A stretch of 64,000 bases of DNA from Fictibacillus nanhaiensis (GTDB lineage: Bacteria; Bacillota; Bacilli; Bacillales; Fictibacillaceae), in the NCBI GenBank assembly GCA_016401345.1, contig JAEACG010000001.1, forward strand, positions 1,116,001 to 1,180,000, read 5' to 3'. This document shows, in pieces, positions 1-64,000 of the stretch. Numbering within the stretch: the stretch's first letter is position 1; every line of letters starts with the position of its first letter. Both the position numbers and the translations under genes were made by a program. Below the pieces are notes generated by a model. It did no database searches and was not told where the DNA came from. It saw only the letters and a program-made list of their open reading frames with translations.

Positions 1-362
1 CTTTTTGGATCGATAGAGAAAGAAACAAACTCTACGTCCACATTCTCTTCTTTCGCCATTCCTTGAAGTTTAGCCATATGTGCAGTCATCGGCGGGCAAA
101 CTGTTGTACAGTTCGTGAAGATAAAATTTGCCATCCACACTTTTCCCTTTAAGTCTTCCAATCCAAATTCAGCATCGTTTTGGTCTTTGAAAGAAAACGA
201 CTGAACGTCCCAGTCTAATGACTGAGACGTCTCCTTGCTTTCGCTATTATGTTGTTCGTGGTTCTTATGATTCTCGTGTTCGTCCTTTGATCCGCCTGAA
301 CCGCATGCTGATAAGATTGCCATCGTCAGCACTAGACCGAAAATTATCATCATTTTTTTCAT
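1..362 (-). CDS. Sco1/SenC family copper chaperone lipoprotein (partial)
   Basis: The visible N-terminal 120 residues begin with a short signal peptide ending in a lipobox-like LSAC, so the protein is probably a lipoprotein on the outer face of the membrane. A His/Glu/Asn-rich linker follows, then a thioredoxin-like fold with the Cys-x3-Cys motif NCTTVCPPM. This is the copper-binding pair of the Sco family, which assembles the CuA centre of cytochrome c oxidase (B. subtilis YpmQ/BsSco). The ATG at 362 has a GAGGTG ribosome site. The C-terminus lies beyond base 1. Only 28 bp separate it from the PepSY gene upstream, so the two are probably co-transcribed. Confidence 0.85.
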   Translation of the reverse strand, partial: MKKMMIIFGLVLTMAILSACGSGGSKDEHENHKNHEQHNSESKETSQSLDWDVQSFSFKDQNDAEFGLEDLKGKVWMANFIFTNCTTVCPPMTAHMAKLQGMAKEENVDVEFVSFSIDPK

Positions 363-390
363 AATAAGTTCACCTCTAATAAAATTTATA

Positions 391-1764
391 TTATGATAGC
401 CAAGCCTGTAGCGGCTTTACTCTTGGTATAACAAAACGATCAAGCAAGAATACGAAGACGAAAGATATACCTGCAAGTGGCATAACAATACCTGTTATGA
501 CCATAAGGATAATGATCCACGGCTTTAACTTTTTGTCTGATTTTTTTGGCACTCCCAATTTCCCGGAAGGTTTACGCTTCTTCCACATGATAAGTGAGAA
601 GATAACGATTGCAACTAAGCCTAGAGCAGCTATTGCTCCTAAAAGCTGATTAGCCAGACCAAAGTAATGACCTTCATGCAGTGCGATTCCGATTGAAATA
701 GCTTTAGCCATCCATCCGTAATCGCTAAACCTTACATCCTCTACGATATCTCCGTTATACTGGTTAAAATAAACGGTAGCTTCATTTTCAGGTTTATCTC
801 TTGAAGAAGCAACAGTAAATACTCCATCTTCTCCTACTGGCATTGAAATCGTGTAAGGCTTTTGAATCTTGTTCTCTTGAGCTAAGTACATCACTTGATC
901 AACAGAGAGTGATCCGTCATCTTTTTTTGATGTTGGAGCAGGATTGTTCTCCGTTGCCCAGGGTATATCTTCTGCGATCTCATCTGTCGTCTTTTCTGCT
1001 GTTGGCGCCATGAATGCATAAGTTGGATATCCCGCATTTGCATTCGTCGCCAGCTTGTTGATCTGTTCTCCCATCACACCTGACCACGGCAGACCCGTTA
1101 CAATAAGAATCAAGATCATCAGTGATAGCCAAAATGCCGTAACTGCATGAAGATCTCGCCAGAACATGCGGCCATTTTTCTTTAAGCGAGGAAAAATCGT
1201 CCCCATGAATGTCTTTTTATTCCTTGGCCACCAAATATAAAGCCCCGTTACTAAAATGATGATCGTCCAACATGCAGCCAGTTCAACGAATCTATTGATG
1301 AATGTTCCACCAACGATCCACTCGCTGTGCAGTTTGGCTACAACGTTTTTGAAATGATCTTCATCGAGAATGGTTCCCGTTATTGACGCTGTGTATGGGT
1401 TTACATAAACCTGTGTAACAACGTCATTTTCGATCACTTTTACTAAAGTAGCTCGATTATCTTCTTTTGGAAGTCTGACGGAACCTATTTCAGCTTCTGG
1501 GTACTCCGTTTTAACGGTGTCGATCTGCTGTGAGAGCGGAAGAGATTGATCGCCTTTTTGAACAATAATCTTGTCTTTGTAGATCATCGTCTCAATTTCA
1601 GCTTGGAATAAATATAGTGCGCCACTTATGGCAAGTAAGATTAAAAAAGGTGCAAAGATGATTCCGCCATAAAAATGCCATCTCCAAAAAGTTTGATAAA
1701 GACTATTGGATTTTTTCGATGGATTTTCATTGTTTTCTGGTAGCTTGTAAGCTGTTGCTTGCAT
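391..1764 (-). CDS. PepSY-associated TM helix protein (PiuB-like)
   Basis: A 457-residue membrane protein with about five hydrophobic helices: one near residue 35, two in the middle (about 170 and 215) and two at the C-terminus (about 380 and 425). Extracytoplasmic PepSY-like segments lie between them. This is the layout of the PepSY_TM / PiuB 'iron-regulated membrane protein' family, whose biochemical role is still unclear and may involve metal or haem reduction. The start is placed at the ATG at 1764 because AAGGAG lies 9 nt upstream; a TTG at 1791 would be a longer alternative without a ribosome site. The adjacent Sco1 gene suggests a role in metal or respiratory-enzyme handling (inference). 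Confidence 0.75.
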   Translation of the reverse strand: MQATAYKLPENNENPSKKSNSLYQTFWRWHFYGGIIFAPFLILLAISGALYLFQAEIETMIYKDKIIVQKGDQSLPLSQQIDTVKTEYPEAEIGSVRLPKEDNRATLVKVIENDVVTQVYVNPYTASITGTILDEDHFKNVVAKLHSEWIVGGTFINRFVELAACWTIIILVTGLYIWWPRNKKTFMGTIFPRLKKNGRMFWRDLHAVTAFWLSLMILILIVTGLPWSGVMGEQINKLATNANAGYPTYAFMAPTAEKTTDEIAEDIPWATENNPAPTSKKDDGSLSVDQVMYLAQENKIQKPYTISMPVGEDGVFTVASSRDKPENEATVYFNQYNGDIVEDVRFSDYGWMAKAISIGIALHEGHYFGLANQLLGAIAALGLVAIVIFSLIMWKKRKPSGKLGVPKKSDKKLKPWIIILMVITGIVMPLAGISFVFVFLLDRFVIPRVKPLQAWLS

Positions 1765-1821
1765 AATTATTTTCTCCTTATTCGTACTCAATATGGAAAA
1801 GTATAAACAACAAGCATGAAA

Positions 1822-1849
1822 TGGTAATCACTCTAAAGGGTGATTACCA
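1822..1849. promoter_or_regulatory. 10-bp inverted repeat upstream of the PepSY-Sco1 operon
   Basis: Perfect arms TGGTAATCAC / GTGATTACCA are separated by 8 nt. The palindrome lies between the response-regulator stop and the PepSY gene, just upstream of a TATACT -10-like box near 1805. No clean T-tract follows on either strand, so an operator is as likely as a terminator for the two-component operon. Confidence 0.45.
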
Positions 1850-1883
1850 AAATAAAAATGTGTCAATTGTATGACATTGGAAG

Positions 1884-2519
1884 TTAAACGATTCCATTGT
1901 CGTAAGCATAACTCGCTAATTGTACACGATTTTCTAGATGCAGTTTTCCTAGGATGTTCTTCATATGTGTTTTAACGGTATTCTCAGAAATAGTAAGTAC
2001 TTTTGAAATGTCCTTGTTCGAATGTCCTTTAGCTACCAACTGCAACACTTCCTGCTCTCTTAAAGAAAGAGATTGCTCAGCTTGTCCATCCTTCTTAAAT
2101 TCCTTCCATATACGAAAAGCCATCTCTTTCGACATCGGTATTTCATCCATCGCATATGCTTTTAATCCGTTCAGCATATCTTCTGTGTTCAAATTTTTGA
2201 GAAGGTATCCTTGTGCACCACGCTTTAAAGCTTCAAACCAGTCCGTAATGTCATAAGAAACCGTCATGATGACTACTTTTACGTTTGGAAACTGCTTCTT
2301 AATTTCTTTAGTCGCTTCAAAACCATTCATCTTAGGCATAGAGATATCCATGAGAACAAGATCTGGCATAAGAGCTTCAGTCTTCTCTACGGCTTGTATA
2401 CCGTTAGAGGCTTCACCCACAATTTCAAACTCGGTCTGATCCTCAAGAATCTCTTTGACTCCTTCTCGTGCTAGATGATGATCATCAACAATTAATAAAC
2501 GAATAGGCTGTGTCGTCAT
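1884..2519 (-). CDS. NarL/LuxR-family response regulator
   Basis: The 211-residue protein has a receiver domain (about residues 5-125) with acidic pocket DD at 12-13, phospho-acceptor Asp58 (LVLMDIS) and a conserved Lys near 105. A LuxR-type helix-turn-helix (about 145-210) contains the SLREQEVLQLVAKG and NTVKTHMKNILGKL signatures. It is a DNA-binding transcription factor phosphorylated by the histidine kinase directly upstream, whose stop codon overlaps this ATG by 4 nt. A GGAGG ribosome site precedes the ATG. The target genes are not evident; the neighbouring PepSY-Sco1 operon and its palindrome are candidates (inference). Confidence 0.9.
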   Translation of the reverse strand: MTTQPIRLLIVDDHHLAREGVKEILEDQTEFEIVGEASNGIQAVEKTEALMPDLVLMDISMPKMNGFEATKEIKKQFPNVKVVIMTVSYDITDWFEALKRGAQGYLLKNLNTEDMLNGLKAYAMDEIPMSKEMAFRIWKEFKKDGQAEQSLSLREQEVLQLVAKGHSNKDISKVLTISENTVKTHMKNILGKLHLENRVQLASYAYDNGIV

Positions 2520-3337
2520 GCATTTTCCTCCTTTTCAACCGTAACCGTCGTTTTTCCTTCCGTACTGGCGATCCTTAGTTTCCAGTCCATAGAATACGCT
2601 CTGTCTTGTAAAATTTTCAGACCAAAGCCGTCCGTTGGCTCTTGTGAATCAAATCCTGATCCTTTATCTACAATGGTACAGATCCATCCTTTTGGAGTAG
2701 TCGTAGTATTCAACCATACTTCGTTCGTATTAGCGTGTTTTATAACATTGATAATTGCCTCTCGTACACATGCAAACAGCTCAATTTTTTCCTTTGAGGT
2801 AAGATCATCGTCTTTTAAACGCCACTCTCGATGAATCTTTAAGTCATGCTGACTCTCCATTTCATTAAAAAATGCATTTAATGCTCGTGTCCACGAAATA
2901 TCAGCTTCTGCCGGAACGCTACGTAGATTTTGAATCGCACTACGCGTATCGTCATGAATGTGCTGCAACGTTTTTTTGAGTTTATTATACGATTTATCAT
3001 CCTTACTAAACGCACTTCCCAGCTTATTCACTTGAACGGAGAGAAAAAATAACGACTGTGCGATGCCGTCATGCAGCTCTTTCGCAATCTTCTCTCGTTC
3101 TTCTAGGACCGCTTTCTCAGAACGTTCTCTCTGAAGCTCCTGCTGCATTCGCTCTAATCTTCCAAACAAGATATTCAAAAAGTAAAGCGTAACAAGAAAT
3201 ACAATGATGGCAGAGAGCCAGTTTCCCGTGTTCATGGATATATAAGGCAAGAGAACCGTATGTCTAACGTATTCCCATAAACCAACTGAAATCGTTGGAA
3301 TGAGCAGGATCAACCATTTAATCTGTCTGTATGTCAT
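2516..3337 (-). CDS. NarX/DesK-type sensor histidine kinase
   Basis: A 273-residue kinase with two N-terminal membrane helices (about residues 8-25 and 40-58) joined by a short external loop, a coiled-coil linker, a HisKA_3 dimerisation domain with phospho-acceptor His89 (AKELHDGIAQS) and a HATPase_c domain containing VREAIINVIKHANT and DKGSGF. No large sensing domain is present, so the signal is probably read in or near the membrane, as in LiaS- or DesK-like 'intramembrane sensing' kinases. It overlaps its response regulator by 4 nt. The ligand cannot be told from the sequence. Confidence 0.88.
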   Translation of the reverse strand: MTYRQIKWLILLIPTISVGLWEYVRHTVLLPYISMNTGNWLSAIIVFLVTLYFLNILFGRLERMQQELQRERSEKAVLEEREKIAKELHDGIAQSLFFLSVQVNKLGSAFSKDDKSYNKLKKTLQHIHDDTRSAIQNLRSVPAEADISWTRALNAFFNEMESQHDLKIHREWRLKDDDLTSKEKIELFACVREAIINVIKHANTNEVWLNTTTTPKGWICTIVDKGSGFDSQEPTDGFGLKILQDRAYSMDWKLRIASTEGKTTVTVEKEENA

Positions 3338-3392
3338 CTGCCGGACTTCCCTTCATTTCTTACAAATTCTATAAACATAATAAATCATACCA

Positions 3393-3420
3393 TAAAAAAA
3401 CCGACGTATTGTACGCCGGT
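3393..3420 (-). terminator. Rho-independent terminator of the catalase gene
   Basis: Read on the minus strand, ACCGGCGTA-CAA-TACGTCGGT forms a hairpin with one mismatch, followed by seven T residues. It starts 4 nt after the catalase stop codon. Confidence 0.8.
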
Positions 3421-3423
3421 CGA

Positions 3424-4320
3424 TCAACTTATTCCTGCATTCTTCTTCAGTCTTTCAGCAATCTGCATAAAATCTTCATGGGAGATGCCTGGAGCAAACT
3501 CTTCTGAGATGGAGCGCAATTCAGGCATTGGGGCACCTTCTGGAGCACCGATCACTGTCTCAAGTGGACCACCTAACGGATGCTGACCAGCCCAGATTAA
3601 CGCAATATCTCGATAATCAGTATCACTGAACGTATATAACTTTCTGTGTACGCCTTCTGCTTCAAACTTTCGTGTCGTTTCAAAAGCTGAGTTCTCTAGA
3701 TCAGGAACTGGCAGCATCTTCTTAATGTCGACGCCTGTAACCATCTCGATCGCTTTTGCATATGCCAAAACATGCACACCACCGCGTACAAGAAGATAGC
3801 CGATCATCTCTCGAGCAACAGGGTTACTCGTCATCTCATAAACTCTCATCTTATGTGTTCTGGCTCCACACTCTAAGAAAAAGTTGTGCAGGAGATCAAG
3901 GAGTAAGTTTCCGCTGCTGAACACATAATCACCGTTCCAAGCTTTCCCCATCGAATCAAAAGGGAAGGATGTTTGTGCGGTCCCAATAAAATGCTGTGTG
4001 TTCCTCTTGTCAGTAGCAGCTGCCATTGGCGCATCATTGACATCACCTGGATGTGTCGTGCCATAGATCATCATATTAATGGTATGTGAAACAAGCTCAA
4101 CATGCCCAAATTCTTCTGCAGTAATACTTGAGACGAGATCAAAGAACGGTTTTAATTTCCCTCGTTTTCTAAAGTTAAAAGATTGATACATATAATTATT
4201 AAGTGTCGACATCTCACCAAAACGACCGCCTAGCAATTCTTGAACCGCAGCGGCCGCATTCGCATCAGGATTCGTAGGTGTTGGTAGTTCGATCGCCAGC
4301 CGGTTATAGCGTTTAAACAT
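3424..4320 (-). CDS. Manganese catalase
   Basis: The 298-residue protein matches the non-haem dimanganese catalase family (B. subtilis YdbD, spore-coat CotJC), which dismutates hydrogen peroxide in the cytoplasm. The four-helix ferritin-like bundle supplies the metal ligands: Glu36 (RFGEMST), Glu70 and His73 (EEFGH) in the first half, and a Glu / His pair in the second half (REMIGYLLVRGGVH). Length is typical. The ATG at 4320 has a GGAGGG ribosome site, and the gene is monocistronic with its own terminator. In Bacillus relatives the family is often under general stress control, but no convincing SigB box was found here. Confidence 0.93.
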   Translation of the reverse strand: MFKRYNRLAIELPTPTNPDANAAAAVQELLGGRFGEMSTLNNYMYQSFNFRKRGKLKPFFDLVSSITAEEFGHVELVSHTINMMIYGTTHPGDVNDAPMAAATDKRNTQHFIGTAQTSFPFDSMGKAWNGDYVFSSGNLLLDLLHNFFLECGARTHKMRVYEMTSNPVAREMIGYLLVRGGVHVLAYAKAIEMVTGVDIKKMLPVPDLENSAFETTRKFEAEGVHRKLYTFSDTDYRDIALIWAGQHPLGGPLETVIGAPEGAPMPELRSISEEFAPGISHEDFMQIAERLKKNAGIS

Positions 4321-4490
4321 AGTGCTCCCTCCTCACGATTGCATGTCGTTTAAGGGTATGTGATGTCAAGATTGTACTATGCTGGTTAATTTTGAATATT
4401 GATGAGATGAAGGAAAGGGACAAGATATGAGCACCAACTCCGGAATCGATCATAAATCTCAAGAATCGCTCACAAACCACTTGTATCCCA

Positions 4491-4520
4491 AAAAGAAAAA
4501 CCCTTTGCTTAGCAAAGGGT
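4491..4520 (-). terminator. Terminator at the end of the aromatic catabolic operon
   Basis: A near-perfect palindrome CCCTTTGCTTAGCAAAGGG (4501-4519) is followed on the minus strand by TTTTTCTTTTT. It closes the operon 15 nt after the tautomerase stop. Confidence 0.9.
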
Positions 4521-4534
4521 CTCAACTCCCGTTC

Positions 4535-4714
4535 TTAAAACTTCGGTTTTCCGCCGACTCCCCAATGCTTATTTGGGACCTCTTGGATCAGCACACGGAC
4601 CTGTTCTTTTTTTACATCCAATGATTCAGCAGCTGCCACGGTTAATCGTTCCATCAGGGTGCTTAACTGTTCATCTGTTCGTCCTTCTATTACATGCACT
4701 TGAATGATTGGCAT
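4535..4714 (-). CDS. 4-oxalocrotonate tautomerase
   Basis: A 59-residue protein beginning MPIIQVHVIEGR. After removal of Met it exposes the catalytic N-terminal Pro1 of the tautomerase superfamily; Arg11 (GRTDEQ) and Arg39 positions are also typical. It interconverts the enol and keto forms of 2-hydroxymuconate / 2-oxo-3-hexenedioate, the product of the deaminase step, before decarboxylation. The size matches hexameric 4-OT (about 62 residues). It is the last gene of the catabolic operon, 10 bp after the decarboxylase stop, with an AGGTG ribosome site that overlaps that stop. Confidence 0.9.
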   Translation of the reverse strand: MPIIQVHVIEGRTDEQLSTLMERLTVAAAESLDVKKEQVRVLIQEVPNKHWGVGGKPKF

Positions 4715-4724
4715 GACACTACAC

Positions 4725-5525
4725 CTATTTCACATATTTTGATGATAGTGTTACAGATCCTAGACCATCGAACTGTGCAACAATCGTGTCATCCATATCA
4801 AAAGCAATCGCTTCAGATAATGCCCCGCTCAAAACGATATCTCCTTTTACTAAACCTTCACCACGCTCGGCAAGCTTTTGAACAGCCCACGCTACCGCTT
4901 CAGCAGGATGACTAAGAACTGCAGATCCCGCACCGGTTGTCATAATCTCTCCATTCTTACTCATCACCATCCCGATATTCGCCATATCAAGTTCTTCTGG
5001 CCGAACCATCTTGCTTCCTAAAATCAATTTGGCGGATGAGCAATTGTCTGCCACAACATCAGGAAGGGTAAAACGAAAGTCCTTGTAACGGCTGTCGATT
5101 ACTTCGATCGCAGCTACCACATACTTTGCCGCCCTCATGACATCTGATGCTGTCACATCTTTTCCCATCAAATCCTCACCCATAATAAAAGCGATCTCTG
5201 GTTCAGCTTTTGGATGGATGAGACGGTGTTGCTGTAAGGGTTCCCACTCGAATGCGAGCATATCACTCAACAGATAACCGTATATCGCTTCATGAACGCC
5301 CATCATCTCTTGTTTCGCTTTACTCGTTAGTCCTAGCTTAATTCCTATACGCTTTGTTTGTGTCTTCTCCATGCGTCTTTCGATCAATTTTTTTTGCAGA
5401 TCGTATGCTTCTTCAATAGATAGTTCAGGATATTGGTCTGTAATCTTGACCACTTCCGTCACATCACTTTCCGCTCTTAAGAGATAATCAACCAAATCCA
5501 CTTTCGTCTTATTCGTAACCGTCAT
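4725..5525 (-). CDS. 2-oxo-3-hexenedioate (4-oxalocrotonate) decarboxylase
   Basis: A 266-residue member of the fumarylacetoacetate hydrolase-like hydratase/decarboxylase family (DmpH / XylI / NahK type). Recognisable segments are KLGLTSKAKQEMMGV, the metal-site stretch HPKAEPEIAFI (two Glu ligands) and AIEVIDSRYKDF. It converts 2-oxo-3-hexenedioate to 2-oxopent-4-enoate and CO2. It is a paralogue of the hydratase at 7473, and the two usually form a complex. It was assigned as decarboxylase rather than hydratase because it sits beside the tautomerase and the other copy is more hydratase-like; the two could be swapped. Spacing to the aldolase stop is 3 bp. Confidence 0.82.
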   Translation of the reverse strand: MTVTNKTKVDLVDYLLRAESDVTEVVKITDQYPELSIEEAYDLQKKLIERRMEKTQTKRIGIKLGLTSKAKQEMMGVHEAIYGYLLSDMLAFEWEPLQQHRLIHPKAEPEIAFIMGEDLMGKDVTASDVMRAAKYVVAAIEVIDSRYKDFRFTLPDVVADNCSSAKLILGSKMVRPEELDMANIGMVMSKNGEIMTTGAGSAVLSHPAEAVAWAVQKLAERGEGLVKGDIVLSGALSEAIAFDMDDTIVAQFDGLGSVTLSSKYVK

Positions 5526-5528
5526 CTT

Positions 5529-6551
5529 CTACACCTCCAGTTTGGCTTTTAGGTCAGCTGCAACTTCTAGGATTAGATCCTCTTGGCCACCTACGGCTTT
5601 TCGTTTGCCTAATTCTATTAAGATATCTCTTGAATCCACACCAAAGCGTTTACCCGCACGTTCTGCATGCAAAAGAAAGCTTGAATAAACCCCTGCATAT
5701 CCCATAGCTAAACTTCCTCTTCGAATTTCCTGTGCACCCGGCAGCATCGGTCCGATTACATCTTCTGCTAGGTCCATCATTTTGTAGAGATCAATACCTG
5801 TGTGTATTCCCATGCGCTCAAGTACAGCAAGCAATACCTCTGTTTGCGTATTTCCTGCTCCTGCACCTAAACAGCGGACACTTCCATCGATGCGTGTCGC
5901 TCCTTCTTCAATCGCAACAAGTGTATTAGCAACTGCTACTGATAGATTGTTATGTGCGTGAAATCCCACTTCAATATCAAGTGATCCCCGCAAAGCCGCA
6001 ATTCTTTCTTTTACTTCATGCGGCAATAATGCTCCCGCGGAATCCGTTACATACACACCTTGTGCTCCATAAGACTCCATCAACTTTGCTTGTTCGAGAA
6101 GCTTTTCAACAGGCGCAGAATGAGCCATCATCAAAAACCCCATCACTTCCATACCAAGTTCACGTGCCATATAGATATGTTGAGCGGATACATCAGCTTC
6201 TGTCACATGTGTTGCCACACGAACAAGACTCGCTCCTAATCTTCCCGCTTGCTTAAGCTCATGAACCGTTCCAATACCAGGCAGCAAAAGAACAGCAACT
6301 TTCGCCTGCTTACACACACCCGCAGCTGTTTCAATCAACTTCATCTCATCTACAAGCGATCTTCCATACTGAAGCGTTGAGCCCCCCAAACCATCACCGT
6401 GACTGACTTCAATGTAATGCATACCTGCTTCATCAAGTGCTTTTGCTGCATCATACACTTGCTTTTCTGTGAACTGATGAGCCATCACATGACTGCCATC
6501 ACGAAGACAGACTTCTGTAAACTTTAGCGGCAAATTGCTATTTCGTTTCAT
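5529..6551 (-). CDS. 4-hydroxy-2-oxovalerate aldolase
   Basis: A 340-residue DRE-TIM-barrel metallolyase of the DmpG/MhpE/BphI type. The N-terminal [15 protein letters not shown] carries the Arg-Asp pair, and the Mn-binding HAHNN motif is near residue 200. It cleaves 4-hydroxy-2-oxovalerate to pyruvate and acetaldehyde. The family channels acetaldehyde to the partner dehydrogenase; here the dehydrogenase gene overlaps this start by 14 bp, which agrees with a channelling complex. Length is typical. Confidence 0.93.
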
Positions 6552-7446
6552 ATGCTGTCACCGCCTTATCCATTTCCCCTTGCCCTAAGTGATGTTTAGC
6601 AACCATTTCTCCAGCTTGTTTAGCGGCTGCAGTCATAATATCAAGATTACCGGCATACTTCGGAAAATAGTTGCCAGCTCCTTCTACTTCAACAAAAACG
6701 GTGATGCGATTCCCATCAAATAGCAGCTCCTGTTTTAATCGGTATCCAGGAACATAGCTCTGTACCTTTTTCTCCATATTTAAAATAGCCGTTCTAATTT
6801 TCTCAACATCAACAAGCTTTACTTCGCAATAAATCGTCGCTCTCATTAAAATCGGAGGATCAGCTGGATTTAAGATAATAATGGCTTTTCCGATATCCGC
6901 TCCACCAACTTCCTCGATGCCACGCCGTGTTGTGATCGTAAATTCATCAATATTTGCACGCGTACCTGGACCTGCGCTTAAGGATGAAATCGTTGCTACA
7001 ATCTCACCATATGAAACGTCAGCAGCTTCATTTATTGCGTGAATCATCGGGATGGTAGCTTGCCCGCCACAAGTAATCATATTGATGTTCCGAGATTGCA
7101 TATGTTCACCTGAATTAACCGGCGGACACACGAAAGGTCCAACGGCAGCAGGCGTCAAATCAATCACTGTTTTTCCCATATCTTTTATAATCTCTGCATG
7201 CCGTAAGTGAGCTTTAGCTGAAGTTGCATCAAAAACAATATCAGCTAACTCTGGACGTTCAACAAAGTCATTAATTCCGTTCGTAAATACTCTGTACCCT
7301 GCAGAGTTGGCTCGTCTTAAGCCTTCAGACTCCGGATCGATTCCAATCATCGCCGTTAGTTCTAAATAGTCACTTTTTTGAAGCTTGTACATCAGATCCG
7401 TACCAATATTCCCCGAACCAATTATGGCTGCTTTCATCTTTTTCAA
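6538..7446 (-). CDS. Acetaldehyde dehydrogenase (acetylating)
   Basis: A DmpF/MhpF/BphJ-type enzyme that oxidises acetaldehyde with NAD and CoA to acetyl-CoA, completing the meta pathway. The N-terminal [13 protein letters not shown] is the Rossmann nucleotide site, and the catalytic Cys lies in [11 protein letters not shown]. The start is placed at the TTG at 7446 (MKKMKAAII..., 302 residues), which has AAAGGA 9 nt upstream; a GTG at 7467 would be longer but lacks a ribosome site. It overlaps the aldolase gene and follows the hydratase by 26 bp. Confidence 0.92.
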
Positions 7447-7472
7447 TGTATTAGGTCCTTTCTGCACAGTTT

Positions 7473-8258
7473 TTAATCCCGAAATGAGATGGTTACTGAA
7501 CCTAGTTTTCCAAAAGAGGCAGTCACTTCATCGCCTGAATCTATGTCTATCGCAGCAGACAGTGCACCTGGCAGAATTAACTCTCCCGCTTTTAATGAAA
7601 TGTTGTAGTCTGCTAGTTTATTTGCAAGCCATGCTATGGCATGTGCTGGATGCCCAAGAGCCGCAGCTCCGGCTCCAGTCGCCGTCACTTCACCATTCTT
7701 TAAAAGTGTCATGCTCAGTGTGCGCAAATCAATTTGGTCCATCTCGTAAAATGGTTTCCCTACAACTGCTCTAGCCGATGAACCGTTGTCAGCGACAGTA
7801 TCCACAAGCTGAATCTTCCAATTTTCTATTCTGCTATCGATAATTTCAAGTGCCGGCACAATCGCTTCTGTTGCCATCAGTACATCCACGTATGTCACAT
7901 TCGGACCCCGTAAGTCTTCTTTTAAAATAAAGCCGATTTCCGCTTCTGCTTTCGGTTTAATAAAATCTTTTCTGCTGAGAACACCGCCAGAGTCAACCTT
8001 CATATGATCTAACAGATGACCGTAATCAGGCTCATCAACCCCAAGCATATTTTGCATCGCCTTACTCGTGAGCCCTACCTTTTTTCCTATCACCACACGA
8101 CCTGCTTCAAGCTTCCTTTCAACCCACTCAAGCTGAATTTCATATGAATCCTTTACCGACAATTCTGGGAAACGTTTGGATAGTGGCTCTACCGGAGTCA
8201 GCTTCTCTTCTGCTTTTAAAAGTTCTTCCGTTAATTTTGAAATCACTTGCTTTTGCAT
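7473..8258 (-). CDS. 2-hydroxypenta-2,4-dienoate hydratase
   Basis: A 261-residue protein of the same fold as the decarboxylase at 4725 (DmpE / MhpD / XylJ type). It has the segments [32 protein letters not shown] and [12 protein letters not shown]. It hydrates 2-oxopent-4-enoate to 4-hydroxy-2-oxovalerate. It is the first gene of the downstream half of the pathway, separated from the semialdehyde dehydrogenase by 425 bp of repeat-rich DNA. It may be transcribed by read-through or from a weak internal promoter; none was recognised. Confidence 0.83.
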
Positions 8259-8317
8259 CTTACTTCCTCCTTTCTTTTTTCAACGCTGCTTTAGCTATTC
8301 TTATTGATTTTGAAAGT

Positions 8318-8568
8318 GTTGATTTCGTTCCAGATGCTCGCTTTCCGCGGGGCAGGCGGTGAGCCCCTTGCCGCTTTGCGCCCCTAAGGGTCTCACCTGT
8401 CTAGTTGCAGTGGCTAGCCCCTCGAGGTTAAAAGTTTAACGGTCAAGAAGGCAAAGTACGCCTTCATAGCCCATTCAACTTTTGCTTGTAGGGGCTGATC
8501 GAGCCACTTCCACTTTTCAAACTGACCGCTTGTCCCGCAGGAGTCTCGCATCTTCCACTCCAATCAAC
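8318..8568. repeat. MITE-like palindromic repeat, copy 1 (interrupted)
   Basis: The ends are GTTGATT / AATCAAC inverted repeats with long imperfect arms carrying GATGC / GCATC. This is the same family as the intact copy at 13933-14061, in the opposite orientation. The 3' part of the element is split by a second element at 8400-8524. It fills most of the gap between the hydratase and the semialdehyde dehydrogenase inside the catabolic operon. Confidence 0.8.
8400..8524. repeat. Second hairpin element nested in repeat copy 1
   Basis: Starts near GTCTAGTTGCAGTGGCTAG and can fold back: AGTGGCT and AGCCCCT pair with AGGGGCT and AGCCACT, with a 5-nt bulge. It is absent at the corresponding place of copy 2 (13933-14061), which defines it as an insertion. 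It resembles intergenic repeats I recall from other Bacillaceae, but no other copy lies in this window. Confidence 0.65.
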
Positions 8569-8647
8569 TTTTCAAAGTAGAGAATTGAATAAAATGCCTT
8601 AGAAGCAACAAACTTAAACTTAAAAAACAGTCTTTTTACATAGAGCA

Positions 8648-8674
8648 AAACGCGACTGGAATCCAATCACGTTT
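8648..8674 (-). terminator. Hairpin after the semialdehyde dehydrogenase gene
   Basis: AAACGTGATTGG / CCAGTCGCGTTT forms a 12-bp stem with two wobble pairs and a 3-nt loop, 9 nt after the dehydrogenase stop. The following minus-strand sequence (TGCTCT) is poor in T, so it may act as an attenuator or an mRNA 3' stabiliser rather than a full terminator. Confidence 0.5.
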
Positions 8675-8683
8675 TACACATTT

Positions 8684-10153
8684 CTATAACTTCATCGTGA
8701 TCGTCTTCGCTTCTGAATAAAACTCGAAGCTGTGTCTTCCGCCTTCACGCCCGATTCCGCTTGCCTTAGAACCGCCAAATGGCGTACGCAAGTCTCGTAT
8801 GTACCAGCAGTTGATCCACAAGAGACCAGAATCTACAGCTGCCGAAACACGTTGAGCGCGGCGTAAATCGTTCGTCCAAACAACACCCGCCAAACCGTAC
8901 TGTGAATCGTTTGCAATACGAATTGCGTCTTCTTCTGTTTTAAACGGTATGACAACGAGCACAGGTCCAAATATCTCCTCTTGTGCAACACGCCATTTAT
9001 TGTTCACATCATATAAAACGGTAGGTTCATAGAAGTTTCCGTTCCCGAGCCCCTCAACCCGTTTACCCCCGCAAGCGAGTTTGGCTCCTTCTTTAATTCC
9101 GATGTCCACAAACGTTTCTACCGTCTCCAAGTGACTTTTTGACACGAGTGCACCCATGTCGGTATCTTCCTGAGTAGGGTCACCTACTTTAATTTTTTTC
9201 ACAGCTGAAACAAACTTGTCCATAAACTGATCATAAATGCTTTCTTGCAAAAGCAGACGGGAACCGGCAAGGCAGATCTCGCCTTGATTTCGGTAGATCG
9301 CATCTATAGACCCTTTTACCGCTTCATCAAGATCTGCATCTTCAAAAACGATGTTTGCCGACTTTCCACCTAACTCCAGCGAAACCGGAATCAAATTTTC
9401 AGCCGCGTTCTTCATAATCGTTTTCCCAGTGTTCGATTCACCTACAAAAGAGATGCGGCGGACGTTTGGATCAGTCGTCATCGCTGACCCCATCGTGCTT
9501 CCTGGCCCAGTGATAATGTTTAATACACCTGGCGGAAGTCCTGCTTCATTTGCTATTTCGCCAAACATGACAGCAGAAAGAGGTGTATATGATGCGGGCT
9601 TAACGACAACTGTGTTTCCAGCCGCTAGTGCTGCGGAAGCTTTCCATGTCATCTGCATGAACGGCAGATTCCAAGGGATAATCAGACTTGTAACTCCAGC
9701 TGGACTGTATTTGGCGTATGACATGATATTGTGTTTGTCATAATGCTCACTCACCATGTACTTGGACATCTCAGCAAAAAAACGGAAATTGGAGGCCGCT
9801 CGTGGAATATCAAACCCTCGGCTCTCTTTGATCGGTTTTCCTACGTCGAGTGTCTCTACCATCGCAAGTTCATCCATGTTTTCCATAATAAGGTCTGACA
9901 TTTTACATAAAATTTCGGATCGTTCTTCTACAGGCATCTTGCTCCAGACGCCGCTATCATAGGCATTTCTGGCAGATTGAATCGCTCGTTTCGCATCTTG
10001 TTCACTGCCGTTTGCAACAAGCGCTAATCTCTCATTTGTTGCAGGATTGATGGATTCAAAGGTTTCACCCGAAAGTGCATCGACATATTCTCCATCAATG
10101 AACAATTTTGCGTTATTCACTTTCACTTGCTGCGTGAGGGTTTCTGCTTTCAT
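8684..10153 (-). CDS. 2-aminomuconate 6-semialdehyde dehydrogenase
   Basis: A 489-residue NAD-dependent aldehyde dehydrogenase with IIPWNLPFMQ, the catalytic Glu segment LELGGKSANIV and the catalytic Cys near residue 300 (QGEICLAGSR). It is closest in type to 2-hydroxymuconic / aminomuconic semialdehyde dehydrogenases (DmpC, AmnC, NbaE). From its place after the ACMS decarboxylase and deaminase genes, it should oxidise 2-aminomuconate semialdehyde to 2-aminomuconate. The start is ATG, 3 bp after the upstream gene. Substrate choice rests on context. Confidence 0.88.
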   Translation of the reverse strand: MKAETLTQQVKVNNAKLFIDGEYVDALSGETFESINPATNERLALVANGSEQDAKRAIQSARNAYDSGVWSKMPVEERSEILCKMSDLIMENMDELAMVETLDVGKPIKESRGFDIPRAASNFRFFAEMSKYMVSEHYDKHNIMSYAKYSPAGVTSLIIPWNLPFMQMTWKASAALAAGNTVVVKPASYTPLSAVMFGEIANEAGLPPGVLNIITGPGSTMGSAMTTDPNVRRISFVGESNTGKTIMKNAAENLIPVSLELGGKSANIVFEDADLDEAVKGSIDAIYRNQGEICLAGSRLLLQESIYDQFMDKFVSAVKKIKVGDPTQEDTDMGALVSKSHLETVETFVDIGIKEGAKLACGGKRVEGLGNGNFYEPTVLYDVNNKWRVAQEEIFGPVLVVIPFKTEEDAIRIANDSQYGLAGVVWTNDLRRAQRVSAAVDSGLLWINCWYIRDLRTPFGGSKASGIGREGGRHSFEFYSEAKTITMKL

Positions 10154-10156
10154 TTG

Positions 10157-10627
10157 TTAGTCCCCCTTCTCTTCTTCCACTTCAACAATCATTTCAATTT
10201 CGATTGCCGTTCCGCCTGGCAGCTGGGCCATTCCAACTGCTGATCGGGCATGCTTTCCTTTCTCGCCAAAAACATCAACCAAAAGATCTGACGCACCGTT
10301 GATTACTTTTGGCTGATCGATAAAATCCTCCGTGCAATTCACGAATCCAAGAAGTTTTACAATGCGTTTTACTTTATTTAAACTTCCAAGCTCGTTCTGA
10401 ACCACTGCCAGCAAATTCAGCATGGATTGGCGAGAAGCGGCATACCCGTCTTCTAAGGATAAGTCTCTTCCTAGCTTTCCGTGGTATTGATCGACACCTT
10501 GTCCGGCTGTAAATAGAAGATTACCCACTCTTACACAGCCAACATAGTTTCCGACAGCTCTGCGCACTTCAGGCAATATGATTCCTAACGCTTCAAGCTT
10601 ATCCTCCGGTGTTTGAATGACTTGCAA
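10157..10627 (-). CDS. RidA/YjgF-family 2-aminomuconate deaminase
   Basis: A RidA-fold protein of about 156 residues, with the typical GNLLFTAGQG strand and a C-terminal half ending in AIEIEMIVEVE. In 2-nitrobenzoate and 2-aminophenol pathways a RidA-type enzyme (AmnD / NbaF) deaminates 2-aminomuconate to 4-oxalocrotonate, and the gene's place here fits that step. The start is uncertain: a TTG at 10627 has GGGGTG 6 nt upstream, while a TTG at 10654 gives 165 residues but no ribosome site. Either choice overlaps the decarboxylase gene. Confidence 0.8.
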   Translation of the reverse strand: MQVIQTPEDKLEALGIILPEVRRAVGNYVGCVRVGNLLFTAGQGVDQYHGKLGRDLSLEDGYAASRQSMLNLLAVVQNELGSLNKVKRIVKLLGFVNCTEDFIDQPKVINGASDLLVDVFGEKGKHARSAVGMAQLPGGTAIEIEMIVEVEEEKGD

Positions 10628-11639
10628 CGGCTGCACCCCGCTTTCTTTTACCAAGACTTAAAAATTCAGCAGCGTTTCCGCCAAACATCCCTTTACGCTG
10701 TTCATCCGTCAGCTCAAGCGTTTCGTCCAGGACTTTTCCGGGATTCACTTCACGTAGCAGAAACGGATAATCTGAACCCATAAAGATCTTATCTGAACCG
10801 AATCGCTCCATCATATAGCGGATGTTCATCGGATCGTAATTTAATGAATCAAAATAAAACTGCTTTGCATAATGACTTGGGGGATGTGTTGTCAGGCGAA
10901 GATGCGGCCACACCTGCCACCCTTGATCAAGACGCGGAATCAAGTAAGGAAACGAACCTCCTCCATGAGCAAAACAAATTTTCAGTTTAGGGAATTTTTC
11001 CATCATACCGCTCCAGATAAGTGAAGCTGCGGCTAATGCCGTTTCACTCGGCATCCCGATCGTATACATAAAGTTATGGTTTGGCATACGCTCTTTCCCA
11101 AGCGTTTCCCACGGATGAATAAAGAGCGGCACTTCCCACTTTTCCGCCATCTCAAAAAACGGAAGAAAGTCAGGATGATCGAGATTCTGTCCATTTATAT
11201 TTGTTCCAATCTCGATTCCATGAAGTCCAAGGTCATTCATACAGCGTTCCATTTCACGGATCGCCGTTTCTGAATCCTGCATGGGAACCGTTCCTAGACC
11301 AGCAAAGCGGTCGGGATATTCATTCACGGTTTCGGCTATAAAGTCGTTCTGTATCCTTGCCATCATTTCCGCTTGTTCAGGTGGAGCCCAGTACGAGAAT
11401 GTAACAGGGATCGGGGATAGCACTTGAATGTCTACCCCTTCACGGTCCATGTCCTGTATTCGTTTTTTCGGATCCCATACTTGGTCAGTTACATCTCTAA
11501 AATTTTTCCCGCCTACCATAATGGCTGCGCCGCAAGCACAAGTCCTGTTTAACACCGGCCACCTTTCTCCACCATATTTTTCGGCAAAGTCAGGAAACGA
11601 CTCTGGAATGATATGCGTGTGAAAGTCGATTCTTAGCAC
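10599..11639 (-). CDS. 2-amino-3-carboxymuconate-6-semialdehyde decarboxylase
   Basis: An amidohydrolase-2 family TIM barrel. HTH near the N-terminus (RIDFHTHIIPE), His in CFAHGGGSFPY and Asp in FMGSDYP are the zinc ligands and catalytic residues of ACMSD. It removes the carboxylate from the dioxygenase product, giving 2-aminomuconate semialdehyde. The start is set at the GTG at 11639: GGAGG lies 7-8 nt upstream, and this codon overlaps the dioxygenase stop (GTGCTAA), suggesting translational coupling. A longer frame to 11687 has no ribosome site. Length is about 346 residues. Confidence 0.9.
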   Translation of the reverse strand: MLRIDFHTHIIPESFPDFAEKYGGERWPVLNRTCACGAAIMVGGKNFRDVTDQVWDPKKRIQDMDREGVDIQVLSPIPVTFSYWAPPEQAEMMARIQNDFIAETVNEYPDRFAGLGTVPMQDSETAIREMERCMNDLGLHGIEIGTNINGQNLDHPDFLPFFEMAEKWEVPLFIHPWETLGKERMPNHNFMYTIGMPSETALAAASLIWSGMMEKFPKLKICFAHGGGSFPYLIPRLDQGWQVWPHLRLTTHPPSHYAKQFYFDSLNYDPMNIRYMMERFGSDKIFMGSDYPFLLREVNPGKVLDETLELTDEQRKGMFGGNAAEFLSLGKRKRGAAVASHSNTGG

Positions 11640-12172
11640 TTCCATTCCTCCACGTTCTCTGGCATCTGATAGCCACAGTCTTTGCATAGACGAACGCGCT
11701 CATTCGAGTTAAAGCTATGAATCGCTTCTTTTACTTGTTTCTCAATATCACTCAATTGCACCGTCACGCGATGCATCTCAGAATCACAGCGGTCACAGAA
11801 CCAAACAAAGTCTTCAAGCTCACCTTGTGCACGTTTACGCTCAATGACTAGACCATACGAGTTCGCCACGCGATGCGGCGAGTGCGGAACCATCGCCGGC
11901 AGCATGAACACGTCTCCTTCTTTTACTTCAACCACTTCACGCTTGCCGTGTTTATTAATGATCTCCACATAACAGCTGCCTTTGATCTGAAAAAAGAACT
12001 CATCTGAAGGATCTACGTGAAAATCACGTCTTTTGTTCGGACCACCTAATATCATGGCGATAAATTCGGAATCTTGCCAAATGACTTTGTTGTTGACTGG
12101 GGGCTTGAGCAAGTCTTTGTTTTCATCAATCCATTTTAATAGGTTAAAAGATTTCAAAGTCGTTGTACTCAT
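11633..12172 (-). CDS. 3-hydroxyanthranilate 3,4-dioxygenase
   Basis: A 179-residue cupin that opens the ring of 3-hydroxyanthranilate to 2-amino-3-carboxymuconate semialdehyde. The catalytic iron ligands are His52 and Glu58 (DFHVDPSDEFF) and His97 (VPHSPHRV). The bacterial-type C-terminal rubredoxin-like iron site is intact: CDRC near residue 125 and CKDC near 160. Size matches NbaC / bacterial HAAO. The gene follows the monooxygenase by 15 bp, with AGGGAGG upstream of the ATG. This is the enzyme that identifies the pathway. Confidence 0.95.
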   Translation of the reverse strand: MSTTTLKSFNLLKWIDENKDLLKPPVNNKVIWQDSEFIAMILGGPNKRRDFHVDPSDEFFFQIKGSCYVEIINKHGKREVVEVKEGDVFMLPAMVPHSPHRVANSYGLVIERKRAQGELEDFVWFCDRCDSEMHRVTVQLSDIEKQVKEAIHSFNSNERVRLCKDCGYQMPENVEEWKC

Positions 12173-12187
12173 TACAATTACCTCCCT

Positions 12188-13675
12188 TTATTTAGCCAGC
12201 TTAGGCTGGTCCTTCACGAATTCATTTGTTACGGAAAGTGCTTCATCAACCATAGCGAACTTAGCTTTTCTTTTATAACCGTTATAGAAAATCGCTCTCT
12301 TACGGATTGGATCTCCAGTATAATAGCGCTCATATTGCACAAGCCGCTGGCCGAACGCTTCTCCACAAAGATCCCATGCAAGCTTAAACAGCTTTACCCG
12401 TTCAAGTGAGTCCACCCCATCTCGCCCTAAATAATACTTATCAATCTCGCTTCGGATTTCTGGTGAGTTAAAGTCATTTCCTGTCGGGGACATGAGCAAT
12501 CCGCCAGCACCGATAATTTGAATGACCTCGATTGCTCTTGGATACATTTTAGGAAGCATGCCTCTGATCGTCTCAAGCGCAGCAGCATTTGGCATTACTT
12601 CACCAGACGCAGTTGTTTCATACTCATACTCAGCTACTCGCAATAATGAGCGGATCACTTCCACGTTTTGTACAAGTTCACCTAAGTCATTTTGTACATT
12701 CAAGTATCCATCGACACCAATAGAGTCTGCTAGTTTACAAGCGACTTCTGTTGCAAATGCTAGTTTCACATATCCTCTTACACCTGACTGATGAGCAGGC
12801 TGCTGAGCAATGCCTGTCTTCGGATACAAAAGGTTAGCTGCTTCCACATTGTTATAGAGAAATACACGATCCCAAGGCACAAGCACATCATTAAAAACGA
12901 GTAGCGCATCCATCTCTTCAAATCTTGAAGCAAGTGGATGATCAAACTGTGAACGCTTGCCGTCCTGCATCGGTTCACGGCAAATAAGCTTAAGTCCTGG
13001 CGTGTCCACTGGCACCGCAAACGCGAGCGCATAACGTTCATCACCAGGTGCAAAGCCTGGGAACGAGTAGATGATGACTTCATCTGTAATTGGTGCTAAT
13101 GTTGCAAGCATCTTTGCTCCACGAACGATCAAACCTTCTGGTGTCTCCTCAACCGCTCCAAGATGAGTAAACATATCTTTTTGTCCATGTGAGTTTTTAC
13201 TTCGGTCGTTTTGCGGGTTAATGATCGCATGTGTTAAAAACAGATCATTGTCTCTTATGTAGTTAAAATAGTTTTTGATATTGACAGACCATTCAGGATT
13301 GTACTGATCGAGGAACCAGCCATTGTGTGCCATGCCGGTTACAACGACGTTCAAGAAGTCGGGAGTTCGGCCCATGAGTCCAAAAGTAGATTTTGCGTAG
13401 ATTTCAAACAACTGGCTTCTTGCCATCAATTCTTCATAGGTTGTCGGATGGAGAAAAGCATTGTTTACACGTTCACCCGACTCTTTGCAAATATGTGTAA
13501 TGGAATCTTGATATTGCGGATCGTGCTGCATGTCGTACAGTTTAGCGATCTCTTGTATTGGTTGATTAAAAACAGGTTCGTTCACCACATCTGTTACTCT
13601 CCTGCCTTCTAACCAAATTTCTGGCGAACGAGATTTTAAAGCTTGTATATATTGAGCACCAGTTCTTATTCCCAT
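12188..13675 (-). CDS. HpaB-family FADH2-dependent monooxygenase, probable anthranilate 3-monooxygenase
   Basis: A 495-residue member of the 4-hydroxyphenylacetate 3-hydroxylase large-subunit family (N-terminal [13 protein letters not shown], central PQNDRSK, C-terminal RDGVDS). Family enzymes hydroxylate aromatic rings with reduced flavin from a separate reductase. In Geobacillus thermodenitrificans a member makes 3-hydroxyanthranilate from anthranilate; being the first gene ahead of 3-hydroxyanthranilate dioxygenase, this one most likely does the same. No flavin reductase gene lies in the window. The start is the ATG at 13675, with GAGGAGG 8 nt upstream; an upstream in-frame start at 13717 lies inside the promoter. 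Confidence 0.85.
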
Positions 13676-13716
13676 ACCATATGCCTCCTCTATGAATCTT
13701 GTTTTAATTTGTTTCA

Positions 13717-13746
13717 ACTATATAAGAAAGCGCTTACAAGTCTCAA
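13717..13746 (-). promoter_or_regulatory. Predicted SigA promoter of the catabolic operon
   Basis: On the minus strand TTGAGA (13746-13741) and TATAGT (13722-13717) are spaced by 18 nt. A cre box fills the spacer and the IclR-type palindrome lies 5 nt upstream of the -35 box. Confidence 0.6.
13725..13738 (-). promoter_or_regulatory. CcpA cre box
   Basis: TGTAAGCGCTTTCT on the minus strand matches the cre consensus TGWAARCGYTWNCW at every defined position. It sits between the -35 and -10 boxes, the classical place for CcpA repression, so the aromatic operon should be shut off on preferred sugars. Confidence 0.75.
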
Positions 13747-13751
13747 TGCTG

Positions 13752-13772
13752 TAATTTCACATTATGAAATTA
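13752..13772. promoter_or_regulatory. Candidate IclR operator 1
   Basis: Perfect palindrome TAATTTCA-CATTA-TGAAATTA, 5 nt upstream of the -35 box of the catabolic operon. The same core occurs upstream of the iclR gene (17864-17882). Confidence 0.75.
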
Positions 13773-13833
13773 TCTGAAAATTTTATCTTCACTGTTGTTT
13801 TTTGTTGATTTCCTCTACAGGCTGCTAATAAAT

Positions 13834-13870
13834 AGAGCCCTCATGCAACATGCAAGAGTGGCTCTTTTTC
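13834..13870 (+). terminator. Stem-loop in the gap between the catabolic and TRAP operons
   Basis: AGAGCC-CTCATGCA / TGCAAGAG-GGCTCT forms a two-part stem, with TTTTTCTTT following on the plus strand. On the minus strand, the direction of the TRAP operon, the tail is ATTTATT, so it may also stop transcripts entering from dctM. Confidence 0.6.
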
Positions 13871-13932
13871 TTTGGCTGTTTTCTAAAGGAATGTTACTTT
13901 TAAATCTTTTTGTTCATTCGCTTCTTTGACAA

Positions 13933-14061
13933 GTTGATTGGAGTGCAAGTTGCGAGACTCCTGCGGGACAGGCGGGCAGGTGAGACACTTATACGTGAAA
14001 CGTCCGAATGTGGCTCACCGCCTGCCCCGCGGAAAGCGAGCAACCTGGAACGGAAATCAAC
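13933..14061. repeat. MITE-like palindromic repeat, copy 2 (intact)
   Basis: A 129-bp element running from GTTGATT to AATCAAC with imperfectly self-complementary arms (GTTGC / GCAAC, GGCAGGTGAGAC / GGCTCACCGCC). It contains no gene and lies between dctM and the catabolic promoter. It is the reference copy for the fragments at 8318, 24913 and 63008. Confidence 0.85.
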
Positions 14062-14103
14062 TACTATCAAAAGCAACAATGAATACGAAAACAGTCTTTT
14101 CTT

Positions 14104-15387
14104 TTAAAGACCGATCATTCTTGGAATCCAAAGTACCGCATCTTCTAAGTATGTGATTAAAAACAAAATAGCAATTGCAATTGCCAAGAACGGCCCTGAT
14201 GCTCTAACTAGCTTTTCGAAACGCACTTCAGCAATGGATGAAACGATAAACAGCCCGGTTCCAACAGGGGGTGTTAATAAACCAATCGTTAAGTTGATGC
14301 AAATGATTACACCAAAGTGTATTGGATCGATCTCAAACGAGGTCACGAGCGGCATAAAGACTGGAACTAAGATAATTAAAGCTGCAATCCCGTCCAGCAG
14401 CATACCGACAAACAACAGCATGACATTAACCAACAGAAGAAAAACGAACGGATTTTCAGAGATGGACAACATGCTGTCTGCAAAAACTTGCGGAAGCTGT
14501 TCAAAAGCAATTAGCCATCCAAAAATATTAGCCATTGCGATCAAGAATGTAACCGTTGCTGTACTTACTACTGTGTTAATGAGGATTTGAGGAATCGACG
14601 TCCATCTCAGTTCTCGATAAAAGAAAACGCCTACTAAGAATGCAATCACGCAAGCTACCGCCGCAGATTCCGTTGCCGTAAATGCACCAGACAGGATTCC
14701 AAAGATAATAACAAATGGAACCAAAAGTGCCGGCAATACCTTTACTGTGCTGTTCCACATTTCTTTTCCTGTCGCTCTTTTACTTTTAGGAAAATTGTAT
14801 TTGTAGCCCATGTAAGCAATAACACTTACAAACGCTACTCCGTAAATCAGTCCTGGAACAATGCCTGCCATAAACAGTCCGCCGATGGATGTTCCTGACA
14901 GCGTCCCGTAAATGATAAAGATCATACTAGGTGGAATAATGGGTGCAATAATAGATGAAGCAAGTGTTAAAGATGATGAAAATTCCCTAGAGTAACCTTC
15001 CTTCTCCATCTCAGGTACCATGATTTTACTCATCATGGCAGCTTGTGCGTTTGCAGATCCTAAGATTGAAGCTAAGAACATGTTAGCAACTACCGTTACG
15101 TATGCTAATCCTCCACGCACATGACCTACGAACACTTTTGCAAACTTAACAAGACGAGTCGTGATTCCTCCGCCGTTCATCAGTTCTCCAGCAAGCATGA
15201 ACAATGGAATAGCAAGCAAACCGAAATTATCAAGACCTGAATACAGTCTCATTGGAGTGGAATCTAATAGAGCGGTGTTCCCGTTGAGAAAAAAATAAAC
15301 GACTGTAATCATTCCTAAAACAAGTGATATCGGAATTCCCATCAACAAAAACAGAATAAAAATCCCGATAATAAGAGCAGTTGTCAT
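14104..15387 (-). CDS. dctM: TRAP transporter large permease subunit DctM
   Basis: A 427-residue protein with about 12 hydrophobic helices and the DctM family segments LVLGMITVVYFF at the N-terminus, PPSMIFIIYG near 150 and LTPPVGTGLF near 380. It forms the Na+-coupled channel of a tripartite ATP-independent periplasmic transporter. Its ATG overlaps the dctQ stop by 4 nt. The shared regulator and position next to the aromatic operon suggest that it imports anthranilate or a related aromatic or carboxylic acid (inference). Confidence 0.93.
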   Translation of the reverse strand: MTTALIIGIFILFLLMGIPISLVLGMITVVYFFLNGNTALLDSTPMRLYSGLDNFGLLAIPLFMLAGELMNGGGITTRLVKFAKVFVGHVRGGLAYVTVVANMFLASILGSANAQAAMMSKIMVPEMEKEGYSREFSSSLTLASSIIAPIIPPSMIFIIYGTLSGTSIGGLFMAGIVPGLIYGVAFVSVIAYMGYKYNFPKSKRATGKEMWNSTVKVLPALLVPFVIIFGILSGAFTATESAAVACVIAFLVGVFFYRELRWTSIPQILINTVVSTATVTFLIAMANIFGWLIAFEQLPQVFADSMLSISENPFVFLLLVNVMLLFVGMLLDGIAALIILVPVFMPLVTSFEIDPIHFGVIICINLTIGLLTPPVGTGLFIVSSIAEVRFEKLVRASGPFLAIAIAILFLITYLEDAVLWIPRMIGL

Positions 15388-15935
15388 AGATCTGCCCCCT
15401 TTGTTTTAATAACGTGAACCAATTGAGCCAGTACATGAACACATGCAAACGTTAAGCCGATTGGAACAGCACTGTAAGGAATCCACATTGGAAGCAGAAT
15501 AGCTGTGGATTTTTGAAAAGCTACCCCGTCTGACAATATCCACGTGTACGTGTACGATAGAATCAAAACTAAAAAGATAATAATGAACACCTGACTGAAT
15601 ACCGCTATCCACATTTTCACTCTTGGCGGGCAATAATCAAGCAATAGTGTAACAGCAGCCTGGGACCTGTACTTCAATCCCAGACTACCACCGATAAAAC
15701 TGATCCAAATCAATAGAAATACAGCAACTTCACCTGACCAAGATAATGGTGCGTTCAAAAAGTAGCGAAATGCCACTGAAACGGCGACAATCACTGCTAA
15801 TGCGAACATGAGAATCGCAGCAAGAAATTTTTCCACCTGACAAATTCCGTTACTAAGGCTCTGAATTATGCCGCTTCCCCCATTTATTGGAGGCTTTACA
15901 CTTTGATTGATATCCCTGTCGTAATTAATCTTCAA
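15384..15935 (-). CDS. dctQ: TRAP transporter small permease subunit DctQ
   Basis: A 183-residue membrane protein with four helices and the family signature SVAFRYFLNAPLSWSGEVAVFLLIW in its first half. It pairs with DctM. The start at the TTG at 15935 is preceded by GGTG at about 9 nt; a start further inside is possible because the first 30 residues are not conserved in the family. There is a 23-bp gap to dctP. Confidence 0.9.
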   Translation of the reverse strand: MKINYDRDINQSVKPPINGGSGIIQSLSNGICQVEKFLAAILMFALAVIVAVSVAFRYFLNAPLSWSGEVAVFLLIWISFIGGSLGLKYRSQAAVTLLLDYCPPRVKMWIAVFSQVFIIIFLVLILSYTYTWILSDGVAFQKSTAILLPMWIPYSAVPIGLTFACVHVLAQLVHVIKTKGADL

Positions 15936-15958
15936 TTAAACCACACCAATCTCTCAAT

Positions 15959-16975
15959 CTACTTTCTTACTGAATCTATAAATTCTTGAATAAGAGGGTC
16001 AGTCGGTCCGTATTTTTTATCAAATTCTTCTATATATGGCTTGAATAGTTCTGGGTCAATATCATAGATTTTCATTCCGTTGTCCGCTAGTTCTTTTCTA
16101 AACTCTTCTTCTTGCCCTGAACGTGTTTCAACCGCATAATCTGCTGCAGCTTCTAAAGATTCACGTACAATCTTCTGATCTTCTTCAGACATGCCTTCAA
16201 ACGTTTTTTTGTTAACCATTGCGACTGCCGGCCAAACCATATGATTTGTAACAGCTCCATATTTTGCAACTTCATAGTACTTGTTTGTAATCGCTGCATC
16301 CAAGTCCATGTCCATTCCGTCGATTACTCCTGTCTGTACAGCTGAGTAAACCTCAGGAAGAGGAAGTCCTTCTGTTGAAGCACCTGTTGATTTATAAAAG
16401 TCCTGCATTGGAGGGCTTGGTGTTACACGAAGTTTTAATCCTTTCATATCTTCAGGTTTTTGAACATCCTTATCTTTAAACAACATGACGCGCTGACCCG
16501 CAAAAAGATAATCCAATCCTGTAATTCCTTGCTCATCTAGTGTTGCTAGGATCTTTTTCGCTGGTTCAGACTGTCTCGCCTTATGTGCTGCTTCCAGATC
16601 TTCAAAAGCATATGGAGCAAACCATGCTGCAAATGAAGGTGAACGGGAGCTTGTGTATGCTGCTGTTATAAAACCAAAGTCAACAGAACCTGATTCGATT
16701 TGCTGCATCATATCCGCTTCACTTCCAAGCTGGGAGGATGGATAGATCTCGAGTTCAATCCTTCCATCTGACCGTTTAGATAACTCTTCTTTAAATTTCT
16801 CTGCAGCTTTATGCCACATGTGTGAAGGCGGTGTGATATGAGCTAGTTTGAACTTGTATGTCTTTCCATCAGAAGATGCATCCCCTGAACTTGCGGAATC
16901 CTTGGCTCCACTGCTGCAGGATGTTAAAAGAATCAATGCCAGCAATACAGTCATTACGATTTTAAATTTCTTCAT
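15959..16975 (-). CDS. dctP: TRAP transporter solute-binding lipoprotein DctP
   Basis: A 338-residue extracytoplasmic receptor. The N-terminal signal ends in lipobox LLTSC, so the mature protein is lipid-anchored. DctP-family hallmarks follow: KLAHITPPSHMWHKAAEKF, the IYPSSQLGSE stretch and the conserved Arg region KLRVTPSPPMQDFYKSTGA that binds substrate carboxylate. The start is the ATG at 16975 with AGGGAG 9 nt upstream; TTG at 16984 is less likely. It is the first TRAP gene after iclR, with 32 bp between, so the four genes probably form one transcript. Confidence 0.92.
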   Translation of the reverse strand: MKKFKIVMTVLLALILLTSCSSGAKDSASSGDASSDGKTYKFKLAHITPPSHMWHKAAEKFKEELSKRSDGRIELEIYPSSQLGSEADMMQQIESGSVDFGFITAAYTSSRSPSFAAWFAPYAFEDLEAAHKARQSEPAKKILATLDEQGITGLDYLFAGQRVMLFKDKDVQKPEDMKGLKLRVTPSPPMQDFYKSTGASTEGLPLPEVYSAVQTGVIDGMDMDLDAAITNKYYEVAKYGAVTNHMVWPAVAMVNKKTFEGMSEEDQKIVRESLEAAADYAVETRSGQEEEFRKELADNGMKIYDIDPELFKPYIEEFDKKYGPTDPLIQEFIDSVRK

Positions 16976-17007
16976 CCCTATCAACTCCCTTATTTATGTA
17001 AGCGTTA

Positions 17008-17757
17008 TTATAAAACACTAATATAACCGAGTTCTTTTGAGATTGACTCTGCTGTTTTAACGACATGATGAATCATTGAAGGTGTATCTTGCCCCAACAT
17101 ATACGAAACTGGTCCTACCATATTAAGTGCAGCGATGATTTGTCCTGTATAAGATTTAATAGGAGCAGCAATTCCATACAACCCCATTTCGTTTTCGTTA
17201 TTGCTGATGGCATAACCATTTGTTCGTATAACATCAAGTTCATTCTTTAATTTTTCAACACATGTAATGGTATTAGGAGCGCGGCGAAGCAATCCCCTTG
17301 ATATGGTCGGCTTAATCATGGAGGGGTTAAAGGCTAGCAATACTTTTCCTGTACTTGTACAGTAGGCAGGTTTTGTATCGCCTATAAAAGTGGGGACAGC
17401 TACTGAATTTGATGAAGCTACTCTTAGAACGAAGCGAACTTCACCACGATCGAGCATTCCGATATGTACGGTTGTGTTAAACCTTCTGACAAGACCTTCG
17501 CACAATGGTAGTGCTTCCGTATTGATGTCTTGCTGATACATGACGTGATTGCTCCATTCGAGCAATTTCCATCCTAATCTATATTTTTTCTGACTGTCTT
17601 GAATCAGTATGCCTTCTGAGCAAAGTGTGCGAACTAAGTGATGAACTGTGCTCGCATTCATATTAAGTTTTTCAGCAATCTGCAAGTTTCCTAGTGCTGG
17701 TTCATCTTTGGTGAAACAATTTAATATCCTTGAAATTTTTTGAACAGATGAGATCAC
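17008..17757 (-). CDS. IclR-family transcriptional regulator of the aromatic regulon
   Basis: A 249-residue protein with an N-terminal winged helix (about residues 1-65, QKISRILNCF ... NASTVHHLVRTL) and a C-terminal IclR effector domain (YCTSTGKVLLAF, GLYGIAAPI). IclR proteins often control aromatic acid catabolism and bind the pathway substrate. The start is set at the GTG at 17757 because GGGGGAG lies 5 nt upstream; TTG at 17760 is too close. Matching palindromes at 17864 and 13752 are the likely binding sites, making it autoregulatory and the controller of both operons (inference). Confidence 0.9.
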   Translation of the reverse strand: MISSVQKISRILNCFTKDEPALGNLQIAEKLNMNASTVHHLVRTLCSEGILIQDSQKKYRLGWKLLEWSNHVMYQQDINTEALPLCEGLVRRFNTTVHIGMLDRGEVRFVLRVASSNSVAVPTFIGDTKPAYCTSTGKVLLAFNPSMIKPTISRGLLRRAPNTITCVEKLKNELDVIRTNGYAISNNENEMGLYGIAAPIKSYTGQIIAALNMVGPVSYMLGQDTPSMIHHVVKTAESISKELGYISVL

Positions 17758-17828
17758 CAATTCTCCCCCTCAAACGGATACGATTTAGTTGAAGTCAGCT
17801 TAGCTACCACCCCTTCCAATATGCGTTC

Positions 17829-17857
17829 ATCGTATTGAAAAAGGCGGACTTGTACAA
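17829..17857 (-). promoter_or_regulatory. Predicted SigA promoter of iclR-dctPQM
   Basis: TTGTAC (17857-17852) and TACGAT (17834-17829) on the minus strand with 17-nt spacing. The -35 box lies 6 nt from candidate operator 2, nearly the same arrangement as at the catabolic promoter. Confidence 0.5.
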
Positions 17858-17863
17858 TATCGA

Positions 17864-17882
17864 AATTTCACAATATGAAATT
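17864..17882. promoter_or_regulatory. Candidate IclR operator 2
   Basis: Palindrome AATTTCA-CAATA-TGAAATT. The arms are identical to operator 1 at 13752-13772 and only the 5-nt spacer differs. Confidence 0.75.
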
Positions 17883-18155
17883 ACCTAAAATATATTTAGA
17901 ATAGTTAGAAAATTCAAAAGGATAGTATTCATTTATAAAGAAGAAGTAAAGACTGGAGGTTTATGATAGTTTTCGTGGTCTCGTGTCGATTTACCTACCT
18001 ATTTTCAAAATTTAATGAAAAATTTGTAAACTGCATATGGCATTTCGTCCATATTTCAATTACTATATGTAGTATAAATACTTTTATATATCAAATGATT
18101 ACTGATTCAGTTCTTTATTCTTTCCATGATTTTAATGGTGAAAGAGGTGCGAGCG
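17883..18155. other. AT-rich intergenic region between divergent iclR and kinase genes
   Basis: Very AT-rich, with no supported gene. Short frames here (for example from 17963) lack a family match and a good ribosome site. It should hold the kinase promoter on the plus strand, but no clear -35/-10 pair was fixed. Confidence 0.5.
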
Positions 18156-19301
18156 GTGGACATAACAGAAAGTCTAGTCACTTATATGGATGATAACTTG
18201 CCTACATACTTACATGATTGGCACCAGAGAATCGTGATATCGAATCATGATGTACATAAAGAAAAAGTGATAGAGAATGCCTTACATATGGTTGAGCTCG
18301 TTAAACAATCCTTACGAGGCGAGCTATCTCCTGAAAAAATTATGCACCTCGCACATGAAGTAGCGCTTCAGCGGTTAGAAGCCAAGATTAATATTGGTGA
18401 ATTTGTTTATAATGTGAACCTTGGACGAAGTGAAATCGTCCGTTTCGTGACGGGCTCCGGCATATCCATTGAACAGCTTCAGCCTGTAATTGAAACGATC
18501 AATTCACTTTTTGATGAGTTTTTATATCACGCAGTTAAGAAGTATACACAGTTGAAGGATATCGAGATTGAGGAAAAAACAGAATTCATCGATCAAAGTC
18601 ACAAAGAACGTTTAACCATTTTGGGGCAGATGTCATCTAGCTTTGTACATGAGTTCAGAAATCCGTTAACAGCTGTTATGGGATTTGTAAAACTCATGCA
18701 ACAAGAAAATCCAAACATGAAATACATTGATATCATCAGTCATGAATTAACTCAATTAAACTTTCGAATCTCTCAATTTCTTCATGCCTCTAGAAAAGGG
18801 GTACAAGAACGTGAAGCGGAGGATTTTGCTTTAGAAGATTTATTCACAGATATCTTAGATTTTATGTATCCAAGTTTAGTTGATGCAGATGTTACGGTTA
18901 TTCCGCGTGTTGATCCTACGATTACTTTGCGGGCACACAAGGATGAGTTGAAACAAGTTTTGCTTAATCTCATCATGAACTCGATCGATGCGTTGCGCCA
19001 GATGAAACAGAATCGCCGAATCATGATCTTTAGCAAGATCGAAAATAACGATAACGTACATATCACCATTTCTAATAATGGCCCAGCTATTCCACCTGAA
19101 ACAATCAGTACGATCTTCGAGCCCTTTTTTACTACAAAAGAATTGGGGACAGGTATAGGACTATTTGTGTGTAAAAAAATTATTGAAAAACACAATGGTT
19201 CCATCAGTTGTTCATCCGATGATAACATAACGACCTTCACCATCGTACTTCCTCTTCAAGGTACTATGCAGGAAGAAGAGACTTCTCAAATAGAAATATA
19301 G
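18156..19301 (+). CDS. Soluble sensor histidine kinase (orphan)
   Basis: A 381-residue kinase without membrane segments. An all-helical N-terminal region of about 145 residues resembles the HisK_N / RsbR-type sensory bundle. It is followed by a HisKA domain with phospho-acceptor His in SSFVHEFRNPLTAVMGF and a HATPase_c domain (NLIMNSIDAL, GTGIGLFVCKKI). The kinase core is like those feeding the sporulation phosphorelay, but this role is inference. No response regulator is adjacent. The start is set at GTG 18156, with AGAGGTG 6 nt upstream, rather than ATG 18126. A terminator follows directly. Confidence 0.87.
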   Translation: MDITESLVTYMDDNLPTYLHDWHQRIVISNHDVHKEKVIENALHMVELVKQSLRGELSPEKIMHLAHEVALQRLEAKINIGEFVYNVNLGRSEIVRFVTGSGISIEQLQPVIETINSLFDEFLYHAVKKYTQLKDIEIEEKTEFIDQSHKERLTILGQMSSSFVHEFRNPLTAVMGFVKLMQQENPNMKYIDIISHELTQLNFRISQFLHASRKGVQEREAEDFALEDLFTDILDFMYPSLVDADVTVIPRVDPTITLRAHKDELKQVLLNLIMNSIDALRQMKQNRRIMIFSKIENNDNVHITISNNGPAIPPETISTIFEPFFTTKELGTGIGLFVCKKIIEKHNGSISCSSDDNITTFTIVLPLQGTMQEEETSQIEI

Positions 19302-19303
19302 AA

Positions 19304-19335
19304 AGGAACTTGGAAAACGTCCAAGTTCCTCTTTA
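19304..19335 (+). terminator. Terminator of the orphan kinase gene
   Basis: AGGAACTTGG / CCAAGTTCCT is a perfect 10-bp stem with a 7-nt loop and a short TCTTTAAT tail, directly after the stop codon. Confidence 0.8.
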
Positions 19336-19381
19336 ATATAGAAAAAGAATCTTCCACTAGCAAATACTACCGCATAAACCC

Positions 19382-20248
19382 TTAGTGCATCTCTTCACGA
19401 TATAAAGGCATTGAACAGCAGCGGAAAGATCCACCTGATTTTATGATCTCAGAAATGTCTACTTCGAGTATTTCATAACCTCTTTCACGAAGCGCCCTAT
19501 TTACGTTTTCATTAATAGGAAGACTCAAAACCTTTTTGTTTCCTATGGATAACACGTTCGTACCCAACGTAAATTGTTCTTCTTTCTCTACTTCAATCAC
19601 ATTAAACGTAGAAGCAAGCATCTGATAGTCTTTTTCTTCGAAAGCTGGTTTGTAAATCAGAGCATCTTTTTCAGACAAAATGTTAAATACACAATCTAAA
19701 TGTAGATAGATAGGATCAAATGGAACTGCTACGACATTCATATGAGGAACCTGTGATTGAAGTTCTTGAATGGTTTCCTCAGACGTTCTTCCACTCACCC
19801 CGATATAAACAGTATCACCATGGACGATTACGTCTCCACCTTCAATCCTGTCTCCTTCGATCAATGAAAGATTGATCTGATGTTCTAACAACCAGTTTCG
19901 CAAGACCTTCTCTTCACCATCTCTAATGTTGCTTCCCATCCGGGAAACGAAGACGGTTTCACCGATCGTAAACCCTATATCGCGAGTGAAAACTTGTTCT
20001 GGGAACTTTTCCATCGCAGGAAGCTTATAAACGTCTACACCATTTTTTTTCATCGTATCTACGAAGAGTTGATGCTGTTTCATCGCTCGTTTCATGTTGA
20101 TGTTATCTTTAGCAAAATGGCGCTGTGTTTCATTAATAATTTCATCGATCTTCATATATCTCGGTTCACACACAATTACTTTTTTTAATGTGCCGTATTC
20201 ACTATCACAGTTCACGTATTTGTATTCTCCTTTTATTACGGTAGCCAT
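19382..20248 (-). CDS. Dimethylarginine dimethylaminohydrolase-like protein (YkgA type)
   Basis: A 288-residue amidinotransferase-fold enzyme. The recognisable active-site parts are the Asp/Glu pocket (FTRDIGFTIG, RIEGGDVI), the His in YLHLDCVFN and the nucleophilic Cys near the C-terminus (GGSFRCCSMPL). The family hydrolyses guanidino groups: dimethylarginine to citrulline and dimethylamine, or related compounds. Length agrees with B. subtilis YkgA. The ATG has AGGA upstream. It is monocistronic; a role in arginine-derivative use is inferred only from family membership. Confidence 0.85.
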   Translation of the reverse strand: MATVIKGEYKYVNCDSEYGTLKKVIVCEPRYMKIDEIINETQRHFAKDNINMKRAMKQHQLFVDTMKKNGVDVYKLPAMEKFPEQVFTRDIGFTIGETVFVSRMGSNIRDGEEKVLRNWLLEHQINLSLIEGDRIEGGDVIVHGDTVYIGVSGRTSEETIQELQSQVPHMNVVAVPFDPIYLHLDCVFNILSEKDALIYKPAFEEKDYQMLASTFNVIEVEKEEQFTLGTNVLSIGNKKVLSLPINENVNRALRERGYEILEVDISEIIKSGGSFRCCSMPLYREEMH

Positions 20249-20406
20249 CTATAATCCTCCATGCGCTCATAAGGTATTTATAAGGCTCTTCCCTAAATCA
20301 ATAGTCCCGTAAACGTTTTTTGCATCTTTCATTAGTTTATTTATATTTTTTCCAAAAATAGCTAAAAAGTTAACTTCTTTTAAAAATATTTAGGAAAATA
20401 CAACAA

Positions 20407-20457
20407 AACAGCTGACTCAAAGGTACCCTAAGTAAGTACCTTTTAGAATCAGCTGTT
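20407..20457 (-). terminator. Terminator of the NAD salvage operon
   Basis: Long hairpin AACAGCTGA-TTCTAAAAGGTAC / GGTACCTTTGAG-TCAGCTGTT read on the minus strand, followed by TTGTTGTATTTT. It starts 6 nt after the nadE stop. Confidence 0.88.
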
Positions 20458-20462
20458 ATTAT

Positions 20463-21281
20463 TTATTTCCACCATTCATCATGAAGAGATGCGGGAAGCT
20501 GTCTTTTATGTTCAGTTTGAAGATAACGTTCTTCAATTCGCTTTGCTGTTTGATCAGCAACGACTTTTCCTTCTAGATAATCGTCTAATTCATCGTACGT
20601 TATACCTAGTTCTGCTTCATCGGCTTGCTGTGGTTTTTCATCTAATAGGTCAGCCGTTGGTTGTTTGACATACAATCTTTCTGGCGCTCCTAATTCTTTT
20701 AACAGCATTTTACCTTGACGCTTTGTTAAACCGGCAAGTGGAAGGATATCTGCCCCTCCATCTCCATACTTCGTAAAAAATCCCGTTATCGCTTCAGCCG
20801 CGTGATCTGTTCCTATCACTAATAAGTTTGCCTGACCAGCTACAGCATACTGTGTGATCATCCTTACTCTTGCTTTGACATTTCCTTTATTAAAATCAGA
20901 AAGCGGCTGTGAAACATACGTTTTATAGTTTTTTGAAAAAACATCTACTGTTTCTTTAACATTGAAAGAAATTCGTTCATCAGGGTTAATAAATGACAGT
21001 GCAATTTCAGCATCCTCGTCATCTCTTTGTGTTCCGTATGGCAGGCGAACGGCAACAAATTTCACGATGTAACCTGATCCTCTTAGCTCTTCTACTGCGA
21101 CCTGTGCCAGTCGCCCTGCTAATGTAGAGTCTTGGCCACCACTTATTCCTAGGACGAAACCTTTTGCTTTTGATTGAACAAGGTATTGTTTTAAGAAGTT
21201 TACTCTGTTTCGTATTTCAGTCGAAGCTACTATATTTGATTTTGTATGGAGATCACTCATAATTCTTAACTGCAAAGACAT
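20463..21281 (-). CDS. nadE: NH3-dependent NAD+ synthetase
   Basis: A 272-residue enzyme that amidates nicotinic acid adenine dinucleotide to NAD+. The PP-loop ATP site [16 protein letters not shown], the conserved [22 protein letters not shown] stretch and the C-terminal HKRQLP motif are all present. Length agrees with the ammonia-using form (no glutaminase domain). The ATG has an AGGAGG ribosome site. It is the last gene of the salvage operon, 15 bp after the nadD-like gene. Confidence 0.96.
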
Positions 21282-21296
21282 TAATCATTCCTCCTA

Positions 21297-21911
21297 TCAC
21301 TTGTACAGATCATGTTTTTTTATATATTCGTAACAAGCGTCAGGCAACAGATATCTTGGCTCGCCACCTTTAGAAAATTCATCACGGATATAAGTGCTGC
21401 TGATTTCCATAGACAGTCCTTTATCGATCAGATGAAATTTTGTACCATCATCATGATTTCTTAGGATTGGAGAGCGAGAGATCGTTTTCACCATATTGAT
21501 CTCGTCCCTTGCCATCACAATAAACTTATTGTTTGAGATTAACTCTTGGTCATACTTCCACTTACCATCTGCAATATCAACCAACAGATCAGCTCCCATA
21601 ATGAAGTACACTTCATCATCAGGATATTTTTCTTTAAAATGTTCCATCGTGTAATACGTGTATACTTCCCAAGCTTCTTGAAGCATTTCGTGATCATCCG
21701 CTATAAATGTATGATTATTAGCTATTGCGAGTTGAAGCATCTCCCAGCGATGAGCATCTGAAGTTTTCATCGTTTTATCTTTTCGTTTACTTGAGCATGG
21801 TAGAAAGATCACTTTATCTAGTTTACAGCGATGTGCGACAGTACTTGCTGTCCATAGATGTACATTCGTTATCGGGTCAAAAGATGATCCATAGATTCCA
21901 ATCTTACCCAT
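21297..21911 (-). CDS. Nicotinate-nucleotide adenylyltransferase, variant NadD-like
   Basis: A 204-residue nucleotidyltransferase-fold protein. The nucleotide-binding loop is GIYGSSFDPITNVHLWTA, where canonical NadD has GGTFDPPHxGH: the first His and the Gly of the (H/T)xGH signature are replaced (TNVH) while the last His is kept. The C-terminal ISSTYIR motif is intact. In this operon it should adenylate nicotinate mononucleotide for NadE. The genome probably also holds a standard nadD elsewhere (inference). Its ATG overlaps the pncB stop by 8 nt and has AAGGAG upstream. Confidence 0.85.
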   Translation of the reverse strand: MGKIGIYGSSFDPITNVHLWTASTVAHRCKLDKVIFLPCSSKRKDKTMKTSDAHRWEMLQLAIANNHTFIADDHEMLQEAWEVYTYYTMEHFKEKYPDDEVYFIMGADLLVDIADGKWKYDQELISNNKFIVMARDEINMVKTISRSPILRNHDDGTKFHLIDKGLSMEISSTYIRDEFSKGGEPRYLLPDACYEYIKKHDLYK

Positions 21912-23391
21912 TGTGAGATACTCCTTCTTCCATTATTAACATAACTTTTGTTTGTACTTCCTGTATGTTCTTCATCTTGTTATCCCAGCATTCTTGACTA
22001 AGGTCAACAGGATATTCTTCCGGATGCATCGTGCGTTTGTATTCGTCCCATAGCACTTCAAGGTTTTCTTTTGCAAAGAGCTGTATCTCTTTAAGAGTGG
22101 GAGTTTCATAGACTACATTACCTTCTACAAAAATATCTTGATGAAGCTCTTTCGCTTTAAAGTTTGTTACAAATTTACTGATAAATGTATGAACGGGATG
22201 AAACATTTTGAGTCTAGGTTCTTCTTGAGGCGTTTCATTGTCCAGTGCAATGTAGTCGCCTTCAGATTTATTATTCAATGTATTGATGATTCGATAAACT
22301 TTTTTCAAACCAGGAGTCGTTACCTTTTCAGGATTTCCACTGATTTTGATCGTGTCTGCCATATTTCCTTGTTCGTCTTCAATTGAGACGAGCTTGTAGA
22401 CCGCTCCTAAAGCTGGTTGGTCATAAGCAGTGATCAGTTTTGTACCGATTCCCCAAGAATCTATTTTTGCACCTTGGGCTTTTAGATTAATAATCGTATT
22501 CTCATCCAGATCATTTGAAGCTATAATCTTAGTATCTGTGAATCCTGCCTCGTCAAGCATCTTTCTAGCCTCTTTTGAAAGGTAAGCAAGATCTCCACTA
22601 TCTAAACGAATTCCCTTAAAGTTGATCTTGTTTCCTAATTCTTTGGCAACCTTAATCGCTGTAGGTACTCCAGATCGCAATGTATCATACGTATCGACTA
22701 AAAACACACAGTCTTTGTGACGTCGAGCATATTTATGGAAAGCTGTATATTCATCACGGTACGTTTGGACGAGAGCATGAGCGTGAGTACCTGCAACAGG
22801 TATACCGAACCGTTTTCCAGCTCTAACATTAGAAGTAGCTTCAAAACCACCGATAAACGCGGCTCTCGTTCCCCAAATCGCTGCATCCAACTCTTGTGCT
22901 CTGCGTGTTCCAAATTCCATCACTCGTTCTTCGCCAACTACTTGTTTAATGCGGGATGCTTTTGTAGCGATGAGTGTCTGATAGTTTACGATATTTAGAA
23001 TAGCTGTTTCAATAAGCTGTGCCTCTGCTAATGGTGCTTCTATTCGTATGATAGGTTCGTTCGCAAAGACCAGTTCTCCCTCAACCATTGAGCGAACAGT
23101 ACCCGTAAATTTTACTTGCTGCAGATACTCCAAATAATCTTCTCCGTACCCCAGTTCCTCTCGAAGGTAATCAATATCAGTTGTTGTAAACTTAAAGTTC
23201 TTCAAATAATCTATAATTCTTTCTAATCCAGCAAATACAGCATAACCGTTCCCGAAAGGAAGTTTACGAAAGAAAACTTCAAATACAGCCTTTTTATTAT
23301 GAATGCTGTCCTCCCAGTATGTTTCCGCCATATTAATTTGGTAAAGATCTGTGTGGAGCGTTAAGCTATCATCAGCATATAGATTGTTCAT
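21904..23391 (-). CDS. pncB: Nicotinate phosphoribosyltransferase
   Basis: A 495-residue phosphoribosyltransferase that joins nicotinate to PRPP. Family landmarks: LYQINMAETYW near the N-terminus, the EFGTRRAQELDAAIWGTRAA substrate segment and the GIRLDSGDLAYLSKEAR phosphate site. The start is the ATG at 23391 with GGAGG 8 nt upstream; a longer frame to 23442 overlaps pncA and has no ribosome site. It acts after PncA and before the NadD-like enzyme in this operon. Confidence 0.95.
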   Translation of the reverse strand: MNNLYADDSLTLHTDLYQINMAETYWEDSIHNKKAVFEVFFRKLPFGNGYAVFAGLERIIDYLKNFKFTTTDIDYLREELGYGEDYLEYLQQVKFTGTVRSMVEGELVFANEPIIRIEAPLAEAQLIETAILNIVNYQTLIATKASRIKQVVGEERVMEFGTRRAQELDAAIWGTRAAFIGGFEATSNVRAGKRFGIPVAGTHAHALVQTYRDEYTAFHKYARRHKDCVFLVDTYDTLRSGVPTAIKVAKELGNKINFKGIRLDSGDLAYLSKEARKMLDEAGFTDTKIIASNDLDENTIINLKAQGAKIDSWGIGTKLITAYDQPALGAVYKLVSIEDEQGNMADTIKISGNPEKVTTPGLKKVYRIINTLNNKSEGDYIALDNETPQEEPRLKMFHPVHTFISKFVTNFKAKELHQDIFVEGNVVYETPTLKEIQLFAKENLEVLWDEYKRTMHPEEYPVDLSQECWDNKMKNIQEVQTKVMLIMEEGVSHNG

Positions 23392-23417
23392 TTTAATTAC
23401 CTCCAAGTGAATGATTT

Positions 23418-23969
23418 TTAGATAACTTTTGCGTTCAAACAACTCTTAAAATGTCCTAATGCCCACTCATGTCCTGCTTGGTTGAAGCTCGCTACTCCTT
23501 TTTCATGAACAACAATCTTAAGTCCAGCATTGTAAGCATCGACAGCTGTATGAAGACAGCAGATGTCTGTGCAAACTCCTACGATGTGAACCTCTGTAAT
23601 ACCACGTTCGCGAAGCTTCATTAATAAATCTGTTCCCGCGAAGGCACTGTATCGAGTCTTATCCATCCAATAAACATTCGATTTTGATTTATGTGTTTCA
23701 TAGACTTCTTGAAGAGATCCATAAAGCTCACGACCATGTGTTCCTTCAATGTTATGTGGTGGAAAAAGCTCGTTCTCAGGATGAAACTTATCATCTCTAT
23801 GATGCTGATCAATGGCAAAAACGACAAAATCATCGTTTTTAATAAATTGTTCCGTGATAGAAGTAATCTCACTTTCAATATCCTGACCTGGTTTCCCACA
23901 AGTTAGTGCACCTTCATCTGCCACAAAATCAAATGTGTAGTCAATATTGATTAAAGCTTTTTTCATCAT
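23418..23969 (-). CDS. pncA: Nicotinamidase
   Basis: A 183-residue isochorismatase-fold hydrolase converting nicotinamide to nicotinate and ammonia. The catalytic Asp (NIDYTFDFV), Lys (MDKTRYSAF) and Cys (GVCTDICCLHTA) triad and the metal-binding Asp/His (FAIDQHHRDD) are visible. GGAGG precedes an ATGATG start. A palindrome at 24000-24016 lies 31 bp upstream of the start, so this gene probably has its own regulated promoter downstream of nrtR. Confidence 0.95.
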   Translation of the reverse strand: MMKKALINIDYTFDFVADEGALTCGKPGQDIESEITSITEQFIKNDDFVVFAIDQHHRDDKFHPENELFPPHNIEGTHGRELYGSLQEVYETHKSKSNVYWMDKTRYSAFAGTDLLMKLRERGITEVHIVGVCTDICCLHTAVDAYNAGLKIVVHEKGVASFNQAGHEWALGHFKSCLNAKVI

Positions 23970-23999
23970 AAATTCCTCCTCATATTGTTTTGGTTAACT

Positions 24000-24016
24000 A
24001 TTAACGATTCGTTAAT
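24000..24016. promoter_or_regulatory. Candidate NrtR operator upstream of pncA
   Basis: Perfect palindrome ATTAACGA-T-TCGTTAAT in the nrtR-pncA gap. A related ATTAACAA / TTGTTAAT pair lies upstream of nrtR (24836-24859). Confidence 0.6.
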
Positions 24017-24038
24017 TATTATCCGTAAAAAAATTTGG

Positions 24039-24815
24039 TTAATATCGCGCTGTATAGATCGGCTTTAAAATATCCATTTCAATAAATGTATAAAGTTTTG
24101 TCGCTCTCTTTGATGTTCTTGTGGTTGTTTTTCCTTGTACTTCTTGAATAAAAGGAAGAGATTTAATCTTTCTTGAAAATGACTGATCACTTAAAATTGC
24201 AGGATCATCGGTTACAGTTCTTAATACGGCCTGTAGTTCAGAGTAAGTAAAGTTTTCAGGCAGAAAGTTTTTAGCTACAGTCGTTTGCAATAAATCGTTT
24301 GTGATCACTTGAATCGCATCTCCAATAATTTGTTCATGATCGAATGCCAGGTCCAGTTTCAGCACATCTTTTATTGAGAACAACTCAATATCTGCCGCAT
24401 CATCTTGTGCTTTTCTTAGCGATAGATACGTATCAGGAACAATCGCATAATGTGCGTTGGAGATGATCCATCCTCTAGGATCTCGACCAGGTTTGTCGTA
24501 AACGCCAAATTGTTTAATATGAATTCCAGAGATATTCGTCTCTTCTTCTAGCTCTCGTTTAGCTGCTTGAAAGCCTGTTTCATCGTCTTGCACGAAACCC
24601 CCAGGAATCGCCCACTTGTTTGCTTCGATGTTCATATTCCCTTCAGAATCAAGTCCCGCTCTTTTAATCAGCATGATTTTAAGGTCCATCGTTGGAGGTT
24701 TATACGCCTCATTTTTTTCTGAGATTATTGTAAAAACGCAAATATCGGAAGTGTAACCATCTGGTGTACGATATTTTTTAATGTCGTATTGTTTCAAAGC
24801 TTGCTTATTAGACAA
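24039..24815 (-). CDS. nrtR: NrtR-type NUDIX transcriptional regulator of NAD metabolism
   Basis: A 258-residue protein with an N-terminal NUDIX domain and a C-terminal winged helix (about residues 170-258, FTYSELQAVLRTV ... KRATKLYTF), which is the NrtR architecture. The Nudix box (GGFVQDDETGFQAAKRELEE, then ETNI) has Asn in place of the final Gly, as expected for a domain used to sense ADP-ribose or NAD rather than to hydrolyse. It heads the nicotinamide salvage genes, and palindromes flank it on both sides. The start is TTG 24815 with GGAGG 7 nt upstream. Confidence 0.88.
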   Translation of the reverse strand: MSNKQALKQYDIKKYRTPDGYTSDICVFTIISEKNEAYKPPTMDLKIMLIKRAGLDSEGNMNIEANKWAIPGGFVQDDETGFQAAKRELEEETNISGIHIKQFGVYDKPGRDPRGWIISNAHYAIVPDTYLSLRKAQDDAADIELFSIKDVLKLDLAFDHEQIIGDAIQVITNDLLQTTVAKNFLPENFTYSELQAVLRTVTDDPAILSDQSFSRKIKSLPFIQEVQGKTTTRTSKRATKLYTFIEMDILKPIYTARY

Positions 24816-24835
24816 TGGTGTACCTCCTTTTTTTA

Positions 24836-24859
24836 ATTAACAAATTGTTTATTGTTAAT
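24836..24859. promoter_or_regulatory. Candidate NrtR operator upstream of nrtR
   Basis: ATTAACAA-N8-TTGTTAAT inverted repeat, directly upstream of the nrtR ribosome site. The half-sites resemble those of the pncA palindrome but the spacing differs (8 nt instead of 1). Confidence 0.45.
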
Positions 24860-24912
24860 TTATTTATATTCTATTTACCTCTTTTTGTCAACGGTTAAAC
24901 TTTATTTTTTTT

Positions 24913-24967
24913 GTTGTATCGATTTTTGTTCACGTTGCTCGCTTTTTGCGAGGCAGGCGATGAGCGT
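24913..24967. repeat. Degenerate half copy of the MITE-like repeat, copy 3
   Basis: Matches one arm of the 13933-14061 element (GTTGCTCGCTTT, then GAGGCAGGCGATGAGC) with several mismatches. The other arm is missing. Confidence 0.6.
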
Positions 24968-24970
24968 ACT

Positions 24971-25014
24971 AAAAAAATAAAAAACCACCCGAGAAGACGA
25001 ATCCACCCGGATGG
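24971..25014 (-). terminator. Terminator of the nucleotidyltransferase gene
   Basis: On the minus strand CCATCCG ... CGGGTGG (7 bp, one G-T pair, 16-nt loop) is followed by TTTTTTATTTTTTT. Confidence 0.65.
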
Positions 25015-25057
25015 CTATTTCTATTGTGTGTGCATAACTGCTTTTTTATACTTGGAA

Positions 25058-25921
25058 TCAGCCTTTATTTTCCGGTCGAACAAAGCTCATCTTTTCTTTG
25101 TAATCTGGTAAAAATGGAAGGTCAGGGTAATGTTTCTCCACGAGGTTAAAAACTTCTCGAATCAACAGTTCTAATTCTTTTATACTCTCATGAACATCTT
25201 GAATGAGAATAGAAGATAGCCGCTCATCTAAATAAACTGGCTTTATTGTGAAGATCTCGCTATATTTATGCATCCACTTAAAGGACGGATGATGAATATA
25301 CAATTTATTCATACCGAATAATGTTCCAAGGAGTTTCTTCTGAACACCCACCATCAGATCATACAACATAATCCACTCGTTCCTATCCAATAGAGCATAA
25401 CGGTTATTCCACCTACTCCATAAAGCTAGATTTTCTTCGATCATGTTTTGTGCTAATTGATCTGGATACACTTCCACTTCTTTTTTCATTTCACTAATCA
25501 CGCGATCTCCGTACAAACTCACTCCATAAAATAGGGATGAAGCCATGCACTGTTTGCCGTAATCCACTTCAAACTCTTTCACTACTTCTTTTATCCACGT
25601 ATTAGCTGTAGTTGTTAAGAAACTGCTGATCTCAAACTTTACATTTTGAGGTGTTAAATAGCTCTCTGCCCATTCTTCCTCTTCAAACGGATGAAACTCG
25701 ATAATTGATCCATCTACCGCGCGAATAGGAAACATTCTATCGTCATCAGTCGGAGGTTCTGACCAGAAAATATTTAGTTCAATATCTGAATGCTTGTCTT
25801 CCCAACCTCTTGAAACAGACCCTGCCAATAATACAGCCTGCACTTTTTTATTTTCTTTATAAATAGCTGCCATTTTCCTAGCCTTATCTTTTAGATTCAA
25901 TATCAACTCTCCCACTTTCAT
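25058..25921 (-). CDS. Nucleotidyltransferase-domain protein
   Basis: A 287-residue protein whose N-terminal third has the polymerase-beta-type nucleotidyltransferase motif LLAGSVSRGWEDKHSDIELNIFW (GS-x-R/G, then D-x-E). The all-alpha remainder resembles DUF4037-type helical domains. Such proteins modify small molecules or antibiotics, but no substrate can be named. The ATG at 25921 has only a weak ribosome site; a TTG at 25900 preceded by GGGAGAG is a possible alternative. It is monocistronic with its own terminator. Confidence 0.7.
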   Translation of the reverse strand: MKVGELILNLKDKARKMAAIYKENKKVQAVLLAGSVSRGWEDKHSDIELNIFWSEPPTDDDRMFPIRAVDGSIIEFHPFEEEEWAESYLTPQNVKFEISSFLTTTANTWIKEVVKEFEVDYGKQCMASSLFYGVSLYGDRVISEMKKEVEVYPDQLAQNMIEENLALWSRWNNRYALLDRNEWIMLYDLMVGVQKKLLGTLFGMNKLYIHHPSFKWMHKYSEIFTIKPVYLDERLSSILIQDVHESIKELELLIREVFNLVEKHYPDLPFLPDYKEKMSFVRPENKG

Positions 25922-26164
25922 CTAACTGAACTTGTTTTCATGGAGTCTACTAACATATGTAAATTACTGATAGTATTAGATTATCATAGTTTAAACATTT
26001 ATCTGTTGCTTATCTATTAAGTGAAGAACATGCATTTAACAAACAAAGCCAAACGATGTTTAACCCGTGGCAAGTAATTAGAATTAGCGAACTCAAAAAG
26101 GCGTGGGCTGACTTTACATGTAAATTTTATAGAAAACTTTAACAGAGAACGGTGGGATCATTCG

Positions 26165-26713
26165 ATGTTACATACAAAAAGAATTTCTTTTCGAGAGATG
26201 GAAGCTGAAGATTGGATAAATGTTCATAAGTATGCCTCACAAGAAATTGTGTCTCAATACCAGCCATGGGGACCGAATGACGAAAATGATTCTATTACTT
26301 ATGTGAATGAAGTTATTAACGATGCAAAGAAAAATCCTCGAAGACGATATGCGTTTGCAACTGTTGAAAATCAATCACTGATGTTGATCGGAGCTGGAGA
26401 ATTACAGATCACCTCTTTAACAAATCGTGTGGGTGAGATCGGTTATGTGATTCATCCCGACTATTGGGGAAAAGGCTTTGCAACAGAAACTGGACGCCTA
26501 TTGCTTAAGTTCGGTTTTGAAGACCTGCAGCTTCATCGCATTTTTGCAACATGCGACCCCAGAAATAGAGCATCAGAGAAAGTTTTGATGAAATTAGATA
26601 TGAAGTTAGAGGGAAAAATGCGGGAAACCATCATGCTAAAAGACGGATGGCGTGATTCCTTGTTATTCAGTATGCTTGAGCACGAATGGACAAACAAAAA
26701 AGGACTCATTTAA
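26165..26713 (+). CDS. GNAT N-acetyltransferase (RimJ/RimL type)
   Basis: A 182-residue acetyltransferase with the ribosomal-protein-acetylase layout: N-terminal TKRISFREMEAEDW, the acetyl-CoA strand-loop GEIGYVIHPDYWGKGFATETGRLLL and the NRASEKVLMKLDMKLEGKMRE segment near the C-terminus. GGTGGGAT precedes the ATG. The substrate is unknown; relatives acetylate ribosomal protein termini, antibiotics or small metabolites. Confidence 0.88.
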   Translation: MLHTKRISFREMEAEDWINVHKYASQEIVSQYQPWGPNDENDSITYVNEVINDAKKNPRRRYAFATVENQSLMLIGAGELQITSLTNRVGEIGYVIHPDYWGKGFATETGRLLLKFGFEDLQLHRIFATCDPRNRASEKVLMKLDMKLEGKMRETIMLKDGWRDSLLFSMLEHEWTNKKGLI

Positions 26714-26725
26714 GAGTCCTTTTTT
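26696..26725. terminator. Bidirectional terminator between the GNAT and YqcI/YcgG genes
   Basis: AAAAAAGGACTC / GAGTCCTTTTTT is a perfect stem with a 6-nt loop. It can end transcripts from both convergent genes; the GNAT stop codon lies inside it. Confidence 0.88.
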
Positions 26726-26730
26726 ACGTT

Positions 26731-27456
26731 TTATTTATGATGAAACGGACATTTCCCCGTTATCGGTTCTACGTCGTCTCCAATAAAGTATTGTTTCCAT
26801 TCACGGTGTTCTGGGTCCCCATAATGACTGATGTTCGGGTGCTTTGGGAGGTTATCCCACTTCTCGACCCGCTCTCGAACTTTTTCCCGAGACATCGCTC
26901 CGCCTGGTGAAGTACCTTCTAATCCTTCAAAAATGCGGCGAGGCTGGAATCCGAGAACTAAGCTATTCCCAAGATCTCTTGTTTTTCTTTGTTTGTATGC
27001 GGGCGCGTTTCCGAATACGAAATAAGGCTCATTATCAAATGAAAAAGCGAATAAGTGATGGTCCGGATCTTTCGGTATATGCTCTGGCCAAGGTTGGTTA
27101 TCTGTTTCGTGCAGTGACTGAAGCATTTTCCAAAAATAATCGCGGTAATACGGAATGTCTTTCTCTTCTTTCTCCGGCTCAACAAACACAAATAGTCCGT
27201 GACGAATCAATTTAGGTGCGTCAAAAAGTTTGTTAAACTCTCGAATCGCTTCGGGAAGGTTCGACCAATCATCATGTGTCACATAGGCATAACGAAGCTC
27301 CCCCTTATTTTCAGCAGCCATTCCAAAATAACAAGGAAAGGTCTTGTTGGTCACCGTCTCATGAAAAGTCTTATACTCTTCTATCACCCAAGCTGGTACT
27401 TTTTCTGGATTCGTCATATCTTCTTTTTTCAGCAAACATAATTGTTTCGTCTCCAC
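26731..27456 (-). CDS. YqcI/YcgG family protein
   Basis: A 241-residue cytoplasmic protein of the YqcI/YcgG family. Characteristic parts are the FPCYFGMAAENKGELRY strand, HLFAFSFDNEPYFVFGNAPAY, the NSLVLGFQPRRIFEGL turn and a His/Cys-containing C-terminal tail (GKCPFHHK). The family is widespread in Bacilli and some actinobacteria, and its biochemical function is unknown. The GTG at 27456 has AGGAG 7 nt upstream. Confidence 0.85.
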   Translation of the reverse strand: METKQLCLLKKEDMTNPEKVPAWVIEEYKTFHETVTNKTFPCYFGMAAENKGELRYAYVTHDDWSNLPEAIREFNKLFDAPKLIRHGLFVFVEPEKEEKDIPYYRDYFWKMLQSLHETDNQPWPEHIPKDPDHHLFAFSFDNEPYFVFGNAPAYKQRKTRDLGNSLVLGFQPRRIFEGLEGTSPGGAMSREKVRERVEKWDNLPKHPNISHYGDPEHREWKQYFIGDDVEPITGKCPFHHK

Positions 27457-27506
27457 TCAACCACTCCTCTATTCTGTTAATGAGGAATTTCCCTTAAGCT
27501 ACTTTG

Positions 27507-28526
27507 TTAAAACATGAATGTTACTTCTTCTTTTTTCCAGTCCATCATTCGCTCTAATTGTTGTAGATGACGGGCTAACCAGACCATTTCTTGCTGAAAT
27601 CGTTTCGGAGGCTCTCCTTCATGAGGAGTGACATCGATCCACCACGTACTTTCCATGTACCATACTAATTTTAAAGCTATCACTAATCTTTCAACTGATA
27701 ATTCATTTGTATTATTGTATCCTTTAAGAAATGCCTGGACAGCTTTACGATGTAATGTATTATTTTGCAGACACGTTGAGATGATCAGTCTGCCTATATC
27801 CAATTCTAAGAAGTCATAGTTCATTCGATCAAAATCGAGAATTGCCGATATGTAATCACCCGAAAACAGCAAGTTATCTACCCAAAGGTCGCGATGGCAC
27901 CAGCCAGGGGTGAGATTTCCAAACAGCTCTATATTAAACGCTAAGGTTGCAGCCATTTGCAGCTCCATCAAAGAACGGACATGATCTAATCCTTGTTCAT
28001 CACACTTTTTGATTTCAGATTGCCAATATTCCACACGTTCTGCTATAGAAGGAACCTTAAATACCGTTTCTGATTTTGCTGCTAATGTTCCATCATTTAA
28101 TAACGCGTGCAGCTTTCCAATTTCTTCACCGACAGAATGCATCTGTTCACACGAAACATTACCAGGCGGATTTAACATTCCTTCCATAAAACGCATAACA
28201 GTAAAGCGTTCACCTTCTGTTGACTTCTGTAAAAGATCCCCTTTATAAGACAAGAGCTCAGGACAGACTAAACCTAATGAAAACAACCGATTTTGTGTTT
28301 GAAGGGTTGATTGTATCATTTGAAGGTCGTACTTTTTCATCCGCTCTTTGTTGTATTGCTTGATTAGGAAAACGCCTTGGTTCGTTTCTATCTTCCATTT
28401 TTGATTGAGCCAACCTCGATTGATCGGTGTACATTTATCCACTTCAAAACCAAAACGTGCTTCTGCTTCTTCTTTTAAATGAGTCCAAAGACTTTCATTC
28501 GAAATACCAGTCTCCACTTCATTCAC
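27507..28526 (-). CDS. Aminoglycoside phosphotransferase-family kinase (CotS-like)
   Basis: A 339-residue protein kinase-like fold. Visible motifs are the N-lobe Lys (VFLIKQYNK), the catalytic loop HRDLWVDNLLF and the metal-binding DFD (AILDFDRM), all as in the APH/choline kinase superfamily and Bacillus spore-coat CotS-type proteins. It should phosphorylate a small molecule; the identity is not inferable. A GTG start follows AGAAAGAAG. It lies 16 bp after the DUF2087 gene, so the three genes from 29638 to 27507 may be co-transcribed. Confidence 0.82.
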   Translation of the reverse strand: MNEVETGISNESLWTHLKEEAEARFGFEVDKCTPINRGWLNQKWKIETNQGVFLIKQYNKERMKKYDLQMIQSTLQTQNRLFSLGLVCPELLSYKGDLLQKSTEGERFTVMRFMEGMLNPPGNVSCEQMHSVGEEIGKLHALLNDGTLAAKSETVFKVPSIAERVEYWQSEIKKCDEQGLDHVRSLMELQMAATLAFNIELFGNLTPGWCHRDLWVDNLLFSGDYISAILDFDRMNYDFLELDIGRLIISTCLQNNTLHRKAVQAFLKGYNNTNELSVERLVIALKLVWYMESTWWIDVTPHEGEPPKRFQQEMVWLARHLQQLERMMDWKKEEVTFMF

Positions 28527-28542
28527 TTCTTTCTAACTGTTA

Positions 28543-28845
28543 CTAGAGTTCTTGCCATTTTGTCCAAAGTGTTTCATCTCTTTTTATGTAATTTCCCGCA
28601 TCTCGGTCCATGTATCCGTTCACAATAAATTCTCTGCGAATGGTACAAAAATCTTCATGATACGTTTTAATAAATTCGTTGATCTCTCTTTCCGTATAGG
28701 ACTGGTTGTCATTCAGCTGTTGAACTAAATATTCTAACACCACTAGCTTTTTCTTCTTTTGTGAAGGCATGTTTTTCAATCGTCCTTCTTTGTTTAGAAA
28801 TGCGTTTAATACACTCTTTTGGTAGCTATCTAGACTAGTTGTCAT
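28543..28845 (-). CDS. DUF2087 domain-containing protein
   Basis: A 100-residue protein covering one DUF2087 domain: NKEGRLKNMPSQKKKKLVVLEYL, then YTEREINEFIKTYHEDFCTIRREFIVNGYMDRD. In longer family members this domain lies at the C-terminus of ArsR/MarR-like regulators and looks nucleic-acid-binding, but the free-standing form has no proven role. The start is the ATG at 28845 with AAAGGA upstream, within the last codons of the GNAT gene (11-nt overlap). Confidence 0.8.
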   Translation of the reverse strand: MTTSLDSYQKSVLNAFLNKEGRLKNMPSQKKKKLVVLEYLVQQLNDNQSYTEREINEFIKTYHEDFCTIRREFIVNGYMDRDAGNYIKRDETLWTKWQEL

Positions 28846-29638
28846 TATGGTAATTCCTTTCTTTACAGTGATTGATCGTCCATTTTTCAATGTCTATAAA
28901 ACCTAACCGCTTGTAGATGCGGCCAGCCTCTGGATTGTCATAGAATAAAGTAAGTGTCTTGTTTTCTTGAAAAAGGTTATGCATCAGGTGTTCTACACAG
29001 ATGCTTGCCAATCCTTTTCCCTTTTTTTCGGGTAGTGTACAAACTCCTGAAACCATTGCTGCGACAGATGTCTCGCAAACTGTAGATGCTGATGAAATCA
29101 ACTTGTCATCTTCTTCGATAACGAATATCCTAGACCATCCATTACTCATCTGATCCATAAAAGACTCAGGATTATATTCTCTCTTAAATTCAGGAACTTC
29201 TTGATAAAAAGAGATTAGCCGAGGAACTTCTTCTTCGCTTAAACATCTGACTGAATCAGAATGGTTTTGATTCGGTGTGGGGTCACATTTTGCATAATAA
29301 TAACTTTCGCGTTTTGAGTAACCTTCTGTAATCAAAGGTTCTATCTCTTTCGTTAACCGTTCTATTCCATTAACTTGTTTCTCGTTTGTATCGGCATTAA
29401 TCATGTCCGCAATTACCTGCACATTACAACCTGTTTCCCAATACGGTGTATATTTGTTCTTAAATTTACACAGCACAGCGTTCAACTCACCATCGGAATC
29501 GAACTGCCCCCATAGGGTTTGGATATCTGCTTCGTACCCATATGCTTCTATTCCCCACAATGTAAAAAGGTTCTCTGCTGGTCGTTTACTTAGAAGTCTC
29601 GTTACATCTTCATGATCACTTTGATTTAATTTTCTCAT
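28835..29638 (-). CDS. GNAT N-acetyltransferase
   Basis: A 267-residue protein whose C-terminal half is a GNAT domain: SAASTVCETSVAAMVSGVCT-like strand region, acetyl-CoA loop CTLPEKKGKGLASICVEHL and a closing FYDNPEAGRIYKRLGF motif, typical of the FR47-like subgroup. The N-terminal half is a degenerate second acetyltransferase-like fold with no clear cofactor loop. Substrate is unknown. It starts a probable three-gene operon with DUF2087 and the APH-type kinase. Confidence 0.8.
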   Translation of the reverse strand: MRKLNQSDHEDVTRLLSKRPAENLFTLWGIEAYGYEADIQTLWGQFDSDGELNAVLCKFKNKYTPYWETGCNVQVIADMINADTNEKQVNGIERLTKEIEPLITEGYSKRESYYYAKCDPTPNQNHSDSVRCLSEEEVPRLISFYQEVPEFKREYNPESFMDQMSNGWSRIFVIEEDDKLISSASTVCETSVAAMVSGVCTLPEKKGKGLASICVEHLMHNLFQENKTLTLFYDNPEAGRIYKRLGFIDIEKWTINHCKERNYHNDN

Positions 29639-29904
29639 ATTCTTAAACCCTCAACTTATACAGATTGGGATGGGCTATTTCGTTCAAAACCTAGATAATG
29701 TGCGCCTTGAAAAGTAAGTGGCCCTTGATCACCTTCAACTAACATGCCATACATGGAACTCCATTCGGATCTCCGCTCTCCACTTGAAACGAGGCATAAT
29801 ACCATATTGAAGCAGACGTTTCGTTAGAACCACCGCTTATTTCGTTATCCCTCACAATACCCACCTACCATAATATTACATACAGAAGTAAAAAAACAGA
29901 AGTT

Positions 29905-30057
29905 TCAGATTAAATACTTGCATTTTACGGTACGTGTTCTTATTTCGGTTACACGTTCGCCGGTAAATGGTCTCTTTCTACCTGTAGACATATCGTAACC
30001 ACCTGTAACTGTGAACTCACTACCCGAACGATCGCTCTTTCCAGCGGTAAATCGCAA
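29905..30057 (-). CDS. Possible small protein, unrecognised
   Basis: A 50-residue frame beginning at a TTG with AGGTG 5 nt upstream, rich in Gly, Thr and Arg (SGSEFTVTGGYDMSTGRKRPF). It lies right after the siderophore operon terminator with no promoter evident. It could be a decayed C-terminal fragment of a larger protein. No homologue is recognised; low confidence. Confidence 0.25.
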   Translation of the reverse strand: MRFTAGKSDRSGSEFTVTGGYDMSTGRKRPFTGERVTEIRTRTVKCKYLI

Positions 30058-30075
30058 CTCATCACCTAAAAGCAC

Positions 30076-30111
30076 AAAAAAAAAAGGCTTCCCGTTTTAC
30101 CAGGGAAGTCC
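30076..30111 (-). terminator. Terminator of the siderophore operon
   Basis: GGACTTCCC / GGGAAGCC stem (one bulged base, 9-nt loop) followed by ten T residues on the minus strand, 12 nt after the last synthetase stop. Confidence 0.9.
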
Positions 30112-30122
30112 TCTTTTTCTAA

Positions 30123-31928
30123 TTATTGAACAGCCATCTCTTTGTTTTGGCGAATTTCATAAAGTGCATTTCGTACTTTTCCAAACTCAGAGGCATGTGG
30201 ACGGTCATCTCCATCTCCATAACCGTAATCTACCATTCTATTTCGGTTCAAACATAGCTTTGTAAGCTCTGGCTTAAAGAAATCAAACAGCTTAAAACGA
30301 TCTTCTAGATGTGAGAATCTTGCTTGGTACGATTCAATACTGTCTACCAAATGGGACCAGAATGCTTTTTCTTCTATTAAACCGTTACGTACCATTACGT
30401 TTGAGAGATAACGCAGATGACAGATAAATAGTCCCGTGAAAATAAATTGCGTTAAACCTTCAGGTGGTTCACTTCGTAATACAGCGCGCAGCTCCTCTGT
30501 TACACCCTCTAACTCTTTGAAAGGCTGATCTGAAATATTCACGTCATCTACATAATCTTTTACTGCTAACCTCTCAGGCTGGTAGTCTTTTAAGATCAAT
30601 ATCGTGTTCTGACCATGCGGTGAAAAGACTGTTCCATATTGATAAAGGAAATGAAGCAACGGTGGCATCACAACACCAAAGAACTTCTTCATCCATTCGT
30701 CAGCAGTTAACCCAGACTTTTCAATCAGACTTTGTACATAAGGCTTTCCGTTTCCATCAACATGATGAAGGGCAGCAAGCGTGATCGGTTGTTCACCGTC
30801 TTTTAGATACGTGTAGATACTTTCACGCCAGATTGTTCCTAACATCTCCAGAAATTGATATGGTGCTCCTTTTAGCTGGCTATAGTGAGGGTGATCTACA
30901 TTAATGCTCGCTACCTCCCCCGGAAGGACCACTTCACATTCGTCACGTAAGAAACTGTCACCTTCAAAAATTCCTTTGATGTGCTCTGTAACGCGTGGTG
31001 CTATCAATGTTCGTTCTGACGGAAGTCCACGATACACAAGCGTGTTTAGAATACTCATCGGAAGCTTGACATGAAATTTCAACGGGTTTGTCACATTAAC
31101 AAACGTTCGGACAGACTGTTGTGGCAAGTAATGATCCGTTCCTTCTTCTAAAGGAACAATCATGCCTGTCGCTAGATCCTCAGCAAAATTTTGAACCAAA
31201 ACGTTATTCCATTGCCATTCATGTACCGGCATAAAATAATAATCTAGCGGTAATTTCCCGTTCTCTCGTAAAATCTCATTAAAGCGCTGAACAAAAACAC
31301 CATCTAGTTCTCTCATTAAAAGTTTTTCATAATGAAGTTCTTGTACAGATTGGAACTGAGCACGATCGCGATGAACGGCAATCCAGAACAGCTTTGTTTC
31401 ATTCTGATTTTCAGGAGCGTATTTGTTATAGTCATCGAATCCAAAACCGATACGACCTTTGTTGTACGTGATCCATGGATGACCTGACATCTCTCCCTCA
31501 AGCTCTGCATAATCAAGATCTACTAATTGGTCAGACGTTCTTTTATGATTGTTTAAAAGATTCGCATCGGCAATAAGTGTATGGTTTAGTTCCTTGATAA
31601 GGTGACCCGCTGTTTCGGATGACATGCCGATCATCGGCTGAATATCCATCAAAAAGCGAATCGCATGGATTGCAGATTTCCATTCACCATTCTCAAGCAC
31701 TTCGATTGATTCCGGATCTACATCAAAGCTTTCAAATAAACGTTTTTGGGCAGTAAAACGATATTTGCGTTCTTCGTTCACTGTAAAAATGTATCCCCCA
31801 TCTTCTTGCTCTGGGAAAATCATCTCTTCATACATATATTCTGCAAGCATCTTAGCTAACAAATTTTTGTTCACTTTTTCCCACGTATCTTTTTTTAGCA
31901 TGGACTCTGTTTCATTTATATAAAGCAT
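30123..31928 (-). CDS. IucA/IucC-family siderophore synthetase (RhbF-like)
   Basis: A 601-residue NRPS-independent siderophore synthetase, the second of two in the operon. Family segments: HPWITYNKGRIGFGFDDYNKY, MPVHEWQWNNVL, SVRTFVNVTNPLKFHVKLPMSILNT (read in parts) and SPHGQNTILILKDY. By analogy with RhbF/IucC it condenses the second N-hydroxy-N-acetyl-diaminopropane onto the citrate mono-amide. The start is the ATG at 31928 with GGAGG 6 nt upstream; a longer frame to 32066 runs inside the MFS gene. The start overlaps the MFS 3' end by 17 nt. Confidence 0.92.
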   Translation of the reverse strand: MLYINETESMLKKDTWEKVNKNLLAKMLAEYMYEEMIFPEQEDGGYIFTVNEERKYRFTAQKRLFESFDVDPESIEVLENGEWKSAIHAIRFLMDIQPMIGMSSETAGHLIKELNHTLIADANLLNNHKRTSDQLVDLDYAELEGEMSGHPWITYNKGRIGFGFDDYNKYAPENQNETKLFWIAVHRDRAQFQSVQELHYEKLLMRELDGVFVQRFNEILRENGKLPLDYYFMPVHEWQWNNVLVQNFAEDLATGMIVPLEEGTDHYLPQQSVRTFVNVTNPLKFHVKLPMSILNTLVYRGLPSERTLIAPRVTEHIKGIFEGDSFLRDECEVVLPGEVASINVDHPHYSQLKGAPYQFLEMLGTIWRESIYTYLKDGEQPITLAALHHVDGNGKPYVQSLIEKSGLTADEWMKKFFGVVMPPLLHFLYQYGTVFSPHGQNTILILKDYQPERLAVKDYVDDVNISDQPFKELEGVTEELRAVLRSEPPEGLTQFIFTGLFICHLRYLSNVMVRNGLIEEKAFWSHLVDSIESYQARFSHLEDRFKLFDFFKPELTKLCLNRNRMVDYGYGDGDDRPHASEFGKVRNALYEIRQNKEMAVQ

Positions 31929-33117
31929 GTTCTTCCTCCTTATGTAAGTGCAATTTTCCTTTGTTTCTTTCTCTCGAGTACGTTCCCCATAAGAAAATGA
32001 GTAAGTGGAGAACGACGAACAAACTAGCATAAGTAAATACGTCTGATATTGATCGGGTGTTAACAATGGATGATGCCGCGACTGGAGCTAGCAGCAACCC
32101 TACATTTTGAATCGCTGAAATTTTGCTATAGTCTCCATGCATATTAACACTCCACTTAAAGATAAATACGTCTATTTTTGCAAGACACCAAGCGGCACCT
32201 ATACCGAACATACAGCGGAACAAGATGAGTCCCGCGATACTCGTTTCGATTCCTTGAAGAAACAACCCAACAATGATCATGGATGCCGCACCAACATAGC
32301 CGTACCATCCTAACCGTTCACTGTATTTTTTTGTGAGAGGCAATATGATGATTGCCATCAGACTCGGAATCAAATACAACGAACTGCTTATCATCGTATT
32401 CATGCTGTACACATTTTCCGTGTATGTTGTGAAAAATGGCCGGATCATATTTACTGCAAGATGAAGCGTTAAAACGATGATTCCAAAAAACAAGAATTGA
32501 GTTATTAAGCTTCGATGATTTGTTTGTTCTAAATCTGATTCTACAACTACGTTTTTTCTTATTTTTTTTAAGAAAAATAGGCTAAAGACTGCCATTAAAC
32601 ATTCAATAATTCCAACGATCCAAAAGATCAGTAAAGGATTATTCATTTCTATAATCCATCCAGACAGAATAGTCGCTGTAACGATCGCACCTTGTAAAAC
32701 GGCATGATAGCTGGCTGCTGCCCCTGTTGTAGAATTTCGATTCTCAGAGATTAAAATGGTATACAACAGAAAGTAGCTGCTCTTAAAGATCAATAAAAGT
32801 ACACTCGCTGCTACAAACATTTCAAAGCTTTGTGAGATCGCCATCAGAAAGCAAGAAATTCCTGTTCCCCATTGTCCGATGATTAATAAGGTAGAGCTGT
32901 TATTTCTTTTGTGGGCGATCAATCCCCAGATCGGAGTAAAGACTACAACCACGAGTCTGCACGTCATAATGTAGAACCCTGTCAGGTCCGGATCATTTAT
33001 GCCATATACTTTTTTAAAAAATTGAGGATAAAAAGGCGATAGCAATACTTCTGTGCATACGAATAGAAAGACACAGCTTAATAAAAAAAGGTTTAACGAA
33101 CGGTTGCTGGTTTCCAT
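31912..33117 (-). CDS. MFS transporter of the siderophore operon
   Basis: A 401-residue transporter with 12 predicted membrane helices, MFS loop FTPIWGLIAHKRN after helix 2 and a central cytoplasmic loop near residue 190. Its embedding between the hydroxylase and the second synthetase, with overlaps at both ends, makes it the likely exporter of the finished siderophore. An RhtX-like import role is an alternative, since that family is also MFS. The ATG at 33117 has a weak GGAAC site and probably depends on translational coupling. Confidence 0.85.
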   Translation of the reverse strand: METSNRSLNLFLLSCVFLFVCTEVLLSPFYPQFFKKVYGINDPDLTGFYIMTCRLVVVVFTPIWGLIAHKRNNSSTLLIIGQWGTGISCFLMAISQSFEMFVAASVLLLIFKSSYFLLYTILISENRNSTTGAAASYHAVLQGAIVTATILSGWIIEMNNPLLIFWIVGIIECLMAVFSLFFLKKIRKNVVVESDLEQTNHRSLITQFLFFGIIVLTLHLAVNMIRPFFTTYTENVYSMNTMISSSLYLIPSLMAIIILPLTKKYSERLGWYGYVGAASMIIVGLFLQGIETSIAGLILFRCMFGIGAAWCLAKIDVFIFKWSVNMHGDYSKISAIQNVGLLLAPVAASSIVNTRSISDVFTYASLFVVLHLLIFLWGTYSRERNKGKLHLHKEEEHALYK

Positions 33118-34442
33118 GAAGGTTCCGTTCCAAAATTCTGAAACACATTTTTTGTAGTAACAGGATACATTTCCTTCTCAAAAAGCGTATTGATAATAAC
33201 TGCGTTTCTATGTGCGCCAAGACCAAGATCTGGAGCACCTACACCATGAGTATGAAGCTCTCCGTTTTGAATAAAGATATGGTTATTTTGAAGACACTTT
33301 GTCTCCAAACGATAATCGTTAGTAATCTGATAGCGATTCTTAGAATCCCATTGAATCTGATCCTGCATCTTCATTAAGAAATGCGGAAATGATGGAGCAT
33401 AGCCTGTCCCTAACACGATGACATCAGATTTCAGTTCAAACACTTCCCCTGTTACGTTCTGACGAAGGGTAAGTAAGTGACTGTCTTCAAATCTTTCAAG
33501 ATGAACAAGTTCGGTCATCGCCTGTAGGTGAATATCAGGTTTATGTTGTCCAACTGATTTTTCATAAAGCAGATCATAAATATCCGCGATCGTATCCATG
33601 CTGATCCCTTTGTAGAGAAGGTCTTGCTTTTTCAAAAGCTCATCCTTCTTTGAAGAAGGGAGGTTGTAAAAGAAATTCGTATAATCGGGTGAAAAATATT
33701 CAAGACCAAGCTTCGAATATTCCATCGGGAAAAATCCTTTTGATCGCGTGAACCAGTTTAAAGAATAAGAGTCATTATCCTGATGCTGTGCTAAATCATA
33801 AAAAACTTCTGCTGCACTCTGACCAGAGCCTACGACTGTCACTGAGTTTGCGTTAAGAATCTCTTCTTTTCGATCTAAGTATTGTGAAGAGTGGATGACC
33901 TTTGCACCAAGCTTCTTCTCTATATGTGAAGGTACAGATGGAATCGTACCGATGCCGACAGCAAGATGCTTCGTATAGTACGTCTGTGTTTCCCCTGTTT
34001 CTAAAGACTCTACAATCACTTCGTATACCGAGCTCTCCGCATCTTCAACCGGTTGAATGTGTTCAACTCCCATACCAAATGAGCAAGAATCAAGCTGACT
34101 CGCTACCCAACGGCAATAGTGGTTGTATTCTTTTCTCGGGATATGAAAGTTCTCTAAGAAATAAAAATGGTATAATCTATCATGTTTCTGCAGATAGTTT
34201 AGAAACGTGTATTTGCTTCTCACATTTGCCATGCTTACTAAATCCGCAAAGAATGGTACTTGTAGTGTCGTACCATCGATCAGCATTCCTTTATGCCAGT
34301 TAAACTCTGTTTTCTTTTCAAAAAAGAGCGCTTTTTTACCTTCTGTTTCATCTAGCATCGCCGCTAGTCCTAGGTTGAATGGACCGATGCCGACACCGAT
34401 GATGTCATAAATCTCGTTATGTTGTGATGGTTTGAAAGACAT
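33093..34442 (-). CDS. Diaminopropane N-monooxygenase (IucD/RhbE-like)
   Basis: A 449-residue flavin N-hydroxylase of the lysine/ornithine monooxygenase family. FAD site GVGIGPFNLGLAAML near residue 20, NADPH site VTVVGSGQSAAEVFYDL near 205 and the C-terminal LGTGYAPSFPHFL motif are present. By operon logic it hydroxylates the primary amine of 1,3-diaminopropane before acetylation. The start is the ATG at 34442, preceded by GGAG at 8 nt; the longer frame to 34511 reads back into the acyltransferase gene. Confidence 0.93.
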   Translation of the reverse strand: MSFKPSQHNEIYDIIGVGIGPFNLGLAAMLDETEGKKALFFEKKTEFNWHKGMLIDGTTLQVPFFADLVSMANVRSKYTFLNYLQKHDRLYHFYFLENFHIPRKEYNHYCRWVASQLDSCSFGMGVEHIQPVEDAESSVYEVIVESLETGETQTYYTKHLAVGIGTIPSVPSHIEKKLGAKVIHSSQYLDRKEEILNANSVTVVGSGQSAAEVFYDLAQHQDNDSYSLNWFTRSKGFFPMEYSKLGLEYFSPDYTNFFYNLPSSKKDELLKKQDLLYKGISMDTIADIYDLLYEKSVGQHKPDIHLQAMTELVHLERFEDSHLLTLRQNVTGEVFELKSDVIVLGTGYAPSFPHFLMKMQDQIQWDSKNRYQITNDYRLETKCLQNNHIFIQNGELHTHGVGAPDLGLGAHRNAVIINTLFEKEMYPVTTKNVFQNFGTEPSWKPATVR

Positions 34443-35001
34443 CTCTCCATCTCCTCTCGAACGTTTCTCTATGGCAATACATGAGCATCCCGGTCTTATC
34501 CGGCAAATCAATCGGCTTCACTTTTTCAAAGCCGCACCTTTCAAACACATGTATCATCTTCTCATTCCGAATATCAGGTTCAGCGATTACCTTCTCAGTC
34601 CCTTTTGATAAAAACTGATAATGTACGATGGCACGTAATAAGGGAAGTGCGTAACCCTTCCCAATAAAAGATTCTTCTCCGATCAAAAGATGAATTCCCT
34701 GGTCTTTAGGATGTGGATCATAGCTCTTCTCTACCACATCTCCTTTTACCCAGTATGCTTCCCAATAGCTCATCGGAACTCCATCTATTAATCCCATATA
34801 TAGCGTTTGATGCTGATCAGACAGGAAAGTTTCTAAATGCTTTCTGTATTCTTCAAACGAGACATCCAATTTCCAGTATGGAATCACATACGGTTGCTGC
34901 TGCCACTTATGGAGAAGTGATACATCCCGCTCCAAATCTACTTTTACATACGATAAAGTCTTTTGGATGGTGTGATCATAGAAACTAAATTCTGGCTGCA
35001 T
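34417..35001 (-). CDS. Siderophore N-acyltransferase (RhbD/IucB-like GNAT)
   Basis: A 194-residue acetyltransferase of the IucB/RhbD type (YWEAYWVKGDVVEKSYDPHPKDQG; FIGKGYALPLLRAIVHYQF, the cofactor loop; EPDIRNEKMIHVFERCGFEKV). It should acetylate N-hydroxy-diaminopropane to the hydroxamate. AAGGTGATG precedes the ATG. It overlaps both neighbours (17 nt with the first synthetase, 26 nt with the hydroxylase). Confidence 0.9.
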   Translation of the reverse strand: MQPEFSFYDHTIQKTLSYVKVDLERDVSLLHKWQQQPYVIPYWKLDVSFEEYRKHLETFLSDQHQTLYMGLIDGVPMSYWEAYWVKGDVVEKSYDPHPKDQGIHLLIGEESFIGKGYALPLLRAIVHYQFLSKGTEKVIAEPDIRNEKMIHVFERCGFEKVKPIDLPDKTGMLMYCHRETFERRWRDVFQTITT

Positions 35002-36772
35002 CTGTTTTCATCACCTTTTGTAATGGGTTTGGGATCTTTGTGTAGACAGACTGTGTTTCAAGAGAACCAACAAGCTCATCCATATCATGAAAACGAGTAA
35101 GTAAGTTCGCTTTACACGGAAGTTCTTCCGCATCTAGTAAGCTTCTGATCAGGCCTGACTTTCCGTCTGTTAACGTATCATGGTGTTTCAAACGATGACG
35201 TAGCATGTCCATAAGTTCTTCTTCTGCGACAAGATTTGCGGTTCCAAATCCGTTGATGAGACCAAAGAGATGGTTCATGAAGAAATAATAACGAAAACGT
35301 TCGATCGCGACCTCGTCACTGCAGATCGTTACACTCTTACGATTTAGGCTTGGAAGCTGTTCAACGAGCAGATCGGCTTTTGATTCGCTGTAATAGTAAC
35401 CTTGATTATCACGGTAATAAAAACGCTTCGGATAGCCATTCTCCATTTGGACGATCGAGTTCTGCTGATGCGCTTCAAGTGCTACACCGTATCTTTCGTA
35501 CAGCCACAGCATCGGATCTAGAGCGATTGATAAATATTGCTGGAACCAATCTTTACTGACTTCTTCTGTCGTTCTATTCTCTCTTTGAGCGATGTCATGA
35601 ATGATTGAAGCAATTCTAGAGTTCCCTCCAAAACCGTGGTCCTGACAAAGACCTGCTACTAAACTTGCATTTCTATCATTCTCGTAAAAAGGATTCTCTC
35701 TGATCACCACTTCAAATCCAGATGTCTCTTTATTTGTAGGGATATTTAAGAATGCCGGATCTTTTATGATCTGAAACGATGGGTAGATCTCCTTCATCTC
35801 TTGTCCGATTATCGATTGCATGAGTCGAGAAACTTCTACCCCTCTATGCAGTTCTTTTTCAAGATTAACGCGCAGTGAATTTGTAATCTTCACAGGTACA
35901 GAGAACTTGAACATATATTTAAAATTGTGGCTGTAAACAGAACGCATTGATGATGTTGCCGAGAACAGCTCACCGAATGGACCGATGTAGCTCAACTTAC
36001 CGTCTTTGATTAAAGTTTTAACAAACGTATCATTCAGTAGAACTTGAACTTGTAAAGGATGAACAGGTATGAAGACTGACTCATCATTAATCTCTATCTG
36101 TTTGACGAACTCCTCATCCCGTTGTAGTAGCGTCCGAGTTATTTCTTCTGCTGTCACTTCATCTGCAGTATCCTGATCGACAATCGACTTGTCCGCTTGA
36201 AAGAAATGGAGCTGGAACGTTCCCTTAAGTTCTGGGGAATAGAGAGATTCCTCTTCATCACTCATGCCTTGCTTGCTTTTTGGAGTCGGATGAAGCAGAT
36301 GACCAAACAAAAGCGACTGCTCTGCTTCAATGAATGTAAACTCACTGCTTTCTAAATTCACGGAGTCACCTTCACGTGCTTCTAGGTACCGTTGTATGTT
36401 CTTTTTACTTAAAATCGTCCGCAGCATCAATTCATCTTCTGCATCCTCACGATCTTGTTTTAGCAACAATTCTTTTGAAAGAATGGCAACAAGCGAAATG
36501 TAATCGAGTGTTATCACGTTTTCATTGTTTTGATAAAGAATAGGAAAGTGAAACAAATGTCTGCCTGTTAAAGACCAATGCTTGATTGCCGCAAAGATCG
36601 CTGAACCTTGATTCCTAAGTTCAATCTTCACCCATCTGTCCGGCGTCTCCCCACTCCATCCTAAATGATCAACCGTATCTTCAAAGGTAACAAATGCTTG
36701 TGTTTCTCGAAGATAACAATTTAAAAAGCTCTGTATGCTCGCATTTTCTGCTTGTTGTTTATGATTTGTCAT
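34985..36772 (-). CDS. IucA/IucC-family siderophore synthetase (RhbC-like)
   Basis: A 595-residue NIS synthetase, expected to activate citrate as the adenylate and attach the first hydroxamate arm. Family landmarks: FIPVHPLQVQVLLND, SSMRSVYSHNFKYMFKFSVP, VSRLMQSIIGQEM and LEAHQQNSIVQM. The ATG overlaps the decarboxylase stop by 4 nt with GGGGGAT upstream. Together with the second synthetase at 30123 it matches the two-enzyme logic of rhizobactin / aerobactin / schizokinen assembly. Confidence 0.93.
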   Translation of the reverse strand: MTNHKQQAENASIQSFLNCYLRETQAFVTFEDTVDHLGWSGETPDRWVKIELRNQGSAIFAAIKHWSLTGRHLFHFPILYQNNENVITLDYISLVAILSKELLLKQDREDAEDELMLRTILSKKNIQRYLEAREGDSVNLESSEFTFIEAEQSLLFGHLLHPTPKSKQGMSDEEESLYSPELKGTFQLHFFQADKSIVDQDTADEVTAEEITRTLLQRDEEFVKQIEINDESVFIPVHPLQVQVLLNDTFVKTLIKDGKLSYIGPFGELFSATSSMRSVYSHNFKYMFKFSVPVKITNSLRVNLEKELHRGVEVSRLMQSIIGQEMKEIYPSFQIIKDPAFLNIPTNKETSGFEVVIRENPFYENDRNASLVAGLCQDHGFGGNSRIASIIHDIAQRENRTTEEVSKDWFQQYLSIALDPMLWLYERYGVALEAHQQNSIVQMENGYPKRFYYRDNQGYYYSESKADLLVEQLPSLNRKSVTICSDEVAIERFRYYFFMNHLFGLINGFGTANLVAEEELMDMLRHRLKHHDTLTDGKSGLIRSLLDAEELPCKANLLTRFHDMDELVGSLETQSVYTKIPNPLQKVMKTDAARI

Positions 36773-38262
36773 TGGGTGATCCCCCTGTTTTCGTACTCTG
36801 CTGCAAATTGAGTAATGCTATGAAGAATATCTTCAATATCCACGATTGTTGTACGTGGATTCAGTAAAGTAAACTTTAAAAAGACTTCATCCTTCACTTT
36901 TGTTTTCGCGACTAAAGCTGTTCCTGTATGAAGAATTTTTTTGTAGATATAAGTATTCAGTTCATCTAATGAATCAGTTGCTGCGTCAGTATAACGAAAT
37001 ACAATAGCATTAATTTCGGGATTTACGTTACACACTTCAATCTGTGGGTTCTGATCCATTACCCCTGCTGCCTGATTCGCAAGATGAAGCGTATAATCAA
37101 TCATGCTGGCGAAGTTCTTTTCGCCAACGATTCGTAATGACATGAAGAGCTTCAACGCGTCAAAACGCCTTGTCGTTTGAACCGATTTGCTCACTAGGTG
37201 AACGAGTCCATCTTGTTCGTCGTTCTCAGGATTCAAATAGTCTGCATGATGTGCAATATATTTGAAATTTGCTCTATCTTTTACGAAGAAAGCTCCACAG
37301 CTTATTGGTTGATAAAACTGCTTATGAAAGTCTATCGTAATGGAATCTGCTCGCTCAATTCCTGTTAACTTATGAAAATGCTTTTTACTAAGAAGTAACG
37401 CACCCCCGTAAGCTGCATCAACATGAAGCCATAATCCATGGTTTTGAGCAATAGCTGCAACCTCTTGAATCGGGTCGATACTGCCGAAATCCGTTGTCCC
37501 GGCCGTTGCAACTATACACATCGGGACAAGTCCGCCACTTCTCAAGCGCTCAATTTCTTCCCTTAATTTAGCAGTATTCATCTTTTTATGTTCATCCGTT
37601 TCAACCGTTACGACTGCCTGTTCACCTAGTCCAAGTTGAAACGCTGACTTCTTCACGGTAAAGTGGGCATCTTCTGAACATAAGATACGAAGCTTATGCG
37701 ACTCTGGTGGCAATCCGTGAACTTTAACATTCCATCCCCATCGTTTATCACAAAAGAAATCACGAGCGAGTAGAAGCCCCATATAGTTCGATTGAGTACC
37801 ACCACTCGTAAATGTCCCATCTGCTGAAGATGAAAGGATAAGCTTGTTACTTACCCATTTGATCAATCGCTCTTCTAAATAAGTAGCCGTTGAGCTTTGA
37901 TCCCAAGAATCCATTGATTGATTTAGTGCTCCGATGATCAATTCAGCTGCAATGGCTGGGATAAGAGGTGGACAATGTAGGTGTCCCATGCTCGTCGGAT
38001 GAGAAACATGTATGCTGTTTCTCACAATTTTCTCCATAACATCTTTTAGTACGGTTAACGGTTCTTCTCCGTCACTCGAAGTGAGAGATAGTTCATTTAT
38101 CTCTGTCTCGATCTCAGTAGGAAATAAACCGTTATAAGCATCTGAATTATCTTTATAAAATCCACTTAACAGATGCTGAGTTTCAAGAATGGTTTGCTGA
38201 AAACTTTGTATCCCCGCTCCGCTATCGTTAAGAAAAAAGCGATCAAAATCAGTTGTATTCAT
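36769..38262 (-). CDS. L-2,4-diaminobutyrate decarboxylase (RhbB-like)
   Basis: A 497-residue group II PLP decarboxylase that makes 1,3-diaminopropane. Visible features: HPTSMGHLHCPPLIPA substrate loop, TSGGTQSNYMGLLLARDF, the LHVDAAYGGALL aspartate site and the Schiff-base Lys in TIDFHKQFYQP. Length and motifs agree with RhbB / DdcB rather than glutamate decarboxylase. AGAGGTG precedes the ATG, 9 bp after the aminotransferase stop. Confidence 0.93.
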   Translation of the reverse strand: MNTTDFDRFFLNDSGAGIQSFQQTILETQHLLSGFYKDNSDAYNGLFPTEIETEINELSLTSSDGEEPLTVLKDVMEKIVRNSIHVSHPTSMGHLHCPPLIPAIAAELIIGALNQSMDSWDQSSTATYLEERLIKWVSNKLILSSSADGTFTSGGTQSNYMGLLLARDFFCDKRWGWNVKVHGLPPESHKLRILCSEDAHFTVKKSAFQLGLGEQAVVTVETDEHKKMNTAKLREEIERLRSGGLVPMCIVATAGTTDFGSIDPIQEVAAIAQNHGLWLHVDAAYGGALLLSKKHFHKLTGIERADSITIDFHKQFYQPISCGAFFVKDRANFKYIAHHADYLNPENDEQDGLVHLVSKSVQTTRRFDALKLFMSLRIVGEKNFASMIDYTLHLANQAAGVMDQNPQIEVCNVNPEINAIVFRYTDAATDSLDELNTYIYKKILHTGTALVAKTKVKDEVFLKFTLLNPRTTIVDIEDILHSITQFAAEYENRGITQ

Positions 38263-38271
38263 CTAGCACCT

Positions 38272-39618
38272 CTATTTTAGTGCGGCTCTTACCGCATCTG
38301 TGAAAATTGCGATTACTTCATCCAGTTGTTCCTCTGTAATGATAAGCGGTGGCAAGAATCGGACAACGCTGCCATGCCTTCCGCCTACTTCTAAGATCAA
38401 TCCTCTGTTAAAGCATTCTCGTTGAATGCGGCTAGCGAGTTCAGAGTTTGCGGCATATGTTCCTTTTAATCCAGTTGGAATGCGCGGGTTCACAATTTCT
38501 GCCCCTACCATCAAACCTCGGCCTCGAACATCACCGATCTCAGGAATTTCATTTTGTAGGATTGAAAGTTCAAGCATAAGTTTTTCGCCAAGTTCAGCAG
38601 CATGCTGTGATAAGTTGTTTTCTTTAATATGACGCAGTGTTGCTGTTCCAGCTGCCATAGCCATCTGGTTTCCTCTGAACGTTCCGATATGCGCACCAGG
38701 TCCCCATTTATCCAGTTCACGATCATAGATCACAACAGATAAAGGCAAGCTTCCACCGATCGCTTTAGACAGAACGACTACATCCGGAGTAATTCCAGCA
38801 TGTTGAAAGGCAAATAGTTCACCAGTACGTCCGATACCTGTTTGCACTTCGTCAATGATTAATGGAATGTTACGCTCTTTCGTGATGCGGCGGATCTCAC
38901 GCAGCCACTCAACTGGCGCAGGAATAGATCCACCTTCTCCTTGTACGACTTCTAAAATCATGGCCGCTGGAGGAAGGATTCCGCTTTCTGGATCATATAA
39001 AAGGTTCTCAATATAGTTAGCGCTGATTCTCCACGTATCTTCTCCACCCATTCCGAACGGGCAGCGATATTCATATGGATATGGCATAAAGTGTACATCT
39101 GGCATCAAGCCTTGCACGCTCTGTTTCGGCCCTAAGTTACCAGATAGCGCCATCGTTCCGTGTGTAGCGCCATGATAGCCTCCTTGGAAAGATAGGATGC
39201 TTCTTCTACCAGTTGCTGTTTTTACAAGCTTGATCGCTGCTTCGATCGCATCTCCGCCAGTCGGTCCGCAGAATTGAATCTTTGCACGTTTTGCGAATTC
39301 TTCTGGTAAACTATCAAACACTTCGCTTACAAATTCCTCTTTTACTGGCGTTGTTAAATCCAGTGTATGTAAAGGGCGCTTGTCATGAAGCACTTTCTCA
39401 ATAGCGTCTATCACTACCGGATGATTATGCCCTAGCGCAAGTGTTCCTGCTCCTGCCAGACAGTCAATATATGTCTTCCCATCAGCATCTTTTACATAGA
39501 TTCCTTCCGCTTCTTCAATTGCGATTGGAATACGACGTGGATAAGATCTTGCGTTAGACTCTCTTTTTTCTTGTTGTTTTAGATATTTTTCATTCATCTC
39601 TATTTGTAGCATGCTCAT
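38272..39618 (-). CDS. Diaminobutyrate-2-oxoglutarate aminotransferase (RhbA-like)
   Basis: A 448-residue class III PLP aminotransferase converting aspartate semialdehyde and glutamate to L-2,4-diaminobutyrate. Seen: GAGTLALGHNHPVV, CGPTGGDAIEAAIKLV, IIDEVQTGIGRTG and the Schiff-base Lys in VVLSKAIGGSLP. It is the first gene behind two Fur boxes, with an AGGAGG ribosome site. EctB of ectoine synthesis is a relative, but the paired decarboxylase and synthetases argue for siderophore use. Confidence 0.94.
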   Translation of the reverse strand: MSMLQIEMNEKYLKQQEKRESNARSYPRRIPIAIEEAEGIYVKDADGKTYIDCLAGAGTLALGHNHPVVIDAIEKVLHDKRPLHTLDLTTPVKEEFVSEVFDSLPEEFAKRAKIQFCGPTGGDAIEAAIKLVKTATGRRSILSFQGGYHGATHGTMALSGNLGPKQSVQGLMPDVHFMPYPYEYRCPFGMGGEDTWRISANYIENLLYDPESGILPPAAMILEVVQGEGGSIPAPVEWLREIRRITKERNIPLIIDEVQTGIGRTGELFAFQHAGITPDVVVLSKAIGGSLPLSVVIYDRELDKWGPGAHIGTFRGNQMAMAAGTATLRHIKENNLSQHAAELGEKLMLELSILQNEIPEIGDVRGRGLMVGAEIVNPRIPTGLKGTYAANSELASRIQRECFNRGLILEVGGRHGSVVRFLPPLIITEEQLDEVIAIFTDAVRAALK

Positions 39619-39654
39619 AATTTATTCCTCCTAGTGGATTATCCGACACATCAG

Positions 39655-39669
39655 TGAAAATGATTCTCA
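39655..39669. promoter_or_regulatory. Fur box, proximal (imperfect)
   Basis: TGAAAATGATTCTCA differs from the 7-1-7 consensus TGATAATNATTATCA at two positions. It lies 37 bp upstream of the siderophore operon start. Confidence 0.7.
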
Positions 39670-39695
39670 TTATTGATTACATGTATAACCTTAAT

Positions 39696-39710
39696 TGATA
39701 ATGATTATCA
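39696..39710. promoter_or_regulatory. Fur box, distal (perfect)
   Basis: TGATAATGATTATCA is an exact match to the 7-1-7 Fur box. With the proximal box it should confer strong iron repression on the siderophore operon. The rest of the gap to 39938 shows no other clear element. Confidence 0.9.
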
Positions 39711-39938
39711 TCGTCAATGATAAATTGTCCCTAAATTCTTTCCAGTTATTTTTAGCGCTGGGTATGAGTAGTAGGTCTTAAGACTCAGTGTTTCGTTATC
39801 ACTCTGCAAATCCATTAAAAAAAAGCCGAATTATTTGCGACTTTTCTATACTATTTATTTAAAATCTTTTTATTGTGTTAAAACGTCAGGCTTGAAGCCT
39901 ATACTAAATGCAATAAATAGAATTGAGGTGACAGACGC

Positions 39939-40643
39939 ATGATTGATTTTTACCAAAGCCAAGAATCATTAACAGCAATTGAATGGATATTAAGAGCAAT
40001 CGTTGCTTTTTTCTTCATGCTACTCGCCGTAAAACTTATGGGACAACGTTCCTTTTCACAGCTACGCCTTTTGGATTTTATTATGGCACTCATATTCGGA
40101 AATATCATCGCCCATCCCTTGTCTGATCAACACTTGGGTTTAAAAGGTTCCCTTATTACGATGACTGTTCTCGTTTTTTTATATGTTAGCACTACGATCA
40201 CAGGACTTCATTGGCATCCACTTCGTAAACTAATTGACCCTGCCCCTATTATTTTGGTAAAGAACGGTCAAATACTTTATAAAAATTTAAAGAAAGCGCG
40301 CATCTCAATTGATGTATTATTTTCAGAGCTTCGTAAGCATAGGGTCATCAATATCCAAGAAGTCGCTCTGGCCTTATTTGAATCGAACGGAACCATTACA
40401 TCATTTTTGGATCCTCAATATCAAACAGTAATACAAAAAGACTTAAACTTGTCTCCTAAGCCCTTTGACTATCCTCAAATCATAATCAAGGAAGGAAAAA
40501 TCAATCAAAAAGAGCTCGCCGAAACCGGAAAAACAAAAGCATGGCTTTTGGAACAACTAAGACAACAGAATACGAACCTGCCTGAAATATTAATTGGCAC
40601 TCTAGATCACCATGATCGTTTGCACATCATGTACTACAAGTAA
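39939..40643 (+). CDS. DUF421 membrane protein (YetF type)
   Basis: A 234-residue protein with three N-terminal membrane helices (residues about 15-35, 45-60 and 68-88) and a cytoplasmic mixed alpha/beta tail carrying ILVKNGQILYKNLKKARIS and DVLFSELRKHRVINIQEV. This is the layout of B. subtilis YetF / YrbG / YdfS; spore-associated members of this family form a membrane complex linked to germination or lipid metabolism. The exact role here is unknown. GAGGTGAC precedes the ATG. Confidence 0.87.
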   Translation: MIDFYQSQESLTAIEWILRAIVAFFFMLLAVKLMGQRSFSQLRLLDFIMALIFGNIIAHPLSDQHLGLKGSLITMTVLVFLYVSTTITGLHWHPLRKLIDPAPIILVKNGQILYKNLKKARISIDVLFSELRKHRVINIQEVALALFESNGTITSFLDPQYQTVIQKDLNLSPKPFDYPQIIIKEGKINQKELAETGKTKAWLLEQLRQQNTNLPEILIGTLDHHDRLHIMYYK

Positions 40644-40723
40644 TGTATAAATAATATCAGCTCGTCAACACATAAAAAGTACAATACGTTTTTAAGAAAC
40701 ATTAGATCCGTCTGAAAAAGGAC

Positions 40724-40751
40724 AAAAAAAACGACCAGCCTCGGCTAGTCG
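40724..40751 (-). terminator. Terminator of the DJ-1/PfpI gene
   Basis: CGACTAGCC / GGCTGGTCG stem with a short loop, followed by eight T residues on the minus strand. Confidence 0.85.
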
Positions 40752-40765
40752 CTTCCGTTCATCTT

Positions 40766-41428
40766 TTATTGTTTATCCAACACTTCAATCATTCGAAGTG
40801 CTACACTTCTACTCGATTGAGGATTCTGTCCTGTAACAAGTGTGCCGTCTGTTACCGCAAAATCTTCCCATTTTCCTGCCCGTTGAAACTCTGCTCCAAG
40901 TTCACGAAGCTTTGTTTCGAGTAAGAACGGTACTTCTTTCGTCAGCTGCATCTCTTCTTCTTCTTCATCCGTAAATGCTGTAACCGTTTTACCTTTTACG
41001 ATAGGTGTACCATCTTTAAGTGTTGCTGTTGTAAGTCCTGCAGGTCCATGACAGACACTTCCGATTACTTTATTTGTTTGTGCCATCTGACTTACTACTT
41101 CTTTTAATGCGTCACTTTTCGGGAAATCAAAAACGGTACCATGCCCGCCAGGTAGATAGATCGCGTCATAGCTCGTTGCATCATCAGGAGTAAGTTCTGC
41201 AGTACCTTCCAACTGAGCCAGTGCTTCCTTATATGTTTCTTTATCTACACCTTCTAAACTGTTCGGATCTAGCGGAACAGCTCCACCTTTAATGCTTTTT
41301 ACCGTAATATCATATCCTTTGTCACGAAACTCATTGAAAGGAACCGCAAACTCCTCTAACCAGAGCCCTGTCTTATTATTACCAATGTTTTGATGATTCG
41401 TTACGACGATCAATACTCGTTTTGTCAT
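40766..41428 (-). CDS. DJ-1/PfpI-family protein (type 1 glutamine amidotransferase-like)
   Basis: A 220-residue protein of the DJ-1/ThiJ/PfpI superfamily, Hsp31-like subgroup. The nucleophile elbow GSVCHGPAGL carries the reactive Cys and neighbouring His, and the preceding YLPGGHGTVFDFP loop and Glu near residue 20 are conserved. Relatives act as glyoxalase III / protein deglycases or chaperones under electrophile stress. The start is the ATG at 41428 with GGGAG 6-7 nt upstream. The next upstream gene is a glyoxal-reductase-like aldo-keto reductase, which agrees with aldehyde detoxification (inference). Confidence 0.88.
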   Translation of the reverse strand: MTKRVLIVVTNHQNIGNNKTGLWLEEFAVPFNEFRDKGYDITVKSIKGGAVPLDPNSLEGVDKETYKEALAQLEGTAELTPDDATSYDAIYLPGGHGTVFDFPKSDALKEVVSQMAQTNKVIGSVCHGPAGLTTATLKDGTPIVKGKTVTAFTDEEEEEMQLTKEVPFLLETKLRELGAEFQRAGKWEDFAVTDGTLVTGQNPQSSRSVALRMIEVLDKQ

Positions 41429-41556
41429 TGTTACACTCCCTTTCATTACATTACGTTTATCATTTTTCCCGAATCTAATGATTTAAAACACGATGAAATA
41501 ATGAAGGTTTTGAAGGTAAGGTAGGTAAGGTAGTTTTGTAGAAATTTAAGATAGAT

Positions 41557-41682
41557 TTGTCGAAAAGCCTATAAACTAATTTTTAGGGCCTATAAGTTTT
41601 ATTGAAGGACCATAAATTAATCATGAGGGGCTATAAATGATTTTGAAGGACTATAAAAGTTTGTTTAGGGCCTTTAAGTACC
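41557..41682. repeat. Degenerate 20-21 bp tandem array A
   Basis: Five to six units of roughly GGCCTATAAA-N6-TTGAAG (starts near 41566, 41586, 41607, 41629, 41649, 41668). The array begins with TTTGTCGAAAAGCCTATAAA, which recurs exactly at one end of array B (51972-52098) on the other strand. It lies between the DJ-1 gene and the aldo-keto reductase terminator; no gene is present. Confidence 0.75.
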
Positions 41683-41686
41683 AAAC

Positions 41687-41719
41687 TAAAAAAAAGCCTT
41701 CCAAACAACAGGAAGACTT
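41687..41719 (-). terminator. Terminator of the aldo-keto reductase gene
   Basis: AAGTCTTCC / GGAAGGCTT (one mismatch) with a run of T on the minus strand. Confidence 0.8.
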
Positions 41720-41737
41720 TCACTCACTTCATACAAA

Positions 41738-42574
41738 CTATTTATAAAACTCCGGATCATCTGGATCTGCACCATTACGTTTATCTTGATTTAGTACAGA
41801 TATACGCGTCATATCTTCATTTGTCAGTTCAAAGTCAAAAAGTTCAATATTTTCTTCGATTCGATGCTGTGTGACAGATTTAGGAATCGTGACTACCCCG
41901 TTCTGAAGATCCCAGCGCAAAATGATTTGAGCAACTGACTTATTGTATTTATCGGCAAGTTCTACCAATGTTGGGTCTTCAAAGATTTCTCCTTTTAAAA
42001 GAGGTCTCCAAGCTTCCAACTGGATTCCTTGATCCTTACAGAACGTCAATAATTTTTCCTGCGACAAACGAGGATGGTATTCCACTTGGTTCACCATCGG
42101 CTTGATCTCTGCTTCACTCATCAAATCTTCAAGATGGTGCTGTTTGAAGTTGCTGACACCAATCGCTTTAGCTCGTCCCTCATTATAAATTTTCTCAAGA
42201 GCTTTCCATGTTTCTTTATACTTTCCTGGCACCGGCCAGTGAATAAGGTATAGATCCACATAGTCTAGCCCTAGTCTCTCTAAACTTTCATCAAATGCTG
42301 ATAAGGTTTTTTCATAGCCTTGGTCGGTGTTCCAAACTTTGGTTGTAACAAAAAGTTCTTCTCTTGGAACGTTTGATTCAGCAATCGCCTGACCTACACC
42401 AGCTTCATTGTCATAAAGACTCGCCGTATCAATGCTTCTATAACCTGAATCAATCGCCCATTTTATGGACTGGATGACTTCATCACCATCTTCAGCTTTG
42501 TAGACTCCTAATCCAATCCATGGCATTTGAACACCATTATGTAGAACTGCACGATCATGAATACTGCTTGGCAT
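41738..42574 (-). CDS. Aldo-keto reductase (YtbE/YvgN type)
   Basis: A 278-residue AKR5-type barrel. The catalytic tetrad positions are visible: Asp (YRSIDTASLY), Tyr in the same segment, Lys (FVTTKVWN) and His (YLIHWPVPG). The NADPH-binding C-terminus has TIPKSVTQHRIEENI. Relatives in B. subtilis reduce glyoxal and methylglyoxal. The start is the ATG at 42574 with GGAGGG 7 nt upstream; the frame extends to 42607 without a better site. Confidence 0.92.
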   Translation of the reverse strand: MPSSIHDRAVLHNGVQMPWIGLGVYKAEDGDEVIQSIKWAIDSGYRSIDTASLYDNEAGVGQAIAESNVPREELFVTTKVWNTDQGYEKTLSAFDESLERLGLDYVDLYLIHWPVPGKYKETWKALEKIYNEGRAKAIGVSNFKQHHLEDLMSEAEIKPMVNQVEYHPRLSQEKLLTFCKDQGIQLEAWRPLLKGEIFEDPTLVELADKYNKSVAQIILRWDLQNGVVTIPKSVTQHRIEENIELFDFELTNEDMTRISVLNQDKRNGADPDDPEFYK

Positions 42575-42628
42575 ATTGAATCCCTCCTTGTACACATTGT
42601 GGCACAATTTATATAAAAGTAAAAAATA

Positions 42629-43030
42629 TTAAACTCTTTGAAGTTTATCTGCTGTTTCTTCTAAACGTTCATGAGCATTATCTATGATCGTAGATTCGCT
42701 CCAGGTAAATCCATCCTTTTCATATCTCGGAATCACATGCATATGAAAATGAGTAAGATCACTAAACTTACCCCCATTTTGGTTAATCGTAATCCCATCA
42801 GGGTTAAAACAGTTCTCTAGCTTTTTTGATATGTATTTTGCAGCTTCCATTACAGCATTCGTTTCTTCATTCGTCAGCTCTGTTAATTCCTTAACATGTC
42901 TTTTAGGAAGAATGAGCGTGTGCCCCTCATTAAAGGGATCAATATCGAGAAAACATTGCACCCACTCATTTTCATAAACCGTATGTATAGGTAATACTCT
43001 ATTCGCTAATTCACATCCTAAACAACTCAC
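42629..43030 (-). CDS. HIT-family nucleotide hydrolase/transferase
   Basis: A 133-residue histidine-triad protein with the HxHxHxx motif in THFHMHVIPRY near residue 97 and the N-terminal CELAN segment with Cys3 and Cys6 positions often seen in zinc-binding Hit proteins. Family members hydrolyse dinucleoside polyphosphates or nucleoside phosphoramidates. The GTG start directly abuts the NUDIX gene stop, and the GGGTGG ribosome site is inside that gene, so the two nucleotide-processing enzymes are co-expressed. Confidence 0.9.
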   Translation of the reverse strand: MSCLGCELANRVLPIHTVYENEWVQCFLDIDPFNEGHTLILPKRHVKELTELTNEETNAVMEAAKYISKKLENCFNPDGITINQNGGKFSDLTHFHMHVIPRYEKDGFTWSESTIIDNAHERLEETADKLQRV

Positions 43031-43537
43031 CTAGATCCACCCTTTCAGCCTTGCCAATAATAAGCCATGTGCAAGTTCACTATCTTTCCAGATCCCTTGT
43101 TCAATATTTCGGAATGCTCGCTCTATAGGGATATGAAACGCTTGAATCGTTGCTTCCTTTTTCTCTAACATTTGAGATTTGTATTCCACAATATCTTTAG
43201 TAAAATATACATGCGTAACCGTATTACTCAAACAAGCACTTGGCTGTATACTTCCCAAGAAAACCGTTTCTCCACACACGATACCCGTCTCTTCAAGCAA
43301 CTCTCTTTTTGCAGCTTCCATCGGATCTTCATTTTCGTTCATTCCACCACCTGGAAGTTGGATAATAACTTGATCTACGGCCGGTCGATATTGGCTGATC
43401 AATATGAGAGAATCGTTCTCTAACGCGACCATTACGGCTGCTTCATAAGGTATCTCTTTTAACGTAATACTTCCAAATTCATCCTCGAACACTTCAACAT
43501 CTTTATCTCTGCTCTGATATACAAGTTCCTTTTTCAA
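43031..43537 (-). CDS. NUDIX hydrolase (ADP-ribose pyrophosphatase-like)
   Basis: A 168-residue protein with a complete Nudix box: Gly-x5-Glu (GGMNENE), x7, then RELLEETGI. The preceding SQYRPAVDQVIIQLPGG stretch is typical of ADP-ribose / ADP-sugar pyrophosphatases (NudF type). It should hydrolyse a nucleoside diphosphate derivative in the cytoplasm. The start is a TTG with GGGTGGGG upstream. It is first in a two-gene unit with the HIT protein. Confidence 0.88.
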   Translation of the reverse strand: MKKELVYQSRDKDVEVFEDEFGSITLKEIPYEAAVMVALENDSLILISQYRPAVDQVIIQLPGGGMNENEDPMEAAKRELLEETGIVCGETVFLGSIQPSACLSNTVTHVYFTKDIVEYKSQMLEKKEATIQAFHIPIERAFRNIEQGIWKDSELAHGLLLARLKGWI

Positions 43538-43742
43538 AATTACCCCACCCTTTTACATCAGTTTCCTCTTAACATTATCCAAACTTGGAAACATTTTCAA
43601 CTATGAGCTTATTGGAAATGTCACCCAGTTAATAATTAAATAGTTAGTGGGAATATTTTCTAATAATTTGGTAGAATAATGAGATGGGAACTTTATCTCG
43701 TTTTTTTCGTATTACTTGTAATTAGGTACGGAGGAGATTACT

Positions 43743-43979
43743 TTGAAAAAGAAAATCGGAATTATTTTTATTATACTTTCGTTTGTTTTGTGGATTCTAA
43801 TACCGGTCATACCGTTCTTATCATTCGGTGCCGGTCTTAAAACTGCCATTGTTAGTGGATTATTTATCGGTGGAGAAGTATTCTTTTGGCTAGGTGCGCT
43901 ATTAGCAGGAAAAGATATTGTGAAAAACTTTATTAAAAAGTATTGGAGAAGAGACAAGAAAGACGACGATCTCTCTTAA
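43743..43979 (+). CDS. Small membrane protein, transporter-suffix-like
   Basis: A 78-residue protein with two hydrophobic helices (about residues 5-24 and 33-55) and a strongly charged Lys/Arg/Asp C-terminal tail. It resembles the short 'transporter suffix domain' proteins of Bacilli, whose function is unknown. The start is TTG 43743 with GGAGG 8 nt upstream. It is followed by another small membrane protein on the same strand and a shared terminator. Confidence 0.72.
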   Translation: MKKKIGIIFIILSFVLWILIPVIPFLSFGAGLKTAIVSGLFIGGEVFFWLGALLAGKDIVKNFIKKYWRRDKKDDDLS

Positions 43980-44040
43980 ATGATTTGAAGTCGAATGATG
44001 ATCTGATTCAAACTGCAGACTCAATAAAATAGGTGGAAAA

Positions 44041-44211
44041 ATGGAAGAACTTATTCTAGGCTTTATTTTTACATTCTTGGTTGTTATATCCTTTGAAACT
44101 ATTTTTACTAGAATATTAGGTAACGGCGTAAAGCATCCTGCAAAAAAGATTCTAGTCCTTGCCATCCAATGTTTTGTTATTACTTGGCTTCTCTATCAGA
44201 TGTATACGTAA
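44041..44211 (+). CDS. Small two-helix membrane protein, unrecognised
   Basis: A 56-residue protein: helix 1 (ILGFIFTFLVVISF), a short basic loop (RILGNGVKHPAKK) and helix 2 (ILVLAIQCFVITWLLY). AGGTGG lies 4-5 nt before the ATG and a good terminator begins at the stop codon, which together support expression. No family was recognised. It may be co-transcribed with the 78-residue membrane protein 61 bp upstream. Confidence 0.6.
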   Translation: MEELILGFIFTFLVVISFETIFTRILGNGVKHPAKKILVLAIQCFVITWLLYQMYT

Positions 44212-44244
44212 AGCCCGTTAGCTAGAGCTGTACGGGCTTTTTTT
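44210..44244 (+). terminator. Terminator after the small membrane proteins
   Basis: AAGCCCGT / ACGGGCTT stem with seven T residues following on the plus strand. The convergent MFS stop codon lies in the loop. Confidence 0.85.
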
Positions 44245-44794
44245 CTTGAATTTCGGATGTAGTGGTGACTGACTTTAAGATCAGACCGCCAGCGATCATA
44301 TAAAGAAATGATGCGATATAGAACAAGCTTCCTATCGTTAAGAAGTCTATCAGATAACCTGTCAGCATCACAGCAATCGCCCCCCATACACTTGTCCATA
44401 AATGATAGCTTCCAATCTTTGTCCCCGTCTGTACGCCCTCAGATTGCCTTGCTAGGACGGTTTTCTCCGATGTTTTTTGTACAGCACCTAATATCCCCAT
44501 TACGATCTGCACCAAGTAGAGAGCAGTGACTGTTTCAATGATAGGAACAATCAGCATCAGCCCAGCCATACCCCATGTATGTAAAAGAATAAAGGTACGG
44601 TCACCAAATTGATCAGAAAGCCTGCCAATTATCGGATGAACAAGTGCTCCAGTCAGGGCAAATAGACCGTATGCCAATCCGAACTGCGAGTAGCTGTCAC
44701 CGATGTTACGGATGAGGAGCAGATAGAAGGGAAAAACCATTGAGCTTGCTGTCATTAAAAGGCTTTGAATTGTTACAAATGTACGATAATTCAT
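44222..44794 (-). CDS. Half-size MFS-type membrane protein
   Basis: A 190-residue protein with about six helices, matching only one half of a major facilitator: the MFS loop HPIIGRLSDQFGDR after helix 2 and a helix 4-5 region (LYLVQIVMGILGAVQKTSEK). Full MFS proteins have 12 helices, so it is either truncated or works as a dimer of half-transporters. The reading frame is clean, with AGGTG before the ATG and a 4-nt overlap with the FAD oxidase gene, so it looks like a maintained gene rather than debris. Confidence 0.72.
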   Translation of the reverse strand: MNYRTFVTIQSLLMTASSMVFPFYLLLIRNIGDSYSQFGLAYGLFALTGALVHPIIGRLSDQFGDRTFILLHTWGMAGLMLIVPIIETVTALYLVQIVMGILGAVQKTSEKTVLARQSEGVQTGTKIGSYHLWTSVWGAIAVMLTGYLIDFLTIGSLFYIASFLYMIAGGLILKSVTTTSEIQEKKPVQL

Positions 44795-46215
44795 TGTGAG
44801 TACACCTCGTAGAAAAGATTTTTGAACCGTTCCTTAGGATCAAGCTCGCGTTTTTTCTCAAAGAACTCATCGATACGCGGGTATGCTCGTTTCAGTTGTT
44901 TTTCTGTCGGATATGAATAGTAAGGTAAGTAATAGCTTCCATCGTGATCTAACGTTACGTCGATCATCTTCTGAATGACCTTCTCTGTTTTCTTTATCTC
45001 TTTTTCAGATCTGCCTTGATTAATCAATAACACAAGAGCAAACATATCATCCTTTGCATAGGACAATACAGCATCCTCGTCATGCTCAACGTATCGAATC
45101 GTGATGTTCAACAGGTTCAGATCCTCTTTTTCTAACACCTTTCTTAGATCGTCTATATATGAAGCAAACTGATCAACAGGAACAAAGTACTCTTGCAATA
45201 CTTCTGTTCGATTGGCATTTTCATATTCCATAAACGTACTGTCTGATCTCATTACGTTATTTCTTGATTGATATCTGCCATTACTATTTTGAAAGTGTTT
45301 CTTCTGTGTCTCCCAAAATACATCTTTTCCCCATTCACTATAACGAGACATCCCTAACATAAATTTTGGTAGCACCACGGTTTCTTTTTCATTTAACTTT
45401 GAATATCTACTTAACTTCCTTTGATTTTCTGCCAATACATAGTCTGTTACATACATTTCTTTTAAAAAGGTCTTAGGAGCAACAGATAAACGAGCAAGAT
45501 GCATCTTTACATGCTCATCATTCTTAACCTTTTCCTTAAAATGCTCTTCGTATTCTTGGTAATCCATCGTGGATATGCGATGTTGATACAGTTCATCCTC
45601 AGCCAAATGAAGTGTGACATCGAGTATGACTCCAAAAAGACCATAACCGCCTATCACGTATGAGAAGTATTCACTATTCTCTTCACGGCTCACAGAAATG
45701 ATTTCTCCATCTGGCTTAAGTAAGCGAAATGAATTTACCGTATCGATTAGAGAGCCATACCTTATATCACGTCCATGAACATTTACACTTAGAGCACCTC
45801 CAACCGTAAAAATATTTTGCGACTGCATGACTTGAATAGATAGACCGTACGGATTAATCTTCTTTTGAATTTCTGCCCATGTCACGCCACTTTGAACCGT
45901 TATCGTTTTTTCTTTAGGGTTGAAATTCAATATCTCGTTGTATCTCTTCATGTCGAGAAGTGTTCCATATGGATAGACAGTATGACCTCCCTGACTATGC
46001 TGCATCCCAGCGATTGAAATCGTCTTTTCTTGTTTGACCCACTTTTGGAGTTCTTTTGTAGAATGCGAACTCTTTACCTCTTTCATTTTTGTCGGTAAAA
46101 GTTTTCCCGCATCTTCTACTACCACTGTTTGTTGTTGGTGTGAATGGATGGAGGTGCTTGTGTAAAAAGCAATTCCATATAAAGAAATCATAATTAAAAG
46201 ATACTTTCCTTTCAT
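44791..46215 (-). CDS. Membrane-anchored FAD-binding oxidoreductase
   Basis: A 474-residue flavoprotein with an N-terminal signal anchor (residues 4-20), then a PCMH-type FAD domain (about 45-225: SIAGMQHSQGGHTVYPYG, TVGGALSVNVHGRD, GGYGLFGVILDVTLHL). The His in NVHGRD is at the place of the covalent flavin attachment residue in sugar-lactone / alditol oxidases. The C-terminal half resembles D-arabinono-lactone oxidase caps. The substrate is unknown; it should act outside the membrane. GGGGTGATG precedes the ATG. Co-transcribed with the half-MFS gene. Confidence 0.8.
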   Translation of the reverse strand: MKGKYLLIMISLYGIAFYTSTSIHSHQQQTVVVEDAGKLLPTKMKEVKSSHSTKELQKWVKQEKTISIAGMQHSQGGHTVYPYGTLLDMKRYNEILNFNPKEKTITVQSGVTWAEIQKKINPYGLSIQVMQSQNIFTVGGALSVNVHGRDIRYGSLIDTVNSFRLLKPDGEIISVSREENSEYFSYVIGGYGLFGVILDVTLHLAEDELYQHRISTMDYQEYEEHFKEKVKNDEHVKMHLARLSVAPKTFLKEMYVTDYVLAENQRKLSRYSKLNEKETVVLPKFMLGMSRYSEWGKDVFWETQKKHFQNSNGRYQSRNNVMRSDSTFMEYENANRTEVLQEYFVPVDQFASYIDDLRKVLEKEDLNLLNITIRYVEHDEDAVLSYAKDDMFALVLLINQGRSEKEIKKTEKVIQKMIDVTLDHDGSYYLPYYSYPTEKQLKRAYPRIDEFFEKKRELDPKERFKNLFYEVYSQ

Positions 46216-46415
46216 AACATCACCCCACTGTAAAAAGTGTAATTTTACACATTTATTATAAAATGATACTTAAGTGGTTGGCAACAATTTTTTTCGAAAA
46301 TCAAATGTAGATTTTTCAATATCGAAAGAATTTAGACGCTTCTTCATCTTAAAAATGGTGATTCGTACAAGCACTCTTTTACGCATTTCATATAGTAATA
46401 GTGGGGGTGATACGA

Positions 46416-46697
46416 TTGGGTAAAAAAAGAAAAGAACTTTTGGAAGCTTTTAATTCTTTAGATGCAAACGGCACAGAGACTGAAGCTGAAGTAACCGCTG
46501 AAAACGGTGCTGAAGCTGGTACTGTTGAAGCGTTACGCTCTCTTTTAGGTGATGGTCTTAAACGCAAGAAGTCTAAAAAGGGTCCTGCTGTAAAGTCTAA
46601 GAAATCTTCTAAGAAGTGCAAGCAATCTAATGGAAATGATTCCGGTGAAAATGGAACAGGTGGATCTGGAAGCGCTCCTGACAGCTGTTGGGAATAA
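46416..46697 (+). CDS. Low-complexity Lys/Ser/Gly-rich small protein, unrecognised
   Basis: A 93-residue protein in three parts: an acidic helix (KRKELLEAFNSLDANG, then Glu/Ala-rich), a strongly basic Lys/Ser block (residues about 50-75) and a Gly/Ser/Asn-rich tail with a final Cys-Trp-Glu. It has no signal peptide or membrane helix. The start is TTG 46416 with GGGGGTG 6 nt upstream, and a strong terminator follows. The composition would suit a spore-coat or nucleic-acid-associated protein, but no family was recognised. Confidence 0.65.
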   Translation: MGKKRKELLEAFNSLDANGTETEAEVTAENGAEAGTVEALRSLLGDGLKRKKSKKGPAVKSKKSSKKCKQSNGNDSGENGTGGSGSAPDSCWE

Positions 46698-46707
46698 TTC
46701 TTGAATA

Positions 46708-46740
46708 TAAAAAAAGCTCCCTCTCGTAAGGGAGCTTTTT
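46708..46740. terminator. Bidirectional terminator
   Basis: AAAAAGCTCCCT / AGGGAGCTTTTT perfect stem with a 6-nt loop between the convergent small gene and the M20 hydrolase gene. Confidence 0.9.
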
Positions 46741-46754
46741 CATGCTTTTATTAA

Positions 46755-47951
46755 TTAGCTCAAAACTTTTGTTAAAGCATTTTGTTTTAGATAAGTAAGT
46801 GTTGCAGCCCCAAGTAAATTTGCTGCTATTAATAAAGCATCTTCATTAATCTTAAATTTTGGGTGATGGTGCGGATATACTTCTTCCCACGCTTCGTCAA
46901 GAGCACCGGTAAAAAAGAACGTGCCCGGAACTCTTTCTAAGTAATATGAATAATCTTCCCCACCCATTTGCGGTTCGATTTCTTCGAGTTCCATAACACC
47001 TGGAACTTTTCTAGCTACATCCACTATGAACTCCGTGTCGCCTTTATGGTTAACAACTGCCGGATATCCTCGTTTAAATACATATTCATAGGAAGCATCA
47101 GATGCGATACACGTTCCTTTTGCGATGCGATCGATCTCCTGCTCGATGGCAACTCGAACGTCTTCCTTAAATGTACGGACCGTTCCTGTTAATTTTGCCG
47201 TATCCGCGATCACATTAAATGCATTTTTTGCTTCAAAAGCACCAACTGAAACGACTGCAGCGTCCAATGGATTGACTCGGCGGCTCACAATTTGTTGAAG
47301 ATTTGAAACAAGTTGTGCACCAATAACGATGCTGTCTTTTGTTTTATGAGGCTGAGCGCCATGGCCACCTTTACCTTGTACTTTAATTGTGAACGAATCG
47401 GCTGCTGCCATAACTGGCCCTGTTCGATAACCAATTGTTCCTGTTGGCATCGTTGCCCAAAGATGTGTTCCGTAGATAACATCCACACCATCTAGGCAGC
47501 CATCTTCAATCATTGCAATAGCTCCACCTGGAGCGAGTTCCTCAGCATGCTGATGAATGAACACGATTGTTCCTTCAACTTCGTTCTTAAGCTCCACTAA
47601 AACTTTTGCGAGTACTAGTAGTGACGCTGTGTGGCCGTCATGTCCACAAGCATGCATGACACCAGGCACTTTGGATTTGTATGGAGATTCATTTTCCTCT
47701 TGAATCGGAAGTGCATCAAAATCTGCTCGAAGTGCAACTGTCTTTCCTGGTTTTCCACCTTTTAATGTAGCGACTACTCCTCGCCCACCGACTCCCGTGC
47801 GCACATCTAATCCTAATTTCTCATGATACGAAGCGATAAAGGCTGGTGTTTCGACTTCTTCAAATGACAGTTCAGGATTTTGGTGAAGATGTCGCCGGAT
47901 CTCCACCATTTCATCTTGATAGTTTGCCAAACGGCTAAATAATTGTTCCAT
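46755..47951 (-). CDS. M20 family amidohydrolase (AbgA/AbgB or hippurate hydrolase-like)
   Basis: A 398-residue zinc amidohydrolase. Seen: RRHLHQNPELSFEE at the N-terminus, the metal-binding Asp/His pairs (ADFDALPI, CGHDGH), IHQHAEELAPGGA with the catalytic Glu, and MGGEDYSYYL near the C-terminus. It cleaves N-acyl or aminobenzoyl amino acids. The AbgT-type transporter gene 22 bp upstream suggests p-aminobenzoyl-glutamate or a similar acyl dipeptide as substrate. Confidence 0.9.
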   Translation of the reverse strand: MEQLFSRLANYQDEMVEIRRHLHQNPELSFEEVETPAFIASYHEKLGLDVRTGVGGRGVVATLKGGKPGKTVALRADFDALPIQEENESPYKSKVPGVMHACGHDGHTASLLVLAKVLVELKNEVEGTIVFIHQHAEELAPGGAIAMIEDGCLDGVDVIYGTHLWATMPTGTIGYRTGPVMAAADSFTIKVQGKGGHGAQPHKTKDSIVIGAQLVSNLQQIVSRRVNPLDAAVVSVGAFEAKNAFNVIADTAKLTGTVRTFKEDVRVAIEQEIDRIAKGTCIASDASYEYVFKRGYPAVVNHKGDTEFIVDVARKVPGVMELEEIEPQMGGEDYSYYLERVPGTFFFTGALDEAWEEVYPHHHPKFKINEDALLIAANLLGAATLTYLKQNALTKVLS

Positions 47952-47973
47952 TCCTGCTCACTCCTCTTATAAT

Positions 47974-49542
47974 CTACATTTTTATATATTCGCCAGGACC
48001 TAATGGAAGTCCTAGCACATACCAGACAGCAAATAAAACACACCAAAAAATCGTATAAGCGATCGTATAAGGAAGTAATGAGGAAATCAAAGTTCCCATT
48101 CCCATATTCTTATCAAACTTTTTCGCAAAAGTTAGCAAGATGGCAAAGTATGCAAGCATCGGAGTTATCGTATTGGTGATCGAGTCACCAATTCGATATG
48201 CCATCTGGGTAAAAGCTGGACTATAACCTAAAGCCATAAACATCGGGACAAATACAGGTCCTAAAATTGCCCATTTTGCTGAAGAACTAGCTATGAGTAA
48301 GTTTACAAGAGCTGTAAAAAGGATAAATGTGAGCAATAACGGAAGTCCCGTAAACCCTGATTCTTTTAAAAAGTCTGCACCTGTTATTGCAATGATCGAA
48401 CCTAAATTGCTCCAGCTAAAATAAGCAATCATCTGAGCTGCAATAAAAGCAAGTACTATATAGTACCCCATGCCGCTCATAGCTTTTGTTAAATGTTCGG
48501 CTACGTCTTTATCATTTTTCAAGACCTTAGAACCGAATCCATAAGCCATTGCTGGAATCAAGAAAAATAGAAGCATGATCGGAACCAATGAATCCATAAA
48601 CGGAGAATCGATCAGTTCTCCTGTTTTCGGATGGCGAAGCATAGCACCTCCGGGAACCGTTACCAGCAGAATGATCGTTGTATAGACTAATAGGGAGATC
48701 GTTGCCCACTTTAAGCCTCTTTTCTCTTCAGAAGTTAAGGCTTGTTTCTTCACTTCAAGATCATCAGGAATTTGGTAATCCCCTAGTCTTGGTTCTACAA
48801 TCTTTGTCGTTACCCAAACAGCAACAGGTACTAGCACAAAAGTTGAGGCTAGCATGAAGTAGTAATTCATAGCAGGATTTGCTGTATACGATTTATCTTG
48901 AAGATGAGCTGCTGACTCTGTGAAACCAGCAAGCATTACATCGAGCATACTAATGATAATATTTGCACTAAATCCACCAGCAACTGCTGCATACGCTGCT
49001 GCAAGTCCAGCGATCGGATGACGTCCAAGAGTGAGAAATACCATTGCTGCTACAGGCGGGAGTACGATTAAAGCGGCATCAGCCGCTGCATTTCCTACGA
49101 TTCCTATAAAAATGATGATCGGTAAGATGAGTGCTTTTGGTGAGGCTAATACAACCCTTCGCATGAAAGCTGAGATCAAACCTGTTGATTCCGCCAGCCC
49201 TACTCCTAGCATAACGACGAGCACAAGGCCCAGCGGCGGGAAATTCACAAAGTTACTAACTAGCTCACTCAGCATCCTTATGATTCCATCTTCGTTCAGA
49301 AGGTTGACTGCTGTAATTTTTTCATTATTAGCCGGATTCACTGCACTCCATCCAGCTACTCCAGCTATGAATGAACCCAGCAAGATAACAGCCGTAATGA
49401 TGACAAACAAAGTAAGAACATCCGGAAGCTTATTTCCGTTTTTCTCTACCCAGTCCAACAGTCGATTAAAGATATTTTTTTTGCTGTTCTCAGGATCTGG
49501 TGTATTTGGTGAAGGTACTGCTTTCAGCGCTGAACGTGACAT
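47974..49542 (-). CDS. abgT: AbgT-family transporter
   Basis: A 522-residue membrane protein with about 11-12 helices. AbgT-family signatures include LGLVLVVMLGVGLAESTGLI, GNAAADAALIVLPPVAA and a C-terminal SITNTITPMLAYFAILL. The family imports p-aminobenzoyl-glutamate, and some members export sulfonamides. GGGAGG precedes the ATG. It forms a two-gene operon with the M20 hydrolase, which supports import followed by hydrolysis to p-aminobenzoate and glutamate. Confidence 0.92.
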   Translation of the reverse strand: MSRSALKAVPSPNTPDPENSKKNIFNRLLDWVEKNGNKLPDVLTLFVIITAVILLGSFIAGVAGWSAVNPANNEKITAVNLLNEDGIIRMLSELVSNFVNFPPLGLVLVVMLGVGLAESTGLISAFMRRVVLASPKALILPIIIFIGIVGNAAADAALIVLPPVAAMVFLTLGRHPIAGLAAAYAAVAGGFSANIIISMLDVMLAGFTESAAHLQDKSYTANPAMNYYFMLASTFVLVPVAVWVTTKIVEPRLGDYQIPDDLEVKKQALTSEEKRGLKWATISLLVYTTIILLVTVPGGAMLRHPKTGELIDSPFMDSLVPIMLLFFLIPAMAYGFGSKVLKNDKDVAEHLTKAMSGMGYYIVLAFIAAQMIAYFSWSNLGSIIAITGADFLKESGFTGLPLLLTFILFTALVNLLIASSSAKWAILGPVFVPMFMALGYSPAFTQMAYRIGDSITNTITPMLAYFAILLTFAKKFDKNMGMGTLISSLLPYTIAYTIFWCVLFAVWYVLGLPLGPGEYIKM

Positions 49543-49806
49543 GGATATCCTCCCTTTGTTATGAATTTTCAGAAAAAATAAATTTCTTCACATTCTACCG
49601 TCTCTATCATTTGGTTTCAAGGGGTCATATAGAACACTACTTTTTTACTAGACAATAGATTGTGTAAGGACTGGGAGGGATGTAAGGGCTTTCCTTTGCA
49701 GAATATTCTTTCATTTTGAAATTTACCTAACTCTTACCTTTCGCTATAATAAATACATTGTTGCTTAGAGAATTAATTTTCAGATAAGTATAAGGGAGAG
49801 AACACC

Positions 49807-50448
49807 ATGGATCTTTTATTAAAAGAAAGTCTGAAAGCAAGCTATAACGAGCAAGCTGATTCACGTGATCGATCAGAGATTCAGAATTGGAAAATTGACG
49901 AATTAAATGCCTTTGTTGCCGCTCTTACATCTAGTCCAAAAAATGATCAACATACTGTTCTTGATCTTGGAGCTGGATCAGGTCAACATGGGAAATACTT
50001 ATCTCAACATCACTTGGATGTAACATGTATCGATCTCTCTCCTAACATGGTAGAAACGTGCCGTGCAAAAGGTTTAAAAGCAGAAGTGATGGATTATTAC
50101 AAACTACATTTTGATGATGAATCTTTTGATGCGGTATGGGCGATGAATACGCTTCTTCACGTTCCAAAGGTAAGCCTGCCTGCTGTTCTTAAAAACATTC
50201 ATACTGTATTATCAGAGGATGGTTTATTCTACATGGGCGTTTACGGCGGTAAAGATTCTGAGGGAGTGTGGCAAGAAGATTCATATATTCCAAAGCGATT
50301 CTTCTCCTTTTATACCGATGAAGATTTACTTGATGTGGTCACTCCTCTATTCGACGTACAAGATTTTCATGTTGTCACAGAAGCTGGACGAGGTATAGGT
50401 ATGAACTTTCAATCCTTGCTTTTACGTAAGAAAGCAATCGTAGACTAA
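49807..50448 (+). CDS. Class I SAM-dependent methyltransferase
   Basis: A 213-residue Rossmann-fold methyltransferase. Motif I is VLDLGAGSGQHGKYL near residue 55, motif II the acidic CIDLSPNMV, and the motif IV region is FDAVWAMNTLLHVP. This is the ubiquinone/tetracycline-type Methyltransf_11 arrangement. No substrate can be named. GGGAGAG precedes the ATG. It is transcribed alone. Confidence 0.85.
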   Translation: MDLLLKESLKASYNEQADSRDRSEIQNWKIDELNAFVAALTSSPKNDQHTVLDLGAGSGQHGKYLSQHHLDVTCIDLSPNMVETCRAKGLKAEVMDYYKLHFDDESFDAVWAMNTLLHVPKVSLPAVLKNIHTVLSEDGLFYMGVYGGKDSEGVWQEDSYIPKRFFSFYTDEDLLDVVTPLFDVQDFHVVTEAGRGIGMNFQSLLLRKKAIVD

Positions 50449-50536
50449 TTACAGCGTTGCTTTAAGAGATAATTTGCTTGATTTAATTGTAGGAAGCTCA
50501 AGATAGGAAAAGAGTGCTAGCTTAAAAATCTGTTCA

Positions 50537-50567
50537 ATAAAAGCTCCTCTGCTTGAGGGGCTCTTAA
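50537..50567 (-). terminator. Probable terminator of the GNAT gene at 50564
   Basis: AGCCCCTC / GAGGAGCT stem with one mismatch and a 5-nt loop, then TTTTATT on the minus strand. Confidence 0.6.
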
Positions 50568-51085
50568 ATTTCTCGCATATATCGAATAGACAGGTGTTTT
50601 CCGCTTCCTTCACTCCTCTTTTCTGACTGTTTTACAAACCCTTTTGCTTCATAAAAAGGAATCGCTTTTTCGTTATCTTTTTGCGCAGATAGCCATTGTT
50701 CTTTAATACCTAAATTCTTCTGATAGTCTGTGTAATAGTTTAACAGTTTCGATCCAATTCCCCTGTTTCGCTTGTTCGGATCCATATAGAACACAAAGAT
50801 CTCACCTGTTTCTTCACCAATCGTTCCACCGCCGATTGCACCTACTACTTCCCCATCCTCTTTTGCTACGAAATATCCGTGCCAACCTTCGGTGAACACG
50901 GTCACTTCTTTTTCAATTCTTTTCTCGTTATAATATTCTTCGATGACTCTATTCACATACGCTTCATCTTCTAGGTATCCATATGTTGCACGCCATCCTT
51001 CTGAGCAAACTCTGGCTATTCCTTTCACGTCTTCTGGACCAGCTTTCATAAGAATTAAACCTTCTATAATCGCTATTTTATCCAT
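50564..51085 (-). CDS. GNAT N-acetyltransferase
   Basis: A 173-residue acetyltransferase with a full GNAT core: N-terminal MKAGPEDVKGIARVC, central strand GEIFVFYMDPNKRNRGIGSKLLNYY with the R/Q-x-x-G-x-G/A cofactor loop, and a C-terminal KAIPFYEAKGFVKQ motif. Similar to proteins annotated as PaiA- or phosphinothricin-type acetyltransferases; substrate unknown. AGGTG precedes the ATG. It is divergent from the second methyltransferase. Confidence 0.87.
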   Translation of the reverse strand: MDKIAIIEGLILMKAGPEDVKGIARVCSEGWRATYGYLEDEAYVNRVIEEYYNEKRIEKEVTVFTEGWHGYFVAKEDGEVVGAIGGGTIGEETGEIFVFYMDPNKRNRGIGSKLLNYYTDYQKNLGIKEQWLSAQKDNEKAIPFYEAKGFVKQSEKRSEGSGKHLSIRYMREI

Positions 51086-51204
51086 TGTTTCACCTCACTT
51101 TATTTATCTTAAACACCCCTATTATAGCCTATTTTTTGGTAAAATAGAGGTAGACAGCTCAGTCAGTCAGATGCTCATTTTGAATGAGAAAGGCGGAAGA
51201 TCAT

Positions 51205-51900
51205 TTGACAAATTTGATTACAAAAAATGAACATGTTTTTAACATGCTAGATTCTCTTTTACGTGATGAGGGCGCGTTCTGGAACTCTTTTTATGAAGAT
51301 CGAAATAAAAAAATTCCTTTTTTCATTGACGCTCCAGATGAAAATCTTGTGAACTACGTGGAACGTGGCATGATTCAGCCTGGCCGCGTGTTAGAACTTG
51401 GATGTGGTCCTGGTCGAAATGCAATCTTCTTAGCTCAACTCGGGTTTGAAGTAGATGCTGTAGACCTCTCAAGCGAAGGACTAGATTGGGCTCGTGAACG
51501 TGCTGTTGAAAAAGGCGTTGAAGTGAAATTTATGCAAGGGAGTATCTTTGAGATTAACCTACCACACAAAGAGTATGATCTCATCTATGATTCTGGCTGC
51601 TTCCATCATGTGCCTCCCCATCGTCGTGTCAGTTATTTGAACCTTTTAAACAACTGTTTAAAAGAAGGCGGACATTTTGCTATAACGTGCTTTGATGCGG
51701 TGGGCATGGGATTAGATATACCTGACATGGATGTGTACAAAGATCGCTCGATGCAAGGAGGATTAGGGTACACGTTTGAGCGGATGCGGGAGGTCTTCTT
51801 TGAATTCGAAGAGGTTGAATTACGCAAAATGAAGGAAATAACGCAGCCAGCAGATACATTCGGTTTGCCATTTTTAAATGCTGGGTTGTTTAGGAAATAA
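51205..51900 (+). CDS. Class I SAM-dependent methyltransferase (thiopurine/TehB-like)
   Basis: A 231-residue methyltransferase. Motif I VLELGCGPGRNAIFLAQLG near residue 66, motif II VDAVDLSSEG and the YDLIYDSGCFHHVPPHRR segment resemble the TehB / thiopurine-methyltransferase-like branch; the N-terminal FWNSFYEDRNKKIPFF agrees with this. The start is set at the TTG at 51205, which follows AGGCGGAAG; the frame extends to an ATG at 51184 with no ribosome site. The substrate is unknown. A strong terminator follows. Confidence 0.83.
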   Translation: MTNLITKNEHVFNMLDSLLRDEGAFWNSFYEDRNKKIPFFIDAPDENLVNYVERGMIQPGRVLELGCGPGRNAIFLAQLGFEVDAVDLSSEGLDWARERAVEKGVEVKFMQGSIFEINLPHKEYDLIYDSGCFHHVPPHRRVSYLNLLNNCLKEGGHFAITCFDAVGMGLDIPDMDVYKDRSMQGGLGYTFERMREVFFEFEEVELRKMKEITQPADTFGLPFLNAGLFRK

Positions 51901-51902
51901 AG

Positions 51903-51937
51903 AAAAACACTTGGAGTTCCGTCTCCAAGTGTTTTTT
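51903..51937 (+). terminator. Terminator of the second methyltransferase gene
   Basis: AAAAACACTTGGAG / CTCCAAGTGTTTTT perfect stem with a 6-nt loop and seven T residues. Confidence 0.93.
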
Positions 51938-51971
51938 TAATGGCTTTGGAAGTGTGTGATAGTTTTTTGTG

Positions 51972-52098
51972 ACTCGTTTCTAGGCCCTAGTTTTCATTTT
52001 ATAGGCCTTCAGCCAATTTTATGGTTCTTCAAATCTTTTTCTAGGCCTTCAAATACTTTTATAGGCCCCCAAAATCTTTTATAGGCTTTTCGACAAAC
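51972..52098. repeat. Degenerate 20-21 bp tandem array B
   Basis: Read on the minus strand this is the same type as array A: it starts with TTTGTCGAAAAGCCTATAAA and continues with five more units of the form GGCCTATAAA-N5-TTTGAAG. Some units carry GGCCTAGAAA. It lies between the methyltransferase terminator and the helicase stop codon. Confidence 0.75.
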
Positions 52099-52113
52099 TC
52101 ACAAAACACAACG

Positions 52114-54405
52114 TTACATAAACGACCGATCCAACACCACAAAATCACGCCACTCTTCTGGCAGCATCTCTACATACTTCCTTGTTAGAAAGCGATCATC
52201 TACTAAAACGAGCGTTCCCTGATCTTCTTCTGATCGGATAACACGCCCTCCTGCCTGCAGTACTTTATTCATTCCAGGATACACGTATGCGAAGTCGTAA
52301 CCATTCTTGCCTGCACGCTGAAAATAATCCTTCATCGTATCACGCTCTAATCCTACTTGAGGCAATCCAACACCAATGATTACAGCACCAGTAAGTTTAT
52401 CTCCTTTTAAATCAATTCCTTCAGAAAAGATGCCACCCATGACAGCGAGCCCGACAAGCGATTTCTCACCTACAGAGTCATAATGAGCTAAAAATGTCTC
52501 TCGCTCTTCTTCCTTCATAGCAGGATGTTGAACGATGAGCGAAAAGTCTGGATCAACTTCTAACATTCGTTCATATATATCTGTCATATACCGATAGGAT
52601 GGAAAGAAAACAAGATAGTTGCCTGGTCTGTTCACGACCAAGTCTTTGATCATACCCACAATAGGATCTATCGTTTTTTCCCGATCTCTAAAGCGGGTAG
52701 ACAGAGGCTGCACAAATACATCTAGCTGCTCTTTTTCATAAGGAGACGGCATCCGAATGATGTAATCGTCTTTCTCTCCTCCGAGCATTTCTTGAAAATA
52801 CGATAGTGGTGAGAGTGTTGCTGAAAAATATATGCGTGAACCATATTTCTTACCAGTCTGAAAAAGCAGCTGTGAAGGATCCAAACAAAATAGCCGAACT
52901 TTGACCTCACTTTTAAACGTCGAGATGAACGTAACGAAACGTTCATCGTAAAATTGTGAAATCTTGACCCATTGCAGCGCTTCAAAAAAAGTCTCTAATA
53001 GTTGTTCGCTGTTATCACCACTGGCTAATAGCTGCTCTGCCTGTATTAAGAAAGCTTCTAAATTCTCAAGTAGTTTTCCCTGCAATTCTATGACAGCAAC
53101 ATCTTTATCTTCATGTTCTTTTTTTATTAAAAGAAGTTCCTGGTTAACGGCTTTTGCCGTATTCCAGACCCCGTCATGTTTTCCCTTATAATTACGCGCA
53201 AGTTGTAAAAATGACGATTTCATAATCTCTGCAGAATACATTCCGCGAGCTCTGTCCACTAGGTTGTGCGCCTCATCCATAAGGAGAACCGTCCGCTTTT
53301 TTTGTTCTTCAAACAAACGTTTGAACGAGACTCTAGGATCAAATACATAATTATAATCACAGATTACGCTGTCCGAAGCATACGCAAGATCAACAGAGAA
53401 TTCAAACGGACAAACTTTGTGTTTCTGTGCATAATCTGAGATTACTGCTCGATCCATCACGGTCTCATTTTTCAAGATATCAAGTACTGCTCCATTTATC
53501 CTGTCAAAATATCCATCGGCAAACTCACAATACGAGGGTTCGCACCGAGTTTCTTCTTTAAAACAAACTTTGTCTTTAGCCGTTATGGTCGTGCTTTGCA
53601 GAAACAATCCCTTCTCTTTCATTAACAAAAGTGCTTCTTCTGCGTTTTTTCGATTGAGTGTTTTAGCTGTTAAATAAAAAATCTTTTCTGCTTTTTCTTC
53701 TCCGATCGCTTTGACGGCTGGAAAAAGAGTCGAAATGGTTTTTCCTGTACCAGTCGGAGCATTCGCAAATAGAGTTTTTTTATCCATAATCGTTTTATAG
53801 ATAGCACCAGCAAAGTTACGTTGACCATTCCGGTATGATGGAAATGGAAAAGCTAGCTCTCGTATACTGTTGTTCCTTTTTTGCTGATTTTCGAGACGCA
53901 ATTCAGCGAATGGTGCATACGTTTTTATTAGTTGAGACATGAAATTCTCTAGCTCAGTAAAAGTAACATCTTCCTGAAATTTCTTCTGCTCACTAGAATC
54001 AATATGTACATAGGTCAGCTGGACCGTAACTTTGTCAATATTTTCTCTTTCCATGTATATGTAAGCATACACCTTTGCTTGAGCCCAGTGAACGGGGTAG
54101 GAATCTCTTGTAATCTCACTTAAATTTCGAGCAGTTGATTTGATCTCATCGATCGTGACTATATCCTTACGCAAAAGAAGACCATCACATCTGCCTTCTA
54201 TCCAATATTCAAGGTTTTTATGAAGATAGCTCGTTTGCAGAAATACTTCTGCCTTATCGGTCTCTTCATACGTTTTTTGTATGGTTTGATGTGCCTTCGT
54301 TCCCTCTATTAAGGATGAGGTTGACTTAAATCCGGATTCAATACTTCCGGAACGGTATACATATTCGACTAAGGACCGTACAGAGATTTTGACCGCTTCA
54401 GGCAT
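52114..54405 (-). CDS. PD-(D/E)XK nuclease-XPD/DinG-type DNA helicase fusion
   Basis: A 763-residue protein. The N-terminal 170 residues look like a Cas4/RecB-type nuclease: EGRCDGLL and IDEIKST supply the Asp and Glu-x-Lys, and HWAQAKVYAYIY the Q-x3-Y motif. The rest is a superfamily 2 helicase: Walker A NAPTGTGKT, DEAH (LLMDEAHNL), and C-terminal motifs ending QAGGRVIRSEEDQG. Between Walker A and DEAH four Cys (VCFKEETRC, SYC, KVC) form the XPD-type FeS cluster site. It should unwind, and perhaps cleave, DNA during repair. GGTGAAACC precedes the ATG. Confidence 0.88.
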   Translation of the reverse strand: MPEAVKISVRSLVEYVYRSGSIESGFKSTSSLIEGTKAHQTIQKTYEETDKAEVFLQTSYLHKNLEYWIEGRCDGLLLRKDIVTIDEIKSTARNLSEITRDSYPVHWAQAKVYAYIYMERENIDKVTVQLTYVHIDSSEQKKFQEDVTFTELENFMSQLIKTYAPFAELRLENQQKRNNSIRELAFPFPSYRNGQRNFAGAIYKTIMDKKTLFANAPTGTGKTISTLFPAVKAIGEEKAEKIFYLTAKTLNRKNAEEALLLMKEKGLFLQSTTITAKDKVCFKEETRCEPSYCEFADGYFDRINGAVLDILKNETVMDRAVISDYAQKHKVCPFEFSVDLAYASDSVICDYNYVFDPRVSFKRLFEEQKKRTVLLMDEAHNLVDRARGMYSAEIMKSSFLQLARNYKGKHDGVWNTAKAVNQELLLIKKEHEDKDVAVIELQGKLLENLEAFLIQAEQLLASGDNSEQLLETFFEALQWVKISQFYDERFVTFISTFKSEVKVRLFCLDPSQLLFQTGKKYGSRIYFSATLSPLSYFQEMLGGEKDDYIIRMPSPYEKEQLDVFVQPLSTRFRDREKTIDPIVGMIKDLVVNRPGNYLVFFPSYRYMTDIYERMLEVDPDFSLIVQHPAMKEEERETFLAHYDSVGEKSLVGLAVMGGIFSEGIDLKGDKLTGAVIIGVGLPQVGLERDTMKDYFQRAGKNGYDFAYVYPGMNKVLQAGGRVIRSEEDQGTLVLVDDRFLTRKYVEMLPEEWRDFVVLDRSFM

Positions 54406-54483
54406 GGTTTCACCTACCTCTAGTTTTCACTTGTTCTTACTAAATAATTGTAGCACAACTGCTTCTATAAACTTTTCCTACAA

Positions 54484-54516
54484 TAAAAGACAGCCCCCTT
54501 ATTCAGAGGACTGTCT
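54484..54516 (-). terminator. Terminator overlapping the mscL 3' end
   Basis: AGACAGTCCTC / GGGGGCTGTCT stem with one mismatch and 7-nt loop, then TTTTATT on the minus strand. The mscL stop codon is in the hairpin. Confidence 0.75.
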
Positions 54517-54960
54517 CACTACAGCATCATCGTTTAAATCTGCCGTACAGTTTTGGCATTTAACGGCTCTCAGCGGAATTGTAGATAAACAATATTTGCA
54601 TTCTTTTGTATCTGGCGCTTTTACTTCTTCTTTTCTCTTAAGACGATTAATCTGCTTTACTACCAGAAATATGACCAATGCAATGATACAGAAGTTGATC
54701 AGCGTGTTAATGAACAATCCATAATTAAGTGTTGCGGCTCCCGCCTTTTGCGCATCTGCTAATGTGGCATAGTCACCTTTTCCTAAATTTATGTAGAGGT
54801 TGCTGAAATCTACTTTTCCAAGTAACAGACCAATCGGAGGCATGATGACATCATCAACGAGTGAAGTGACGATCTTGCTGAACGCTGCCCCGATAATTAC
54901 TCCGATGGCGAGATCGATCACGTTGCCACGCATGATAAATGTTTTAAATTCGTTCCACAT
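54499..54960 (-). CDS. mscL: Large-conductance mechanosensitive channel with zinc-ribbon tail
   Basis: A 153-residue MscL: N-terminal amphipathic [30 protein letters not shown] with the pore helix TM1, periplasmic loop, then TM2 ([15 protein letters not shown]). Normal MscL ends soon after the cytoplasmic helix; here the last 40 residues hold CKYC ... CQNC, a treble-clef or zinc-ribbon-like pair of knuckles. It opens under hypo-osmotic shock to release solutes. A start at 54960 is typical for the family. The tail's role is unknown. Confidence 0.93.
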
Positions 54961-55033
54961 GTACGATAATTCCTTTCTGTATGACTAGTATATGTATAAC
55001 CATACAGCATCTACTTTCAAACGTCATCCGATA

Positions 55034-55579
55034 TCAATTCACGTCATCTTTTTTTAATTTCACAGTCAGAATATCCTTAACATCTATGCATATATCAGCT
55101 TCATACGTTAGTTGTATAAGTGCGACACTATCGATCGTAGCAGGAAATGGCTCTAGGTTCCTTGCACAATAATCAAACGCTTTAATTAAGTCTTCATGTG
55201 ATAAGTCCATTACGAGCGTGCAATGCGGCACCCAATAAGTTGGGATATATAAGGATTGTTGGTTTATCTCTTTTTTAAAGTGGTCATGATAACGCTGATG
55301 AAAATCTGTCAGCACACTGTTTTTAGTCGGTGCTGCATATAAAGTTCCGCTGTTTAAGAATATGGCTACAGATGGAAAGAAAAGAGGTACAGCAGCAATG
55401 TCTTTAAAGTAATTCTGAAACGATACTATAAAAGACTCAATATCTACTTCTGGATGTGTACCAAGTGTTACATGAGGCCGCATACCATGACCCACGATCC
55501 CCTCTTTTATTAGTCCATCCCTAAGTTCATTTATCTTTTGTTCAGTTTCACTGTTTAAATAAGCAATTACACCGTACAT
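55034..55579 (-). CDS. 2'-5' RNA ligase-family protein
   Basis: A 181-residue 2H phosphoesterase-fold protein with both His-x-Thr motifs: RPHVTLG near residue 42 and VPHCTLVM near 125. Family members are cyclic phosphodiesterases or ligases acting on RNA or nucleotide ends; YjcG-like Bacillus relatives have no fixed function. The start is the ATG at 55579 with GGAGC 8 nt upstream; the frame extends to 55618 without support. Confidence 0.82.
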   Translation of the reverse strand: MYGVIAYLNSETEQKINELRDGLIKEGIVGHGMRPHVTLGTHPEVDIESFIVSFQNYFKDIAAVPLFFPSVAIFLNSGTLYAAPTKNSVLTDFHQRYHDHFKKEINQQSLYIPTYWVPHCTLVMDLSHEDLIKAFDYCARNLEPFPATIDSVALIQLTYEADICIDVKDILTVKLKKDDVN

Positions 55580-55786
55580 GTTATCAGCTCCAAATATGGT
55601 TTTGTTCATAAAAGTCAATAATCTTGGTAGGTTTTAGTGTAATTATACATGAAACCACATTTTGGTAAATGCATTACTTTATAAAATAAGGATTCCGCTC
55701 TTGTCCCGAAAAAATGGGCTAATTCCGCCCAAACCTTTAACTTGTACCTCTAATATTCTGTCATTGTAAAGAAGGAGGTGGGTTAA

Positions 55787-55903
55787 ATGGGATATAAGTC
55801 TTACGGAAACAGCTTCGCTTTAATCGTAGTTCTATTTATCTTGTTAATCATCGTTGGGTGTTGTTGGTGCGGTGGTTACGGCGGCGGACACGGCTGGTGC
55901 TAA
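55787..55903 (+). CDS. YjcZ-family sporulation peptide
   Basis: A 38-residue peptide: a short polar start (MGYKSYGNSF), one hydrophobic helix (ALIVVLFILLIIVGC) and a Cys/Gly/Trp/Tyr-rich tail (CCWCGGYGGGHGWC). This is the YjcZ / YtrI-region small-protein pattern found in spore-forming Bacillaceae. A very strong AAGGAGGTG ribosome site precedes the ATG. A purine repeat and a terminator follow in the 3' region. Confidence 0.85.
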   Translation: MGYKSYGNSFALIVVLFILLIIVGCCWCGGYGGGHGWC

Positions 55904-55998
55904 TCAGTTCATTTCCTTTAGTGGAAATGAGTACTGATTCACCCGATGTGATCAATTGCATTAAAACCTTTTGCTTTAACAACCCCTCGTATGATTAC

Positions 55999-56038
55999 AG
56001 AGAGAGAACCTAGAGAGAGAAAACTAGAGAGAGAAAAG
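55999..56038 (+). repeat. Purine-rich triplicate repeat
   Basis: Three 13-14 bp units AGAGAGAGAA-CCT, -AACT, -AAG in tandem, between the YjcZ gene and its terminator. It may be a slippage-prone tract. Confidence 0.7.
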
Positions 56039-56066
56039 ACCTGCGCTCGTCTGAGTGCAGGTCTTT
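56036..56066 (+). terminator. Terminator downstream of the YjcZ gene
   Basis: AAGACCTGC-GCTC / GAGT-GCAGGTCTT stem, then TTATAT. Confidence 0.75.
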
Positions 56067-56156
56067 ATATGTATGGCTACTGAAGAAAAGCTGATTGAAA
56101 GCAGTCGTTCGTTGACCTTTCATCCAGCTTATTTAATTTTTGTGTATGATTTGTGC

Positions 56157-56216
56157 TTTTTGCTCGTTCACGGAGGTTTATGCTCGCTCACAGACTTTTA
56201 TGCTTGCGGCATTATA
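56157..56216. repeat. Three-unit 20-bp degenerate tandem repeat
   Basis: Units starting at 56157, 56177 and 56197 share TTTATGCTCG-like starts followed by TTCAC / CTCAC in the first two. No gene lies here; the rest of the 56067-56230 gap shows nothing else. Confidence 0.6.
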
Positions 56217-56230
56217 AAACCCACACACTA

Positions 56231-56260
56231 AAAAACATTGCAGGAGCCACTCTGCAATGT
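56231..56260 (-). terminator. Terminator of the methionine/sulfur operon
   Basis: ACATTGCAG / CTGCAATGT perfect stem with an 8-nt loop, followed by TTTTTTAG on the minus strand, 38 nt after the hom stop. Confidence 0.85.
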
Positions 56261-56297
56261 TCGTCTAATACACTTGATGAAGCAAACTTGTCTCATT

Positions 56298-57572
56298 CTA
56301 TAAATTGATCACTTTCTTTAGCAGCGAATCTTTTTGCTCAGCCCTTCCCTCTGCCTTCCTCACCTTTCCTGCTACTTCATAAACAACAAGGTCCGGATTT
56401 TCCTCTAACAAAAGGGCTGTACTTACCTGACACTCGACCAACAAATAGACAAGATCACCTTCTACTTCTTGCTTTAAGATCTCTACTTCATCTGTTCCAT
56501 GAAATCCTACAGAAGAGCCAATGACAACATATTCTCCAATAAGCGTCGTATTTGTATCTTCACTACTTACTTCTTCAGCAATAGTAGCTGAATTTTTCTT
56601 TCTTACTAAAGATCGAGGCTGAAGCACATAAGTCAAGTCTTCCACCATGGCGCTTGCTGTTGGAAGTTTTCCTGCACCAGCTCCTTGGATCGTAACTTTT
56701 CCTGCTAGGCTCGTGTCCACCATAATCGCATTTTGAACATCTTCCACTCCGTACAATGGATGATCAGCATCGACCAACACGGGTTTTACAGATGAAATGA
56801 ATTGGTCGCTGTCACGGCGGATCCGCGCCAAATGCTTCACCTTATATCCCCAGTCTTTAAACACAGAGATTTGCTCAGCAGTTACTTCTGTTATCCCTTT
56901 TCGTTCTACGTCCTCCCATTTCGGCGTCTCACCAAACGACAATTCGCTAAGAATCATTAACTTATAAAAAGCATCATAACCTTCTATATCACTTGCCGGG
57001 TCAGCTTCTGCATACCCAAGTTCTTGGGCAGACTTTAACACTTCATGAAAGGGAAGACCTTTTTCCCTCATATTCGTTAAAATGTAGTTGGATGTACCGT
57101 TTAATATAGCTTCAACTGTATGGATCTCATTTACTTGAAGAAGCTGCGAGATGCTGCGAATAATCGGAGTTCCCCCGGCAGTTGTCGCTTCAAATCCCAC
57201 AAAGCGTTTCAGTGTTTCCGCCTTATCAAGCAATGTTCTCCCATGTCTCGCAAACATGACTTTGTTAGCTGTAATTACATGACAACCTTTATCAAGAGCG
57301 CGGCTTAAGTAAGTAAAACCAGGCTCTTCTCCCACTATTGCTTCAAACACGACCTCTAATCCTTCAATATTGAGGATTTCATTAAAGTCAGTAGTAATTA
57401 AAACATGATCATCCACTTCACGTTTTTTCGATCCATCTTTTACTAAAATTCCTTCGATCACAACTTCTTGACCGAGCACGGCTTGAAGTTGTTCTTTATG
57501 TGTTTTCAGCGCTTCATATACACCTTGGCCAACCGTTCCAAAACCTAGCAGCGCCGCTTTAATAGGTGCCAT
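56298..57572 (-). CDS. hom: Homoserine dehydrogenase
   Basis: A 424-residue enzyme reducing aspartate semialdehyde to homoserine with NAD(P)H. The N-terminal Rossmann site GFGTVGQGVYEAL, the NKVMFARHG active-site stretch, the GTSNYILTNM loop and GYAEADPASDIEGYDA motif are intact. A C-terminal ACT-like region (about 345-424) suggests feedback control by threonine or another amino acid. GGAGG precedes the ATG, and it overlaps metX by 14 nt. Its place in a metX-metY operon suggests a methionine-dedicated copy; the genome may hold another hom with thrBC. Confidence 0.94.
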   Translation of the reverse strand: MAPIKAALLGFGTVGQGVYEALKTHKEQLQAVLGQEVVIEGILVKDGSKKREVDDHVLITTDFNEILNIEGLEVVFEAIVGEEPGFTYLSRALDKGCHVITANKVMFARHGRTLLDKAETLKRFVGFEATTAGGTPIIRSISQLLQVNEIHTVEAILNGTSNYILTNMREKGLPFHEVLKSAQELGYAEADPASDIEGYDAFYKLMILSELSFGETPKWEDVERKGITEVTAEQISVFKDWGYKVKHLARIRRDSDQFISSVKPVLVDADHPLYGVEDVQNAIMVDTSLAGKVTIQGAGAGKLPTASAMVEDLTYVLQPRSLVRKKNSATIAEEVSSEDTNTTLIGEYVVIGSSVGFHGTDEVEILKQEVEGDLVYLLVECQVSTALLLEENPDLVVYEVAGKVRKAEGRAEQKDSLLKKVINL

Positions 57573-58656
57573 ATTGCAGCCTCCCTTCTTGTCTCAATGC
57601 TTCCCTCACATGTGGTCCCCACTTTTCAAATTCAACTAAAAATCCATCATGACCGAAGTCTGTTTCTATAGAATAGTAGGTTCCGAATCTAGTATGTTTT
57701 ACAAAATTTTCAATCACTTCAGGTGGATATAGAAGATCCCCTTCATAACCAAAAGCATGAACTTCAGCTTGAATTTGTGATGCTGCCCGCTCCCAGCCAC
57801 CGAGCTTATCCCCAATATCAAAAGCGTTCATAGCGTATAGAAGTGAAACATAACTATCCACATCGAACCTTTTCGTCAACTTTTCCCCCTGATACGTAAG
57901 ATAGGAATCTACTTGAAAGAACGGTTTACCTTCATCATCTTTTTCTTTGATCTCTCTATTGAATCTCTCGTTAAATAATTTAGGCTGGCGGTACGTTAAT
58001 AAGCCCGCCATACGTGCGATCTCCAAACCTGTCAATTTCTCATCGCCTTTATAATTGCCGCTCTTATAAACAGGATCACTTTCTATCGCGTGAAGAGCGA
58101 GTCTATTATAGGCAACTCCATAATCACTTAAGAAGGGAGTTGCCGCAAAGATAAATACCTTTTCTAAAAAGTATGGAAACTGCACTGCCCATTCAAGTGC
58201 CTGCATACCGCCAAGAGATCCCCCCATGACGGCTAGAAGTCTTGGGATTCCTAAAATGCTAAGTGCCTGTCGCTGTGCGCGAACCATATCTCTTACCGTT
58301 ACAAAAGGAAATGACTTTCCATAGATTTCTCCGGTTTCAGGATTTGTACTTGCTGGACCTGTAGAACCGCTACATCCTCCGAGCACATTAAATGTGATGA
58401 CTTGAAATTGGTTTGTGTCGATATAATGATCAGGACCAATTAATCCACGCCACCATCCTGGATCTTCCTCTTCACCAAATGCATACTGATTTCCAGTTAA
58501 CGCGTGGCAAAGTAAGACAACTGGACCTTTTGGGTTTCCCGTTTTTTCAAAAGCTAGTTCTGCATTTAGGATTACCTTACCTGACTCTAGAGCAAAATCA
58601 CCAATCCTTATCTTCCCTATCTTTCTCGTGTTCTCAAGCAAGTTTTTGTAACTCAC
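57559..58656 (-). CDS. metX: Homoserine O-acetyltransferase
   Basis: A 365-residue alpha/beta hydrolase-fold acyltransferase. Seen: HALTGNQYAFGEEEDPGWW, NVLGGCSGSTGP, the nucleophile Ser in GGSLGGMQALEWA and the His in DFGHDGFLVEF. It makes O-acetylhomoserine, the substrate of the sulfhydrylase at the head of the operon. Acetyl versus succinyl specificity in MetX homologues cannot be fully read from sequence. The GTG start lies 23 nt inside the acyl-CoA synthetase gene and its ribosome site is weak, so coupling is likely. Confidence 0.92.
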   Translation of the reverse strand: MSYKNLLENTRKIGKIRIGDFALESGKVILNAELAFEKTGNPKGPVVLLCHALTGNQYAFGEEEDPGWWRGLIGPDHYIDTNQFQVITFNVLGGCSGSTGPASTNPETGEIYGKSFPFVTVRDMVRAQRQALSILGIPRLLAVMGGSLGGMQALEWAVQFPYFLEKVFIFAATPFLSDYGVAYNRLALHAIESDPVYKSGNYKGDEKLTGLEIARMAGLLTYRQPKLFNERFNREIKEKDDEGKPFFQVDSYLTYQGEKLTKRFDVDSYVSLLYAMNAFDIGDKLGGWERAASQIQAEVHAFGYEGDLLYPPEVIENFVKHTRFGTYYSIETDFGHDGFLVEFEKWGPHVREALRQEGRLQYGTY

Positions 58657-60325
58657 GGGCTTTCAGCTCTCTTCGCAATATTTTTCCGCTGATCTTTGTT
58701 TTAGGGAGCTCTTCCACGATTTCAATCTCACGAGGTGCAGCATGTGCAGCTAACTCACCTCTAACAAAGATTCGGATTTCTTCCAAAAGCTCTTTACTCT
58801 CGCTAAATCCATCTTTTAACACGATGAAGGCTTTCACGATTTCTCCGCGAATAGGGTCAGGCTTGCCTATTACTCCAGCTTCGACCACTGCTTTGTGTTC
58901 AATCAGCTTGCTTTCAACTTCAAATGGTCCGATTCGTTCTCCTGAAGAATTAATCATGTCATCTGAACGTCCTTGGAAAAAGATATAATCATCTTCGTCT
59001 TTTATGGCTAGATCTCCAGAAACATACCATTCACCCCAGCTAAAATAAGAATTATATTTTTCAGGGTTCTGCCAAACCTCTCTCATGATTGCCGGCCATG
59101 GGGCCTTGATCGCTAAATGGCCTACAGCATACGGAGGCAATTCTTTTCCCTCTTCATCCAATACAGTTGCTGTTATTCCAGGAAAAGCTTTTCCCATCGA
59201 ACCTGGCTTGATCGGCTCTGTTGGAAGATTCACGATAAGCTGCGCACCAGTTTCAGTCATCCACCATGTATCATGAATTCGTTTACCAAGTACGTTCTTA
59301 CCCCAAAAGATAACCTCTGGATTTAATGGCTCGCCTACACTCAAAATATGACGAAGTTTTGAAAGGTCGTAGTGTTCTGGAAGCTGATTTCCTTTTGCCA
59401 TCAACATGCGGAACGCAGTTGGTGCACTATACCATACTGTGACACCTGTTTTTTGTAAGGTTTCATACCAGGTTTCTGCTTTAAATCGCCCACCGTGAAC
59501 AACAATGGTGGCTCCGTTTAATAATGGTGCAAAAACGCCATAAACTGTTCCTGTCACCCATCCAGGATGAGCCGTGCACCAATACACATCATCTTCTTGA
59601 ATATCTAACACCCATCTGCCTGTAAGATATTGCTGAACCATCGCTCGATGAGCATGGATGATTCCTTTAGGTTTTCCAGTAGAACCGGATGTGTAGTGGA
59701 TGTTTAAACCATGTTCAGGATCTACCCACTCAATCTGACTTTCTGTGTTCTCTACATTTTTCAATTCTTTTGGAAGCGAGATTTCTCCGTTTTCTCCTTC
59801 AGCATCTGTTAAAAAAACCGTATGAAGACTCGGCAGATCTTCTCTTGGTACTCGCTTATACAACTCTTCATCTGTAATTAAGAACGTTCCTTCACAATCA
59901 TTGATTCGGTCTCTTACAGCATCCGACATGAATGCTTCAAATAACGGACCCACGATCGCACCTAACTTAATAGCAGCTAACATTGCGATATGACAATGAT
60001 GGTGTTTTGGCAAGAATACGAATACAAAATCTCCTTTCTTTACACCATGCTTTTTTAAAACCGCCGCCCATTGATCAGTCGTTTTCTTTAACTCGTTATA
60101 ACGAATTTTAATATCCTGTGAGTCGTCAATATAGTGAAGAGCTATTTTTTCACCTCTTCCTTCTTCAACATGACGGTCTACACATTCATACGCCATATTC
60201 GTCTTACCATCACTTCGCCTATTGAATTCTTCAATAAAAGTTTCCCAAGAAAATGCTGTATCCCTTTGGTCTTCTGAAATATTATGATTTCCTTCGACTG
60301 GATGAATGGTGGCTAGTTTTGTCAT
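58634..60325 (-). CDS. Acyl-CoA synthetase / acetate-CoA ligase (AcsA-like)
   Basis: A 563-residue AMP-forming ligase of the acetyl/medium-chain acyl-CoA synthetase group. Signatures: YTSGSTGKPKGIIHAH (AMP site), DTWWMTETGAQ (core motif), GRSDDMINSSGERIGPFEV (hinge) and the C-terminal KTKISGKILRRELK with the acetylatable Lys. Similar length to B. subtilis AcsA. Its start overlaps the ABC ATPase by 4 nt and its end overlaps metX. It could feed acetyl-CoA to MetX or activate a sulfonate-derived acid (both inference). Confidence 0.9.
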   Translation of the reverse strand: MTKLATIHPVEGNHNISEDQRDTAFSWETFIEEFNRRSDGKTNMAYECVDRHVEEGRGEKIALHYIDDSQDIKIRYNELKKTTDQWAAVLKKHGVKKGDFVFVFLPKHHHCHIAMLAAIKLGAIVGPLFEAFMSDAVRDRINDCEGTFLITDEELYKRVPREDLPSLHTVFLTDAEGENGEISLPKELKNVENTESQIEWVDPEHGLNIHYTSGSTGKPKGIIHAHRAMVQQYLTGRWVLDIQEDDVYWCTAHPGWVTGTVYGVFAPLLNGATIVVHGGRFKAETWYETLQKTGVTVWYSAPTAFRMLMAKGNQLPEHYDLSKLRHILSVGEPLNPEVIFWGKNVLGKRIHDTWWMTETGAQLIVNLPTEPIKPGSMGKAFPGITATVLDEEGKELPPYAVGHLAIKAPWPAIMREVWQNPEKYNSYFSWGEWYVSGDLAIKDEDDYIFFQGRSDDMINSSGERIGPFEVESKLIEHKAVVEAGVIGKPDPIRGEIVKAFIVLKDGFSESKELLEEIRIFVRGELAAHAAPREIEIVEELPKTKISGKILRRELKARELQKLA

Positions 60326-61053
60326 TTCTGTTCACCTGCTGCTTTCTTTTCAACGTTTAGTAAATTTAAGATGTGTGCTTTTTGTTTAGAGAGGTAAGCG
60401 TCTCCGCGGGTTCTCGGTTTTTGTTTTTCCACTGAAACTTCGCTATACACTTCACCTGGCTGCCCTTTTAAGATAAAGATTCGATCACATAAATAAAGGG
60501 CTTCATCAATATCGTGAGTTACTAAAATCATCGTCGTTTTCTTTTTTTGCCATATGGATAATAGAAGATCTTGAAGCTGCATTTTTGTAAAAGCATCTAA
60601 CGCACTGAATGGTTCGTCTAATAATAGAATCTCAGGCTCAGTGATAAGCGCTCTTGCTATTGCTGTCCGCTGTGCCATCCCCCCTGATAAGTCTTTCGGG
60701 TAATGGTTCTCAAAATCCGTTAATCCTACTAGATCCAGATACGTTTTATATTTATCCGTATTCCTTTTTTCTTTTTCCAAACCGAATGAAATGTTTTTCT
60801 TTACAGACAACCATGGAAGAAGGCGAGGTTCTTGAAACATCATACCGATCTGGTTGTTCGATCCATTCTCTATCGAAATCGTCCCTTCATATTGTTTATC
60901 AAGTCCTGATAGCACGCGAAGCAATGTACTTTTCCCACAGCCACTCGTTCCTAGAATTCCAATAATCTCCCCTTCCTTTACAGAAAGATTAATATCTTGA
61001 AACCCAGCTGTGTCATGATTAAACGTACGTTTTAAACGATTCACATTCAGCAT
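60322..61053 (-). CDS. ABC transporter ATP-binding protein (SsuB/TauB-like)
   Basis: A 243-residue ATPase with Walker A GTSGCGKST, Q-loop MMFQEPRLLPW, signature LSGGMAQR and Walker B EILLLDEPFSALDA, in the nitrate/sulfonate/taurine importer subfamily. It powers the permease coded 15 bp upstream. Sulfonate is the best substrate guess because of the sulfur-assimilation operon; a sulfate ester is possible. Confidence 0.92.
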   Translation of the reverse strand: MLNVNRLKRTFNHDTAGFQDINLSVKEGEIIGILGTSGCGKSTLLRVLSGLDKQYEGTISIENGSNNQIGMMFQEPRLLPWLSVKKNISFGLEKEKRNTDKYKTYLDLVGLTDFENHYPKDLSGGMAQRTAIARALITEPEILLLDEPFSALDAFTKMQLQDLLLSIWQKKKTTMILVTHDIDEALYLCDRIFILKGQPGEVYSEVSVEKQKPRTRGDAYLSKQKAHILNLLNVEKKAAGEQK

Positions 61054-61068
61054 TTGTTTCCCCTCCTT

Positions 61069-61914
61069 CTATCCTTGATTGGTTATACTATCTTGCCATT
61101 TTAACGAACGGCGTTCGATCCATTTTAGTACGGCATCCGTTATCTTTCCTAAGATTGCAAATAGCAAGATGCTCGCAATTACCGTATCAGGTGAGTACGT
61201 GTTCTGACCTACCACAAGCAGATAGCCTAATCCTTCACTTGCACCCATAAGCTCTGCGGCTACTACAAACATCCACCCTAAACCTAAGCCGCTGCGCATA
61301 CCTGTGATGAATGACGGCAATGCAGCAGGCAGAATAATGCGTTTCGTTAGCTGATAAGGTGTTAACTGATAAATTCTTCCTACCTCGATGAGCTTACGAT
61401 CCACACCTTGGATCCCTGCTACAATATTTAAATAGACAGGGAAGAATACACCTACTGCGATTAACGAGATCTTAGAAGGCTCCCCAATCCCCATCCAAAG
61501 AATAAAGAGTGGTACCCAGGCAAGAGAAGGGATAGAACGAATCGCTTGAAACAACGGATCTAAAAGTCTTTCTGCTGTTTTTGCATAACCAACAATCGCA
61601 CCGATCACGACCGCCGCTACCGTTCCAATCGCAAACCCTAAGAATACTCGGGTCAGTGTAATAGAGATGTGACCAAACAGGGAGCCATCTTGATACATGC
61701 TAATTATTTTCTCTAAAATAATGGTTGGTGCAGGCAGCAGGTGCGCAGCTAGTAGTCCCATTCTAGCTGCTATTTCCCACCCAACTAATAAAATGATAGG
61801 CAGGATGGACCCTATAAGAATTCCTCTACCTAATTGGAATATGCCTTTAGATGATGAGAGCTTTTGAGGGGAAGCTCTCTGTGCTACTTTCCACTTATGT
61901 GTTTCAGAAATCAT
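61069..61914 (-). CDS. ABC transporter permease (SsuC-like)
   Basis: A 281-residue inner-membrane permease with five to six helices and the EAA-type loop RIYQLTPYQLTKRIILPAALPSFITGMR near residue 190, typical of the SsuC/TauC/NrtB branch. The start is the ATG at 61914 with GGAGG 8 nt upstream; a GTG at 61920 is too near the ribosome site. It lies 22 bp after the binding-protein gene. Confidence 0.92.
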   Translation of the reverse strand: MISETHKWKVAQRASPQKLSSSKGIFQLGRGILIGSILPIILLVGWEIAARMGLLAAHLLPAPTIILEKIISMYQDGSLFGHISITLTRVFLGFAIGTVAAVVIGAIVGYAKTAERLLDPLFQAIRSIPSLAWVPLFILWMGIGEPSKISLIAVGVFFPVYLNIVAGIQGVDRKLIEVGRIYQLTPYQLTKRIILPAALPSFITGMRSGLGLGWMFVVAAELMGASEGLGYLLVVGQNTYSPDTVIASILLFAILGKITDAVLKWIERRSLKWQDSITNQG

Positions 61915-61936
61915 CGACACTTCCTCCTCTCTCTCA

Positions 61937-62926
61937 TTATTGTTTGATTACTTTCTCTGCGAACTTCGGATTGATTAATTTCTTTACAAGATCTTCGATG
62001 TTAGTATCTTTTTTGACAATCTCTTCTGTTTGGAGAACTTCGCCTGCAGCCGATATAGCTTTTTCGTGCTGTGATCCTGGAACAGGTTCCTCGAAGTTGT
62101 TTCGTTGCAGTTGTTTTTTTGCGACATCTTCTTTAATCCCCGCTTCTTCAGATAAAAGTTTTGTTGCTTCCTCTGGATTCTCAATCGTCCATTTCCTTGC
62201 TTTTTCGTAAAGTTCAATGACTTGTTCTACTTGTTTCGGGTGGTTCTTTGCAAACTCAGAACGTACGTTTAACGTGCCATACGTATTAAAATCTGGATTG
62301 CGGTAAATATACTGAGCACCGGATTCGATTTCTGCTCTCGCCATATGTGGATCTAATCCAGCCCAAGCATCCACTTGCCCTTTTAATAGAGCATTCGCAC
62401 CATCTGCATGTTGTAAATTTACGATTTGTACATCCTTTGCAGAAAGACCGGCATCTGCAAGTGCTCGGAGTAGAAAGATGTGCGGGTCTGTACCAAACGT
62501 CGCCGCTATCTTTTTACCTTTCAGATCCTTTACATCTTTAATCTTTGATCCATCTGCCGCGACAAGTGCTGTCCATTCTGGCTGAGAATAGATATAGACT
62601 GACTCGATCGGAGCACCTTTGTCTTTTGCGATTAAAGCTGCGGCACCAGCTGTCGATCCAAAATCAACGCTATCTGAATTCAAAAATTCGAGCGCTTTAT
62701 TACTTCCCTGACTCTGAACCCATTCCACTTCAATGCCATCTTTTTTGAATGTCTCTTCTGCCCAGCCAAACTTTTTGAGTGCTAGACTTGTTGGAGAGTA
62801 AAAGGCATAATCAAGTCTAATCTTCTCCGGCTTCTCACCTTCTTTAGCACTGCTGGAACAGCCCGCTAACAATAAAGCGCCTGCTATGCTTAAAGCTAGT
62901 GCTGCTTTCTGCCAAATCTTCATCAT
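61937..62926 (-). CDS. ABC transporter substrate-binding lipoprotein (SsuA-like)
   Basis: A 329-residue extracytoplasmic receptor with a lipoprotein signal ending LLLAGC. The mature part follows the NMT1/SsuA fold (IRLDYAFYSPTSLALKKFGW, VDFGSTAGAAALIAKDKGAP, DLKGKKIAATFGTDPHIFLL, VDAWAGLDPHMA). These are the typical aliphatic-sulfonate/taurine receptor segments. The start is the ATG at 62926 with GGAGGG 6-7 nt upstream. It heads the transporter genes behind a 166-bp gap with a repeat remnant. Confidence 0.9.
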   Translation of the reverse strand: MMKIWQKAALALSIAGALLLAGCSSSAKEGEKPEKIRLDYAFYSPTSLALKKFGWAEETFKKDGIEVEWVQSQGSNKALEFLNSDSVDFGSTAGAAALIAKDKGAPIESVYIYSQPEWTALVAADGSKIKDVKDLKGKKIAATFGTDPHIFLLRALADAGLSAKDVQIVNLQHADGANALLKGQVDAWAGLDPHMARAEIESGAQYIYRNPDFNTYGTLNVRSEFAKNHPKQVEQVIELYEKARKWTIENPEEATKLLSEEAGIKEDVAKKQLQRNNFEEPVPGSQHEKAISAAGEVLQTEEIVKKDTNIEDLVKKLINPKFAEKVIKQ

Positions 62927-63007
62927 GTCTTTCCCTCCATGTTTCTCTCTTTTTGTCATTAAATTTTTATTGCTACGGCCGTTCGTATCATTCTCATCAC
63001 TGAAAAT

Positions 63008-63055
63008 TTGATTGGAGCGTAAGATGCGAACCTCCTAGAGCGAGCGAAAATCAAC
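63008..63055. repeat. Internally deleted MITE-like repeat, copy 4
   Basis: Both ends of the 13933-14061 element (TTGATTGGAGCGTAAGATGCGA and AGCGAGCGAAAATCAAC, read in parts) are present, but about 80 bp of the centre is missing. It lies between the sulfhydrylase fusion and the ABC transporter. Confidence 0.65.
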
Positions 63056-63092
63056 CATATTCAATAGTGACCAAGTACAATATTTAACCTTA

Positions 63093-63998
63093 CTAAAGTT
63101 CACACGCATACGTTGAAATGGTACCTCTTAGTCGTTGTGCTTCTTTATATGTGCATCTGTTATGCACCACATCAATACCAGCTTCTTTCGCGATTTTTGC
63201 AGCCTCTGGTGAGATGACACCTTCTTGCAGCCAGAACACTTTTGGTTGTGTGATCGCTGCTTCTTTTGCGAGCTCGATCGCGGCTTCCGGACTTCTAAAT
63301 ACTTGAACAACATCTATCGGAAACGGAATGGATTTTAAATCTGGATACGCTTTTTCATCAAGCACTTCGGTTTCTCTTGGATTAACAGGAACGATTTTAT
63401 AGCCAAGTCGCTGCATCTTTCTAGCTAATCGATGGCTAGGTCTTGCAGGATTGGAACTGAGTCCCACGATCGCTAGCGTCTTAGGTCGTTGAATTTCCTG
63501 TCCATTCTCAACTGTTCTATAAAGTGATGATTGCAATGCCCAACGAATGACACCTTCGTCATTAATCGTGATCTCTGTTTTATCCGCTCCGATTCCTGTT
63601 GCCGTTTGTATTGCACGATCAAGATCATTCGTAAGATCTTTTACGGATTCAAGTCCGATCGACAACCGAATAAGTTCTTCCGTTACACCTGTTGCTACTA
63701 ATTCGTCTCCGCTCAGCTGTTGATGAGTGGTAGAAGCAGGGTGGATAATCAATGATTTTGCATCACCAACATTTGCAACATGTGACCATAATGAGATGTT
63801 GTTAATAACCTTACGTCCTGCATCACGCCCGCCTTTAATTCCAAAGTTTACGATCGAACCAAAACCGTTGCTTAAATATTTTTTCGCAAGCTCATGACTT
63901 CTGTGCGAAGAAAGACCAGGATATGAAACCCAATCTACTGCTGGATGTTTTTCCAGATGCTCTGCCACTTCTTGTGCGTTCTTCGCATGTTTTTCCAC
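63093..63998 (-). CDS. O-acetylhomoserine sulfhydrylase C-terminal part fused to a CoA-binding domain (partial)
   Basis: The visible 301 residues start inside a gene that continues past the window end. The first 150 residues are the C-terminal domain of an O-acetylhomoserine sulfhydrylase (GGRDAGRKVINNISLWSHVANVGDAKSLIIHPASTTHQQL, read in parts), which makes homocysteine from O-acetylhomoserine and sulfide. A short linker leads to a CoA_binding / YccU-type Rossmann domain (TLAIVGLSSNPARPSH, VVQVFRSPEAA, FWLQEGVISPEAA, DVVHNRCTYKE), which ends at the stop. The native start lies outside the window. The fusion is unusual. Confidence 0.88.
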   Translation of the reverse strand: MEKHAKNAQEVAEHLEKHPAVDWVSYPGLSSHRSHELAKKYLSNGFGSIVNFGIKGGRDAGRKVINNISLWSHVANVGDAKSLIIHPASTTHQQLSGDELVATGVTEELIRLSIGLESVKDLTNDLDRAIQTATGIGADKTEITINDEGVIRWALQSSLYRTVENGQEIQRPKTLAIVGLSSNPARPSHRLARKMQRLGYKIVPVNPRETEVLDEKAYPDLKSIPFPIDVVQVFRSPEAAIELAKEAAITQPKVFWLQEGVISPEAAKIAKEAGIDVVHNRCTYKEAQRLRGTISTYACEL

Positions 63999-64000
63999 TC

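Follow-up and report, generated by a model that had tools for sequence, protein, structure and literature searches.

Two near-identical palindromes in the 64,000 nt stretch of Fictibacillus nanhaiensis DNA analyzed here (the window) precede an operon for predicted anthranilate degradation and the iclR-dctPQM unit, raising the question of which regulator acts at these sequences and whether it turns the genes on or off. The initial annotation had placed AATTTCA-N5-TGAAATT at both loci, 5-6 bp from the -35 box. Both palindromes were found as 19-mers, the first reaching 13752-13772 when one extra T-A pair is counted, and the gap was 6 bp at both sites (before TTGAGA and TTGTAC). We propose that the IclR protein encoded at 17008-17760 uses both palindromes as its operators (probability roughly 0.88, judged from sequence comparisons). 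The elements involved are the following.

17864-17882, read on the minus strand: predicted operator 2, AATTTCATATTGTGAAATT, 5´ of iclR-dctPQM
17852-17857, minus strand: iclR promoter -35 position, TTGTAC, 6 bp past operator 2
17829-17834, minus strand: iclR promoter -10 box, TACGAT, weak
17008-17760, minus strand: iclR, IclR-family regulator (HTH_IclR and IclR_C profile matches)
15959-16984, minus strand: dctP, TRAP solute-binding protein (NCBIfam)
15384-15935, minus strand: dctQ, TRAP small permease (weak 24-bit model match and place between dctP and dctM)
14104-15387, minus strand: dctM, TRAP large permease (NCBIfam)
13753-13771, read on the minus strand: predicted operator 1, AATTTCATAATGTGAAATT, 5´ of the hpaB operon
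13741-13746, minus strand: hpaB operon promoter -35 position, TTGAGA, 6 bp past operator 1
13725-13739, minus strand: CcpA cre-like site, TTGTAAGCGCTTTCT, within the -35/-10 spacer of the hpaB promoter (consensus match)
13717-13722, minus strand: hpaB operon promoter -10 box, TATAGT
12188-13675, minus strand: HpaB-type flavin monooxygenase, probable anthranilate 3-hydroxylase (substrate from operon and literature)
11633-12172, minus strand: 3-hydroxyanthranilate 3,4-dioxygenase, nbaC type (TIGR03037, 254.6 bits against a cut-off of 145.95)
10599-11687, minus strand: amidohydrolase, probable 2-amino-3-carboxymuconate semialdehyde decarboxylase (Amidohydro_2, no NCBIfam match; exact name from context)
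10157-10654, minus strand: Rid-family deaminase, probable 2-aminomuconate deaminase (profile match)
8684-10153, minus strand: semialdehyde dehydrogenase, probable 2-aminomuconic 6-semialdehyde dehydrogenase (no NCBIfam model above cut-off among the 25 matches listed)
7473-8258, minus strand: 2-oxopent-4-enoate hydratase-like (under the equivalog cut-off)
6538-7467, minus strand: acetaldehyde dehydrogenase, acetylating (above cut-off)
5529-6551, minus strand: 4-hydroxy-2-oxovalerate aldolase (above cut-off)
4725-5525, minus strand: 4-oxalocrotonate decarboxylase-like (under the equivalog cut-off)

The 250 aa protein at 17008-17760 belongs to the IclR family, matching PF09339 with 44.3 bits (cut-off 22) and PF01614 with 117.9 bits (cut-off 24). 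The hydroxylase has the HpaB fold, its 460.8 bits falling below the 480.2 cut-off of the 4-hydroxyphenylacetate equivalog. In the ORF list its gene begins with a TTG at 13717, the position at which the -10 box ends; the start in agreement with the orthologues is an ATG at 13675.

AATTTCATAATGTGAAATT and AATTTCATATTGTGAAATT are identical at 18 of 19 positions. The sequences flanking them match at just 14/40 and 16/60 positions, and the likeness therefore does not stem from a recent promoter duplication. A scan of the whole genome for AATTTCA-N5-TGAAATT, the check suggested with the initial annotation, returned two exact matches in 4.28 Mb, one before iclR-dctPQM and one before hpaB, rather than many unrelated copies. 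With one mismatch allowed there were three genome places, two within long open frames and the third (L005) under no frame of at least 100 codons; at up to two mismatches the 68 places were at background (62 for the reversed control). A tryptophan dioxygenase gene lies elsewhere in the genome (C12:831212), at none of the near-matches among the matches listed.

Orthologues of this IclR were present at 54 loci (the window, 34 from a first homologue set, 4 from a class sample and 15 further), the 53 beyond the window showing 48-100% identity. All 54 loci carried the palindrome at the cluster, with at most three mismatches to AATTTCAYAWTRTGAAATT in 52 and four in the remaining two (L111 and L144), though many of these loci are close kin and the counts overstate the number of independent events. 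The N5 spacer is constrained too, reading YAWTR in most of the 66 distinct sites, across which eight positions are invariant. Among the 398 genomes of the class sample, all 5 clusters that have this IclR, counting the window, carried the site, one of them only when four mismatches were allowed, as compared to 0/27 nbaC-containing pathway clusters without this IclR. Crp/Fnr-type regulators occurred in 20 of these 27 clusters and in none of the 54 loci with the IclR. Because the palindrome tracks the presence of the IclR and not that of the pathway, the neighboring IclR is taken to be the regulator. Matches away from the cluster, at up to one mismatch, were seen in 19/398 genomes as compared to 6/398 for the reversed control.

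Where iclR lies inside the operon (39 loci) there is one site, 5´ of the operon, and in the 15 loci with split clusters 29 sites precede the separate units (three of them in G357), such that each separate unit usually has its own copy. The exceptions were L016, without a site before iclR, and, at up to four mismatches, L142 and L143, without one before iclR and hpaB, respectively. The three-mismatch pattern is unspecific (88 places in the 53 non-window loci, 64 of them assigned as sites), and weak sites therefore lean on position as well. Judged from the drawn tree only, there are two separate multi-site clades; L033 is not in the tree, the group-change table ignores rows in no group, and the multi-site label excludes L142, a split cluster with one site. 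Several related clusters adjoin a ribF-like or flavin reductase gene (named from sequence reading). A separate operator for dctPQM was also considered and rejected, as no site under five mismatches was found in the 260 nt before dctP (start placed by tblastn) in 28 loci, 27 with dct downstream of the operon and the 28th being L143, which has a three-mismatch site 352 nt before dctP, beyond the scanned interval. In two of these 27, L029 and L033, bare TTTCA-N5-TGAAA arms, a possible site, lie close before dctP, with a spacer in poor agreement with the consensus.

The recognition-helix pair of the regulator is HH in 51 of the 53 orthologues and NH in the other two, and is HG in four more distant IclRs whose nbaC loci are without the palindrome. 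Overall identity across the recognition helix gave no such separation, with palindrome-bearing IclRs down to 4/16 and the four without it at 8/16.

These observations support the earlier suggestion that one regulator serves both promoters, which is further in line with the palindromes before units split off in other genomes and with the fit to a published IclR-family motif described below. A different regulator encoded elsewhere might bind the palindromes and control both units, given that regulators other than IclR also have palindromic sites, but the association with this IclR rather than the pathway, the family motif and the absence from all 54 loci of the Crp/Fnr-type regulators of the other clusters make this improbable. 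Chance likeness of two AT-rich palindromes has next to nothing to recommend it: at two to three mismatches the pattern is not above control in the window or the genome, but exact copies are confined to these two promoters, and conservation across genera, with the eight invariant positions, refutes it. An RNA element, such as a terminator or attenuator hairpin, would likewise be an inverted repeat; here, however, the palindrome is 5´ of the -35 position of its promoter, has no T run and is absent from the terminator predictions, leaving this reading similarly negligible. Both the foreign regulator and the RNA hairpin were thus rejected in favor of the IclR operators.

We then consider the sign of the regulation, for which the initial annotation took the upstream position to be equally compatible with activation and repression. 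An IclR dimer, or the two dimers of a tetramer, would sit on each site ~51 bp 5´ of the putative transcription start and jointly control its own gene with the TRAP importer and the hpaB-nbaC operon, whose products would degrade anthranilate via 3-hydroxyanthranilate, with anthranilate or a pathway intermediate as the probable effector. The distance from palindrome to -10 box is 28-30 nt in 48.25 of 66 sites compared to 3.75 for shuffled sequences. The iclR promoter hexamers are weak (7-8/12) and were absent from the output of a generic promoter scan, whose total of 13 was not above that of the shuffles (12.3). Since the site keeps a fixed upstream distance and the -35 hexamers are poor, IclR probably aids RNA polymerase, features that tilt toward activation without deciding the sign. 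On balance, we lean slightly toward an effector-dependent activator, which would place the regulator in positive feedback on its own importer.

The same operators could quite possibly serve the same IclR as a repressor, which would bind just 5´ of the -35 without effector and block RNA polymerase, possibly through a tetramer that extends over promoter sequence, until released by anthranilate or an intermediate. The IclR family includes repressors, activators and dual regulators, the hpaB promoter (TTGAGA-18-TATAGT) might fire unaided, and many promoters keep the TTG at -35. Second sites are consistent with repression as well: in Gottfriedia and relatives a weak one covers the -10, four helical turns (41 bp) downstream of the main site, and three Fictibacillus have one 30 bp upstream. 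However, the main site is 5´ of the -35 position and off the -10 in the 51 aligned sites, and its spacing from the -10 is conserved even where the -35 sequence has degenerated (AGTTTT, TGTAAG, TATAAC).

The hpaB promoter may integrate a second signal. CcpA and cre form the carbon catabolite repression system of Bacillaceae, with WTGNAANCGNWNNCW as the cre consensus, and the window hpaB promoter matches WTGNAANCGNWNNCW with no mismatches. A cre-like match (up to one mismatch, within 150 nt) was present in 28 of 66 site regions, as opposed to 3.15 after shuffling, and a cre-like site lies between the -35 and -10 in 11/11 Fictibacillus hpaB promoters. CcpA bound at the spacer site would shut off the catabolic operon when a better carbon source is available.

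Collectively, these comparisons support well the view of the two-palindrome system as an ordinary local gene switch. More tentatively, the master regulator of the pathway in Bacilli may have been exchanged on two or more occasions, being this IclR in some clusters and a more distant IclR or a Crp/Fnr-type pair in others. The separated units of the IclR lineage would each have their own activator site 28-30 nt from the -10, and in Fictibacillus import would run in a positive-feedback loop that CcpA gates at the spacer cre; we regard this combined scenario as possible. For a Bacillaceae IclR clade on which our literature searches found no publication, the analysis provides a predicted DNA target together with a regulon of two units. 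The 54 clusters with the regulator and 27 without it provide a comparative case of operator gain upon operon splitting and loss upon regulator replacement, and the system could be the basis of an anthranilate-responsive switch for Gram-positive hosts. Searches pairing IclR with 3-hydroxyanthranilate returned nothing, IclR with 'anthranilate degradation' matched solely a bark-beetle gut genome paper, and broader searches gave nothing evidently about this regulator among the matches listed. For the palindrome core, one spelling was found, in an unrelated neuroscience paper.

Among known systems, the best NCBIfam subfamily for this IclR is PcaR/PcaU/PobR (TIGR02431), likewise regulators of aromatic catabolism, though its 138 bits are far below the cut-off of 284.75 and the motifs of that subfamily are of the GTNCG-N5-6-CGNAC type, in contrast to the AT-rich palindromes here. 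The score for the KdgR equivalog (NF011671) was also below cut-off (118.3 versus 275 bits). The proposed catabolic route resembles that of Geobacillus thermodenitrificans NG80-2, for which anthranilate degradation via 3-hydroxyanthranilate is described (Liu et al., 2010, as cited in PMC4539516), with a FAD-dependent anthranilate hydroxylase followed by meta cleavage. For the operators, the closest likeness is to subgroup WTT-11-AAW of the IclR-family group 1 motif, WTTYCRYW3RYGRAAW (Suvorova and Gelfand, 2021; PMC8222616). Of 68 sites, 54 fit this motif exactly, 11 with one mismatch, two with two and one with three, while the best fit to the group 2 motif left 4-7 mismatches. The main text of that study names no anthranilate, kynurenine or Bacillales, and its supplementary site tables may list this group. 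ATTTCAYAWTRTGAAAT agrees with WTTYCRYW3RYGRAAW at 17/17 positions, and the regulon proposed here would resemble those described in that study in being local and autoregulatory, with aromatic metabolism and DctPQM among the regulated functions.

Two sites and the genes around them lie in the window as follows.

13753-13771: operator 1, the palindrome before the hpaB operon
17864-17882: operator 2, the palindrome before iclR-dctPQM
17008-17760, - strand: iclR, followed on the same strand by dctP, dctQ and dctM (TRAP importer) and then hpaB (HpaB-type flavin monooxygenase)
same - strand, next: 3-hydroxyanthranilate 3,4-dioxygenase (nbaC), amidohydrolase, Rid protein, aldehyde dehydrogenase and meta-cleavage lower pathway genes

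As the initial annotation had claimed, AATTTCA-N5-TGAAATT was present at both window promoters, and a scan of the whole 4.28 Mb genome found these two exact copies and no unrelated ones. Three additional places matched with one mismatch. At up to two mismatches, the palindrome matched 68 places in the genome compared with 62 for the reversed pattern, and these looser matches are therefore background. The tighter pattern AATTTCAYAWTRTGAAATT had exact copies in the genome at the same two places and at no other. The two operators are identical at 18 of 19 positions, but their flanks agree at just 14/40 and 16/60 positions, which rules out a recently duplicated promoter as the source of both. The palindrome end and the hexamer in the -35 position are separated by 6 bp at both promoters, within the fixed distance of 5-6 bp originally described.

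A genome scan using the IclR protein as query gave 34 loci, spanning Fictibacillus, Rossellomorea, Bacillus, Sutcliffiella, Thalassobacillus, Gottfriedia, Alteribacter and others, and all 34 had the palindrome (up to three mismatches) upstream of the catabolic operon. A second IclR search covered 200 genomes from the family to which one distant relative belongs. Of its 17 hits, 15 were new orthologues (48-59% identity to the window's IclR); each had a site at the cluster, 14 at up to three mismatches and one (L144) at four. In six of these 15 loci, with an IclR of 48-49% identity (L150-L155), the palindrome had no mismatches. The three-mismatch pattern is by itself unspecific, occurring at 88 places in the 53 loci that carry this IclR outside the window, of which 64 are assigned sites; the weaker assignments therefore lean on position as well as sequence. 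We also noted that iclR of a Rossellomorea locus (L033, near 10001) has an in-frame stop after ~13 codons, with operon and palindrome still kept.

Among a class sample of 398 genomes, nbaC was found in 32 and this IclR (counted at E <= 1e-60) in five, all among those 32. A site was present at the cluster in 5/5 of the latter (window included; G215 only at four mismatches) and in 0/27 nbaC genomes without this IclR, an outcome with a probability of 1/201,376 under random placement among the 32, relatedness ignored. Places within three mismatches numbered two across the 27 control loci, each at three mismatches in a fetched stretch of 17-20 kb and away from unit starts. Off-cluster matches with at most one mismatch occurred in 19/398 genomes versus six for the reversed pattern. 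Crp/Fnr-type regulators were encoded in the fetched stretch of 20 of these 27 loci (L112-L138), 19 with a pair at least 57% identical to the query pair and one with a weaker match; the domains were Pfam-tested in eight proteins of five loci. The other seven encoded an IclR of 33-35% identity (four) or neither regulator type (three). None of the 54 loci with this IclR had Crp/Fnr genes. Taken together, these clusters point to regulator replacement around one pathway.

The number of sites tracks gene order. The operon encloses iclR (hpaB-iclR-nbaC) in 39/54 loci and is preceded there by one site. The 15 split clusters (eleven Fictibacillus, window included, and L109, L141, L142 and L143) have 29 sites before separate units, three of them in L109 (before iclR-dctPQM, hpaB and reductase-nbaC). 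No site was found before iclR in L142 or, scanning to four mismatches, before hpaB in L143; in L016 the dct genes are absent from the fetched stretch and the DNA before iclR differs and lacks a site. Loci labelled multi-site form two separate clades in the drawn IclR tree. For 27 loci with dctP downstream of the operon, no site with fewer than five mismatches was detected within 260 nt before dctP. In two of them, L029 (18703) and L033 (18700), bare arms (TTTCA-N5-TGAAA) lie shortly before dctP, beside a cre-like sequence, but the spacer between the arms departs from the consensus. L146 has a one-mismatch palindrome (4141-4159, iclR reading direction) with a -10-like TATCAT ~28 nt downstream. 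The genes behind it encode an amidohydrolase of the M20 type and the substrate-binding protein of an ABC system, possibly a regulon extension towards N-acylated precursors.

In 48.25 of 66 distinct site regions (ties shared), 28-30 nt separate the palindrome from the best -10-like hexamer, compared with 3.75 in mononucleotide shuffles; on this spacing the palindrome is centred near -51. At the -35 position stand TTGTTC, TTGAGA, TTGTAC and similar hexamers, which are unrecognisable in some lineages. We infer that IclR binds the palindromes and responds to an effector. Because the operator-to-(-10) distance was kept while the -35 decayed, the trace expected of an activator, we favor activation of its promoters by IclR (probability roughly 0.55). 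Repression, to which we give somewhat less than even odds, would account less readily for this decay. Two features speak against activation: in Gottfriedia and relatives a weak second site covers the -10, 41 bp past the main one, and in one lineage the -10 looks extended (TGATATTAT) and would need less help. The weak site-like sequence overlapping the -10, four helical turns downstream, was seen in L040, L041 and L043-L049 (e.g. ATTTTTTATAGTGAAAT); three Fictibacillus loci (L022, L024, L108) have another 30 bp, or three turns, upstream.

Besides its probable control by IclR, the catabolic operon may be subject to a second input. A cre-like sequence fills the -35/-10 spacer in 11/11 Fictibacillus hpaB promoters (TTGTAAGCGCTTTCT in the window), ten matching exactly and one with one mismatch what we take to be the cre consensus. 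Using this presumed consensus (at most one mismatch), 28/66 regions had a cre-like site within 150 nt downstream versus 3.15 in shuffles. The spacer sequences suggest repression by CcpA, which would gate the operon via this site.

The degradation substrate is most likely anthranilate, by analogy with the like steps described in a review for Geobacillus thermodenitrificans, where an FAD-dependent anthranilate hydroxylase yields 3-hydroxyanthranilate for meta cleavage and riboflavin kinase/FMN adenylyltransferase is one of two additional enzymes (PMC4539516). From reading the sequence, a ribF-like gene adjoins the monooxygenase gene in L113, L115 and L120, and a flavin reductase gene does so in L025, L031, L109 and L111. 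Elsewhere in the genome lies a gene for a tryptophan 2,3-dioxygenase (G000:C12:831212-832006, where the family is matched in two stretches next to each other), so tryptophan could be an anthranilate source. A manganese catalase gene (3424-4320, same strand) lies downstream of the catabolic operon, and in a like place in some Fictibacillus relatives (L019, L108).

The sites also fit a known motif class. WTTYCRYW3RYGRAAW, given for group 1 subgroup iii in a family survey (Suvorova and Gelfand, 2021; PMC8222616), matched 54 of 68 sites exactly, 11 with one mismatch, two with two and one with three; the group 2 motif from that survey had 4-7 mismatches. The recognition helix of the window's IclR is NASTVHHLVRTLCSEG; its HH pair is found in 51/53 orthologues examined (NH in two), and the pair is HG in the four distant IclRs from loci without the palindrome. 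Whole-helix identity did not split the two IclR sets (4-16 of 16 versus 8 of 16). Together with the sequence, uniqueness and geometry of the sites, their conservation, linkage and motif class support and sharpen the initial assignment of both palindromes to one regulator, as very probable operators of the neighboring IclR. The regulon is local and of an ordinary IclR kind; what is new is its assignment as a member. According to the same survey, family members generally control their own genes along with one or two operons next to them (PMC8222616).
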